Shown here: positions 1 to 46,168 of the stretch, in pieces
Position numbering within the stretch: the stretch's first letter is position 1
Layout: each line of letters starts with the position of its first letter
Assembly: GCF_001434465.1 (NCBI RefSeq)
Contig: NZ_AZGE01000012.1
Location: 1 to 46,168 of the forward strand
DNA from: Limosilactobacillus oris DSM 4864
GTDB taxonomy: Bacteria > Bacillota > Bacilli > Lactobacillales > Lactobacillaceae
Length of the DNA: 46,168 nucleotides
Direction: 5' to 3'
Position numbers and translations under genes: made by a program
Notes under the pieces: model-generated
Told to the model about the DNA's origin: nothing
The model's database searches: none
The model's input: only the letters and a program-made list of their open reading frames with translations

Positions 1-38
1 TATTAAAGAGGTTGAGTTAATTCCCAACCTCTTTTTTT
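1..38 (+). terminator. Terminator tail of the convergent-junction repeat (partial copy E)
   Basis: A perfect 10-bp stem (5-14 with 25-34, AAAGAGGTTG / CAACCTCTTT) with a 10-nt loop is followed by a T-run. The loop and flanks match the last part of the repeats at 12434, 32926 and 41115, so this is probably the 3' end of another copy cut by the window edge. It lies directly against the stop codon of the minus-strand TauE gene, and it may also terminate that gene because the A-run on the other side is symmetrical. Confidence 0.75.
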
Positions 39-918
39 ACATTCTAAACTTCTTACTTCCCTCAATCAGCATCAGCACGGAAGTGTATATCATTACTGCA
101 ATGACAAGCCACATCAATACCGTCAGATTAAGCGACTTAACAAACGTTACGGCAATCACAACACCAACACAACCAAAAAGGGTAATAGCAATTGAAGGCA
201 TCCGAGCATATTCATTCTTCTTAATAAATTCAGCTGCAGCAATTGGCATAGTCGAAGCACATGAAGACATCATGATTGGGAACGCAACAATTGGATTCAT
301 TCCTAGAAGATAAACCAATGCCATGCACGGCGCATATAGTCCAATCCCTGCCGACATTAATGCACCCAAAATACAGTTAACAGCACAAGCTACTACCAAT
401 TTCCAGCCATGAAAGCCAGTAGCAACGTTATTAGCACCTAATTTAGTAATTACCCCCGTGGCAGATAAAATCATTAAGACCGCAGTTACTGCTAAGGCAA
501 TTCCAACAATAATTTCAATCTTTTTTTCATCCAAACGTGAAACAATCTTAGCACCTGCGAACGAACCAATCATAGCAGCAATTACCATTGACAATAGCGT
601 CGTACCATCAACCTTAAAGTTGCCAATATATAAAAATGCTTCGGTCATTACCGGTAGTGCACACGCAACATTTAGTGTCCCCGGAAGGAGCTTATCGTTT
701 TTTAACGACTTGGTTAATTTTAATAGCATTGTCGTCGGTGCATAAGAACCAATTCCTAAAGAATCACAAAAATTAGTAAAAAAACCGATGACCCCAGTTA
801 CCAAGAAATTGCCGTCCTTGATTTGATTCCTATTAACAATCAAATCATGACCAAAAATAACGATCTGATAAACCGTTAGTATCCCTAATATGAGGATAGT
901 TATTAATTCCGCATTCAT
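37..918 (-). CDS. TauE/SafE family membrane permease
   Basis: This 293-residue protein is made almost wholly of hydrophobic segments (about eight), in two similar halves with Gly/Ala-rich helices, as in the TauE/SafE (DUF81) family. Members export or import small anions such as sulfite or sulfoacetate, but the substrate here cannot be told. The ATG is preceded by GAGAGGA. It is the third gene of a minus-strand operon: it begins 11 bp after the proline iminopeptidase stop, and the terminator at 4-37 closes the unit. Its codons and bases are clearly more AT-rich than those of the genes to its right, which may mark a more recent acquisition. Confidence 0.82.
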   Translation of the reverse strand: MNAELITILILGILTVYQIVIFGHDLIVNRNQIKDGNFLVTGVIGFFTNFCDSLGIGSYAPTTMLLKLTKSLKNDKLLPGTLNVACALPVMTEAFLYIGNFKVDGTTLLSMVIAAMIGSFAGAKIVSRLDEKKIEIIVGIALAVTAVLMILSATGVITKLGANNVATGFHGWKLVVACAVNCILGALMSAGIGLYAPCMALVYLLGMNPIVAFPIMMSSCASTMPIAAAEFIKKNEYARMPSIAITLFGCVGVVIAVTFVKSLNLTVLMWLVIAVMIYTSVLMLIEGSKKFRM

Positions 919-929
919 CTTCCTCTCTC

Positions 930-1835
930 CTAACTAACATTTTTCTTATCATTCATATCCAGCCAAGAAGCCAAAACGTGTAAATACTGCTCACGTTTTT
1001 CAACAAACGACATATGCCGGCAGCCTTCAAAAAGCTCCCACTTCGCATTGGGTAAACGATCATACATCGTTTTAGCTACATAGGGTGTACAAAGATCATC
1101 TGTCCCACTGGTAATCAACATCGGAATTTTAATTTTATGCAGCTGTTCAAGATAATCAAAGGATTGTAAATTACCAATTGGCGTATACTCATTTGGCCCC
1201 CAAGCTGTCAAATATGCTTGCTTTCCCTCACGCTTGGGTCGCAGAAGCGGTTCGGGATCCGTTGATGATAGTGGTGCATTACAATGCATTGCCATGAAAT
1301 GGTGATTGGCACTTTGATAATCACCATTTGTGAAGTCTTTTGTCTTTTCAGCCCGCCTAATTGCAGCCTGTTCATTATCAGGCATAAACTTGATCAACCG
1401 GTGAAGCTCCTTGCTCCACAACCAAGAAGCAGGAAGCGTACTTGCCAAGATTCCCGACAGCACTCCTCGTGGGTGGAGATCACATAAATACATAATTTCT
1501 AACATTCCACCCCAGGACTGACCAAGAAGGTGAATCCTGTCTAATTGCAGGAAATGCCGTAACGCAACTAACTCCTCCAACCATATTTGGGCCCGATAAA
1601 TTTCCGCCGCATGATTATCAGGACAGGATGATTGACCACAGCCAATCTGGTCATACATAATTAACTGACGCTGATTAGTTTCCGCCAATTCATCTAATAC
1701 TTCAAAATAATTATGCGTTGAGCCTGGCCCACCATGGATTAACACTAACGGTGCTTTCGTGGTGGCCTCGCCAACGATTCGATAGTATGTTTGATACTTT
1801 CCAAAGGGCATATAACCCGTTTGCACTTTTACCAT
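930..1835 (-). CDS. pepI: Proline iminopeptidase-type alpha/beta hydrolase
   Basis: This 301-residue enzyme belongs to the prolyl aminopeptidase / tricorn-interacting factor F1 group, which removes N-terminal proline from peptides in the cytoplasm. The sequence shows the oxyanion-hole motif HGGPG (34-38), the nucleophile elbow GQSWGG with Ser107, and a late Asp (GTDDLCTP) and His (GCRHMSF) that complete the triad. The length is usual for PepI of lactic acid bacteria. The ATG follows AAGGA and lies 12 bp downstream of the CPBP protease gene, so the two are co-transcribed. No signal peptide is seen. The hydrolase family is certain; proline specificity is inferred from HGGPG and overall similarity. 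Confidence 0.85.
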   Translation of the reverse strand: MVKVQTGYMPFGKYQTYYRIVGEATTKAPLVLIHGGPGSTHNYFEVLDELAETNQRQLIMYDQIGCGQSSCPDNHAAEIYRAQIWLEELVALRHFLQLDRIHLLGQSWGGMLEIMYLCDLHPRGVLSGILASTLPASWLWSKELHRLIKFMPDNEQAAIRRAEKTKDFTNGDYQSANHHFMAMHCNAPLSSTDPEPLLRPKREGKQAYLTAWGPNEYTPIGNLQSFDYLEQLHKIKIPMLITSGTDDLCTPYVAKTMYDRLPNAKWELFEGCRHMSFVEKREQYLHVLASWLDMNDKKNVS

Positions 1836-1847
1836 ACTTTTTCCTTC

Positions 1848-3038
1848 TTAATATCGAATCTGAAAGCCAAACCGCTGCTTATCCCCGGTTAACCGGGCAA
1901 CGTGGCGTTCCATTACGCGACGACGCTGCCCAAACATCATCAAAGCAGTCACCAGGATAAAGATGACCAGTTCGCCGGCAACAAACGACCAGTCAGCTAG
2001 GGTAACTTGACTCCCCTTTATAGTTGTCGTCCCCGTTGCCATAAAACTCAGCAGGTCAAAAAGGCCATGCATTACCATCGTTAACCACAACTGTCCAGTG
2101 TAGACATAAACAACTGCGAAAAAGAGTCCTAATCCTCCGGCAGCGACCACTTGAAAGACGGTCACACTCCAGGCTTGTTCAGCCACATTTGCCAAGTGTG
2201 CCAAGCCAAACAAAACACTACTGGTAGCCAACGCAAGCGGAAGGCGGTGTTGATAATGACGCCAGGCATAAAATAGAATCCCCAGAATTGCAAAGCGAAA
2301 AAGAGTTTCCTCGGCAACAGCAGCCCTAAAGGCCATAAGAAGAACCGACCAGTTGAGGCGGCGCAAGGACGGCATTCCGCCAGCATTTACCATCGTTATG
2401 AATAAGTCAAGCACTACTAGGCCAAGGAACAGCCACCAATTAAAGTCACCGCTCCAATGAGGCTTTAAACCCGGCCAGGATAGGTGCCAGGCCCGCATTG
2501 CCGTCATAATTAAAATAAAGTAGGCTCCCGCGCCCACCGCCCCCGTCGACAGTGTTTGCAATAAGAAATGATTATTGATTAAGTCAGTCGGCAAAGCAAT
2601 CAGCGGAATCAAGACAACCTGAAAGGTCAGTAACGCGAAAACAAAACGTTCTATGCTCAATTTCAGCTGCCCACCAATAACACTGGCAAAGGGCGCAAAC
2701 ATTAGCAGGTAGTAGATAATCATTAAGGAGACAACGCCGCGCGACGGTAGCCGCAGCAGGGTAATTATTTCCCGGGTAATAACATCCCAGGCAATCACTA
2801 AAATGAAGGGCTGCGGGACCCCTTGCAACCAGGCGTTCCCCCGTTGAACCACCGCCGGCAGCTGCGGGATCAATTCTACTAACAGGCCAATCAAAAGGAT
2901 GATGACCAACAGGAACAATCCACTCGCAACTCGCTGTCGGCCCATTTCAAAATTACGGACCATCATCATGGCCAACACTAATAGGGTTGTGCCAATCTGC
3001 ACCCGATACCAGATCCTCAAATAATCTCTTCCGGTCAT
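1848..3038 (-). CDS. CPBP (CAAX-type) intramembrane metalloprotease
   Basis: This 396-residue polytopic membrane protein has about eight to ten hydrophobic segments and a C-terminal CPBP/Abi domain. Its three hallmark motifs are visible: EETLFR (EExxxR), FGLAH (FxxxH) and a third His/Asp cluster, HGLFD. In lactobacilli such proteins are often linked to bacteriocin immunity or membrane protein processing, but no bacteriocin gene lies nearby. It heads the minus-strand operon with pepI and the TauE gene. The start is supported by AAAGGAAG upstream of the ATG. The long N-terminal membrane region before the CPBP domain is larger than in minimal members. Confidence 0.85.
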   Translation of the reverse strand: MTGRDYLRIWYRVQIGTTLLVLAMMMVRNFEMGRQRVASGLFLLVIILLIGLLVELIPQLPAVVQRGNAWLQGVPQPFILVIAWDVITREIITLLRLPSRGVVSLMIIYYLLMFAPFASVIGGQLKLSIERFVFALLTFQVVLIPLIALPTDLINNHFLLQTLSTGAVGAGAYFILIMTAMRAWHLSWPGLKPHWSGDFNWWLFLGLVVLDLFITMVNAGGMPSLRRLNWSVLLMAFRAAVAEETLFRFAILGILFYAWRHYQHRLPLALATSSVLFGLAHLANVAEQAWSVTVFQVVAAGGLGLFFAVVYVYTGQLWLTMVMHGLFDLLSFMATGTTTIKGSQVTLADWSFVAGELVIFILVTALMMFGQRRRVMERHVARLTGDKQRFGFQIRY

Positions 3039-3150
3039 ATAGGTTTCTTCCTTTCAGCTTAGATCTCGAAAATAATTGCTAGTATTGATGATAACAGAGT
3101 TTTTAACCGGTTTTAAGCAGAAATTAATAAAAGCACCATCCCTAACCATA

Positions 3151-3189
3151 AAAAAACTTCCAGCGCCATATTGACTCTGGAAGTTTTTT
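3151..3189. terminator. Symmetrical terminator after RNase J
   Basis: A 13-bp stem (3151-3163 with 3177-3189, centred on ACTTCCAG/CTGGAAGT) has an A-run on one side and a T-run on the other, so it can work on both strands. It ends the minus-strand RNase J transcript just after its stop codon. The CPBP operon begins about 110 bp further on. Confidence 0.85.
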
Positions 3190-3194
3190 ACAAT

Positions 3195-5030
3195 TTAAGC
3201 CTTCACAGCTTCTTCTTTCCGTTGCTGGCCATTCCCCTTTCCTTCATGCTTGGAATGGTTTGCTGGCCGCTTTTCATTTTCCTTCCCACGACGATTATGG
3301 TTGGGGTGGCGGTAATGATGGTTCTCAGAACGATTATTACCGTTCAGAATCGTTACCATTGGGATAATTACGGGCCGGCGACCAGTCCGCTCAAAGAGCA
3401 GCTTCTGCAGGCGGCTGACAATCGTCCGGTTTAATGCCCGCTGATCCACGTGCTTGTGGTTCTTGAAGGTATTCAGAATCGCCCAGAAGACTTCGTGGTT
3501 AGCAGCCTTAATCAGCTCTTGCGACTCGTGCATGTAGACAAAGCCCCGCGAAACAATATCAGGACCGGCAACGATTTGGTAGTCCTTGAGGTCAACCACC
3601 GCAATGGCCGTCACAACCCCTTCTTCGGACAGCAGACGCCGTTCACGAATTTCTGGGTTACCAACCGTATCACCAGCATCCCGACCATCAATGTACACAT
3701 CACTGACGCTGTCGATGTGGTCGGCAATCCGGCAACTATCCTTGGTCAGGGCCAAAACATCCCCGTTAGCCAGGATAAAGCTGTTCTCCCGCGGCACCCC
3801 AGTCAGTTCAGCCAGCTTGGTGTGAATCTTTTGCATCCGGTATTCCCCGTGGACTGGTGCAAAGAACTTTGGCTTCATCAAGCGAAGCATGAATTCTTCA
3901 TCAATCTGGCCACCGTGTCCCGAAGTGTGGATATTATTAACGTAACCGTGGATGACGTTGGCGCCACTTTCTTCCAGTTTGTTAATCAAAGCGTTGACGC
4001 TGGTGGTGTTCCCTGGAATTGGGTTACTGGAGAAGACCACCGTATCGTCCGGCTGGATGGTAATCTGCCGGTGGGTCCCGTTGGCAATCCGGCTCAATGC
4101 AGCCATCGGTTCACCCTGGGAACCAGTACACATGATCAAAACTTTCTCCGGCGGGTAGTTGTTAATTTCATTCTGGTCGATCAGGGCATCCTCCGGGATA
4201 TTAAGGTAGCCCAGTTCCTGCCCCGCGGCAATCGCGTTTTCCATACTCCGGCCAAAGACCGCAATCTTCCGGCCCTGAGCAATTGCGGCGTCCGAGGCTT
4301 CCCGGAGCCGGTAAACATTGGAAGCGAAGGAAGCGAAAATAATCCGGCCCTTAATTCGTTCAAAAATCCGCCGAATGTGAATATCGACCCAGCGCTCGGA
4401 CTTGGTAAACTGCGGCCGCTCCGCGTTCGTACTATCAGACGTCAAAAGCAGAACGCCTTCATCACCGAGCTTAGCCATCTGTTGCAGGTTAGGACCCGGT
4501 AGACCACCAACCGGCGTCAGGTCAAACTTGAAGTCCCCGGTCTGGATGATGGTACCCTGTGGGGTGTGAACAGCAACCCCCAGGGTGTCGGGAATTGAGT
4601 GGGTCGTCCGGAAGAAGCTGACCCAGAGCTTCTTGAAGTGCACTTCGTCAAATTCGTTGATTTCGTGCAACTCCGCATTCCGCAAGAGGTGCTTTTCTTC
4701 CAGCTTCCCCTTGATCAAGGACATTGCAAACGGCCCCGCGTAAATTGGTGCATTGACCTTCTGCAAGAAGAACGGCAGACCCCCAATGTGGTCTTCGTGA
4801 CCGTGGGTGATAAAAATCCCCTTGATCTTGTCCTTGTTTTCAATCAGGTAGTCGTAATTCTGGATAACGTAATCGACCCCGAGCAGTTCGTCCTCTGGGA
4901 AGAGGACCCCGCAGTCAATGATGATGATTTCATCCTGAAACTGAACACAGTACATGTTCTTACCAATTTCACCTAGGCCCCCCATTGCATAAAAGGCCAC
5001 TTCATTATTCTTAATCTTTAATTTTGCCAT
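3195..5030 (-). CDS. rnj: Ribonuclease J (J1-type)
   Basis: This 611-residue metallo-beta-lactamase/beta-CASP nuclease matures and degrades RNA with 5'-exonuclease and endonuclease activity. It has the intact metal motif HGHEDH (76-81) and other family blocks such as GRSMENA, CTGSQGEP and HTSGHGG. The HGHEDHIGG form fits RNase J1; J2 enzymes carry a changed motif there. The last 50 or so residues form a low-complexity basic tail rich in Asn, His, Arg and Lys that typical J1 proteins lack. I start at the ATG at 5030 (MAKLKIK), preceded by AAAGGT. An in-frame ATG 15 codons upstream has no good ribosome site and adds a segment absent from homologues. Confidence 0.92.
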   Translation of the reverse strand: MAKLKIKNNEVAFYAMGGLGEIGKNMYCVQFQDEIIIIDCGVLFPEDELLGVDYVIQNYDYLIENKDKIKGIFITHGHEDHIGGLPFFLQKVNAPIYAGPFAMSLIKGKLEEKHLLRNAELHEINEFDEVHFKKLWVSFFRTTHSIPDTLGVAVHTPQGTIIQTGDFKFDLTPVGGLPGPNLQQMAKLGDEGVLLLTSDSTNAERPQFTKSERWVDIHIRRIFERIKGRIIFASFASNVYRLREASDAAIAQGRKIAVFGRSMENAIAAGQELGYLNIPEDALIDQNEINNYPPEKVLIMCTGSQGEPMAALSRIANGTHRQITIQPDDTVVFSSNPIPGNTTSVNALINKLEESGANVIHGYVNNIHTSGHGGQIDEEFMLRLMKPKFFAPVHGEYRMQKIHTKLAELTGVPRENSFILANGDVLALTKDSCRIADHIDSVSDVYIDGRDAGDTVGNPEIRERRLLSEEGVVTAIAVVDLKDYQIVAGPDIVSRGFVYMHESQELIKAANHEVFWAILNTFKNHKHVDQRALNRTIVSRLQKLLFERTGRRPVIIPMVTILNGNNRSENHHYRHPNHNRRGKENEKRPANHSKHEGKGNGQQRKEEAVKA

Positions 5031-5415
5031 AGTACCTTTCTTTCCTTTATCGATTTTTATTAACGTTACTGTCATAACGGAAAAATCAGTAAGCTAAAAG
5101 AGCCGCTTTGTCTGCACAAGGTCGGCAACGAGTATTCATTTAGCTAATTACTATCATTTAAAATCCGTACGTAAAACTAAGTTTATTTTAACACATCTCT
5201 GGGGTTAGGGGTAGTAAAAGAGCAAGTGCCGGAAATCCCCTTAGCTAGATAACCGTGAGCAACGCAAAACGCAAACAGGCTCCAGTGCCCGGCAAAGGCC
5301 GAACCCTGAAGCCCTACTTATATTTCCTATTCGTACCGTCGCGAGTATCGCCAAATCGCTGGCTTTAGGGTGGAGTGAGATGGTACCATCCCCCATTCCG
5401 TCTTCAGCCTTAGAA
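5031..5415. other. 385-bp intergenic region with unexplained secondary structure
   Basis: No convincing gene fills this stretch; short frames here lack ribosome sites and family features. The part nearest RNase J (5040-5200) is AT-rich and presumably holds its leader and promoter. From about 5200 to 5410 the DNA is GC-rich and foldable. CCCTGAAGCC (5304-5313) can pair with GGCTTTAGGG (5361-5370), with CTCCA (5280-5284) and TGGAG (5371-5375) extending it around a small CGGC-AAAG-GCCG hairpin. The match is better on the plus strand (G-U wobble) than on the minus strand (A-C mismatch). I do not recognise it as 6S, SRP, RNase P, tmRNA or a T-box. Confidence 0.4.
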
Positions 5416-5763
5416 TCAGTCTTCCGTCGGCAATTCTTCTTCCTGACTTTCCCAAGCTGTTTGCCAGTCCTCGACCGGCTCACCATCATCAGTAAAATTA
5501 ATTGCCGGCAGCTTGGCTAGTATTTCTTCATAGTACGGCTTAGAAAGGCGTAGGCTCTCCGCTACCAACTCTCCCCGGCCCATAAAACTGTTCTGGTCAA
5601 GAATCTCGTTAATGGAACTGATGAGGCCGTTATCGACTTCGGACCCGAGGATTTCCAAGCTCTCCCGCTTGTACTGGTCCACGTAAAAGGCAATAAATGA
5701 CTTTAAGGCCGTTGCTTGGGCGTCCGCGCTTAAATCCTGATAACTCTTTCCTTCTGTACTCAC
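5416..5763 (-). CDS. Small acidic protein of unknown function
   Basis: This 115-residue, strongly acidic soluble protein has no membrane segment or signal peptide and an acidic C-terminus ending PTED. The start is GTG, with AAAGGGAAG nine bases upstream, and there is no better start. I do not recognise a family. It is mostly helical in character (long amphipathic stretches such as the one around residues 20-55). It lies between the MerR gene and the structured intergenic region on the same strand as RNase J, but about 385 bp separates them. It has normal codon use, so it is likely a real gene. Confidence 0.7.
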   Translation of the reverse strand: MSTEGKSYQDLSADAQATALKSFIAFYVDQYKRESLEILGSEVDNGLISSINEILDQNSFMGRGELVAESLRLSKPYYEEILAKLPAINFTDDGEPVEDWQTAWESQEEELPTED

Positions 5764-5821
5764 AAATACCGCTTCCCTTTCTTAACTTTACATCCACCAT
5801 ACCACAAACAACGGATCTTGG

Positions 5822-6268
5822 TTAGCCGCGGTCCTTACTTACCGGCCGGCTGTAAAGTCTGGTTCCGTCTTGATCGACAATTGCGTAAACTTCCTTCTCA
5901 GGGTCATTTGCCAAGGTCCCCAGAGCAACTTCCCCCTTCTTCGGTCCCAGCTGCGTAATCGCCTTGACCTGGTCGGCAATAAAAGTTCGAAAAATCTTCC
6001 CCAGCTCCTGACGCTCCCGTTCCTTTTTCACCGCGGTTGCCAGGGTAAAGCCCTGGTCAAGAAAATATTTGATCGTTGCCACCCGAAAAAGGGTCAGAAA
6101 ACTAAAGTAGTGGTTCTTATTCTTATCACTCTGCTTTGATGAAATATAGCCCTTTCGTTCCCAGTAACGAATCTGGCTCGTCGAGACCCCCGTCACGTGG
6201 GCTAGTTCGGTCATGCTAATCCGTAAATGATCATTAGTAATCAACTGTCGAAACTGTTTCCCCAGCAC
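5822..6268 (-). CDS. MerR family transcriptional regulator
   Basis: This 148-residue protein has an N-terminal MerR winged helix-turn-helix (MTELAHVTGVSTSQIRYWER, then KGYI) and a C-terminal helical part that lacks the cysteines of metal sensors. I start at the GTG at 6268, because GGAGGAGA lies six bases upstream. The ATG 12 codons earlier has no ribosome site and would add an odd leader (MKMNYY). It is divergent from the MFS-DUF4811 operon and a palindrome lies in the shared region, so it most likely controls the pump and perhaps itself. The inducer is unknown. Confidence 0.85.
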   Translation of the reverse strand: MLGKQFRQLITNDHLRISMTELAHVTGVSTSQIRYWERKGYISSKQSDKNKNHYFSFLTLFRVATIKYFLDQGFTLATAVKKERERQELGKIFRTFIADQVKAITQLGPKKGEVALGTLANDPEKEVYAIVDQDGTRLYSRPVSKDRG

Positions 6269-6327
6269 TTTGTCTCCTCCAATACAGTAATAATTCATTT
6301 TCATATTTTAACGATTATCAGCCATTC

Positions 6328-6368
6328 TTGTCAAATTATTTGACAAAGATACTAAATAGTCTTATCAT
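6328..6368 (+). promoter_or_regulatory. MFS operon promoter with overlapping palindromic operator
   Basis: A 9-1-9 perfect palindrome, TTGTCAAAT-T-ATTTGACAA (6328-6346), contains the -35 box TTGACA (6340-6345). After a 17-bp spacer comes TATCAT (6363-6368) as -10. The MerR-family gene starts 60 bp to the left in the opposite direction. Overlap with the -35, and a normal 17-bp spacer rather than the 19-20 bp of classical MerR-activated promoters, suggests repression here. That last point is inference. Confidence 0.65.
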
Positions 6369-6406
6369 TCATACTCGTTAACTTTCCTGGAAAAGAGGTT
6401 TTATCT

Positions 6407-7909
6407 GTGAATGACGCTGAACAAGCTACCCTTGACATCAACGGCCGCCCCTATAACCGGCAGCTGATGGTCATCGTCCTCCTCATCGGTGCTTTCTGCA
6501 CAATTCTTAACCAGACCATTCTCTCGACTGCCTTTCCGGCCCTGATGGATGCTTTTGACATCAGTACGTCGACCGTTCAATGGCTGACGACTGGCTTTTT
6601 GATGGTCAACGGAATCATGATTCCCATCTCCGCCTTTTTAAGCAGCCGTTTCAACACCAAGGGACTCTTTGTGATCGCAATGGTTATCTTTGAAGTCGGA
6701 ACGGTGATGGCCTGGTTGGCACCATCATTCCCCGTCCTGCTGGCAGCCCGCTTGGTTCAGGCCGTCGGGGTTGGGATCAACATGCCCCTGATGCAAAACA
6801 TCATGCTAACCATTTACCCACCGGAGAAGCGGGGGGCCGCAATGGGAATTAACGGGCTGGTCATCGGCCTGGCCCCCGCGATCGGGCCTACTCTCTCTGG
6901 ATGGGTCATTGACAATTTCAGCTGGCGCTGGCTCTTCGGAATGATTGTTCCAATTGCCGGGGTCGTTATTGTTGCCAGCTTCTTCTTGGTAAAGAACGTC
7001 ATTCCGAACAATAAGCCGCACCTGGACTGGCTGTCAGTGATTCTGTCCACCGCCGGCTTCGGCAGTATGCTCTACGGCTTTTCTAGTGTCGGTGATAAGG
7101 GCTGGACAGACCCGGTCGTCCTCGCTTCCATTATCATCGGGGCTATCTTAGTCATCTTCCTGGTATTGCGGCAGAACAAGCTCGACGAACCCTTCCTGGA
7201 ATTCAAGGTTTTCGCCAGTGGTGAATTTACCCTCGCCACCATTTTAAGTTCCATCGTCATGATGGCCATGGTGGGGGTCGAACTTGTTATCCCACTCTAC
7301 CTGCAGATTATTCACGGTATGTCAGCTTTCCATTCTGGGTTAACCCTCCTATTTGGGGCCCTGCTGATGGGAATTATGAGCCCGATTACCGGGAACCTCT
7401 TTGACCGCCACGGGGCCAAGCGGTTGGCAGTTACCGGGATGTTCATCCTAACCGTTGGGACCCTGCCGTTCGCATTTATTACCCGGGAAACACCGACTAT
7501 CTATATCATCTTCCTATACGCCGTCCGGATGTTTGGGATTTCAATGGTCATGATGCCGGTTACTACCGCCGGGATGAACTCCCTGCCATTTAACCTGATT
7601 TCCCACGGGACCGCCGTCAACAACACGATCCGCCAAGTTGCTACTTCCGTGGGAACAGCCATTATGATTTCTGTCCTGACCAACGTTACCAACAACAGCA
7701 AACCGGCGCACACCCTGCTCGAACAATCGCCACTGCAATACAAGTCACAGATGTTTGACGCGACCCTGCAGGGCTACCACGCCGCCTTCTGGTTTGCAGT
7801 CGGGTTTGCACTAGTCGGTCTTGCCTTGACCTTCCTGGTAACGAGCGGTAACGGAATTCACCTTGAGCTGGACTCCAAAGACATTAAGGAAGGGGCTGAT
7901 AAGCAATGA
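6407..7909 (+). CDS. DHA2 family MFS multidrug transporter (14 TM)
   Basis: This 500-residue major facilitator has the hallmarks of the EmrB/QacA/LmrB group: about fourteen hydrophobic helices, an early LNQTILSTAFPALM segment, the TVQWLTTGFLM helix, and motif C-like GLVIGLAPAIGPTLSG. Such proteins export drugs or bile-like compounds by proton antiport. The start is GTG, with GAGGT eight bases upstream. It shares a 4-bp ATGA overlap with the DUF4811 gene, so the two are translationally coupled. The divergent MerR regulator and the palindrome in the promoter point to inducible expression. The substrate is unknown. Confidence 0.88.
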   Translation: MNDAEQATLDINGRPYNRQLMVIVLLIGAFCTILNQTILSTAFPALMDAFDISTSTVQWLTTGFLMVNGIMIPISAFLSSRFNTKGLFVIAMVIFEVGTVMAWLAPSFPVLLAARLVQAVGVGINMPLMQNIMLTIYPPEKRGAAMGINGLVIGLAPAIGPTLSGWVIDNFSWRWLFGMIVPIAGVVIVASFFLVKNVIPNNKPHLDWLSVILSTAGFGSMLYGFSSVGDKGWTDPVVLASIIIGAILVIFLVLRQNKLDEPFLEFKVFASGEFTLATILSSIVMMAMVGVELVIPLYLQIIHGMSAFHSGLTLLFGALLMGIMSPITGNLFDRHGAKRLAVTGMFILTVGTLPFAFITRETPTIYIIFLYAVRMFGISMVMMPVTTAGMNSLPFNLISHGTAVNNTIRQVATSVGTAIMISVLTNVTNNSKPAHTLLEQSPLQYKSQMFDATLQGYHAAFWFAVGFALVGLALTFLVTSGNGIHLELDSKDIKEGADKQ

Positions 7910-8634
7910 TCATTATCATCATGTTTGGCGCAGCAATCGCAATGTTTGCCAGCATCATGTTCATCGAACGCCGGGTTCCCCAGCTAATCTTATCTACGCT
8001 CTGTGGACTGCTCTTTGTCGGCTCAACCCTCGTAATGACCCTCAATTACAGCCACCACTTTGGAATGCACCAGGTAACGACCACGACCCGCAAGTCAATT
8101 TACTCGGCTTCTAACTCTACTATGCCGTTAGCCCTCTACCAGCCAGTTGGTAGCAGTGGTCGCGACGACGTGTATATTTACAACGTTCAGGAACGGCAAA
8201 AGACAGCTAACCACACCCAGGCCAACGAGTTCACGACAAGTAAAATCAAGTGGACAGACCGGGCAACCCCCGAGCTGGTAACCACGGAAACCCGCTGGCG
8301 CTATAACAATAGCTTCTTCGCCGCTCTCTACATGTGGTCCGGGATGGACGGGACCCTGGTCAAGCGGACGAATACCTTGGAATACCCCCGCACCTACGTT
8401 AAGCTGACGGTTAAACAGGCGGACCGACTGAAGAAGATCGCCCAGTCACCAGCCGCTAAGCAGGCTCAGGCAAGGGCGCAACAGCAGGGCAAGACCGCGG
8501 TTGCCAGTGCCGTCCAAGCGGCGTTAGCAAAGAACCCCCACATGACTGCCCAGCAGATTCAACAGGTTTCACAACAAGCCGAACAGCGGCTGCAGGGCCA
8601 GATGGTCAAAGAGATGCTGAAAAGCACTAAGTAA
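7906..8634 (+). CDS. DUF4811 membrane-anchored protein
   Basis: This 242-residue protein has two N-terminal transmembrane helices (about residues 2-20 and 28-46), then a soluble, probably extracytoplasmic, beta-rich part, and a Gln/Ala-rich C-terminal helix that may form a coiled coil (residues about 180-235). In lactic acid bacteria DUF4811 proteins regularly follow a DHA2 MFS gene, as here, which suggests an accessory role for the pump. Its biochemical function is not known. The start overlaps the MFS stop (ATGA). The terminator at 8650 ends the operon. Confidence 0.85.
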   Translation: MIIIIMFGAAIAMFASIMFIERRVPQLILSTLCGLLFVGSTLVMTLNYSHHFGMHQVTTTTRKSIYSASNSTMPLALYQPVGSSGRDDVYIYNVQERQKTANHTQANEFTTSKIKWTDRATPELVTTETRWRYNNSFFAALYMWSGMDGTLVKRTNTLEYPRTYVKLTVKQADRLKKIAQSPAAKQAQARAQQQGKTAVASAVQAALAKNPHMTAQQIQQVSQQAEQRLQGQMVKEMLKSTK

Positions 8635-8649
8635 ACCTAGTAACAGTAA

Positions 8650-8698
8650 AACCACCCTATGATTGCTCAAGTTCATTCTGAGTAATCATAGGGTGGTT
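8650..8698. terminator. Bidirectional terminator between convergent genes
   Basis: A 15-bp stem (ACCACCCTATGATT and its complement, about 8650-8664 with 8684-8698) is extended by CTCA/TGAG inside the loop. It lies between the convergent DUF4811 and pseudouridine synthase genes. Its sequence is unrelated to the repeat found at other convergent junctions. Confidence 0.85.
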
Positions 8699-8702
8699 GC
8701 TT

Positions 8703-9572
8703 TTAAAATCCATTAAATTCTTCTGGCAGCGATGACGTAAATGTTAGCTGCTTTTGACTAAAGGGATCCAGGAAGGAAATCTTGCTGGCGTGTAGGAGCT
8801 GGTGGTCGGCCCTGGTCATGTCACCACCGTATAAGTGGTCACCGATCAGCGGGTGGCCTGCCGAAGCCATGTGGACGCGAATCTGGTGGGTCCGGCCGGT
8901 GTGCAGTTGCAGGCGGAGGCGAGCCCAGTCAACGCCCTGGTCCTCAACCCAGTATTCGGTGACGGCTCGTTGTCCATCCGGCGCAATCACCCGGGCGACT
9001 TGGCCCTCCCGCCGGGCAATCGGCTGGTCGATAACGCCATGGTCATCAGCAAATCTTCCACTGACAACTGCCGTGTATTCCTTGAGCATCCGGTGCTGCT
9101 GGACCTGCTGACTGATCATACTCGACGCCACGTGGTGTTTGGCGACCAGGAGCAGGCCGCTGGTGAACCGGTCCAAACGGGTAATCAGGTGGGGCCGCAA
9201 ATCCTCGCTCCCCTGCTCCTCCAGATAACCCTTGACCCGGTTTAAAATCGTCCCGTTGCTGGTGGTTGGCCCTGGAATTGAAGACACCCCCGCTGGCTTA
9301 TCGACCACCAGCCAGTTATCATCCTCATAAGCCACCTTCAGCGGCTCATGGCTCACCGCTACCGTGGGATCAGCCGTTTCGGGAGCCACCTGAATGGTTA
9401 GGGGCTGGTTCGGTAAGATCTGGGTTGTCGGCCGCACCACCCGGTGATCAACCAGGAATTGCCCCTGCCCCTTCTTGATTTCATTGAAGAGCCGGTGCCC
9501 CATCCCCAGTGACTGCAAAAACTTCTTGATTTTCACTGGTTCCTGACCAGTATATTGCCACGTTGCTTCCAT
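8703..9572 (-). CDS. RluA family pseudouridine synthase
   Basis: This 289-residue enzyme isomerises uridine to pseudouridine in rRNA or tRNA. The N-terminal 65 residues resemble a reduced S4-like RNA-binding part, and the catalytic domain follows. The signature reads RLDRFTSG (132-139) with catalytic Asp134; most family members have RLDRDTSG, so the second acidic residue is Phe here. A late GRTHQIRVH motif is also intact. The start is an ATG with AGGAGGT six bases upstream. Its target (23S rRNA or tRNA) cannot be told. The tRNA-Asp terminator ends only 20 bp before the start codon, leaving no room for a separate promoter. Confidence 0.9.
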   Translation of the reverse strand: MEATWQYTGQEPVKIKKFLQSLGMGHRLFNEIKKGQGQFLVDHRVVRPTTQILPNQPLTIQVAPETADPTVAVSHEPLKVAYEDDNWLVVDKPAGVSSIPGPTTSNGTILNRVKGYLEEQGSEDLRPHLITRLDRFTSGLLLVAKHHVASSMISQQVQQHRMLKEYTAVVSGRFADDHGVIDQPIARREGQVARVIAPDGQRAVTEYWVEDQGVDWARLRLQLHTGRTHQIRVHMASAGHPLIGDHLYGGDMTRADHQLLHASKISFLDPFSQKQLTFTSSLPEEFNGF

Positions 9573-9592
9573 TATTAACCTCCTGACAAATC

Positions 9593-9624
9593 AAAAAAAG
9601 AGGCTGGGCAATCACCCAACCTCT
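9593..9624 (-). terminator. Terminator of tRNA-Asp
   Basis: On the minus strand the 10-base arm AGAGGTTGGG (9624-9615) pairs with CCCAGCCTCT (9608-9599), followed by a run of T. It lies 14 bp after the tRNA. Its stem resembles the terminator hairpin of the intergenic repeats (GAGGCTG/CAGCCTC), but the rest of that repeat is absent. Confidence 0.85.
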
Positions 9625-9637
9625 CACATATCATATA

Positions 9638-9712
9638 CGGTCCGTACGAGACTCGAACTCGTGATCTCATCCGTGACAGGGATGCGTCCTAAACCAACTA
9701 GACCAACGGACC
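9638..9712 (-). tRNA. tRNA-Asp (GTC)
   Basis: The 75-nt cloverleaf is clear on the minus strand. The acceptor GGTCCGT (9712-9706) pairs with ACGGACC (9645-9639). The anticodon stem CATCC/GGATG encloses loop CTGTCAC with anticodon GTC. The T arm contains GTTCGAGTC, and the discriminator base is G. The CCA end is not encoded, as is common for lactobacillar tRNAs. It stands alone rather than in a tRNA cluster. Confidence 0.97.
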
Positions 9713-9729
9713 ATTTGACAACAAATAAA

Positions 9730-9758
9730 AGTATACGAAATTTTCTTGCACCCGTCAA
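9730..9758 (-). promoter_or_regulatory. tRNA-Asp promoter
   Basis: On the minus strand, TTGACG (9758-9753) and TATACT (9735-9730) are spaced by 17 bp. The -10 lies 18 bp before the mature tRNA 5' end, as expected for a short leader. Confidence 0.75.
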
Positions 9759-9800
9759 CTAAAAATCAGGAAATTCCCCATAATTAATTTCAGAATAGCT

Positions 9801-9841
9801 TATAATGATAATACTGTACTAAAACATTAAGGGGGAGTAAT
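9801..9841 (+). promoter_or_regulatory. Probable mprF promoter and ribosome site
   Basis: TATAAT at 9801-9806 is a perfect -10, but no good -35 lies 16-18 bp upstream. GGGGGAG at 9831-9837 is the ribosome site before the ATG at 9847. The weak -35 may mean that an activator is needed. Confidence 0.45.
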
Positions 9842-9846
9842 TAACT

Positions 9847-12429
9847 ATGCAAACACTTGGTAAGCACCTGGTTACCTGGTGGGAAAAATATTCTCGAATA
9901 ATCAAGCTCCTATTCGTCACTTCGGTCCTCATCTTTGTCATCCACGCCCTTGGCAACTTCTTTAAGACCGTTAAGTGGCAGCAAGTCGGCACGGGCCTGG
10001 CGAACCTCTCCTGGGCAAACATCGTCCTCCTCTTCGTCGCCGGCTGTGTCGCCGTGGTTCCAATGCTCGGGTATGACTTTGCAATCCTTCACTTTCTGCC
10101 GGGCAAGTTTAACAAGTCCTACGTTATCCGCTGCGGCTGGATTACCAACACCCTGACTAACATCGCCGGCTTCGGGGGAATCCTCGGGGCCACGCTGCGG
10201 GCCTACTTTTACCGCAAAAACGCTAGTAAAAAGGAAATCCTGCTGGCAATCTCCAAAATTGCGGTCTTCCTCCTCTCCGGCCTGTCGATTCTCTGCTGGA
10301 TTGCCTTGATCATCATGTTCGGCTTTCATGACGGCGGGCACTTCAACCAGTACTCAATCTGGCTCATCGGTGGCGGCCTCTACTTCCCAGTCGTTTTCTA
10401 TTTTACGGTCATCAATAACAATAAACTCTTCAAGGAAGTTACCCCCAAGCTAGAAGCATTCATTGTCGGCAGCTCGACCTTGGAATGGCTCTTTGTGGCC
10501 CTCTTCTTCCTCCTGGTCGGCTGGTGCCTGGGGGTCCGGGAAAACCTCATTAACGTCCTGCCCCTTTACGCGGTCGCCCAGGTGCTGGGGGTCCTGTCAA
10601 TGATTCCGGGTGCCCTGGGGTCCTTTGATGTCATGATGATTTTTGAGCTCTCCTTGTTAGGGGTGCCGCGGACCACTATTGTCATCTGGCTCCTGCTTTT
10701 CCGGATTTTCTACTACATCGTTCCGTTGCTACTGGCCGGCCTGATGTTCGTCCATAACCTGGCCCGCCAGGTCAACGATTTCTTTGACGGGCTGCCGCTA
10801 ATGCTGCTGCGCAAGGCGGCCTACTACCTAATTACCGCCTTCATGTACCTGTCTGGAATCCTGATGCTTTTGACCGCTTCCATTCCCGACCTCACCGCGG
10901 AAAATAAAATTGTCCAAAAGCTGTACCCCTACACTTTCTTCTTTATCCACCAGCTGACTACGGTTCTTTTTGCCATCGCCATGCTGGCCTGCGCACGGGG
11001 ATTACAGTCTAAGGTACGGCGGGCCTACCTGCCGACTTTGCTACTCCTCCTGATTGGGATTGCTAACACTATTTGGAACCTCGGGACCCTCCGGCTGACC
11101 ATCTACCTGGCAATCGTCTTCCTGCTAGTCCTGATGTCCCGTCATATTTTGTACCGGAAGAAATTGCAGTACTCCATCGGTAAGTTTGCCATTGACGGCC
11201 TGATTTTTGCCGGCAGTTTCATCCTGTACGTCCTCGTCGGCGTGATCAACGCTCCCCAGTACATGAGCAAGCACCACATTCCGAGCTTCCTCTTTTTCCC
11301 CGGTGAAAAGGTCTGGTTATCCGGACTATTGGGGCTCGGTTTAGGACTGCTCCTGATGTTCATCATTATCCGCTACTTTATTGCTGGCTTTGACCCCTTC
11401 AACCACGTGCGGAGTTTCAACGCCGACCGGGTCCGGGCCGTCATCGACCAGTTTGGCGGGAGTGAGACCAGCCACCTGGCCTTCTTACGCGATAAAAGTA
11501 TCTACTTCTACCAGCAGGATGGCAAAGACCAGCTGTTCATCATGTACCGGCGAAAATACGACCGGCTAGTGGTCATGGGCGACCCAGTTGGTAACCAGGC
11601 CGTTCTCCGTGATGCCATCCGGGAATTTGTCCGCACCGCCGATGAGTATGACTATGAGATTGTCTTTTACGAAGTTTCAAGTGACCTTACCCTGCTGTTG
11701 CACGAATTCGGCTTTGACTTTATCAAGATTGGGGAAAGCGGTCTGGTTACCTTGGCTGACTTCACCCTGGCTGGTAAGAAGCAGCGCTCGCAGCGGGCTC
11801 TGATGCACAAGTTTGACCGGGAAGGCTACCAGTTTAGCGTCGTCCAGCCGCCGTTTGATGACCAGCTGATGCAAGAGCTCAAACGGGTTTCCGACAGCTG
11901 GCTGGGCGAGCAGGTCGAAAAGGGCTTCTCCCTGGGCTTCTTTGACCCTTACTACATCAACCAGGCCCCCGTCGGCTTGGTCCGGGATAAGGATGGTAAG
12001 CTGGTTGCCTTTGCCACCTTCATGCCAACGGGTGGCAAGGAAGTGCTGACCATCGACCTGATGCGGCACAGCAAGGACGCCCCGTCTGGAATCATGGACA
12101 AAATCTTCATCAGCATGTACCAGTACGGCCAGGAAAATGGCTATACCTACTTTGACCTCGGGATGGCGCCCCTTTCCAACGTTGGTGAATACCAATTCAG
12201 CTTCATCGAAGAAAAGGTCGCCCACTTCATCTACGAGTATGGCTACCATCTCTACGGCTTTCAAGGTTTGCGCCGCTACAAGGATAAGTACGCGTCCATC
12301 TGGTCGCCCCGCTACATTGCCTACCGCAAGAAGAATTCGCTGGTAGCAAATATGCTGATTGTCGTCAGTGTCGTCAACCAACGCATCGACCAGCAGAAGC
12401 ACCACCTCTGGATGTGGTGGTTGAAGTAG
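9847..12429 (+). CDS. mprF: MprF, lysyl-phosphatidylglycerol synthase/flippase
   Basis: This 860-residue protein has the usual MprF length. About the first 510 residues form the multi-helix flippase part, with the family's GLGGxxG-like segments (GFGGILGATLRAYFY) and PGALGSFD. The remainder is the cytoplasmic DUF2156 GNAT-like synthase domain (FGGSETSHLAFL, VVMGDPVG, TYFDLGMAPLSNVG). It transfers an amino acid, usually lysine, from tRNA to phosphatidylglycerol and flips the product, lowering surface charge and giving resistance to cationic peptides. The ATG follows GGGGGAG. The amino acid (Lys or Ala) cannot be read with certainty. The gene is monocistronic and runs into repeat copy A. Confidence 0.93.
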   Translation: MQTLGKHLVTWWEKYSRIIKLLFVTSVLIFVIHALGNFFKTVKWQQVGTGLANLSWANIVLLFVAGCVAVVPMLGYDFAILHFLPGKFNKSYVIRCGWITNTLTNIAGFGGILGATLRAYFYRKNASKKEILLAISKIAVFLLSGLSILCWIALIIMFGFHDGGHFNQYSIWLIGGGLYFPVVFYFTVINNNKLFKEVTPKLEAFIVGSSTLEWLFVALFFLLVGWCLGVRENLINVLPLYAVAQVLGVLSMIPGALGSFDVMMIFELSLLGVPRTTIVIWLLLFRIFYYIVPLLLAGLMFVHNLARQVNDFFDGLPLMLLRKAAYYLITAFMYLSGILMLLTASIPDLTAENKIVQKLYPYTFFFIHQLTTVLFAIAMLACARGLQSKVRRAYLPTLLLLLIGIANTIWNLGTLRLTIYLAIVFLLVLMSRHILYRKKLQYSIGKFAIDGLIFAGSFILYVLVGVINAPQYMSKHHIPSFLFFPGEKVWLSGLLGLGLGLLLMFIIIRYFIAGFDPFNHVRSFNADRVRAVIDQFGGSETSHLAFLRDKSIYFYQQDGKDQLFIMYRRKYDRLVVMGDPVGNQAVLRDAIREFVRTADEYDYEIVFYEVSSDLTLLLHEFGFDFIKIGESGLVTLADFTLAGKKQRSQRALMHKFDREGYQFSVVQPPFDDQLMQELKRVSDSWLGEQVEKGFSLGFFDPYYINQAPVGLVRDKDGKLVAFATFMPTGGKEVLTIDLMRHSKDAPSGIMDKIFISMYQYGQENGYTYFDLGMAPLSNVGEYQFSFIEEKVAHFIYEYGYHLYGFQGLRRYKDKYASIWSPRYIAYRKKNSLVANMLIVVSVVNQRIDQQKHHLWMWWLK

Positions 12430-12433
12430 ACAA

Positions 12434-12630
12434 TGGAGAGTGGGACAGAACTAGCTTGTCTAGTTCGTCGTCCCACCTCCGCAAGGATGGCTACGACGCG
12501 TAGCAAGCCTATTTGGGGTTGGTCAAATGCTGATTTATCAGCGTTTGACCTGCCAGCCAGCTACTGCGCTGAGGCATTACTAACTTTAAAATATTGAAGA
12601 GGCTGAGTTAATTCCCAGCCCCTATTTACA
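12434..12630 (+). repeat. Convergent-junction repeat, copy A (fullest form)
   Basis: This roughly 197-bp element begins 5 bp after the mprF stop and ends 6 bp before the convergent amidohydrolase stop. It holds four hairpins in order. Hairpin 1 is GGAG-a-GTGGGAC with GTCCCAC-CTCC, and inside it GAACTAG pairs with CTAGTTC (12435-12480). Hairpin 2 is GCTACG/CGTAGC (about 12490-12504). Hairpin 3 is a 14-bp stem at 12521-12550 (GGTCAAATGCTGAT with ATCAGCGTTTGACC). A CAGC/GCTG core follows. A terminator-like hairpin at about 12597-12623 (GAGGCTG with CAGCCCC) ends it. Copies B, C and D share the same order and orientation. Confidence 0.9.
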
Positions 12631-12636
12631 TCCTCG

Positions 12637-13614
12637 TTATTTAATTTCCCGCACCGTCAAGCGGTCGGGCAGGTGGTAGACCTTGGGCCGGGTCCACGCC
12701 AGCATCTCGTCCGTTAACTGCAACTTGGTAGTATCACCCCGGTGGTAGGACTGGAAGTAATACTCCCGGCTTTCTGCCACCGTCACGGACCGGTACACCG
12801 AGTAAGTCGGCTGGTGGCGGCGGTTTTGGGGAACAGTGACGCTGTCCAACAGGTGAAACTCACTGGTCACCCCCGCTAGCTTGTCAGTCGGCACGTCCGC
12901 CCGCTCACGGAGGTAAGCAGCCCGGACGAAGCGGGCACTTGGCGAATAATAGCCAGGCGGATTGGCCTTGCCGGAGAGCCGGCCGGTTGTCACCCGGGGC
13001 GTATTCAACGGCACCTGCCCCGCCCGGAAGGCTGGCGTAAAGTCAACATACTTCTCCATCTGGCGGAGCTGACGATCATAGTCGGGACTATTAGTCACCA
13101 CGCCGAGGGGATTTTCAATCACCCGCATCGGTTGCCGGGTTGGCTCCACCACCACTACTCGGCCAGTCGAGTCAGCGAGGGCGAAGTGCATCTCGGACTT
13201 GCCAAACTTTATATCGTTGTGCACGTCACTCATCAACTCAATCTCCGCCAGGTGGTCGACCAGGTCCGCCACCGACTTGAAATTGCCCAGCAGGTAGAGG
13301 ACAAATTCATAGGCCGCCAGCTGGACCTTAGCGGGATTCGGCTCGTCAACCAGGCGGGCCCCGTTATCGAAAGTCAGTTTCTGGGCCATTAAGCCATACT
13401 CATTGACGCCATCAGAAAGGTCAGCCCGACTTGCGGACAAACTCCCGCCACCAACCAGGGCATACTTATTTTCATAAACCCGGTGGTGGTAAACCGACGC
13501 CCATTTAAAGTGCCGGGGTAAGAATAGCGGTGAGACGGCTAGCACCGGCCAGTCCATCGTCCGAGCCAGTAAGTGGGTTCGGTCCAAAGTAACCTGGTAA
13601 ATACTCGTACACAT
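12637..13614 (-). CDS. Choloylglycine hydrolase family (linear amide C-N hydrolase), probably not a bile salt hydrolase
   Basis: This 325-residue N-terminal nucleophile hydrolase retains the family catalytic set: Cys2 (exposed when Met1 is removed), Arg18, Asp21, Asn175 and Arg228, all at the standard numbering. Bile salt hydrolases have Asn at position 81/82, and penicillin V acylases have Tyr near it. This protein reads QKLTF there, with Thr81 and Phe82, so neither specificity is supported. It may act on other N-acyl amides, or it may be a divergent member. The ATG follows GAGGAGG seven bases upstream. No signal peptide is seen, so the enzyme is probably cytoplasmic. The gene is monocistronic. 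Confidence 0.85.
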   Translation of the reverse strand: MCTSIYQVTLDRTHLLARTMDWPVLAVSPLFLPRHFKWASVYHHRVYENKYALVGGGSLSASRADLSDGVNEYGLMAQKLTFDNGARLVDEPNPAKVQLAAYEFVLYLLGNFKSVADLVDHLAEIELMSDVHNDIKFGKSEMHFALADSTGRVVVVEPTRQPMRVIENPLGVVTNSPDYDRQLRQMEKYVDFTPAFRAGQVPLNTPRVTTGRLSGKANPPGYYSPSARFVRAAYLRERADVPTDKLAGVTSEFHLLDSVTVPQNRRHQPTYSVYRSVTVAESREYYFQSYHRGDTTKLQLTDEMLAWTRPKVYHLPDRLTVREIK

Positions 13615-13690
13615 TGCGCTCCCTCCTCTTACTTAATTATTATAAGGAGTTTTGGGGAGGTGCCAATTAATATGTCCCGGGAAATAATTG

Positions 13691-13741
13691 AGGGTCCCGT
13701 GGGAAATTGGAGGCAAAACGCCTCAGTTCTCGCAGGACCCT
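13691..13741. terminator. Inverted repeat downstream of the DJ-1 gene
   Basis: AGGGTCC (13691-13697) pairs with GGACCCT (13735-13741), and GAGGC/GCCTC (13710-13724) forms the inner hairpin. It follows the DJ-1 gene stop on the minus strand. There is no clean T-run, so it may be a weak terminator or an mRNA-stabilising hairpin. Confidence 0.45.
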
Positions 13742-13753
13742 TTAGTCTCACTT

Positions 13754-14326
13754 TTATTTTTGTTCCATCAAATAATCATACAGCATCTCGTGCTTGATCT
13801 GCTTAGTATCCAGGCCGAGCACTTCGGCAATCCGGAAGGCGAACGCCATGGCCGTTGCTGGCCCCCGGCTGGTAACAACCTTGCCGCCTTCGTCAACGAC
13901 CGTAATGTCTTCCTTGAAGTGGGCATCGGTTGCCAGCTGAGCAATTTCTTTCTCAAAGCCTGGGAAGCAGGTGTAGTCGCAGTGATCCAGCAGGCCATAC
14001 GTAGCCAGGGCGGTCGGGGCCGCACACATTGCCGCGTTCCACTTGCCCGCTACGTTCCGCTGCCGCATCAAGTCTGCCAGCTGCTTGTTGGCACTCAACT
14101 TTTGGGCACCACCGCGGCCACCCGGAAAGGCGACCAGGTCGTAGTCCAGCAAGTGGTCATCTAAGACCGTATCACAGGTTAATTCAATCTGGTGGGCACC
14201 CGGGACTACTTGGCCCTCCAAGCCGACCATTGTGACTTCGACTCCCATTCGCCGCAGGACATCCACAATCGTTAGTCCCTCGACTTCTTCACAACCAGGT
14301 GCAAATACAACTGCTACTTTTGTCAA
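13754..14326 (-). CDS. DJ-1/PfpI family protein
   Basis: This 190-residue flavodoxin-like protein of the DJ-1/ThiJ/YajL group has the conserved Glu (PGCEEVEG, Glu14) and the reactive Cys101 in AAMCAAPTAL, the usual nucleophile elbow. Members are linked to glyoxalase, deglycase or chaperone activities; which applies here is unknown. I choose a TTG start at 14326, because GAGGTG ends seven bases upstream and the product then begins MTKVAVVFAPG as in homologues. The GTG three codons earlier overlaps the ribosome site. It begins 18 bp after the esterase stop, so both form one operon. Confidence 0.87.
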   Translation of the reverse strand: MTKVAVVFAPGCEEVEGLTIVDVLRRMGVEVTMVGLEGQVVPGAHQIELTCDTVLDDHLLDYDLVAFPGGRGGAQKLSANKQLADLMRQRNVAGKWNAAMCAAPTALATYGLLDHCDYTCFPGFEKEIAQLATDAHFKEDITVVDEGGKVVTSRGPATAMAFAFRIAEVLGLDTKQIKHEMLYDYLMEQK

Positions 14327-14344
14327 AATAATCACCTCATCAAG

Positions 14345-15331
14345 CTACTTGTTCACTACTTTAACAACCATTTCCATTACCGCGTCCGCTTCTGGAATCT
14401 GATAGAGCGGGTAAATGTGAAACAGGCGCCGGCCGACATGGTAGTCCACCGGTATCTGAGCATCCCGTAGCTTTTGAACGAGCGCGTTAACATCAGGGTA
14501 CATTATTTCCCGGGTTCCTGCAACTAAATGGATGTCACGGACCTGGTCCAGGTTGCCATAAAGCGGGCTTAGGCGGTAGTCACGGTGATTGACATCCCCA
14601 GCCCACAACTGGCCGATTTGCCGAAGGCCCCAGCTAGCCAGGGTGACATCGGCTTCTTCATACTTTGCTACCAACGGGTTTTGCAGGTCCAGGTCCAGCC
14701 ACGGGGAAAAGAGAATTAGGTGCCCCGGCTGCGGCAGCCCCCGCCGGCCAAGGTATTCACTAAAGCCCAGTGCCAGCCCCCCGCCAGCCGAATCGCCCAT
14801 CAGGGTAATATCACTTGCGGGCAGGTTCTCGTACAGGCTGACATACAGCTCAGCCAACTGCTGGTAGGCCGCCCGAAAGTTGTTATTAGGCGCCAGGGGG
14901 TAGAGCGGCACAATCACGCGGGCCCCAGTGCGCTGGGCCAGCCGGTTCAAGTACTCCCAATGGGTCTTGTCGGGCTGTTGGAGGTAGGCCCCACCTGCTA
15001 AATAAACGATTGTCCGTTGCCCGGCTCCCTGCTCATTCAAGGTATAGATTGGCATCCCATCCTGTAAGGCCTGATGGAGCCGTACCGTAAACTGCACGTC
15101 CGGCATCACGTAAGCCTGGCTGTTAGCCTGCCGGGACGCAGCAACCAGCTGAGCAAAAGCCTGGGGGTCCGCTAAGGCGTGTTTGAAGCCGCTCAGTTGG
15201 ATCCCCATTTCCACAAAGGTCGACTTGTTAGAACGGTTGTGACCACAGCGACGCAGCTCCTTCATGCTTGATTCAAAGTTGTCGGTAACCCGGCCGGCAA
15301 TTCCCGACCGCCATAATTTCAATCGTTCCAT
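14345..15331 (-). CDS. HSL-type alpha/beta hydrolase (esterase)
   Basis: This 328-residue hydrolase has the nucleophile motif GDSAGG of the hormone-sensitive-lipase family, a late Asp (in the VAGTREIMYPD region) and His (RRLFHIYPL). The oxyanion-hole HGGG motif typical of the family is changed to LAGGA (in IVYLAGGAY), with the His lost, so activity may be altered. The ATG at 15331 directly follows a GTG at 15334, and both are served by AGGAG. The DJ-1 gene follows 18 bp downstream. It may be an acetyl or short-chain esterase; the substrate is unknown. Confidence 0.82.
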   Translation of the reverse strand: MERLKLWRSGIAGRVTDNFESSMKELRRCGHNRSNKSTFVEMGIQLSGFKHALADPQAFAQLVAASRQANSQAYVMPDVQFTVRLHQALQDGMPIYTLNEQGAGQRTIVYLAGGAYLQQPDKTHWEYLNRLAQRTGARVIVPLYPLAPNNNFRAAYQQLAELYVSLYENLPASDITLMGDSAGGGLALGFSEYLGRRGLPQPGHLILFSPWLDLDLQNPLVAKYEEADVTLASWGLRQIGQLWAGDVNHRDYRLSPLYGNLDQVRDIHLVAGTREIMYPDVNALVQKLRDAQIPVDYHVGRRLFHIYPLYQIPEADAVMEMVVKVVNK

Positions 15332-15436
15332 CACCCTGTCGCTCCTTTTTCCTGTCCTTTACTTACAATCGTAACACGCTTACTTATTCAATTTTGTTAA
15401 GATTTAATTTAGAATAGGGGCAAAGGAAGTGCTAGT

Positions 15437-16762
15437 ATGCATCAAGAATCATTATTTGCCCAGAGCAATTCAGGAGCGACGCCACTCGCTAACCGGGTTC
15501 GCCCCAGCACCCTCGCTGAATTCGTCGGTCAGCAGCACCTGATTGGTCCCCACCGGGTTCTCCGGGAGCTAATCGAAAACGACCAGCTCTCCTCGTTAAT
15601 CTTCTGGGGACCACCCGGTGTCGGCAAAACCACCCTGGCGGAAATCATTGCTCAGCAGACCAAGGCCCATTTCGTCACCTTCTCCGCGGTTACGAGCAGC
15701 ATTAAAGATATCCGCAAGCTCATGCAGGAAGCCGAGCAGAACCGGGAATATGGTGAGCGCACCATCTGCTTCATTGACGAAATCCACCGTTTCAACAAGG
15801 CCCAGCAGGATGCTTTCCTGCCCTTCGTCGAGCGGGGCAGTATCATCCTGATTGGCGCCACGACCGAAAACCCGTCCTTTGAGATCAACTCCGCCCTGCT
15901 CAGCCGGTGTAAGGTCTTCGTCCTCAAATCTCTGACTACCGCCGACCTAGAGGAGGTCATCAAACGGGCCTTGGCCCACCCCGCGGCCTTTCCCCAGCTG
16001 GAAGTGGACTGTCAACCCGACGCCATCCACCTGATTGCCCAGTTCGCCAACGGGGACGCCCGGGTTGCCCTGAACACCCTCGAGATGGCAGTCCTCAATG
16101 GCAAACGCGAGGGCAAAAAGGTCACCATCACCGAACAAGACCTCAGTCAGCTCATCAACACCAAGTCCCTGCGCTACGACAAACACAACGAGGAGCACTA
16201 TAACATCATCTCCGCCCTCCACAAGTCGATGCGCAACAGTGACGTCGACGCGGCGGTCTACTGGTGTTCCCGAATGCTGGACGGCGGTGAAGACCCGCTC
16301 TACATTGCCCGGCGGCTAGTTCGCTTTGCCAGTGAGGACATCGGTCTAGCCGATACCAACGCCCTAAACGTCGCTATCAACACCTTTCAGGCCTGCCAAT
16401 TTCTGGGGATGCCCGAATGTGACGTCCACCTGACGGAGTGTGTGATTTACCTTGCCTGCGCGCCCAAGTCAAACGCCGTTTACGCCGCCCGTCAGCGGGC
16501 CAAACGGGTCATCAAGAAAACGGGCAACCTTCCCGTTCCCCTGCAAATCCGCAATGCTCCCACCAAGCTGATGGCTGACCTGGGTTACGGCAAGGGCTAC
16601 CAATATGCCCATGATAGCAAGGATAAGCTGACCACCATGACAACGATTCCCCCGGAAATTAAGGATGAGCATTTCTACCAGCCAACCGCTTCTGGACGGG
16701 AAGCGCGTTTTAAAGCCCGACTGGCCCAAATCAAGCAGTGGCACGCTCAGCATCCAGATTAA
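15437..16762 (+). CDS. rarA: Replication-associated recombination protein A
   Basis: This 441-residue AAA+ ATPase of the RarA/MgsA/WRNIP1 family acts at stalled replication forks. It shows Walker A GPPGVGKT (58-65), Walker B CFIDEIHRF, sensor 1 (GATTENPSF), and the family's C-terminal tetramerisation region ending in the FYQPT block. The length matches the family. The start is an ATG preceded by AAGGAAG. It is a single-gene unit ended by the bidirectional terminator at 16765. A possible promoter (TTCAAT, 17 bp, TAGAAT) lies shortly upstream. Confidence 0.95.
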   Translation: MHQESLFAQSNSGATPLANRVRPSTLAEFVGQQHLIGPHRVLRELIENDQLSSLIFWGPPGVGKTTLAEIIAQQTKAHFVTFSAVTSSIKDIRKLMQEAEQNREYGERTICFIDEIHRFNKAQQDAFLPFVERGSIILIGATTENPSFEINSALLSRCKVFVLKSLTTADLEEVIKRALAHPAAFPQLEVDCQPDAIHLIAQFANGDARVALNTLEMAVLNGKREGKKVTITEQDLSQLINTKSLRYDKHNEEHYNIISALHKSMRNSDVDAAVYWCSRMLDGGEDPLYIARRLVRFASEDIGLADTNALNVAINTFQACQFLGMPECDVHLTECVIYLACAPKSNAVYAARQRAKRVIKKTGNLPVPLQIRNAPTKLMADLGYGKGYQYAHDSKDKLTTMTTIPPEIKDEHFYQPTASGREARFKARLAQIKQWHAQHPD

Positions 16763-16764
16763 GC

Positions 16765-16815
16765 AAAAAAACGGTCCTTATACCGGTATTATCGCCAGTA
16801 TGAGGACCGTTTTTT
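16765..16815. terminator. Bidirectional terminator between rarA and MFS gene
   Basis: A 13-bp stem (AAAAAACGGTCCT with AGGACCGTTTTTT) lies between the two convergent genes. It has no similarity to the convergent-junction repeat. Confidence 0.88.
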
Positions 16816-16816
16816 A

Positions 16817-18292
16817 CTATCTAACTTTTTGTGGATGACTCCGCAACGCTAATGGTACAACGATTAATAACGATAGCACAATCAGGACCACCGCCGCAAT
16901 GACGATGTTCCGGTAACCGCTGTACAAAATCTGCCGCATCGTTGGCACCAGCGCGTGGGGCAGCTGGTTAGCCGTCTCCGCGTTGGAGAGCTTGTTTAGC
17001 ATCCGCATCGTAATATCGCCGTGGTACTTTTGGACGCCCCGGAAGAGCTCCTGGTTTAAAATCACCCCGTAGACCGCCGCCATTAGGGTCTGGCTCAAAA
17101 TTCGCAAAAGGTAGCCCAGCGAGGTTGCAATCGGTACGTCGCGGAGTTCCGCGTCGGTCTGGACGCTGATTTGCAAAATGTTGAAGACCAGTCCGACGCC
17201 AAAACCTTCAAAGGCCCCCATCAGCAAAAGGAGCCAGAACGGCGCCCGCTGGCCACCCAGCAGGATGCCAACAAAGGCGATAAAGATCGTTGCTGCCCCG
17301 CAGGTGACTAGCCAGTACTTGCCCCAGCGGTCCTGGAGCAAAGGAACCAGCTCGGAGCCGATGAAGTTGGTCACGGCCCCGGGAATCTGGGTCATCCCCC
17401 CGAGGAGGGCGCTCAGACCCAGCAATCCCTGCGCCCACATCGGAATGTAGGTTACAAAGGCAATGAACGAGCCCCAGATAATCACGAAGAGCAGGAAGTC
17501 AATTACCAGTTCACGATTTTTAAACAGGCGGCTCGGCACGATCGGGTCGGCAGCCTGACTATCGACCCGCACCATCCAAACCAGGAGGAGCAGGCCAATG
17601 ACAAGGAGCAGGGTGACCAGCCAGCCGCTTGCACTGCCAATCAGCTGGACGGCCACTAGAATCGTCACCAGGCTCACCACCAGCAGACAGGCACCGAGGT
17701 AGTCAACCGGCTTCCCCGCCGCCTGCCGCTTGGGACTCTGGTAGAAAATTGCCACTAAGGTAATCGCTAGCAAAGCAATCGGGACGTTGACGTAGAAAAC
17801 CCAGTGCCAGCTCAGGGTATCCACAATCCAGCCACCGAGCAGGGGACCAATAATCGAGGCCGTTCCGAAACAGGCGCTGGAAATTCCGAGTACCGCGGCC
17901 CGTTTCCGCAGGTTCTGGTAAATCTCCGCGTAGACAATAAAGGGGATGGTGTTCATCCCCCCGGCCCCAATCCCCATCACGGTCCGGGCAATGATGAACC
18001 AGGTGATGTTTGGCGCCAGCCCTTGAAAGATAGCTCCGATGACAAACAGGACGGTAGCGGTGATGTAAGCCCGCTTGTTGCCCTGGTGCTCCCCCATCTT
18101 ACTCCACAGCGGGGTTGCTACCGCTATCCCGAGCAGGAAGGTGGCAACGATCCAGCCCATGTACTGTAAACCGTGCAGGTCACTGGTGATGGCAGGCAGA
18201 GCCGTATTGACAATCGTCGCGTCCATCCCCGCCATGATGTTTGAAAGGAGGAGCGCCCCCGTAACTAATGATCTTCGTCGGTGATTTTCCAA
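16817..18292 (-). CDS. DHA2 family MFS transporter (14 TM)
   Basis: This 491-residue major facilitator of the drug:H+ antiporter-2 group has an early Asp-containing helix (NIMAGMDATIVNTALPAI), a following GWIVATFLL helix, and SACFGTASIIGPLLGGWIVD (motif C). It probably exports toxic compounds, but its substrate is unknown. The start is TTG, with a strong AAGGAGGT six bases upstream. The terminator of the upstream glycosylase gene lies only about 30 bp before the start, so expression may depend on read-through or on a promoter inside that short stretch. Confidence 0.87.
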   Translation of the reverse strand: MENHRRRSLVTGALLLSNIMAGMDATIVNTALPAITSDLHGLQYMGWIVATFLLGIAVATPLWSKMGEHQGNKRAYITATVLFVIGAIFQGLAPNITWFIIARTVMGIGAGGMNTIPFIVYAEIYQNLRKRAAVLGISSACFGTASIIGPLLGGWIVDTLSWHWVFYVNVPIALLAITLVAIFYQSPKRQAAGKPVDYLGACLLVVSLVTILVAVQLIGSASGWLVTLLLVIGLLLLVWMVRVDSQAADPIVPSRLFKNRELVIDFLLFVIIWGSFIAFVTYIPMWAQGLLGLSALLGGMTQIPGAVTNFIGSELVPLLQDRWGKYWLVTCGAATIFIAFVGILLGGQRAPFWLLLLMGAFEGFGVGLVFNILQISVQTDAELRDVPIATSLGYLLRILSQTLMAAVYGVILNQELFRGVQKYHGDITMRMLNKLSNAETANQLPHALVPTMRQILYSGYRNIVIAAVVLIVLSLLIVVPLALRSHPQKVR

Positions 18293-18323
18293 ACTGTTAC
18301 CTCCTTAAATGCTTACTCTCTAC

Positions 18324-18358
18324 AAAAAAGAAGGGTTCCTAACATAAGACCCCTTCTG
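18324..18358 (-). terminator. Terminator between glycosylase and MFS genes
   Basis: On the minus strand AGAAGGGGT pairs with ACCCTTCT around a short loop and is followed by TTTTTT. It lies just after the glycosylase stop and about 30 bp upstream of the TTG start of the MFS gene, so it may act as an attenuator. Confidence 0.8.
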
Positions 18359-18363
18359 CTTAA

Positions 18364-19023
18364 TTATTCTTTCTTCACCCCGGCAGTCACCACTTGGCCC
18401 AGCTTCTGCCAGTCTGCCTGCACTGTTGGCAGGAGCCGTCGGGCATACAGGATTGCGGCCGGATGATACATCGGCACTAGGGTGTAATCGTCAGTCGACC
18501 ACTGGTAGCCCTTGCCGTCCGAAGCCGCCTGCTGAATCGGCCGCACCAGCTTTTGCCCGTGCAATTCACCGATGTTGGCGGTCGGTCCCAGCAAGCGTTG
18601 CAGGGCCGTATTACCAAGCGGCACGATAATCCGCGGCGCAACCGTTGCCAGCTCCCAGTCGAATAACGGTGCAAAGGCCAGCACCTCTTTTTTCGTCGGT
18701 GTCCGGTTCGGCCGCTTCTCGACCAGCTCACCGGTTTTCTTATCCCGCACCTGTTTAATGGAGTACGGTCGCTGGCGGACAACACTGGTGATGTAGGTAT
18801 TGTCCCGCGAATAGCCGATCGAGTTGAGGAGCTTCATCAGCTCCTGTCCTGAAGCCCCAGAGAACGGTATGTTCACCTGCTCTTCATGTCGGCCCGGCGC
18901 TTCACCGACCAGCATTATGTCCGGGTGCAGCGGTCCCTGCCCAGGGGTAAAACCCGCCAGCTGACGGCCAGCAGTCCGTTCCCGAACCTGTTTCAGTAGC
19001 TCTTGGGGGTATTTAATTATCAC
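18364..19023 (-). CDS. Uracil-DNA glycosylase superfamily protein
   Basis: This 219-residue protein has the uracil-DNA glycosylase fold motifs: motif I GEAPGRHEE with NIPFSGASG, a central IIVPLGNTAL strand, and motif II MYHPAA. Family 4 enzymes normally hold a [4Fe-4S] cluster through four cysteines; here no cysteine is present, so it is a cluster-free variant. A role in base excision repair is likely but not proven. The start is GTG, with AAGGTGAG upstream. It lies 24 bp after the ThrE gene on the same strand and ends at a terminator. Confidence 0.83.
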   Translation of the reverse strand: MIIKYPQELLKQVRERTAGRQLAGFTPGQGPLHPDIMLVGEAPGRHEEQVNIPFSGASGQELMKLLNSIGYSRDNTYITSVVRQRPYSIKQVRDKKTGELVEKRPNRTPTKKEVLAFAPLFDWELATVAPRIIVPLGNTALQRLLGPTANIGELHGQKLVRPIQQAASDGKGYQWSTDDYTLVPMYHPAAILYARRLLPTVQADWQKLGQVVTAGVKKE

Positions 19024-19047
19024 TCTAGCTCACCTTGTTTCACCATT

Positions 19048-20415
19048 CTAGCCATTATGCCGCCATTTCGTATCCGTGATAATTCGGGCGGTGATTAGCC
19101 CCAGCGGGAGGAAAATCACGATCAGCAGTGCCTTCGTCAGCCAGAGGGCCCCCACGCTAATGGAGGTTAGGCCGATATTATACATCGCCCGGTACATGTA
19201 CAGCCCCGGCACCATGATGACAATCGACGGTACGGTAATCGAAATCTGCGGGTAGCGAACCTTACGTTTAACAATCCAGGCTAACAGCCCCGCAATCATC
19301 GCCCCGACAAAGGCCGCTGGTCCCGCCGGAATCTGGGCTAGGTCGACCAGCTCTAGGCGGGTCGTGTTGGCCACCGCGCCAATCAAACCGGCTAGGGCCG
19401 CCATCTTAGGGGTACTGTTAAACATGATTGAGAAGCCGAAGACCCCGCAAAAGCTGGCCGGCAAGCGCAGCAGCATGTAGACCAGCGGGGTCAGCGCCAG
19501 GTGGGGAAAGTTCTCTGGCCGGAGGTTTACCGCCATCGCCACTACCCAGCCGACCAGGGTCGCCACGACAACAATCAACGCGGCGTATGCCAACCGCTCA
19601 AGGCCCGACCGCATATCGAGCTTAGACAGGTCCAAGCCGCTGGTAATGAAGGGAAAGCCGGGGATGACGAAGAGCATCGCCCCGATATAGCCGGCCTCAT
19701 GGCGGGAACTAACATGGAAACCGAATTGCAAGACTGTCAGCGCCAGCAAGTAGCTCAGGCAGGCCACAGCGACCGCGACTCCGATTCCAGCAAACATGGT
19801 AATGTGCCGGTCGCTCATCTTCCGCCGGACGTAATTTCCCAGGCCAGCCCCGATAAAGCTGCAGATCATCTCGACCGGGCCGCCACCGAGGAGAAAAACG
19901 AAGGCGCTGCAAGCCAGTGCCGCCGCTAATCCCACCTGGTAGGGAGCATATTTTCCCCGCGAATGGGTAATATTTTCCAGCCGGGCATGAATATCACCAA
20001 TGGTCATCGTGTCGCCGTGTTCATCGAAGTCCTGAACAAACTGTTCCATATATGACAGCTTCGTCGTGTTGACCCCGGTCGTCGGTAGTGACAGGGCCTG
20101 CGTGTAACTATGATGGGCGTCCATGCAGGTATACTCCAGGGACACCAGACCAATATCGACCGAACAGGTCATCTTTAACTTGCGGGCAATAATGTTCATT
20201 GAATCACGAACTCGCCAGGCTCCGGTCCCGTACGACAACATCATCAAGCCAATTCGGCCCACAATGGCAGCCCGTTCGACCAGGTTGGCCTCGCTTGCCG
20301 GGGTAAAATTATCGTTGGTAAAGAAATCATGCCAAGGAATGGCCATGTGGTGCTTGTTGGATAAGTGGGGTGTTGGTTGAAATTCGTCTGACAGCAACTC
20401 GTCTTCCTTGCTCAT
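19048..20415 (-). CDS. thrE: ThrE-type threonine/serine exporter (fused domains)
   Basis: This 455-residue membrane protein carries both halves of the ThrE exporter: an N-terminal cytoplasmic/membrane domain (DUF1212; about residues 45-300) and the C-terminal DUF3815-like membrane domain (about 310-450). About ten transmembrane helices are visible, including IPGFPFITSGLDL, a block seen in this family. It would export threonine or serine with the proton gradient. A soluble N-terminal stretch of about 45 residues precedes the domain. The ATG follows GGAGGG. The glycosylase gene follows 24 bp downstream. Confidence 0.85.
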   Translation of the reverse strand: MSKEDELLSDEFQPTPHLSNKHHMAIPWHDFFTNDNFTPASEANLVERAAIVGRIGLMMLSYGTGAWRVRDSMNIIARKLKMTCSVDIGLVSLEYTCMDAHHSYTQALSLPTTGVNTTKLSYMEQFVQDFDEHGDTMTIGDIHARLENITHSRGKYAPYQVGLAAALACSAFVFLLGGGPVEMICSFIGAGLGNYVRRKMSDRHITMFAGIGVAVAVACLSYLLALTVLQFGFHVSSRHEAGYIGAMLFVIPGFPFITSGLDLSKLDMRSGLERLAYAALIVVVATLVGWVVAMAVNLRPENFPHLALTPLVYMLLRLPASFCGVFGFSIMFNSTPKMAALAGLIGAVANTTRLELVDLAQIPAGPAAFVGAMIAGLLAWIVKRKVRYPQISITVPSIVIMVPGLYMYRAMYNIGLTSISVGALWLTKALLIVIFLPLGLITARIITDTKWRHNG

Positions 20416-20499
20416 AAAAAGCGTTCCCTCCGCTAATGTAATTGTCCTCTATCATTCACAATTATCATTATACGTCCCTTGTCAACTTTGCTTAGAAAA

Positions 20500-21378
20500 T
20501 CACTTGAGTTCTTTGAGACGGTCAACAAGGGTTTCCTCTTCTGGGCTGAGGACGTACCCCTCCCGAACCGCCACGGAAATCGTAAAGCTGACTGGGATCG
20601 GGTCCTGGATGTCAAGGGCAACGATCCCTGGTTCGTTTTGAATGGCGTTTTTAACCATCAGGCTGATACCAAAGTCTTGGCGGACCAGCTCCTTGATCCA
20701 GGAAATGTCCGGCATCCGGTAGGCAACCATCTGGGGCTTGATCCCGGCATAGGTACAGTAGGCCTGCAAGGCAGCGTAGTGGACGTACTGGTGGTCAAAG
20801 TTGACAAAGCGTTCGTCCGCCAGCTCCTTAAAGGAAACTGCCCCGCGTTTAGCCAGGGGATGGTGGTCACTAACAATAATGTTAAACGGCAGGCTCGTCA
20901 CCAGGTGGGCATAAATCCCCGGTTCATCAATCAGGTTGTTAGAACCGAGTACCGCAATGTCGATTTTACCGTCCTGCAGCTGTTTAAGGAGGTCGTGGGA
21001 GCCGACCGAAACGATTTTCAACCGCTGCAGCAGGTCATCGGGCAGACTCTCCACCAGTTGGGAAATTGCCATTTTCCCGATGATTGGCGGCAGGCCAAAG
21101 CGAATCTGCCGCTTATTGGCCCGGCTAATTTCCTGGTGGGCCAGGTCGATTTTCTTGTTAATCAGCTTGGCATTTTCGAAAAGCATCATCCCGCTGCGGG
21201 TGACCATCTCGTCCCGGTGGACCCGGTCCTTTCGAATCAGCTGGGTATTGAATTCACGTTCCAGCCGTTGGATCGACTGGGTGATCGTCGGTTGGGAAAC
21301 TTTAAACAGCTTGGCCACCTGGGTATAGTTTTTATATTTAACCAGTGCCACAAAGTACTGGAGATCACGGGTATTCAT
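20500..21378 (-). CDS. LysR family regulator, MleR-like paralogue
   Basis: This 292-residue regulator has an N-terminal LysR helix-turn-helix (YTQVAKLFKVSQPTITQSIQ) and a substrate-binding domain. It is clearly related to the MleR-type protein at 40217, sharing the IRFGLPPIIG block and a matching layout. I start at the ATG at 21378 (MNTRDLQYF), preceded by AAAGGGG; the longer reading frame upstream has no ribosome site and no counterpart in LysR proteins. It is divergent from the AraC regulator, which is followed by ttdAB, so it may control the tartrate/fumarate genes. The effector is probably a dicarboxylate (inference). Confidence 0.85.
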   Translation of the reverse strand: MNTRDLQYFVALVKYKNYTQVAKLFKVSQPTITQSIQRLEREFNTQLIRKDRVHRDEMVTRSGMMLFENAKLINKKIDLAHQEISRANKRQIRFGLPPIIGKMAISQLVESLPDDLLQRLKIVSVGSHDLLKQLQDGKIDIAVLGSNNLIDEPGIYAHLVTSLPFNIIVSDHHPLAKRGAVSFKELADERFVNFDHQYVHYAALQAYCTYAGIKPQMVAYRMPDISWIKELVRQDFGISLMVKNAIQNEPGIVALDIQDPIPVSFTISVAVREGYVLSPEEETLVDRLKELK

Positions 21379-21447
21379 TGTTCTCATCCCCTTTACGCTA
21401 ACAATCTTACGCCAAAAGCGCTGGAAAAGAAAAGGAAAAATCATAAT

Positions 21448-21477
21448 TTGCCGTCAGGGGGTGGAGTGGCTTATAAT
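21448..21477 (+). promoter_or_regulatory. Promoter of the AraC gene
   Basis: TTGCCG (21448-21453) and TATAAT (21472-21477) are spaced by 18 bp. AAAGGAGG follows at about 21482 as the ribosome site. The region is shared with the divergent LysR gene. Confidence 0.6.
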
Positions 21478-21501
21478 TAAGGTGAAAGGAGGCCCGCGGG
21501 T

Positions 21502-22500
21502 ATGGCCCTATCCCAACCAATTTCTGACTACTTCGACCAGCTGATCTATGCGATCGGTAACTATCACTACAACTGGCATCCCAGCTGCGAACTGTTGATG
21601 GTAATCCAGGGGCGGTTAACTATCAACGTCGAGGGCTACCAGTTCCAACTGGCGCCCCATGATTTAATCCTGGTGAACGCCAACCAGGGGCACGCTACTC
21701 TGGCGGCAGTTCCTAACACGGTGGCAATCCGCACCCACATTGACCCCCGCTTTTACCAGGAGCAGGGAGTCCAGCTAAACCGGGGCGAATTCCGCCTAAA
21801 CTCCGCGCTGGTGCCCCACCATCCCCTTTATTCGCAGCTACGGCAGGCGATCGCCCGGATGGACCTGGCAGCTAACCCCTTTGAGAAAAACAGTGCCGCA
21901 TTCGCGCTCACCGGCTTATTGTATGACCACTTTTTTGTTCCAGCTGCTCATGATCACCTGCCCCACCAGCAGCGCAGCGCCCAGTTTACCCAGCTAGCGA
22001 AGGAAATCCAGCTCCACTACCAAGAACCCCTTAGCCTTGGTCAGCTCGCTGACCAAGTTGGCTACTCCAAGCCTTACTTTTCCAAGAGTTTCAAACAGCA
22101 CTTCGGGATTGGCTTCTATGAATACCTGACCCGCGAACGGCTCCAGCACGCCCTCAGTGAATTAAATACTTCTTCGGCTAAGATTAGTACGATTGCCCTC
22201 GCCAACGGCTTTACCGAGATCAAGTCCTTCAACCTCGCCTTCAAAAAGCACTTTGGAATTACCCCCTCTGCCTACCAGGCCAAGTTTTCGCCCCAGCTCA
22301 AAACGGTCGACGTCCGCTTCCAGCAGGCCCTTTCCGCGGAGCAAGCCGCGGCCGCTAAGCAGGAACTCCGCCAGCTTTTGGCCCCCAAGCCCAGAGAAGC
22401 AGCTGTTCCGTCCTGTGACGATTGCACCTTCAAGCAGGATGGCCTGCGCTATCACCAACTCAAGGCCGAATTACAAAAGCTACTCGATGATAAAAAATGA
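21502..22500 (+). CDS. AraC family regulator with cupin sensor domain
   Basis: This 332-residue protein has an N-terminal cupin-like ligand domain (about 15-130) and a tandem helix-turn-helix AraC domain (about 165-262) with the LADQVGYSKPYFSKSFKQ and IALANGFTEIKSFNLAFKKH helices. About 70 further residues after the DNA-binding domain include a Cys pair (SCDDC) and a charged helix, which is unusual for the family. GGAGG lies nine bases before the ATG. A strong terminator separates it from ttdAB, so it may act on them rather than being co-transcribed. Confidence 0.85.
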   Translation: MALSQPISDYFDQLIYAIGNYHYNWHPSCELLMVIQGRLTINVEGYQFQLAPHDLILVNANQGHATLAAVPNTVAIRTHIDPRFYQEQGVQLNRGEFRLNSALVPHHPLYSQLRQAIARMDLAANPFEKNSAAFALTGLLYDHFFVPAAHDHLPHQQRSAQFTQLAKEIQLHYQEPLSLGQLADQVGYSKPYFSKSFKQHFGIGFYEYLTRERLQHALSELNTSSAKISTIALANGFTEIKSFNLAFKKHFGITPSAYQAKFSPQLKTVDVRFQQALSAEQAAAAKQELRQLLAPKPREAAVPSCDDCTFKQDGLRYHQLKAELQKLLDDKK

Positions 22501-22544
22501 CCTACCAAGTTATTGACCCGTTCAATTAACAATTAAATCTTCCC

Positions 22545-22591
22545 GGCCTAGCGGTTGACTGGTTCACGGTCAGGCTGCTAGGCCTTTTTTA
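22545..22591 (+). terminator. Terminator after the AraC gene
   Basis: GGCCTAGC (22545-22552) pairs with GCTAGGCC (22577-22584) and is followed by TTTTTT. It isolates the AraC gene from ttdA. The 134 bp between it and ttdA hold a possible -10 CATAAT (22692) but no clear -35. Confidence 0.88.
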
Positions 22592-22725
22592 TCCTCCGGG
22601 GTTGCCAAGACGGCTCTAGTTTCCCGCCCGTCCGCATTTGCACCGCCCCAAATTCATTAACGACTGCATAGCTAGTTTGTGGCGGCTGGCACATAATGGG
22701 AACTGAAATTAAGGAGGGAATTCTT

Positions 22726-23646
22726 ATGCAGTACACCTATACCGAACCAACGCTAAGCAAGAAGGGCGCCCAGCTGCGCGATCTGCTGGTTAAATACCTT
22801 GATATCTTTAGCCACCGGCTCCCCGATGACGTTACCAAAAAATTAGTTGAGTATTCTAAGATTGAGGTCGATCCACTCCAAAAGATCGTTTACGACACGA
22901 TGATGGAGAACCAGCGGCTGGCGGCCGAAGCGGACGTGCCGAGTTGCCAGGATACCGGGACCCTGCAATTCTTCGTCAAGGTCGGCACCAAGTTTCCACT
23001 GATTGACGAACTGAACGAAATCCTGGTTGATGCGACCTACCAGGCAACCAAAATTGCCCCACTGCGGACCAACGCCGTTCAGACCTTTGATGAATACAAC
23101 ACCAACATCAACATTGGGGATGGGATCCCAGGGATTTTCACCCAGTTGGTTCCCCACAGTTCCGACATTGAAATTTACCCTTACATGGCCGGTGGGGGCT
23201 GCACCCTGCCTGGGGTCGCTAAAGTCTTAATGCCCGGCGAAGGTTACGAAGGGGTCACTCGGTTTGTCATGGACCGGATGACAACCTACGGGGTTAATGC
23301 CTGCCCGCCACTGCTCGTCGGGGTCGGAATTGGGACCTCCGTTGAAACCGCCGCGATGAACTCCAAGCTGGCCCTGCTCCGGCGGGTTGACTCATACAGC
23401 ACCAATAAGCGGGCTGCCAAGATGGAACACCTGCTGGAAGACGGGATTAATGCGATTGGCCTGGGTCCCCAGGGCTTCGGCGGCAAGAAATCCGTTATGG
23501 GCGTCAACATCATTAATACCGCCCGCCACCCATCGGTAATTGGGGTTGGGGTCAGCACCGGTTGCTGGTCCCACCGGCGGGGCTTAATCAAGCTCGACCA
23601 AGATTTAAACTACGAACTACCAATGAACAAGGGAGTTGAACTATAA
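22726..23646 (+). CDS. ttdA: L(+)-tartrate dehydratase / class I fumarase alpha subunit
   Basis: This 306-residue subunit holds the [4Fe-4S] catalytic part of the two-subunit class I hydro-lyases. Conserved blocks are SCQDTGT, GGGCTLPG (around the second Cys) and NACPPLLVGVGIG (third Cys), the likely cluster ligands. It dehydrates L-tartrate to oxaloacetate, or malate/fumarate if it is a fumarase; sequence alone does not decide. The start is the ATG at 22726, with AAGGAGGG upstream; an ATG ten codons earlier lacks a ribosome site. ttdB follows after 1 bp. Confidence 0.9.
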   Translation: MQYTYTEPTLSKKGAQLRDLLVKYLDIFSHRLPDDVTKKLVEYSKIEVDPLQKIVYDTMMENQRLAAEADVPSCQDTGTLQFFVKVGTKFPLIDELNEILVDATYQATKIAPLRTNAVQTFDEYNTNINIGDGIPGIFTQLVPHSSDIEIYPYMAGGGCTLPGVAKVLMPGEGYEGVTRFVMDRMTTYGVNACPPLLVGVGIGTSVETAAMNSKLALLRRVDSYSTNKRAAKMEHLLEDGINAIGLGPQGFGGKKSVMGVNIINTARHPSVIGVGVSTGCWSHRRGLIKLDQDLNYELPMNKGVEL

Positions 23647-23647
23647 A

Positions 23648-24259
23648 ATGAAGACCTATCATTTAACCACACCAATTTCCGCTGACGATATTAAAGACAT
23701 TCGGATTGGCGACATTGTCTACCTCACCGGGACAATGGTTACCTGCCGGGATGACGGTCACCGGCGGGTCGTCAAGGAGGGGCTGGCGATGCCCGTGGAC
23801 GTCGAGGACAAGGCAATCCTCCACGCCGGGCCGATCATCAAATACTTGCCTAACGACCAGTACGAGATGGTTGCCGTCGGTCCCACGACCTCTATGCGGA
23901 TGGAAATGTTTGAAGAAGAGTTCGTTCACAAGACCGGCGTCCGCCTAATCATTGGTAAGGGCAGCATGGGGCCGGGAACCGCGCGGGCCTGCAAGAATGA
24001 CAAGGCCCTCCAGCTAGTTTACCCAGCCGGAAACGCCGTCTACGCTGCCAAGCACGTAGAAAAAATTGTTGACGCCAAGTGGACTGATCTGGGGATGCCG
24101 GAAACGCTCTGGGTATGCAAGGTCAAAGACTTCGGTCCCCTGATTGTCACGATTGACACGAATGGCGACAACTTCTTTGACGCCAAGAAGGCCGAGTTCA
24201 ACCGGCGCAAGGAAGAACAGATCAAGAAGATTAGTGAACAGGTGCAGTTTATTAAGTAG
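23648..24259 (+). CDS. ttdB: L(+)-tartrate dehydratase / class I fumarase beta subunit
   Basis: This 203-residue subunit corresponds to the C-terminal (swivelling) domain of class I fumarases. It includes the GPTTSMRME motif and the GKGSMGPGT block typical of the beta subunit. It pairs with TtdA to form the active heteromer in the cytoplasm. The ATG lies 1 bp after the ttdA stop, and AGGGAG inside the end of ttdA is the ribosome site. A TTG four codons upstream is in frame but badly placed. Oxaloacetate or fumarate from it would feed the reductive branch encoded at 34-38 kb. Confidence 0.9.
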   Translation: MKTYHLTTPISADDIKDIRIGDIVYLTGTMVTCRDDGHRRVVKEGLAMPVDVEDKAILHAGPIIKYLPNDQYEMVAVGPTTSMRMEMFEEEFVHKTGVRLIIGKGSMGPGTARACKNDKALQLVYPAGNAVYAAKHVEKIVDAKWTDLGMPETLWVCKVKDFGPLIVTIDTNGDNFFDAKKAEFNRRKEEQIKKISEQVQFIK

Positions 24260-24260
24260 G

Positions 24261-24412
24261 AAGTGGGAGTGGTACAGAACTAGCTTGCTAGTTCGTCTTA
24301 CCACCCCCGCAAGGCTTGCTACGCCGCGTAGCAAGCCTTGCGGGGGTGGTCAAGCACTGGTGAATCAGTGCTTGACCTGCCAGCCAGCTACTGCGCTGCT
24401 GCATTACTATCT
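24261..24412 (+). repeat. Convergent-junction repeat, copy B (divergent form)
   Basis: This copy begins 2 bp after the ttdB stop. It keeps the GAACTAG/CTAGTTC hairpin, the CCAGCCAGCTACTGCGCT core and the order of parts, but lacks the terminator tail. Its second hairpin has become a perfect 23-bp inverted repeat (24301-24323 with 24327-24349, 3-nt loop). The third hairpin reads GTCAAGCACTG / CAGTGCTTGAC (24349-24376). It keeps full pairing although half of its bases differ from copy A. From 24413 to 24548 I see no gene; 24513-24555 holds three AAGTATAAA repeats. Confidence 0.85.
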
Positions 24413-24548
24413 TTGTACGTTGGCGCGGCACGCGTCGGCCAAGCGTCTGTACCTAGACACTAGCCCTGTGCTGGTGAACACGTTAATGGAAGTGTGAGCC
24501 AGCTCCTGGGCAAAAAGTATAAAGAAGTATAAAAGAATTCAAAAGTAT

Positions 24549-24585
24549 AAAAGGCACAGACTCGCAACCGAATCTGTGCCTTTTA
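24549..24585. terminator. Terminator of the cit operon
   Basis: AAAAGGCACAGA pairs with TCTGTGCCTTTT (stem extended by CTC/GAA-like pairs) at the end of the alpha/beta hydrolase gene on the minus strand, with T-rich sequence on both sides. It is the last terminator of the citM-to-hydrolase unit. Confidence 0.88.
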
Positions 24586-25374
24586 TTAGTGTTCCTTCAA
24601 AAATTCCATCATCAGCTTATTAAAGGTCCCGGCCTGCTCCGCCATCACCACGTGGCCGGACTGGTCAACCGCCTGGTGGCTGACGTACTCCGGATTAGCC
24701 GCCGCCATCATCTCGGCAAAGCGACCGTCAAAGTAAGGACTCTGGTTAGCCGTCACCAGGAGAAGCGGAGTCGAGGCAGCTTCAACCGCCGTTCGCCAAT
24801 CCTTCTTTGCGTGGTCGTATAGTAAGGGCAAGTTGTCAGCCCGCACAAAGGGAAACATTTCCTTTTCTGGAGCCAGTTGGTTCAAGACCTGCTTGGGTAC
24901 CCCGTTCAACGTTTCCCGGACATTGCCATGCTCCTTGAGCTTGAGCCGGTAGGATGCCCGGGTGATGTCCATGTAGCCATAGGGCCATTTGGCTGTATTT
25001 AGCATCTTGGGCGACTGGTCAATCGCGATTGCCCCCCGGACCGGAAAATCCGGATAATGCTGGAGGAAGCCGTATATTTCTGCCGCCCCCATCGAGTGCC
25101 CGATCAGAAACGGCCGTTCGATGTTCAAGCCAACTAGCAATTCATGGAGGTCAGCAATCAGCCGGTCCACTGAAGCCAGGCCAGCAGTGTGTCCCGACGC
25201 ACCATGGTTGCGCTGGTCATAACTCACCACCTGGTAACCGTTTGCCAGCAGCTCGGGTACCTGAAGACACCAAATTTGCTGGTAGCCACCGAAACCATGG
25301 ATGAGGACGACCGGCTGCCCAGTACCTTGAACTTGGTAATTTAACTGGACGCCATCGCTAGTCTGAAAGTCCAT
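24586..25374 (-). CDS. Alpha/beta hydrolase at the end of the cit cluster
   Basis: This 262-residue hydrolase has HGFGG (oxyanion region), GHSMGA with the nucleophile Ser, and the final SGHVVM His. It overlaps the citXG end by 17 bp, with GGAGG nine bases upstream of its ATG inside citXG, so translation is coupled. A hydrolase is not part of the known citrate lyase pathway. It could be a thioesterase or deacylase acting on the acetyl-ACP or prosthetic group, but this is only suggested by position. Confidence 0.83.
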   Translation of the reverse strand: MDFQTSDGVQLNYQVQGTGQPVVLIHGFGGYQQIWCLQVPELLANGYQVVSYDQRNHGASGHTAGLASVDRLIADLHELLVGLNIERPFLIGHSMGAAEIYGFLQHYPDFPVRGAIAIDQSPKMLNTAKWPYGYMDITRASYRLKLKEHGNVRETLNGVPKQVLNQLAPEKEMFPFVRADNLPLLYDHAKKDWRTAVEAASTPLLLVTANQSPYFDGRFAEMMAAANPEYVSHQAVDQSGHVVMAEQAGTFNKLMMEFLKEH

Positions 25375-26782
25375 CAGCCAGTCCCTCCTTTACTAGGGTC
25401 AAAAAGATCGTCACAATCAGCAGGTCGGCGGTTCCGCCAAGGCTCAGGTGCTTAGCAGTAAACTCCTGCTCCAGCTGGGCCAACTTTGCCCGGCCCGCCG
25501 CAGTCGTAACCCCGCCCGCCGCCAGACATGCGTCCACCTGGGTGTTTTTCCATTCCAAAATGGCTGGGTCGCCGGCTCGTTTCACCAGGGTGGAGTCCTC
25601 GGTGTAGCGGGCAAGGGCAAGCATCGTCTGGATAATCCGCCGGTTCCACTCGCCAGCGGTAGCAAGCATCGCCGGTAAGCCATGGTCAAATACCGTTGGG
25701 TAGCCGGCCTGGGCCTCGCCCCGAATCCCCGTCAAACCGTACTGGCGGTACTGGAGTTCCCCGGCCGTCTGCTGGTCCACTGCCGCTTGTTTTTGCAAGT
25801 CATCCTGAACCAAGCCAACGAGGAGCTGTTTGACCGTTGCTTGGATGTCTGCCAGATCGACGCGACCGTTCCGCCGCCAGCTATCTGCCACCGCCAAGGT
25901 CATAATACCAAGGGAAAAGACAGCGCCCTTATGGGTATTCACGCCGTTTGTCGCCGCAAACATTGCCTGTTCGGCCCGCTTGCCAAATTCACGGAGTTCC
26001 TTAAACATCAGCGGGTAGTCGGCCGGGTGTTCGCTCAGGCCCAGTTTCGCGGCCTGTTCCAGGTAGCGGCGGAAACTCAGGGAGCTATTGATAAAGGTAA
26101 AGACGCTCATGTCAGGATGAGCGCTGTGTTCCACCGGATCCACCAGGCCCGGCTTGGGCCATGCCACTACTTCGTACAAGAGTGATTGCTGGGCAAAGGC
26201 CACTAGGCGGTCACGCACCCGGCGCCGCTGTTCGACGGCCAGCGCCGCGCTAATCAAGCTGCTTACCGCCGCCTGCAGTTCCGCCACCGTATGCCGCCGG
26301 GACCGCCCGCACTCCTTTGCCGGCCGCCCACAGACAAAGCACCGCCGCGCCGGCTGGCCACTGTCCGCCCGTGAAAGCGGGACGACCTGTCCAGCCCGCT
26401 GCACCAGAACATCCAAGTCAAAGAGGCGGTGGCTTGCCTGTCCCTCCTCGAAGCGGGTCGTCTGTGCCTTCACGTCCTGGGGAGTTGCCTTGACCAGGTA
26501 GAAGCGCTCGGGACCGGTTCCGGCGTCCAGCCACTCCGTATCCTGGTAAAAGAGCTGACCCGTGGTGAGCCAATCCCGTTCCAAAGCCAGCAGTTCCGTC
26601 GTGAAGAAGCGCTGAATGGCCCGGTTATTTTTGATGGGTCCCGGAATATTAAGTTTGGCCGCCACCACCGTCATGGCGGGGTGGGCCGCTACCAGCCGTT
26701 GCTGGAGGGCCGCTCGACGGTCCTTATTTGCCAACACCGCTGGAATATCCTGGGGCTGGCCCGTTGCAAAAATACTTGTCAT
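25358..26782 (-). CDS. citXG: CitXG, fused holo-ACP synthase and triphosphoribosyl-dephospho-CoA synthase
   Basis: This 474-residue protein joins two activities that build and attach the citrate lyase prosthetic group. Residues 1 to about 180 are CitX (phosphoribosyl-dephospho-CoA transferase) with the GRPAKECGRSRRH motif. The rest is CitG (makes triphosphoribosyl-dephospho-CoA from ATP and dephospho-CoA) with KPGLVDP, GVNTHKGAVFSLG and the final SLGGTADLL block. Many bacteria have separate genes. AAAGGAG precedes the ATG. It is separated from citF by a 93-bp gap that contains a hairpin and a possible promoter. It overlaps the hydrolase gene. Confidence 0.92.
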   Translation of the reverse strand: MTSIFATGQPQDIPAVLANKDRRAALQQRLVAAHPAMTVVAAKLNIPGPIKNNRAIQRFFTTELLALERDWLTTGQLFYQDTEWLDAGTGPERFYLVKATPQDVKAQTTRFEEGQASHRLFDLDVLVQRAGQVVPLSRADSGQPARRCFVCGRPAKECGRSRRHTVAELQAAVSSLISAALAVEQRRRVRDRLVAFAQQSLLYEVVAWPKPGLVDPVEHSAHPDMSVFTFINSSLSFRRYLEQAAKLGLSEHPADYPLMFKELREFGKRAEQAMFAATNGVNTHKGAVFSLGIMTLAVADSWRRNGRVDLADIQATVKQLLVGLVQDDLQKQAAVDQQTAGELQYRQYGLTGIRGEAQAGYPTVFDHGLPAMLATAGEWNRRIIQTMLALARYTEDSTLVKRAGDPAILEWKNTQVDACLAAGGVTTAAGRAKLAQLEQEFTAKHLSLGGTADLLIVTIFLTLVKEGLADGLSD

Positions 26783-26820
26783 TGTAGGCTCCTTTCACGT
26801 TTGCGTGTTCTACTATATGT

Positions 26821-26863
26821 ATTATAAAACGGGTGGGATTCCATGTAACCTCACCCGTTTTAT
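26821..26863 (-). terminator. Intercistronic hairpin with an embedded promoter, between citF and citXG
   Basis: On the minus strand ATAAAACGGGTG (26863-26852) pairs with CACCCGTTTTAT (26834-26823). The descending arm runs into TATAAT (26826-26821), with GTTACA 17 bp upstream in the loop (26849-26844) as a fair -35. The same DNA could thus lower read-through from citF and start a citXG transcript. Confidence 0.6.
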
Positions 26864-26875
26864 CAATTCTTAAAA

Positions 26876-28414
26876 TTAGTCTTTAATCTGCTTTACTTCG
26901 TCAATCAAAGTTCCGTCACGGTATTCAACCAGGGCCACAGTCCGGTCAGTGTATTCGATTGACTTTGGCTTGCCAACGATTCCTTCTGCCCGCTTTTGCA
27001 GTTCTTCGATTGAAACCAGCGGAATGCTTGGAGCCTTCTTGAAGGCTTCAATGAGGTCCTTCCGTGCTGGGTTAACGGCTACCCCGACTTCAGTAACCAG
27101 GACGTCAATGGATGAGCCTGGCGTAGTGATGGAGTTAACGGCGGGAACAACGGTGGCAATCCGGCCCCGGGTCAGTGGAGCGGAGATGATCGTCATCTTA
27201 GCGGTACCAGCATCCTGGTGACCACCAACGGCACCCCGGATAACCCCGTTGGAACCAGTCAGCACGTTAACGTTGAACTTGGTGTCGATTTCCAGGGCAG
27301 ACAGGATGGCAACATCCAGTTGGTCAACCATGGCACCCTTGTTGTCAGGGTCGGCGTACCAGGAACCGTCAATTTCGATTTGACCAGGGTTGGACTTCAT
27401 GCTGGAAGCGGCACCCTTGTCAAAGTCTTGGACGTCCATAACCTTCTTAACCAGGCCTTCTTCAAGCAGCTTGACGATTGGTGAAGTCGTTCCCCCACAA
27501 GTGAAGGCAGCCGTAACGTCATTGTCCAGCATAGATTGACGCAGGTAACGGGTAACGGCCAGTGAAGCACCACCAGTACCAGTCTGGAAGGAGAAGCCGT
27601 TCTTGAAGTAAGGTGAGTTAACGATGACATCGTTAACCATCTTGGCAATCTTCAATTCCTTCGGGTCCTTAGTGAACCGGGTAGCCCCACTACCGATCCG
27701 GTCAGGGTCCCCAACCTTGTCAACCTTAACCACGTAGTCAACCTGGGTCTGCTTGATGGAAGCAGGCGTGTTCGGGTAGTCGGCAATGGTGTCAGTCAGG
27801 AGAACCACCTTGTTAGCGTATTGGGCATCCACCAGGGCGTAACCAAGGGAACCAAGGGCGGAGTCACCTTCCATCCCGTTAGCGTTCCCCATCCGGTCGG
27901 AGTTCGGAACACCCAGGAAAGCCACGTCAATCTTGATGTTGCCATTTTCGATGGAACGCGCACGGTTACCGTGGGAACGGAAGATAACCGGGTTCTTCAA
28001 CAAACCGTGAGAAACGGCTTCACCCAGGCTGCCCCGCATTCCGGAGCTGGTAATGTTAGTGATGGTGCCGGCCTTGATGGCTTCAACCACCTTATCGTTC
28101 ATTACACCGGTCAAAGAAGATGGCGCCAGGGTCAGGTCCTTGTAGCCCATCTTAATGATCTTATCCATAACCATGTTGAAGACATAGTCACCATTCCGGA
28201 AGTGGTGGTGGAATGAAATCGTCATCCCGTCCTTCAGGTTGTCCTTGATGACTTGGTCTAAGGAGTCGACCAGCTTGTCGTCACCCTTGGTTACGCGAAC
28301 ATCGTGGCCCGTGTAGTGAACCGTTGGGTGGCCAATTTCGGTAGTTTCAAATGGCTTGTAGTTAGTTGAGTTTAAGATTTCGTCTGAGATTTCACGACCG
28401 ACACTATTTTTCAA
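26876..28414 (-). CDS. citF: Citrate lyase alpha subunit (citrate:acetyl-ACP transferase)
   Basis: This 512-residue subunit transfers the acetyl thioester of the acyl carrier protein to citrate, releasing acetate. Its size and blocks ([21 protein letters not shown], GLxG-like turns in [11 protein letters not shown]) match CitF. The start is TTG at 28414: it lies nine bases after GGAGG, gives MKNSVGREI as in CitF proteins, and sits within the last codons of citE (11-bp overlap). An ATG six codons earlier would sit on the ribosome site itself. It works in a complex with CitD and CitE. Confidence 0.95.
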
Positions 28415-29309
28415 TGTATTCACCCTCCTCATTGATCAGGTTGGAAGCCTTAGCTAAGCGAATTACCCGTTGTGCACGCAGGACAACGGGGCGGTCAACC
28501 ATTTGACCGTTCATGGAAATAACACCGGAACCCTTCTGGTGGGCTTCTTCAATGGCTGCTTCCACGTCCAACGCGTTTTCGATTTCTTTCTTGGTTGGCT
28601 CGTAAACCTTGTTAACCCAGTCAATTTGCCGTGGGTTAACAAGGGACTTGCCGTCAAAGCCAAGTTCGTGGATGTGTTCAGTTTCCCGCTGGAAGCCTTC
28701 CACGTCGTTCATGTTGGTGAAGACGGTATCGAAGGCGGCAATTCCAGCAGCCCGGGCGGCGTGGAGAATCATGTTCCGCGCAAATTCTAGTTCGGCGCCG
28801 TCTGGGTAACGGTGGGTCTTCATGTCAGTCGTGTAGTCTTCGGCAGACAGGGCCAGACCAATCATCCGGTCGGTACTTGCGGCGATTTCTGGGGCGTTTA
28901 GAACACCCTTCGCGCTTTCAATGGCGGCCATGACATGGGTTGAGCCAGGTTCGCGGCCGAACTTCTTTTCGGCTTCTTCCACTACCTTGACCAGGTCGAG
29001 CATCATTTGAGCGGATTCAACCTTTGGCAACCGCACAACTTCGATGCCGGCCTTAACCATGGCGTAAACATCATTCTTGAAGTATGGCGTGTCAATCCCG
29101 TTGACCCGGACAACCAACTCAGAGTCGCCGTAGTCTTGGGTTTGTAATGCTTCGTAAACCAGCATCCGGGCAGCATCCTTTTCCGACATGGAAACAGAGT
29201 CTTCCAGGTCGAACATAATGGAGTCCGCACCGTAAATACCAGCATCCTTAACCATTCCGGCGTTGTTCCCCGGAACAAACATCATGGTCCGACGTAAACG
29301 TTCTTCCAT
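28404..29309 (-). CDS. citE: Citrate lyase beta subunit (citryl-ACP lyase)
   Basis: This 301-residue HpcH/HpaI-type lyase splits citryl-ACP into oxaloacetate and acetyl-ACP. Typical blocks are [11 protein letters not shown] near the N-terminus, MFDLEDSV with a metal-ligand acidic residue, and [12 protein letters not shown]. It lies 2 bp after citD and overlaps citF. The ATG is preceded by GGGAGG inside the end of citD. Together with CitD and CitF it yields the oxaloacetate used by CitM and, probably, the malate dehydrogenase-like enzyme at 34.3 kb. Confidence 0.95.
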
Positions 29310-29311
29310 TA

Positions 29312-29605
29312 TTAAAATACCTCCCAGTCTGGTTGATCCGTAGTTTCCAGAGCCCGTTGTGCGGCTGCCATGGTCCGTGCCTTCACAACACAGTCCAGGG
29401 CTCCTTTGTCAACGGCCTTGACGTTCGCGTTGTCAATTCCGTAGGCGTTCAAAGTCTCAGTGATGACCTTGCGAATTTGGTCGCCGTACAGCTCCTCCAC
29501 TGAGGAATCTAGGTCGATATTGATTCCGTTGTCGCCCTTGCTCAGGGTGATTTGGATATCGGATGATTCCAAAGTTCCTGCAAGTGCAGTCTTCTTAATA
29601 TCCAT
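29312..29605 (-). CDS. citD: Citrate lyase gamma subunit (acyl carrier protein)
   Basis: This 97-residue acyl carrier carries the phosphoribosyl-dephospho-CoA group, which CitXG makes and attaches, at a serine near residue 14 (AGTLESSD). CitC acetylates the thiol. Its start ATG overlaps the TAA stop of citC by one base (TAATG), so translation is coupled. Length and order are usual for the citCDEF unit. Confidence 0.94.
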   Translation of the reverse strand: MDIKKTALAGTLESSDIQITLSKGDNGINIDLDSSVEELYGDQIRKVITETLNAYGIDNANVKAVDKGALDCVVKARTMAAAQRALETTDQPDWEVF

Positions 29606-30648
29606 TATTCTAAACTTCCTTCCTTAATGCGTGCTCTGAGATCAGACCAGTGATTTTGAATAAATGAGAGCGTCGTTTGTGGAACGTAATCTTGCACCAC
29701 CGCTAATTCATCGTTAGCAATCGCTGCTCGTACCTTCGTGGCTGAAATCACGTCCTGACTAGCATTAGCAGCCCGATCCAGGATTTTGACCTCAACCTCA
29801 GGTGGTAGAACCCTAGTTAATTCTTGGTTATAAATATCAGTTGTCGGCGAGAACGGCTCGCTGCCAACGTAACGCCGCGTAATGTTTAACGGCGCGGCAA
29901 TTTGCTCCTTAAAGAGGGTGGCGTCCAAAGCGGCCTGAAAGTGGGCCACGTTTTGGTCGTCTTTAAGGAAATAGGCCGGGAACGTGGCGTAGGAAACCAT
30001 GTAGTCCCCGCCAGGAACCACCGTCACGTTGTCCAGGTCGGCGCACCCCGCTTGGACTAGCTGGTAACGCTCCGCAGCGGTAAAGAGCGAGGCCTCCTGG
30101 CTGACCACGAAAACGTAGACGTGGTCGTTTTCTTTGCTAGCCTGCTCCACCAAGTAGCGGTGGCCGTTGGTAAAGGGGTTGGCATTCATCACGATACCAG
30201 CAATTTGACTATCGTCCTGGTCGGCAAAGTGCGGCAGGTCCTGGATGTAGTCGTGAACGTCCGGGGTCCCATTCTCCATGATGGCCCCGTCGTCAACCAC
30301 CGCCAGGGCGTGAAAACCAACGTAGCCGAAGCTCTGGACGTACTGAGGCTTGGTAAAGACGAAGAGGTGGAAGCGGCCCATTGTTGCCGCCTCGTTGACC
30401 AGCTTGCTGACCAGCTCATTAAAGGTTTCCCCATGGCCCTTGACCTTGGAACAGACAGCGATGTATTTCAGGACGTTGCCGGCAATCGAGCCGGTCGCCA
30501 TAATCTCGCCGTCCTCCTCCCAGACGAAGGTTCGCTCAACCTGCTGGGTTTCCTTTGGTGAAAACTCCGTGATTCCCGTCTTTTTTAAGAACGCCTGCCA
30601 CTTGGCAAAGTTCCGCTTGATGTGAATGTTGATTTCACGAACCTGCAT
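29605..30648 (-). CDS. citC: [Citrate lyase] acetate ligase
   Basis: This 347-residue enzyme activates citrate lyase by acetylating the CitD thiol with acetate and ATP. The N-terminal part (about 1-130) is GNAT-like (ATGSIAGNVLKYIAV). The C-terminal nucleotidyltransferase domain begins with MNANPFTNGHRYL, carrying the GH of the HxGH-type site. GGAGG precedes the ATG, which lies 17 bp after the citM stop. It overlaps citD by one base. Confidence 0.94.
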   Translation of the reverse strand: MQVREINIHIKRNFAKWQAFLKKTGITEFSPKETQQVERTFVWEEDGEIMATGSIAGNVLKYIAVCSKVKGHGETFNELVSKLVNEAATMGRFHLFVFTKPQYVQSFGYVGFHALAVVDDGAIMENGTPDVHDYIQDLPHFADQDDSQIAGIVMNANPFTNGHRYLVEQASKENDHVYVFVVSQEASLFTAAERYQLVQAGCADLDNVTVVPGGDYMVSYATFPAYFLKDDQNVAHFQAALDATLFKEQIAAPLNITRRYVGSEPFSPTTDIYNQELTRVLPPEVEVKILDRAANASQDVISATKVRAAIANDELAVVQDYVPQTTLSFIQNHWSDLRARIKEGSLE

Positions 30649-30665
30649 GGTCGCTCCTCCTCTAG

Positions 30666-31820
30666 TTACTTCTTGCTCGCCGCGTAATCCTTGACCGCTT
30701 GGGCCACCGTATCCACGACCCCGTCATCAAAGACGCCGGGGACAAAACGGTCGGCCGTCGGTTCGGGTACAAGACTGGCAATCCCTTGGGCAATCGCCTT
30801 CTCCAGGCCAAAGTCCACCTTGTTCAGATCGGTTGCCAGCAGGCCCTTGTAGAGGCCCGGGAAGACCAAGATGTTGTTGACCTGGTTCGGGTACTGGCTC
30901 GAACCAGTTGCCATCACCTGAACCCCCGCTTCGTGGGCCACGGCCGGGTCAATTTCCGGCTTCGGGTTGGCCAAGGCAAAGATAATCGGGTTATCTGCCA
31001 TCTTCTTAACCTGGTCGGCGCTTAAAACGTCGGCGTCGGACAGGCCAATAAAGACGTCCCGGTCGCGAACGGCTTCGTCCAGGTCAGCATAAGCAGTCTC
31101 GTCACTGCTCTGCTTAACCAGGTCCGTCTGGTAGTGGTTATAGTTCTTACTATCAGCGTGAACCGGACCATCAATGTCGACGAAGGTGATGTTCTTGATA
31201 CCAGCTGCGAAGAGAAGGCGGGCGGTCGCAACCCCTGAGGCCCCCACCCCGTTGATGACAACCTTCAAGTCGGTCAGCTGCTTGCCAACCACCTTGGCGG
31301 CGTTGATCAAACCGGCTAGAACTACGATGGCCGTCCCCTCCTGGTCATCGTGGTAGACGGGAATATTAACTTCCTTCGCCAGTTTTTCCTCAATTTCAAA
31401 GCAGCGGGGGGCCGCAATGTCTTCGAGGTGGAAGCCGGCAAAGGACTCCTGCATGTTCTTCAAGGTACTAACCACTTCATCTGGTGAAACCTGCTCGACG
31501 GTCAGTGGCAGGGCATTTACCCCGGACAAATCCTTGTATAAGAGGGCCTTTCCTTCCACGATTGGCAAGCCGCCGGCCGGGCCGATGTTTCCCAGGCCGA
31601 GCACTGCGGAGCCATCCGTGACCAGGGCGACCAGCTTGCCGCTCATTGTGTACTTATCCTTTAACTCCGGATAACGTTCAATCAGCTTAGAAATAATCGC
31701 CACGCCTGGCGTGTAAGCCTCGCCTAATTCCTGCTTGTTGTGGACCGCAAACTCCGGTGAGATGGCAAGCACACCGTGGTGTTTTGCATGAAGTGATAAT
31801 ACTTCTTCGTCTTTCATCAT
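30666..31820 (-). CDS. citM: CitM, malic-enzyme-family oxaloacetate decarboxylase
   Basis: This 384-residue short-form malic enzyme family member has the tyrosine region YTPGVA, lysine and acidic metal-ligand blocks (FHLEDIAAP), YHDDQEGTA and a nucleotide site NGVGASGVA. In lactic acid bacterial cit clusters the gene at this place (CitM) decarboxylates oxaloacetate to pyruvate, so that role is likely; oxidative malate decarboxylation is the alternative. I start at the ATG at 31820, six bases after GGAGG, rather than two codons upstream. It is the first gene of the cit operon. Confidence 0.9.
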   Translation of the reverse strand: MMKDEEVLSLHAKHHGVLAISPEFAVHNKQELGEAYTPGVAIISKLIERYPELKDKYTMSGKLVALVTDGSAVLGLGNIGPAGGLPIVEGKALLYKDLSGVNALPLTVEQVSPDEVVSTLKNMQESFAGFHLEDIAAPRCFEIEEKLAKEVNIPVYHDDQEGTAIVVLAGLINAAKVVGKQLTDLKVVINGVGASGVATARLLFAAGIKNITFVDIDGPVHADSKNYNHYQTDLVKQSSDETAYADLDEAVRDRDVFIGLSDADVLSADQVKKMADNPIIFALANPKPEIDPAVAHEAGVQVMATGSSQYPNQVNNILVFPGLYKGLLATDLNKVDFGLEKAIAQGIASLVPEPTADRFVPGVFDDGVVDTVAQAVKDYAASKK

Positions 31821-31844
31821 TAACATCCTCCAACCACTAGGCCT

Positions 31845-31931
31845 AGTTTACTATCTTTTTTAAATATTGTAAATATAAGCGAATGTTTTTAAATATTTGA
31901 AAAGAACCCGAGTGAAATTAAATGCTATAAT
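31845..31931. promoter_or_regulatory. Divergent citM / citI promoter region with AT-rich direct repeats
   Basis: For citM (minus), TTTACA (31873-31868) and TAAACT (31850-31845) are 17 bp apart. For citI (plus), TATAAT (31926-31931) has an upstream TG (extended -10) but no good -35. Between them are two near-identical AT-rich stretches, TTTTTAAATATTGTAAA (about 31857-31873) and TTTTTAAATATTTGAAA (about 31886-31902). CitI of related lactic acid bacteria binds AT-rich operators between citI and citM, so these are the likely sites (inference). Confidence 0.65.
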
Positions 31932-31970
31932 CAACTGTAATAGACTTTCCACAAAGCAGGTGAAGGATTC

Positions 31971-32918
31971 ATGGACGCAGAACACAACCAGCTCCTGGCA
32001 ACCTTAGCGCAGGACTACTACCTCAGTAAGATGGCCATCAGTGATATTTCCAAAAAGTACCACCTCAGCCGCTATCTCATTATGAAATACCTGGATGAAG
32101 CGCTGGCCTCGGGGATTGTCAGCATCAACATCCACACAGATTACGACCGCAACGCTAAACTAGAACGCACCCTCCAGCAGCACTTCAAGATTAAAAACCT
32201 CATCGTCATCAAGGACCCGACGAATCCCCAAGACCGCGACCAAATCATCGCGACCTTCGCGGCCAACCAGGTCCAGTCACTGATTAGGGACTGCCATACG
32301 GTCGGGCTGACCTGGGGCGAGACTATCTACGCCATGCTCGACCACTTCAACAAGCAGACCGCCAGCCAGCTGACCTTTACCCAGTTTATGGGCGAAAACA
32401 TGCGCTACCACTCCTCGGCAGCGTCGATGCGGATGGTCCAAAAGGCCGCGGCCAAGTACGATGTTCCCTACCAGACGATTCCCGGTCCACTGTACATCAT
32501 TAATGACCAGGCACGGACGGCCCTTTACCAGGAGCCGGCATTCACCGCGGCGTTTACGGCGGCCCGCCGGATGGATATTATCATTTGTGGGCTCGGCACC
32601 CGCCAGTCCATCAACAGTATTCCCGCCTGGGCGGAGAACACTGACCGGATTTTCCCCGGAGTCGACCTGGGTAAGATTGCCGGTGTCGCGTTTGGACGGC
32701 CCTATGACCTTCACGGCCGGTTCCTGGTGTCGCCGGAAAATGACAAAACCCTTTCCATCCCCCTCGACCAAATCATGCGGGTGCCCCGACGGCTTGCCAT
32801 CGTCCAGCGAAAATCAAAGTTCCAAGCGGCCCGAGGTGCTTTGGAGGGGAAGCTCTTCACCGACATGATTCTGACCGAGTCAGTTGCCTTGCGGATTACC
32901 GACGCCCTCGGAATTTAG
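31971..32918 (+). CDS. citI: CitI, SorC/DeoR-type citrate regulator
   Basis: This 315-residue protein has an N-terminal helix-turn-helix (KMAISDISKKYHLSRYLIMKYL) and a SorC-type sugar-phosphate-isomerase-like effector domain (GLTWGETIYAML, IICGLGTRQS). It is divergent from citM in the arrangement known for CitI/CitO, the citrate-responsive activator of cit genes in lactic acid bacteria. AGGTGAAGG precedes the ATG. The assignment as CitI rests on family and position. Repeat copy C begins 8 bp after the stop. Confidence 0.88.
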   Translation: MDAEHNQLLATLAQDYYLSKMAISDISKKYHLSRYLIMKYLDEALASGIVSINIHTDYDRNAKLERTLQQHFKIKNLIVIKDPTNPQDRDQIIATFAANQVQSLIRDCHTVGLTWGETIYAMLDHFNKQTASQLTFTQFMGENMRYHSSAASMRMVQKAAAKYDVPYQTIPGPLYIINDQARTALYQEPAFTAAFTAARRMDIIICGLGTRQSINSIPAWAENTDRIFPGVDLGKIAGVAFGRPYDLHGRFLVSPENDKTLSIPLDQIMRVPRRLAIVQRKSKFQAARGALEGKLFTDMILTESVALRITDALGI

Positions 32919-32925
32919 GATTTAA

Positions 32926-33097
32926 AAGAGAGTGGGACAGAACTAGCTTGTCTAGTTCGTCGTCCCACCTCCGCAAGGATGGCTAGGTTGGTCAAATGCT
33001 GATTTATCAGCGTTTGAACTGCCAGCCAGCTACTGCGCTGAGGCATTACTAACTTTAAAATATTGAAGAGGCTGAGTTAATTTTCAGCCTCTTTTTT
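32926..33097 (+). repeat. Convergent-junction repeat, copy C (hairpin 2 deleted)
   Basis: The first hairpin matches copy A base for base (GTGGGAC...GTCCCAC, with GAACTAG/CTAGTTC). The second hairpin is missing through a deletion of about 23 bp. The third hairpin and core are present. The terminator is perfect here: AAGAGGCTGA (33066-33075) pairs with TCAGCCTCTT (33084-33093), followed by TTTTTT. The element follows citI and faces the damaged DASS gene. Confidence 0.9.
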
Positions 33098-33171
33098 GAT
33101 TACTAGTGAATGATTCAAAAAGGCAACTTACCAATCCAACTCTTTCAGTAGCAAACTATTCAATTAAGTTA

Positions 33172-34256
33172 TTACCAGAGGCCAATAACCTTCATCCACT
33201 AGAACTAGAGAACCACTTGATGAAGCCTAATTCTGACAGTTGACCAGCCATGTATACCAGGACAGACAGCCAGATCAGAACGTTCCAAGCACCAGTTTCG
33301 TGCAGCAGGTCCTTTGTGTCCAGGACACCGGTAATCAACAGCAGGGAAATTGCCAAGAAGGCGACGAAGGTGGCGTCAATTGCTGGGATGAAACTAGTTA
33401 ACATCCAGAGAACCAGGGTCAGGATGAAAATCAAGCCCATCAGCTTTTCAGAAATCTTCATCTTGCCCATCTTGTCTAACTCTTCGTTAGCCCATTCCTT
33501 CGCGTTAGGCGTTTCCTTAACCTCAGGCGGGTACATCTTGTAGATAATGTATGGAGTAGCAAGCAGACAGATAACACTTGGAACAACACCGGCAACGAAC
33601 CAGCCCAACCAGGTAATGTTGATGTGCAGGGTCTTTGCCAGGGCCACGATAACTAGGTTTGGTGCCATGGCCGTCATGAACGTTGCAGAAGTAATCAGGT
33701 TACTGTGGAATTCAGAGAAGACCAGGAATGAACCAATCTTCTTCCGTGTGCCCTTCTTGGGGTCAGATCCGTAAGTTTCTGCCAGTGACTTCACGATTGG
33801 GTAAACAACCCCACCGGCACGCGCCGTGTTGGATGGGATGGCTGGTGAAGTAACCAGGTCGATCCCCATGATGGAGTACGCTAACCCCAAACTCCGGTGA
33901 CCGAAGCTCCGGACGAATACCAGGGCAATCCGGCGTCCCAGGCCGGTCTTGATGAAGCCCCGGGAGAGCATGAAGGCCATTGCAATCAGCCAAGCAGATG
34001 AGTTACTGAAGGCGGTCAGGGCCCCCTTCATTGGTGCCAGACCTACCAGCACCATCACCGTGAAACCGACTAGGGTCGTCCCGGCAATTGGCAGCGGCTG
34101 GGTGATACAGCCGACGATTGTGGCAACGAAAATGGCAAACATGTGCCAAGCAGCTAATGAAACGCCATCCGGCCGAATTGGACCACAGAACCACAGGATT
34201 AAACCAATGGCAAGTGTCCAGGCCCAGGCCTTAGTTTTGAACTTTGATAATTCCAT
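33172..34256 (-). pseudogene. DASS (SLC13-like) dicarboxylate transporter, internally deleted
   Basis: The gene encodes 354 residues with the DASS N-terminal blocks (ITQPLPIAGTTLVGF, SNSSAWLIAMAFMLSRGF, ITSPAIPSNTARAGG-like DLVTSPAIPSNTARAGG, SEFHSNLITSATFMTAMAPN) and then stops after FIKWFSSSSG at 33192. Family members are about 470 residues. In another frame right at that point, 33198-33172 reads WMKVIGLW and stop, which looks like the usual DASS C-terminal tag. So roughly 110-120 codons seem to be deleted, with a frameshift at the join. It is the last gene of the fumC operon. The carrier is probably inactive. Confidence 0.75.
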
Positions 34257-34297
34257 CTTTCAATTCCTCTTTATATTAAGTCTTTCCTCTAATCAAG

Positions 34298-35233
34298 TTA
34301 CAGCTCTACGCCGTCAAGAACTTCCTTCATCTTGGCAGCCGAATGAGCCATCTTCTTACTCTCTTCTTCTGAAAGGTCATGTTCGATAACCTTCACGATT
34401 CCGCTAGTGTTAATGACCGCTGGAACCCCCAGGTAGAGGTCAGAAACACCGTATTCACCATTTAAGGGTGCGGAGATTGGCAGGGTCACGTTGCGGTTTT
34501 CCAAGATAGCCTTCACGATGTAGGCCAGGCACTTGGCGACGCCGTAAAAGGTGGCACCCTTGCGTGCGATAATCTTACCGCCCCGCTCCTTCACCATTTC
34601 CTCGATTCCAGCGTAATTAGTTGCGGTGAAATTGGCAACTTCTTTAAGCGGCTGGCCGTTGACCGTAGCTTCATCAAAGGCTGCAAAGGATGTATCCCCG
34701 TGCTCGCCCATGATGTGGGCGTCGATCTCGCTTACCGGTACGTTCAGTTTTTCTGCCAAAATCACGTTTAAGCGGGTACTATCCAGTGACGTTCCCGTCC
34801 CGATGACCCGGTTCTTAGGGAACCCAGACATCCGCTGAGTCAGAGTTGTCAAAATATCAACCGGGTTGCTGGAAACCACGAAAATGCCGTGGAAACCGCT
34901 GTCGACGATTGGTTGAACAATTGTCGACAAGATTTTGGCATTCTTGTTAACCAGGTCCAACCGGGTTTCGCCCGGCTTCCGGGGTACCCCAGCGGTAATT
35001 ACGGCCACATCCGCGTCGGCAGCGTCAGCGTATTCGCCGGAACGAATAATCGTTGGTGCCTCCAAAGGGGTAATGTCTTGCAGGTCCATGGCATCCCCGT
35101 CCGCCTTGTCCTTGTTAAGGTCGACAATCACCAATTCATCAACTTCCTGCGTCGTTTGCAGCAGCGAGTATGCAAATGACGAACCAACCGCACCATCACC
35201 GACTAGGAGAACCTTGTGGCGACGTTTAATCAT
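34298..35233 (-). CDS. L-lactate/malate dehydrogenase family enzyme, Arg102-type (probable malate dehydrogenase)
   Basis: This 311-residue NAD-dependent 2-hydroxyacid dehydrogenase has the LDH fold with GDGAVGS near the N-terminus, Arg91 (Arg109 equivalent), Asp151, Arg154 and His178 (EHGD). At the specificity position just before KPGETR, LDHs have Gln102; here it is Arg85, in AGVPRKPG, as in malate dehydrogenases. The change of Gln102 to Arg is known to switch LDH to oxaloacetate. Together with fumC and fumarate reductase next door this suggests oxaloacetate reduction to malate. I start at the ATG 35233 after GGGAGGA. A longer frame upstream has no ribosome site. Confidence 0.85.
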   Translation of the reverse strand: MIKRRHKVLLVGDGAVGSSFAYSLLQTTQEVDELVIVDLNKDKADGDAMDLQDITPLEAPTIIRSGEYADAADADVAVITAGVPRKPGETRLDLVNKNAKILSTIVQPIVDSGFHGIFVVSSNPVDILTTLTQRMSGFPKNRVIGTGTSLDSTRLNVILAEKLNVPVSEIDAHIMGEHGDTSFAAFDEATVNGQPLKEVANFTATNYAGIEEMVKERGGKIIARKGATFYGVAKCLAYIVKAILENRNVTLPISAPLNGEYGVSDLYLGVPAVINTSGIVKVIEHDLSEEESKKMAHSAAKMKEVLDGVEL

Positions 35234-35275
35234 ATCGAATTCCTCCCTGAATAAGGTTAAAAATAATTGCTTATC

Positions 35276-35299
35276 ACCGGCACCAGCCACGGTCCCGGT
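35276..35299 (-). other. Intercistronic stem-loop between frd and dehydrogenase genes
   Basis: ACCGG-ACC pairs with GGT-CCGGT on the minus strand with one G/G mismatch. It has no T-run, so it is more likely to protect or process the operon mRNA than to terminate it. Confidence 0.4.
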
Positions 35300-35311
35300 C
35301 AAATTTCAAGC

Positions 35312-36706
35312 CTACTTGAGGCTGCGGGCGTAGAGGGTAACCTGCTGCCCAGCCTGCCGGCCAAAGACAATCGTTTCGGCGATGGAATTCCCGCCGACCC
35401 GGTTGTTACCGTGCAGGCCACCAGCAACTTCACCCGCGGCAAAGAGCCCCTGGATGATATCCCCGTTGCCATCGAGAACCTGAGTCTTCGGCGTAACGTG
35501 GATTCCACCCATCGTGTAGTGGATAGCTGGGGCAATGTGGATGGCAAAGAAGCCCGGCTTGGTGATGCCCCGGTCCATCCCAGTCGTCCGGTGGAACTCG
35601 GCGTCATCATGGTTTTCCACGGCCTGGTTCCAGGTCGTAACCGTCTGCTTCAAGGTTGCCGGATCCATGTTCAGCTTCTCAGCCAAATCCTCAACCGTAT
35701 CACCATGAACAACCAGACCTACTTTGTCGTAGAACTCAATGGCCTTGGCCCGGTCACGGATGCCCTGGTCGAAAATCAGGTAAGCACTGTGCTCTGGCAG
35801 GGCTGTGATGGCGTTGGAAACGATCTTCCGGGTATTCAGCTCATTCACGAACCGCTGCCCGTCTGCGTTAACCAGGATAGCCCCTTCACCACGAACAGCT
35901 TCCCCAATCAGGTAGACATGGGGGTTGTCCTGCTGAACGGTTGGGTGAACCTGAACCAGGTTCATCTGCATCAGCTCAGCACCAACACTTTCGGCCAATT
36001 TCAGGCCGTCACCGGTAGCCCCCGGTTGGTTGGTCGTCTTGTAGTCCTTGAGGTCGGGGCGGAAGCGTTCGATGTATTCCTTAGAAGCACCGAAGCCCCC
36101 GGTTGCCAGAATCACTGCCTTGGCACTGACCTGCTTCGTAAGGTCGCCAGACTTGACTTCAACGCCGTTAACCCGGCCTTCCGCGTCTTGTAAGAGCTTA
36201 ATGACCTTGGTGCGGTTAAAGACCGGAATATCTTCCTTGGCTACAACACCGAGGAGGCTGTTGACCAGAAAGCCACCAATCGGCGCCATACTTGCTGGCC
36301 GGTGGGTCCGCTTCTTGGACATTCCCCCGGTAACGGTGATGTCATCCAGCTTGATGTCGTGGTCAGCTAACCAGTCGATTGCCGGCGCGGTATGGTAGAC
36401 GAAGTAGCCCAGCATGTCTTTATCGTTGAGCCGGCCACCATCCTTGTAGGTTTCACGGTAGAAGTCACCGACGTTGTCAATCACACCGTGGTGTAGCTGA
36501 ACGTTGGTCTCGGCGGCGTTCATCCCGGAAGAGGCCCGGTTGGTGTTCCCACCCAGTTCCTCTTCTTTTTCCAGCACGGCCACCTTCATGCCCAGCTCGT
36601 GGGCCTGAATAGCAGCGGCCAGCCCGGTTCCACCAGAACCAATGATGACAGCATCATAGCTGTCATCCAGCTTGCTAACTGATAATGGTTGAAACTTTTC
36701 TGCCAT
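35312..36706 (-). CDS. frdA: Soluble fumarate reductase flavoprotein
   Basis: This 464-residue FAD protein of the flavocytochrome c / fumarate reductase / urocanate reductase group has GSGGTG (23-28) for FAD, LGGNTNRASSGMNA (51-64), the active-site block around RFVNELNTRKIVSNAI and the final HYTMGGIHV region. No haem or FMN-binding domain and no signal peptide are present, so it would be a cytoplasmic enzyme. It lies 22 bp after fumC and probably reduces fumarate to succinate. A different enoate substrate is possible, but the neighbours favour fumarate. Confidence 0.88.
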   Translation of the reverse strand: MAEKFQPLSVSKLDDSYDAVIIGSGGTGLAAAIQAHELGMKVAVLEKEEELGGNTNRASSGMNAAETNVQLHHGVIDNVGDFYRETYKDGGRLNDKDMLGYFVYHTAPAIDWLADHDIKLDDITVTGGMSKKRTHRPASMAPIGGFLVNSLLGVVAKEDIPVFNRTKVIKLLQDAEGRVNGVEVKSGDLTKQVSAKAVILATGGFGASKEYIERFRPDLKDYKTTNQPGATGDGLKLAESVGAELMQMNLVQVHPTVQQDNPHVYLIGEAVRGEGAILVNADGQRFVNELNTRKIVSNAITALPEHSAYLIFDQGIRDRAKAIEFYDKVGLVVHGDTVEDLAEKLNMDPATLKQTVTTWNQAVENHDDAEFHRTTGMDRGITKPGFFAIHIAPAIHYTMGGIHVTPKTQVLDGNGDIIQGLFAAGEVAGGLHGNNRVGGNSIAETIVFGRQAGQQVTLYARSLK

Positions 36707-36728
36707 TATTAATTGATCTCCTTTTTAA

Positions 36729-38117
36729 TTAGTCTTCACGATCAACGTTAGTCATCTTCAGCATATCCATCCATTCGTCGTACTGTTCTTCAGTCACCTT
36801 GCCGGACTTCAGGGCTGCTTCCTTCAACGTGCTGCCAGCCTTGTCAGCGGCTTGGGCAATCTTGGCGCTGTCGTGGTAACCAATGTGTGGTGACAGTGCG
36901 GTAACCGTCATCAGCGAATTGTCAACCAGTTCGGCCATCCGCTTTTCGTTAACGGTCATGCCAGCAACACAGCGGTCAGCAAAGCCAGTGATGGTTCCGG
37001 CCAAGAGGTCCGCCGATTCCAGGAAGGCGTCGATCAGGACGGGCTTGTAAACGTTCATTTCAAAGTTACCTTGGGATGAAGCCATCGTAACCACGGTATC
37101 GTTACCGAAGACCCGAATAGCTGCCATCGTAACGGCTTCCGCCTGGGTTGGGTTAACCTTCCCTGGCATGATGGATGAGCCTGGTTCGTTAGCTGGAATG
37201 TTTAATTCATCATAACCAGCCCGGGGACCAGAAGCCAAGAACCGAATATCCTGGGCAATCTTGAACATGTCAGCGGCTAAAGTCTTCAAAGCACCGTGGA
37301 CTACATCCAGTCCAGAGTGGTTAGCTAAGCCGTAGAACTTATTACTCTTGGCAGTCAGCTTCAAGCCGTAAACTTCAGACAGCTTTTCAGCAATCTTTTC
37401 TGGCATCCCTTCGGCGGCATTCAAGCCAGTACCAACGGCAGTCCCACCAATGGCTAATTCGTTCAGGGTTGGTTCCAAAGTCTTGATGTAGTCCAAGTCG
37501 TGTTCTAGTGCGGAAACGTAGCCAGAAACTTCTTGACCGAACGTCAACGGCACGGCATCTTGCAGGTGGGTCCGGCCAACCTTAACCGTCTTCCAGTACT
37601 TGTCCTGTTTGATCTTCAATTCGTCAATCAGGTGTTGAACCGCTGGCTTCAGGTTGTCTAAGGCTTCCAAAGCCACCACGTTCATCGCGGTTGGGAAAGT
37701 ATCGTTTGAACTCTGCCCCTTGTTGACATCATCGTTTGGCAAAATTTCGATGTCCGGGTTGATTTCGTGAGCCTTGTGGGCCACGACTTCATTAGTGTTC
37801 ATGTTGGTCTGCGTCCCAGAACCAGTCTGGTAAACCTTCAATGGGAAGTCCTTGCGCAGGTCTTCATCGCTTAACGCAAGCAATTCATCGATTGCCTTCA
37901 CGATTAAGTTACCCTTGTCAGCAGAAATTGCATTGGTTTCCATGTTCGCCTGGGCCGCTGCCTTCTTAATGTTCAGTAAAGCACGAATAATTGCTAACGG
38001 CATGTACTGACCAGTTGGGAAATTATTGCGGCTCCGTTCCGTTTGCGGTCCCCATAATGCACTTGCGGGGATTTTAACTGGGCCTAAAGTATCTTCTTCT
38101 GTTCGGTAATCAGACAT
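36729..38117 (-). CDS. fumC: Class II fumarate hydratase
   Basis: This 462-residue enzyme interconverts malate and fumarate without an iron-sulphur cluster. Signature motifs are GSSIMPGKVNP (313-323), GRTHLQDAVP with His184, and TGSGTQTNMNTNE (98-110). The start at 38117 (MSDYRTEED) follows GGAGG; a longer frame has no ribosome site. It is the first gene of the unit fumC-frd-dehydrogenase-DASS. The codons are of the highly expressed type. A candidate operator lies upstream at 38156. Confidence 0.96.
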   Translation of the reverse strand: MSDYRTEEDTLGPVKIPASALWGPQTERSRNNFPTGQYMPLAIIRALLNIKKAAAQANMETNAISADKGNLIVKAIDELLALSDEDLRKDFPLKVYQTGSGTQTNMNTNEVVAHKAHEINPDIEILPNDDVNKGQSSNDTFPTAMNVVALEALDNLKPAVQHLIDELKIKQDKYWKTVKVGRTHLQDAVPLTFGQEVSGYVSALEHDLDYIKTLEPTLNELAIGGTAVGTGLNAAEGMPEKIAEKLSEVYGLKLTAKSNKFYGLANHSGLDVVHGALKTLAADMFKIAQDIRFLASGPRAGYDELNIPANEPGSSIMPGKVNPTQAEAVTMAAIRVFGNDTVVTMASSQGNFEMNVYKPVLIDAFLESADLLAGTITGFADRCVAGMTVNEKRMAELVDNSLMTVTALSPHIGYHDSAKIAQAADKAGSTLKEAALKSGKVTEEQYDEWMDMLKMTNVDRED

Positions 38118-38135
38118 AATAAAAACCTCCAATGG

Positions 38136-38171
38136 ATTATCTTGCAATAACAACTTGTGAAATGTTACACA
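38136..38171 (-). promoter_or_regulatory. fumC upstream region with CRP/FNR-like palindrome
   Basis: TGTGA-AATGTT-ACACA (38156-38171) is an imperfect palindrome that resembles the TGTGA-N6-TCACA sites of CRP/FNR-family proteins. On the minus strand GATAAT (38141-38136) is a possible -10, with the palindrome 15-30 bp further upstream, where an activator would bind. Confidence 0.45.
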
Positions 38172-38319
38172 TCATTACGCCATTATCCTAACTCATCGCC
38201 ACTGCAATAGTCAAACCTTTAACATTTTATAAATTTCACTTATGGAATTAGGCGCCTGCCCCGGTGTGATAGCCTTTTCATTTGGGTGGTGTGATTTTTT
38301 CACAAGGTTTTAAAAACAA

Positions 38320-38360
38320 AAAATGCCCCTTAACTTCAAAAAGTTGCTGGAGCATTTTCA
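38320..38360 (-). terminator. Terminator after mleS
   Basis: On the minus strand AAAATGC-TCC pairs with GGG-GCATTTT, with an inner AACTT/AAGTT part, and is followed by TTTTTT. It separates mleS from fumC. The 287-bp gap (38154-38440) holds no gene; several TTTCACAA words occur in it. Confidence 0.8.
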
Positions 38361-38440
38361 CAATTAAGCTCATTTTCACAAGCTAGATTAACAGTTTGCT
38401 TGCAAGTGCTTATTAAATAGCTAATCAGGTGACGGCATAT

Positions 38441-40069
38441 TTAATACTTTGCTTCCCAGGTCATTTTCTCCACAGCCGTTTGGGCGTCTGTGATTCCCTC
38501 ACCGGCCAAGTCCTGGTCGATTGCCGACTGGGCAACCGTGATGGCAACCCGCTTCGAGAAGTCCGCTAGCTTCTCCACCGGCGGAAGGACGGCGGCCCCC
38601 GGCTGGTCAGGGTCGACAATGCCACTCAGGGCGTGCGCGGCGGCTGCAATCATCTCATCATTCAACAGCTTGGCTTGGGCGGCCAGGGCGCCAAAGCCAA
38701 CTCCCGGGTAAATCAGGGCGTTATTGGCCTGACCAATGTGGTAATCTACGCCGTCATAATTAATCGTCCCCGCCGGAATTCCGGTGGCAACCAGGGCCCG
38801 GCCTCCAGTCCACTTTAGCAGGTCGGCCGCCTTGGCTTCGGCCAGCTTAGTGGGGTTGGATAGTGGGAAAATTACTGGTCGCTTAGTATGGGCCGCCATC
38901 TCCTTGACGACTGCTTCATTGAAGGCTCCCGGCTGGGTCGAGGTGCCAATCATGACCGTTGGGTGCACCGCCTGAACTACGGAAAGCAGGTCAGTCAGCT
39001 CATCCGCATTTGCAAATTCGGCCCGCTGACGGGTAAACGGTTTTTGCTTCGGGGTCAAACCCGGTGTGTCTTCGAAGAGGAGCCCCTGTTTATCAACCAG
39101 GTAGAAGCGCTTCTTCGCTTCCGCGGGCTCCATCCCCTGCCGAATCAGTTCCTCGTACAACATTTTAGCGATTCCCATACCGGCAGTTCCGGCGCCAAAG
39201 GTCAGGAAGATCTGGTCGGTCAGCTTTTCCTTAGAGATGTTCATGGCACCCAGGACCCCGGCGAGGGAAATGATCCCGGTACCCTGAATATCATCATTAA
39301 AGGTTAAAATCTGGCCCTGGTACTTATCGAGGATCTGGGCCGCGGTGCCCCGACCGAAATCTTCGAAGTGGAGCAGGCTCTTGGGGAAGAGTTTCTCAAC
39401 TTCTTCGACGAAGCGATCGATAAAGGCAAAGTACCGGTCGCCACGAACCCGGTGCTGGCGGTTGCCAAGGTAGTTAGGATCATCCAGCAGCTGCTGGTTG
39501 TCAGTCCCTGCGTCAATCGATACCGGCAGGACCTGGGCCGGGTCAATGCCAGTGGCCGCGGTGTAGACCATCAGCTTCCCGACCGAAATATCGACCCCGT
39601 TGACTCCCCAGTCACCAATTCCCAGGATTCCCTCCGCATCGGTGACCACAATCAGGCGAATATCACGACCGTCCGCAGCAGCGGCCAGCTCCGTGGCAAT
39701 GTCCTCCGGATGGTTGACATCCAGGTAGGCGGCATCCTGAGGCCGCAGGTAACGCTCATCGTACTGTTCGATGGACTCGGCAATTACCGGGTCATAAACA
39801 ATCGGCATGAATTCGGTAATGTGCTGCTTCATCAGGTAGAAAAACAAGGTCCGGTTGGTATTGAAAATTTCCATCAGCAGGTGGCGTTTTTCAATTCCCG
39901 ACGTTTTAGACTGGTACAAAGCGTAGGTTTCTGCCGCCTGTTCTTCGATTGTCCGCACGTGGGTTGGCAACAGGCCCAGCAACCCCAGCTCTCGGCGTTC
40001 CGCCATCGTAAACGCCGTTCCCTTATTCTTAAAGGGGTCATTTAAGATTTGCATTCCCTTACGCATCAT
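38441..40069 (-). CDS. mleS: Malolactic enzyme
   Basis: This 542-residue enzyme converts L-malate to L-lactate and CO2 with NAD and manganese. It belongs to the malic enzyme family, but its N-terminus ([14 protein letters not shown]), length and C-terminal end (EKMTWEAKY) follow the malolactic enzymes of Lactococcus and Oenococcus closely. The nucleotide site FGAGTAGMG and metal block [11 protein letters not shown] are intact. MleR-type regulator in divergent position supports the call. Start: ATG 40069, with GAGAGGG about 11 bases upstream; a second ATG follows directly. No malate permease gene (mleP) lies next to it, which is unusual. Confidence 0.93.
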
Positions 40070-40098
40070 AGTGTCACTATCCCTCTCTAATCTTTCTT

Positions 40099-40156
40099 CT
40101 TATGCAATTAACGATTCCCATCATAAGAGGGCCACTAATTTATAGTCAAACTTATG
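40099..40156. promoter_or_regulatory. mleS/mleR divergent control region
   Basis: On the minus strand TTGACT (40149-40144), 17 bp, TTATGA (40126-40121) form the mleS promoter. CTTATG occurs at 40099-40104 and 40151-40156 and inverted (CATAAG) at 40122-40127, the last over the mleS -10. An ACTAATTTATAGT near-palindrome lies at about 40134-40146. These are candidate MleR sites. Confidence 0.55.
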
Positions 40157-40216
40157 TTACACTATCAATAAAGTTGATATACCAGGCTTCGATTACTGAT
40201 CTAGGGGGATTTATTT

Positions 40217-41098
40217 ATGAAGATCAAGGATCTTGAATACTACCAAAAATTAGTCGAATACCAAAATTTTTCCCAGGTTGCTGCTCACTTCCAAGTCAGC
40301 CAGCCGACAATCACGATGGCCATTCAGCGCTTAGAAAAGGACTTTGGCAGTGCCTTTTTCATCCGGGACCACGTTCATAAGCAGCTGCACATCACACCAG
40401 CGGGCCAGCAGTTTGCCAACCACGTTACGGTCATCCTTAACGAACTCCGGGTGGCCCGGGAAGAAATCGCTCGGACCCAGTCGACCCGGATTCGCTTTGG
40501 CCTGCCGCCAATTATCGGCAACTACTACTTTCCCCCGCTCACCCCGATGCTGATGCGGGCCAAGCTGATGTCCCACCTCGACACCTATGAACACGGCTCC
40601 AAGGAGCTGTTGCGGATGCTGGAACAGGGTCAGCTGGACATTGCCCTCCTCGGCTCTCTGGAAGCCCTCCACCAGGCCCGCCTGCACACCCAGGAATTTG
40701 CCCACTATCCTTTTAAGGTCATCGTCGGCAAGAACCACCCGCTGGCCCGTCAAAAGAAGGTCTCTTTTGCTGCTCTTAAAAATGAACGTTTTATCGTCCC
40801 AGGAAGCGAATTTTTCCACGAACAGGCTTTCAAGCAGATGTGCCATAATGCCCATTTTCGCCCGAAGGTTCTTTTCCGCACACCCGACATCCACGTGATC
40901 AAGGCGATGGTGGCCGAAAATCTGGGAATTTCATTTCTGACCCAGCTGGCGATTGTCCCGAGTGACGATGTTGTTGTCCTCGCGATCACCGATGACGACC
41001 AGCCGACTTTCAGACTTTCACTAGCGACCCGGGAAACCGAGGTTCTCTCAGCCGACCAGCAAAAACTCTGGCAGCTATTGACGGAACAGGCGAAATAA
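40217..41098 (+). CDS. mleR: MleR-type LysR regulator
   Basis: This 293-residue LysR protein has an N-terminal helix-turn-helix (FSQVAAHFQVSQPTITMAIQ) and an effector domain starting with IRFGLPPIIG. It is divergent from mleS, the known arrangement of the malolactic regulator, which responds to malate. The protein at 20500 is a paralogue. GGGGGA lies nine bases before the ATG. Residues in the effector domain that would bind malate cannot be assigned here. Repeat copy D begins after its stop. Confidence 0.9.
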   Translation: MKIKDLEYYQKLVEYQNFSQVAAHFQVSQPTITMAIQRLEKDFGSAFFIRDHVHKQLHITPAGQQFANHVTVILNELRVAREEIARTQSTRIRFGLPPIIGNYYFPPLTPMLMRAKLMSHLDTYEHGSKELLRMLEQGQLDIALLGSLEALHQARLHTQEFAHYPFKVIVGKNHPLARQKKVSFAALKNERFIVPGSEFFHEQAFKQMCHNAHFRPKVLFRTPDIHVIKAMVAENLGISFLTQLAIVPSDDVVVLAITDDDQPTFRLSLATRETEVLSADQQKLWQLLTEQAK

Positions 41099-41114
41099 GC
41101 ACGTAATGACTAAT

Positions 41115-41264
41115 AAGAGCCATTATGGCTACGCCGCGCAGCAAGCCTATTTGGGGTTGGTCAAATGCTGATGTAGCAGCGTTTGAATTGCCAGCCAGCT
41201 ACTGCGCTGAGGCATTACTAACTTTAAAATATTAAAGAGGTTGAGTTAATTCCCAGCCCCTTCT
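41115..41264 (+). repeat. Convergent-junction repeat, copy D (hairpin 1 absent)
   Basis: The element starts at the second hairpin (GGCTACG-CCGCG-CAGCAAGCC) and continues with the third hairpin, the core and the terminator tail (AAAGAGGTTG with CAGCCCCTT). It follows mleR and faces the cyclophilin gene. The first hairpin is missing. Confidence 0.88.
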
Positions 41265-41267
41265 TAA

Positions 41268-41855
41268 CTATTCTTCAATTGTAATTTCATTCATCACAAC
41301 GTCTTCCTTTGGCTTATCCATGCCATCCCGGTCGACCTTGCTAATTTTTTCGACGATCTCCATCCCGGAAATCACCTGACCAAAGACGGTGTGCCGGTGG
41401 TCCAGCCATGGCGTGCCACCCTTTTCCTTGTAGTGGTCAATTATCTCCTGCGGGTAACCAACCATCTTCATCTGTTCCAGCATATTTGCGGGTACCCGGC
41501 TGGCGGACACGATGAAAAATTGGCTGCCGTTCGTGTTCGGGCCGGCGTTAGCCATGGACAAGGCACCGTTAAAGTTGAAGAGCTGGTCGCTGAACTCGTC
41601 TTCGAAGGCCTTGCCATAGATGCTTTCACCACCACGGCCAGTACCAGTAGGATCCCCGCCCTGAATCATAAAGTCGGGAATCACCCGGTGGAAAAGCACC
41701 CCGTTGTAGTAGCCCTTCTTGGCAAGTTCAACAAAGTTCTTAACGGTCTTCGGTGCCAGCTTAGCAAAGAGCTGCACTTTGACCTCCCCTAAGCTAGTCT
41801 TGATTGTTGCCTGGGGCCCCTCCGCCTTGGTTAAATCAAGTTGTGGATAATCCAT
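41268..41855 (-). CDS. ppiB: Cyclophilin-type peptidyl-prolyl isomerase
   Basis: This 195-residue cytoplasmic cyclophilin assists protein folding. Core blocks [34 protein letters not shown] and [11 protein letters not shown] are present, and the active-site Arg (FHR) is intact. The insertion [18 protein letters not shown] is common in lactobacillar PpiB. There is no signal peptide. GAGGA lies before the ATG. It is single, 49 bp after the alcohol dehydrogenase gene on the same strand. Confidence 0.94.
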
Positions 41856-41904
41856 GTCTATTCCTCATTTCTCTTATTAATAATCACTATCTTAGCAAAC
41901 ATCG

Positions 41905-42945
41905 TTATTCTTTGCTAACCCGGAGCACGCAGGCACCCTTGATGTTGCCACCCTTAACGTGGCGGAGGGCCTGGTCCGCCTGCTCAAACGGGTACTCCGT
42001 CACGGCTGGTTCAATGTCGAGCCGGTCCGCCAGGGTCAAAAATTCCTCTCCGTCCCGCCGCGTGTTGCTTTCCACACTGGTCAACGTCTTTTCGTGAAAA
42101 AGGTAGTCCTGGTAATTCAGCGTTGGTACATCCGACATGTGAATACCGGCCAGGGTTCCCCCGGGAACAAGGCTCGCTAACGCCGGCAGGACCATCTCGC
42201 CAACGGGGGCAAACATAATTGCGGAATCCAGTGGCACTGGTGACGGGTCATAGGCCCCCTGCGCCGAGGCACAGCCTAGCTCAAGTGCAAACTTCTGGGC
42301 ATCCTTACCGCGGGTAAAGACGTGGACTTCAATCCCCTGGGCCAGGGCAATTTGGGCCGTAATGTGTGCGGACCCGCCAAAACCATACAGGCCCAAGCGC
42401 CCACCTGCAGTAACGTTCGCCCGTTCGAAGGCCCGGTAGCCAATGATGCCCGCGCACAATAGCGGCGCCGCGGTTAAGGAATCGAAACGCGCCGGAATCC
42501 GGTAGGCAAAGCCTTCCGGAACGGTCACGTACTCGGCATAGCCGCCGTCATGATCCCAGCCGGTGTAAACGGAGTGGGAGCACAGGTTTTCGTGACCAGA
42601 CCGGCAGAACTTGCAGACCCCGCAGGCATGCCGAAACCACGGAATCCCAATCCGTTCACCAAGGGCAAAGCGTTGGGTTTCCGGCCCCCGGGCAACGACC
42701 CGCCCCACGATTTCATGCCCTGGCGTCACGTGTTTACGGTGAACTGGCAGGTCCCCCTCCGTGACGTGGAGGTCGGTATGACAGACCCCACAGGTCAAGA
42801 CCTTGACCAGCACTTCCCCCCGGCCAGGTGTCGGGACGGGCTTTTCCACCAGTTTAAGCGGGGCCCGGTCGCCATCGACTGGCCCCGGAGTAGTGACCGC
42901 CCACGCCCGCATCGTTTTCGGAATCGTTTCGTTTTGTTCTGTCAT
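41905..42945 (-). CDS. Zinc-dependent alcohol dehydrogenase family protein
   Basis: This 346-residue medium-chain dehydrogenase has the catalytic zinc site CGVCHTDLH plus GHE, and the structural zinc cysteines in the HACGVCKFCRSGHENLC block. The NAD(P) motif reads GLYGFGGSAH in place of the common GxGxxG form, matching the 'zinc-binding alcohol dehydrogenase family protein' subgroup. It may reduce aldehydes to alcohols; the substrate is not known. GAGAG lies eight bases before the ATG. The cyclophilin gene follows. Confidence 0.87.
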   Translation of the reverse strand: MTEQNETIPKTMRAWAVTTPGPVDGDRAPLKLVEKPVPTPGRGEVLVKVLTCGVCHTDLHVTEGDLPVHRKHVTPGHEIVGRVVARGPETQRFALGERIGIPWFRHACGVCKFCRSGHENLCSHSVYTGWDHDGGYAEYVTVPEGFAYRIPARFDSLTAAPLLCAGIIGYRAFERANVTAGGRLGLYGFGGSAHITAQIALAQGIEVHVFTRGKDAQKFALELGCASAQGAYDPSPVPLDSAIMFAPVGEMVLPALASLVPGGTLAGIHMSDVPTLNYQDYLFHEKTLTSVESNTRRDGEEFLTLADRLDIEPAVTEYPFEQADQALRHVKGGNIKGACVLRVSKE

Positions 42946-43017
42946 CTACAACGCTCTCTTTCATCATCGAATTAAGTTCATTGTACCCCACTGACGCGTC
43001 GTGTTAAGTTTCTTTTC

Positions 43018-44571
43018 CTATTCGTAGTGCCGCTGCAGGCTTGTAATTGCCGCTCCCCAGCGTTCCTGAACCGCGGCAATATCGAGGGGCTGGTTGAGTG
43101 TCAAATCATCCTTGGCAGCTTGTGTCAAACCAGTCGGGCCGCCAATATCCTCAATGATTCCCCGGCCAAAGCCCGCCAGAAGTTTTGCCCGGTCACCATT
43201 AGAACGGCGGGGTACGCCGGAGGTTGCCACCAGCCGGATGATAAATTTCCAGGAATCACCAAAGTCGTAGTTAAGGGTCAGCTGGTCACCCGCCTTAAAT
43301 TCGCCAAGCCAGTGCTTTGTCAGGCTGGCCGTCTCCTCATAGCCGCTGTCCAAAAGCGGTAGCTGGTAGCCAGTTGTCCCCGCCCAGAGGTCAAAGAGGT
43401 GGTTGCCCCGGACATTAAAGAGCGTGAGTACTTGAAAACACAACTTGTCGAGGCGGGTATCTCCGCTAACCTCAAATTCCCGCCACATTTGCGGAGAATA
43501 ATCGGCTAGCTCGACCCGCACGCGGAAGGTTTGCCGGGCTACATCAAGGGGCCGTCGCACGTTCTGCCGTTGCCGGTCAAACTGCAACTGAATCCGGCGC
43601 AGCAGCTGTTGCAAGTGGTAGGTCCGCTGCTGAGAATGGAGGGCGTCCCAACCCTGAGCCACCGCCTGGTTAAACTGGCTGAAGTCATCATCACTAAACA
43701 GCTGCTGCGCCCGCATAAAACGAGCAAACTCGCGCAAGCCGGTCGCAATGCCCTTCAAGGCCGTGTCAGAAATGTTTTCATCTTGCCGTTCATCGTAGTG
43801 GAGGAGGTAATAATACGGTAAGGCCAAGTCATCCAGGGGCGAGATCCCGTTCGCCTCACAAAATGAACAGTAGTCCGCGGCCACGTCAACATCCCTGTCA
43901 ATAATCTGGTCACTCTTGCCGTGGCGGTCGAGCAGGCGGCGGTAGTCCGTCAAGAACTGCTGGTTGACTGCCACCGCGTTCATAATATCGTTTAAGGATG
44001 AGGAGCGGTAGAGGTAGGTGCGGTTATGCTCGTTAAAGTCGGGATGGGCTGGCAAGTGAAAGTTCATCATCGCGTAGTCTTCAAAGAAGTCCATGATTGG
44101 CAGCTTTTCTCCCGATACCGGGTCCTTCTTCCAGGTCTCCTCCGCTAGCTGTAAAGCGAGTTCGGCATTGCTAGGCTGCTTGCTCCAGTCGATCGTCCCC
44201 TGATGGTCGTTTAGCAGGTCAGCGTAATTCTGGAGGTAGCGGGCCGCCGCCGTGTTGACGCCCCTTTCAAAGCTCACGGTGGCAAACTGAGCGTTGCGAA
44301 TCAGGCTGATTTTTGCGTGCGGAATCGGTGAAAGCTCCAGCAGGGCGAGGAATTGGCGCTTAAACGCCGCCATGAATGACCGGGAATCATTAAAGCGCTG
44401 GGGGTGGCGCACAATTACAGGCAGGGCCAGTTGGTTATTCATAACAATCATGAAGTCACCCGTCACTCGGACCGACCAGTTTTGTGCATTACCCAGCTGG
44501 CCCTTGAACCGTGCCCGCGTGTTAACGTGCAGGTGTTGGGCGAGCAAATCATCTACTGCAATAATCACCAT
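43018..44571 (-). CDS. PRiA4_ORF3-domain protein
   Basis: This 517-residue soluble protein has a C-terminal domain (about 340-510) of the 'plasmid pRiA4b ORF-3 / IS1096 passenger' family: PQMWREFEVSGDTRLDKL, a following HLFDLW segment and LNYDFGDSWKF. The N-terminal 120 residues form a separate small domain of unknown role, resembling DUF6933. The start is the ATG at 44571, with AAGGAG six bases upstream; an ATG six codons earlier lies before that site. Function is unknown. It is divergent from the DUF2252 gene. Confidence 0.78.
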   Translation of the reverse strand: MVIIAVDDLLAQHLHVNTRARFKGQLGNAQNWSVRVTGDFMIVMNNQLALPVIVRHPQRFNDSRSFMAAFKRQFLALLELSPIPHAKISLIRNAQFATVSFERGVNTAAARYLQNYADLLNDHQGTIDWSKQPSNAELALQLAEETWKKDPVSGEKLPIMDFFEDYAMMNFHLPAHPDFNEHNRTYLYRSSSLNDIMNAVAVNQQFLTDYRRLLDRHGKSDQIIDRDVDVAADYCSFCEANGISPLDDLALPYYYLLHYDERQDENISDTALKGIATGLREFARFMRAQQLFSDDDFSQFNQAVAQGWDALHSQQRTYHLQQLLRRIQLQFDRQRQNVRRPLDVARQTFRVRVELADYSPQMWREFEVSGDTRLDKLCFQVLTLFNVRGNHLFDLWAGTTGYQLPLLDSGYEETASLTKHWLGEFKAGDQLTLNYDFGDSWKFIIRLVATSGVPRRSNGDRAKLLAGFGRGIIEDIGGPTGLTQAAKDDLTLNQPLDIAAVQERWGAAITSLQRHYE

Positions 44572-44634
44572 TACCAGCTCCTTTTCCATAGTTACTCTTA
44601 TTGTGGCAGATAACCATTATCAAAACAAATATTG

Positions 44635-44662
44635 TTTACCAACTTAACGAAAATGCTAAAAT
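44635..44662 (+). promoter_or_regulatory. Promoter of the DUF2252 gene
   Basis: TTTACC (44635-44640), 16 bp, and TAAAAT (44657-44662) with an upstream TG form an extended -10 promoter. GGAAAGG follows as ribosome site. Confidence 0.55.
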
Positions 44663-44706
44663 GAGAATTACTAGCACCAACGCAAGTACGGAAAGGAAGT
44701 CTACCC

Positions 44707-46104
44707 ATGACTAATCCTAATTTAGATATTTTTGACTTAAAACGGCTGCAGCTCCACCAGAGTAAGCAGGAACTGGAGCGCACCGGCCGCAACATCCAGC
44801 AAAAGGTGACCAGCCAGGACCTGAGTACCTTCGTCCCCGTCGACCGGGATCCGGTCGTAGCCATCCAGATGACCGAATCTAAAATGATTCCCGAACTGCT
44901 GCCCCTGCGTCACCAACGGATGCTGGCAAGCCAGTTTGCCTTTTTTCGGGGCACCGCGGAATTGATGGAACGCGATTTAAAAGAGCAGCACCAGAGCAAC
45001 ATCCCCATCGTCATCAGTGGGGACGCCCACGTCAATAACTTTGGTTTCTATGCCTCACCGGAACGACAACTGCTCTTTGGCCTCAACGACTTTGACGAGT
45101 CCCGAATCGGCAACTGGGAGAGTGACCTGAAACGCCTCCTGGTCAGCGCCGAACTGGTCGGGGAAGAAAACGGCTTTAACCGCGACGCCCTCAAGGAACT
45201 GCTCAAGCTAACGACCAAGACCTACCGGCACGCTATTAAACGGGCCAACCGGATGACCCTCTCCGAAATTTTTTATTCTTCCTTTGAAATCAACGACATG
45301 GTCAATACCATCAACGCCCTCGGTGATGGCAACGCGGAAATGAATTACCGGCTCGAGAAAATTATGAAGAAGAGCCAGCACAGTAACTCCGAAGAAATCG
45401 TCCAAAAGATGGGGACCACCAACGAACTCGGCCAGCTGGTCTTCAAGGATAACCCGCCGCGGGCCAAACATCTCGGTCCCCTCCTCTACCAGCAAGTGGT
45501 GGCAGGCTATAATTTCTACCGGCAAAACGCCCGCGAAGACGTCCGAGTTCTCCTTGCCAACTTCCATATTTCCGATATTATCCGTTACAGTGTCGGAGTT
45601 GGCAGCTTTGGGACCCGCTGCTACTTAATCATGCTGACCGGGCTGGACGGCAGCCACATCGTCCTCCAAGTCAAGGAGGCCCTTCCCCTTCGTTACAACC
45701 TCCTCAGCTTGCAGGTTCAAGAAGCAATTCACAATGGAATCCGGGCTGGGCGCCGAATCGTCACCGCCCAGCGGGTCCTGCAATCGAGTTCGGATCCCTT
45801 CCTGGCAAGTACCCGTTTTGGCGGCCGCAGCTATTACGTTCGCCAATTCCGTGACATGAAGGAATCAATCAACGTCAGCAAGCTGGACCTGGATAGTTTC
45901 CAACTCTACTGTCAGGTCTGCGCCCTCCTGCTCGCCATGGCTCATTCCCAAAGTCCGACCTCGCCGATGATCCGCGGCTACATCAAGCACCAAAAAGTTC
46001 TTGATGAAGGGCTGGCCAACTGGTCATTGCAGTACGTTAAACAAGTCAGCATGGACTACCAGGCCTTCAAACAGGCTGTTCAAAAAGACAAACAGCAACG
46101 CTAA
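44707..46104 (+). CDS. DUF2252 protein (kinase-like fold)
   Basis: This 465-residue protein has the DUF2252 hallmarks FFRGTAELM, GDAHVNNFG and LNDFDES. The last two look like the catalytic HGDxHxxN and metal DxD sites of aminoglycoside-phosphotransferase-like kinases, so it may be a small-molecule kinase, but no substrate is known. The ATG follows AAAGGAAG. No partner gene is seen other than the divergent PRiA4_ORF3 gene. Its end is followed by another short repeat-like segment. Confidence 0.88.
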   Translation: MTNPNLDIFDLKRLQLHQSKQELERTGRNIQQKVTSQDLSTFVPVDRDPVVAIQMTESKMIPELLPLRHQRMLASQFAFFRGTAELMERDLKEQHQSNIPIVISGDAHVNNFGFYASPERQLLFGLNDFDESRIGNWESDLKRLLVSAELVGEENGFNRDALKELLKLTTKTYRHAIKRANRMTLSEIFYSSFEINDMVNTINALGDGNAEMNYRLEKIMKKSQHSNSEEIVQKMGTTNELGQLVFKDNPPRAKHLGPLLYQQVVAGYNFYRQNAREDVRVLLANFHISDIIRYSVGVGSFGTRCYLIMLTGLDGSHIVLQVKEALPLRYNLLSLQVQEAIHNGIRAGRRIVTAQRVLQSSSDPFLASTRFGGRSYYVRQFRDMKESINVSKLDLDSFQLYCQVCALLLAMAHSQSPTSPMIRGYIKHQKVLDEGLANWSLQYVKQVSMDYQAFKQAVQKDKQQR

Positions 46105-46107
46105 ACT

Positions 46108-46168
46108 ATGAGAGAGTGAGACAAACGGGAGTGGGAAATGGGGCTGTGACATAAGCCCGATTACTTTA
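46108..46168 (+). repeat. Possible partial repeat or start of another intergenic element (F)
   Basis: After the DUF2252 stop, GAGAGAGTGAGACA resembles the start of repeat copies A and C (GAGAGTGGGACAGA). A GGGCT/AGCCC hairpin (46141-46158) follows. The window ends before the core, so this is only a possible copy. Confidence 0.4.

Follow-up and report, generated by a model that had tools for sequence, protein, structure and literature searches.

A putative malate dehydrogenase of lactate dehydrogenase origin in Limosilactobacillus oris and its relatives

The residue at position 102 of lactate and malate dehydrogenases (LDHs and MDHs) is a classic target for the engineering of substrate specificity. 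A 46,168-nucleotide stretch of Limosilactobacillus oris DSM 4864 DNA (contig NZ_AZGE01000012.1; the whole stretch is termed the window) contains a gene for an LDH-like protein with arginine at this position, which raises the question of whether an LDH has been converted to an MDH in nature. Such a conversion had been proposed in an initial sequence-only reading and is largely supported by phylogenetic trees, by the presence of Arg102 together with Gly236 and by a conserved pathway context. The gene probably encodes an NAD-dependent MDH that descended by duplication from a Gln102 LDH within the Lactobacillaceae lineage and serves a route from citrate to succinate. The putative MDH function is proposed because of the Arg102 residue, the gene context and a clostridial precedent.

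An LDH-like protein with Arg102

The gene (34298..35233, minus strand) was classified as an Arg102-type, LDH-derived putative MDH gene on the basis of its reading frame, matches to LDH models, diagnostic residues and trees. The frame starts with an ATG at 35233-35231 and is complete, with 311 codons for amino acids and no internal stops. A ribosome-binding-like stretch, GGGAGG (35242..35247, minus strand), was read from the sequence 8 bases 5' of the ATG. Sequence and alignment confirmed the arginine that had been reported at LDH position 102. It is residue 85, encoded by CGG (34979..34981, minus strand, read from 34981 to 34979), and sits within TAGVPRKPGETRLDLV, where the host's own Gln102 LDH (L002) has TAGAPQKPGETRLQLV in the alignment. 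The Gln codons CAA and CAG differ from the Arg codons CGA and CGG by a single base. Relatives with 88% identity are found in Limosilactobacillus viscerum, L. panis and Candidatus L. intestinipullorum.

Profile searches verified the overall LDH pattern of the protein. Two L-LDH models were matched above their cut-offs (NF000824, 419 bits, cut-off 339; TIGR01771, 353.4 bits, cut-off 303.55), and the catalytic residues D168, R171, H195 and R109 are retained, as they are in all 46 Arg102 rows from Lactobacillaceae in the working alignment. The bacterial MDH model TIGR01763 gave 222.8 bits and thus stayed below its cut-off of 351.85. The broad 'malate dehydrogenase' model NF004863 gave 283 bits at a cut-off of 283, and 280.5 bits for the Gln102 paralogue. 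Among solved structures, LDHs scored best (9jlo, 346.5 bits; 1ez4, 338.9 bits), and the top 'malate dehydrogenase' entry among the best 60 solved relatives reached 190.7 bits. The resulting NCBIfam name, L-lactate dehydrogenase, would hide a putative malate dehydrogenase and is a warning for automatic annotation.

The host genome encodes seven members of the superfamily. A second, Gln102-type LDH had been suggested as something to look for and is present (L002, 54% identical to the window protein); the other five paralogues are 27-37% identical to the window protein. Four host-genome paralogues (L003-L006, 32-37% identical) have loops unlike those of LDH or MDH and are perhaps hydroxyisocaproate-type dehydrogenases.

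A gene cluster for citrate, malate and fumarate

Profile matches confirmed that the gene lies between genes for a fumarate reductase and a dicarboxylate carrier and near a fumarase gene, as had been read from the sequence. The minus-strand order is malolactic enzyme, fumarase, fumarate reductase, dehydrogenase and DASS carrier. The malolactic enzyme (38441..40069, minus strand, 542 amino acids) matched NF041582 with 974.2 bits (cut-off 850). The class II fumarase (36729..38117, minus strand, 462 amino acids from the ATG) gave 583 bits with its best model, TIGR00979, which is under the cut-off of 664.75, a score exceeded in 1 of 396 Lactobacillaceae genomes. The fumarate reductase flavoprotein is of the flavocytochrome c type (35312..36706, minus strand, 464 amino acids) and was assigned by TIGR01813 (482.9 bits, cut-off 285.45) and NF005064 (620.4 bits, cut-off 542). 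Intergenic gaps are 22 bp between fumarase and reductase, 78 bp between reductase and dehydrogenase and 41 bp between dehydrogenase and carrier, so that these four genes may form one transcription unit.

The surroundings extend beyond the neighbours named in the sequence-only reading, with the malolactic enzyme, a malic-type enzyme and citrate lyase genes close by. A LysR-type regulator (40217..41098, plus strand), matched by LysR-family models with none over its cut-off, is divergent from the malolactic enzyme gene. On the other side of the carrier lies a divergent SorC/DeoR-like regulator (31971..32918, plus strand; NF053881, 108.1 bits, under the cut-off of 420), which we take to be CitR and which separates the carrier gene from those for citrate lyase. 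It is followed by a short malic-type enzyme (30666..31826, minus strand, 386 amino acids), which gave 291.6 bits with NF009501, a longer model, under its cut-off, and is probably an oxaloacetate-decarboxylating enzyme. Then come the citrate lyase ligase CitC (29605..30648, minus strand; TIGR00124, 358.9 bits, cut-off 262.1), the beta subunit CitE (28404..29309, minus strand; TIGR01588, 479.8 bits, cut-off 443.4) and the alpha subunit CitF (26876..28432, minus strand; TIGR01584, 778.4 bits, cut-off 501.45).

The DASS-family dicarboxylate/citrate carrier gene (33192..34256, minus strand) is shortened at its 3' end. It encodes 354 amino acids and matched profile positions 3-328 of 444 of TIGR00785 (313.3 bits), compared with lengths of 473-489 amino acids in the 14 relatives listed. 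The carrier has 474 amino acids in the genome of L024, whose dehydrogenase is 99% identical to that of the window. Letters resembling the C-terminal end of the relatives' carriers are found in another frame just downstream of 33192-34256, and it looks as if the 3' part was deleted and is out of frame, or as if the assembly is in error there.

Diagnostic residues of the Arg102 proteins

The extent of the Arg102 type was analyzed in Lactobacillaceae. Of 396 genomes, 71 have a homologue that scores at least about 374 bits; a copy was aligned from 44 of these 71, and Arg102 was found in every one of the 44. The working alignment contains 46 Arg102 and 7 Gln102 rows from Lactobacillaceae. Outside this family and the 12 MDH rows it contains 48 Gln102 rows, 6 Arg102 rows, among them L145 and the MDH-like L144 (P250, A246), and a single Met102 row (L135); L144, L145 and L135 were omitted from later trees. 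Once the loop columns were excluded, the Arg102 rows from Lactobacillaceae formed a single clade (support 100/99, with all 37 rows that remained after thinning), which was recovered again when columns 199 and 236 were also removed. Given 46 Arg against 7 Gln rows and one Arg clade in loop-free trees, Arg102 is more than a chance variant and is a clade-wide trait of Lactobacillaceae.

Residues 199, 236, 246, 250 and 68 were numbered from motifs and by their offset from T246, and the groups compared were defined by residue 102, so that a value such as 55 of 55 for Gln102 rows is a count inside that group. The window gene (R102/S199/G236/T246/V250/D68) and all 46 aligned clade members carry arginine in place of the Gln102 of canonical L-LDHs. 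Gly236 is found in all 46 clade members and, more widely, in each of the 52 non-MDH Arg102 rows and the 12 MDH rows, whereas all 55 Gln102 rows have Ala236; position 236 presumably lines the substrate pocket. Glu199 occurs in every one of the 55 Gln102 rows; among the 46 clade members, position 199 is Ser in 39, Glu in 4, Leu in 2 and Gln in 1. Thr246, in contrast, is retained throughout the clade (46/46), and position 250 is Val in 43 members and Ile in 3, with the MDH-type P250 in 0 of 46. Position 68 is Asp in all 46 Arg102 and all 7 Gln102 rows from Lactobacillaceae; the remaining 48 Gln102 rows have His and the 12 MDH rows have Glu.

According to the available text of PMC9486893, LDHs are marked by Q102, D/E199, T246 and I250 and MalDHs of type 3 by R102, M199, A/S246 and P250. 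R102 is the one residue of the latter four that the window gene has. Of the LDH signature at 199 and 246, each of the 46 clade members keeps T246, and 4 of them keep E199. The combination of R102 and G236 with T246 and V/I250 is thus read as an LDH framework in which two pocket positions are in the MDH state. The same text (PMC9486893) describes Thr246 as disfavouring oxaloacetate, so that some activity with pyruvate may remain. Glu199 was kept by L066, L070, L079 and L080 in the residue alignment, with L085 as a fifth case. Several of these members branch near the clade base in the broad-sampling and resampled trees and may for this reason represent early or dual-specificity forms.

A protein that is still mainly an LDH, or a broad 2-oxo-acid reductase acting on both pyruvate and oxaloacetate, is an unlikely alternative. 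LDH models above cut-off and the LDH-like T246 and V250 speak for it, as do the overlapping LDH and MDH activities of a clostridial pair of paralogues (available part of PMC3268733). Arg102 and Gly236 without exception among the 46 rows and the loss of Glu199 in 42 of them argue against it, as do a coexisting Gln102 LDH in the genome and neighbours that belong to the oxaloacetate-malate-fumarate-succinate route.

Direction of the proposed change

A sparse first tree (89 rows, few non-Bacilli LDHs and the very long Olsenella row L023) attached the MDH outgroup among the Arg102 rows, a result against the LDH-to-MDH reading. For the broad tree, clostridial and actinobacterial LDHs were added, L023 was dropped (its copy L138 was kept) and loop columns 82-88 were excluded. 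Here the Arg102 clade (37 rows, 100/99) joined the Gln102 LDHs of Lactobacillaceae (44 rows together, 100/99), and these joined other Lactobacillales LDHs (49 rows, 99/99), all inside the LDHs of Bacilli and Clostridia. The nesting remained the same after removal of columns 199 and 236 plus three long rows. It was also unchanged in a resampled tree, in which the Gln102 rows from Lactobacillaceae were not monophyletic. The rooting of the sparse tree inside the clade was treated as a combined sampling and long-branch effect.

Approximately unbiased (AU) tests compared the nested tree with a grouping of the Arg102 clade with MDH. The nested tree was better in all three comparisons, by 16 to 22 log units. 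The MDH grouping was rejected for the broad tree (p 0.029) and not for the trimmed (p 0.168) and resampled (p 0.153) trees; further reduction of sampling bias thus kept the nested tree and weakened the rejection, which the great length of the MDH branch makes uncertain. A topology that unites all Gln102 rows and leaves every Arg102 row outside was rejected (p 1.3e-5); in this test, Arg102 rows from Clostridia and Olsenella were pooled with those of Lactobacillaceae. The branching of the gene with Lactobacillaceae LDHs and outside the MDH clade, which the earlier reading had named as a check, thus stands in the broader trees and is qualified by the sparse tree and by two of the three AU tests.

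An ancestral Arg102, with nothing converted, is considered quite unlikely. Besides the sparse tree and the two AU values that do not reject a grouping of the clade with MDH, an intermediate group of MalDHs with R102 and T246 (A. fulgidus 2x0i and Ignicoccus, in the available text of PMC9486893) shares these two residues with the window protein and would fit such an origin. According to the same text these enzymes have M199 or a similar residue and P250, whereas the window protein has S199 and V250. Unlike them, the Arg102 clade nests inside the LDHs, in trees that do not extend to the published intermediate sequences. A root on the Arg102 stem would moreover make the Lactobacillaceae LDHs the earliest branch of all sampled LDHs, contrary to species relationships. 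The nesting under broader sampling, the single AU rejection and the rejected topology that unites all Gln102 rows also count against it. Asp68, which among Gln102 rows the clade shares only with those of Lactobacillaceae, bears on the direction as well and points to an LDH origin. A change from LDH to MDH is thus strongly suggested, not proved.

Pathway neighbours across the clade

To compare gene neighbourhoods, 40 Arg102 and 26 Gln102 loci were collected and filtered; at least 3 kb of sequence was required on each side and neighbours within 5.5 kb were counted. Three duplicates (L053, L090, L179) were dropped, as were L063, L079 and L082, each with a flank shorter than 3 kb; of these, L063 and L079 had pathway neighbours. 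One or more pathway neighbours were present at 30 of 36 distinct Arg102 loci and at 0 of 24 Gln102 loci (Fisher p 3e-11, a value that ignores kinship, the 36 loci not being phylogenetically independent). The 36 Arg102 loci included 20 with fumarase, 17 with fumarate reductase, 27 with a DASS carrier, 21 with citrate lyase genes and 18 with a malic-type enzyme; the neighbour set was drawn from the cluster of the window itself, so that other contexts cannot show up. Six loci (L055, L056, L068, L072, L077 and L087) were without pathway neighbours. At L055 and L056, from some Limosilactobacillus genomes, the Arg102 gene adjoins a kinase-like frame (TIAGHDSDGSAGMPADLHAFF) and not the fumarase cluster.

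Canonical MDH was absent from the lineage in the sense that no TIGR01763 match above cut-off was detected in any of the 396 Lactobacillaceae genomes. Across the class Bacilli, 107 of 121 genomes exceeded the cut-off of this model, and the other 14 include all 9 Lactobacillales. Having lost the canonical MDH, the lineage would have had reason to make a new one. A fumarase-family match was found in all 71 genomes with a homologue of at least about 374 bits and in 239 of the 325 others, at a cut (E < 1e-100) that may admit aspartase-like matches.

That Arg102 selects another dicarboxylic 2-oxo acid such as 2-oxoglutarate, with an incidental place in the operon, would fit the six loci without pathway neighbours and the comparable side reactions known in the superfamily; it is nevertheless very improbable in view of the 30 loci that have them and of the fumarase-family match in every genome with a strong homologue.

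A proposed route from citrate to succinate

The preferred reading, a conversion of an LDH to an MDH, would have started with the duplication of a Gln102 LDH within the Lactobacillaceae lineage. Gln102 would then have changed to Arg, which would pair with the second carboxylate of oxaloacetate, Ala236 would have changed to Gly and the acidic Glu199 would usually have been lost, the order of these substitutions being presumed. The remaining LDH active-site residues (T246, V250, D68 and D168/R171/H195/R109) would have been kept. Oxaloacetate released by citrate lyase, the presumed substrate, would be reduced to malate by the window enzyme, and malate would be converted via fumarate to succinate by the clustered fumarase and fumarate reductase. 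The route would reoxidise NADH if it runs in the NADH-driven direction, as we infer. Decarboxylation by the malic-type enzyme may be an alternative fate of oxaloacetate.

An LDH-derived MDH would thus fill a gap in the citrate-to-succinate pathway, and the clade would account for a capacity to form succinate from citrate in lactobacilli that have no canonical MDH. In the accessible part of PMC4604094 the pathway of L. fermentum 222 is called incomplete because the malate dehydrogenase gene is missing, and 'mdh' is annotated in L. plantarum 80. In L. reuteri, a malate dehydrogenase was assigned by BLAST (PMC6821008, in the part available). These sources show that MDH function is already assumed in some lactobacilli.

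Comparison with known enzymes and parallel cases

The canonical L-LDHs of Lactobacillaceae, represented by the L. pentosus enzyme (PDB 1ez4) and 9jlo, share T246, V250, D68 and the catalytic residues with the window protein. They differ in having Gln102, Ala236 and Glu199, where the window protein has Arg102, Gly236 and Ser199, and the 24 Gln102 LDH loci counted above lack the fumarase and fumarate reductase cluster in which the window gene lies. MalDHs of type 3 (TIGR01763) have Arg102, Gly236 and the presumed reaction in common with the window protein, which is without the M199, A246, P250 and E68 of their 12 rows.

The four natural transitions described in the available texts of PMC4109310 and PMC9486893 run from MDH to LDH. 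In the apicomplexan, Cryptosporidium and trichomonad LDHs (PMC4109310, as far as available), specificity also changed after duplication, from MDH to LDH, whereas the opposite direction is proposed here. No description of an LDH-to-MDH reversal in nature, or of the window gene in lactobacilli, was found in searches of open-licence PMC papers. A natural reversal across a whole family, in which close Gln102 relatives still live, would offer a clean system for studying the roles of positions 236 and 199 and reversibility.

The clostridial precedent is provided by C. cellulolyticum, for which the available part of PMC3268733 reports two paralogues that were first predicted to be LDHs. The Arg-bearing Ccel_0137 adjoins a malic enzyme gene and is the primary MDH of this organism, as 28% of malate dehydrogenase activity remained after its inactivation. 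Like the window gene, it belongs to the LDH family, has Arg102 and has a malate-pathway neighbour. Its role is NADPH-linked transhydrogenation, whereas succinate formation is proposed for the window gene. The authors' own tree, in that part of the paper, gave no support for a duplication within Clostridia. In the present trees, the clostridial Arg102 genes L164, L139 and L140 formed a separate clade adjoining clostridial Gln102 LDHs (moderate support, 93/83 in the broad tree and 79/93 in the trimmed tree), with Q199 and H68 in contrast to S199 and D68 of the window protein, and they possibly represent an independent LDH-to-MDH change. All three have Arg102, Gln199 and Gly236, and L164 (1501-3744) is followed by a malic-enzyme-like frame.

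At least three changes of residue 102 were counted on the tree without columns 199 and 236, and residue 236 gave the same number. It is a plausible but tentative proposal, a little short of probable, that the Gln102-to-Arg change from LDH to MDH took place in Clostridia (L164, L139, L140) as well as in Lactobacillaceae, and perhaps also in a relative of Olsenella (L138), each time with Ala236Gly and, with few exceptions, loss of Glu199. The route would then be a small, repeatable set of substitutions and not a change at position 102 alone. The Olsenella gene, at 8001-8930 of L023 (the same protein as L138), encodes a 40% identical protein with Arg102, Ser199, Gly236 and Asp68 on a very long branch. 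L135, an LDH-model protein from the same Atopobiaceae genome as L023, has Met102 (TAAAPMKDSNDR) together with Glu199 and Gly236.
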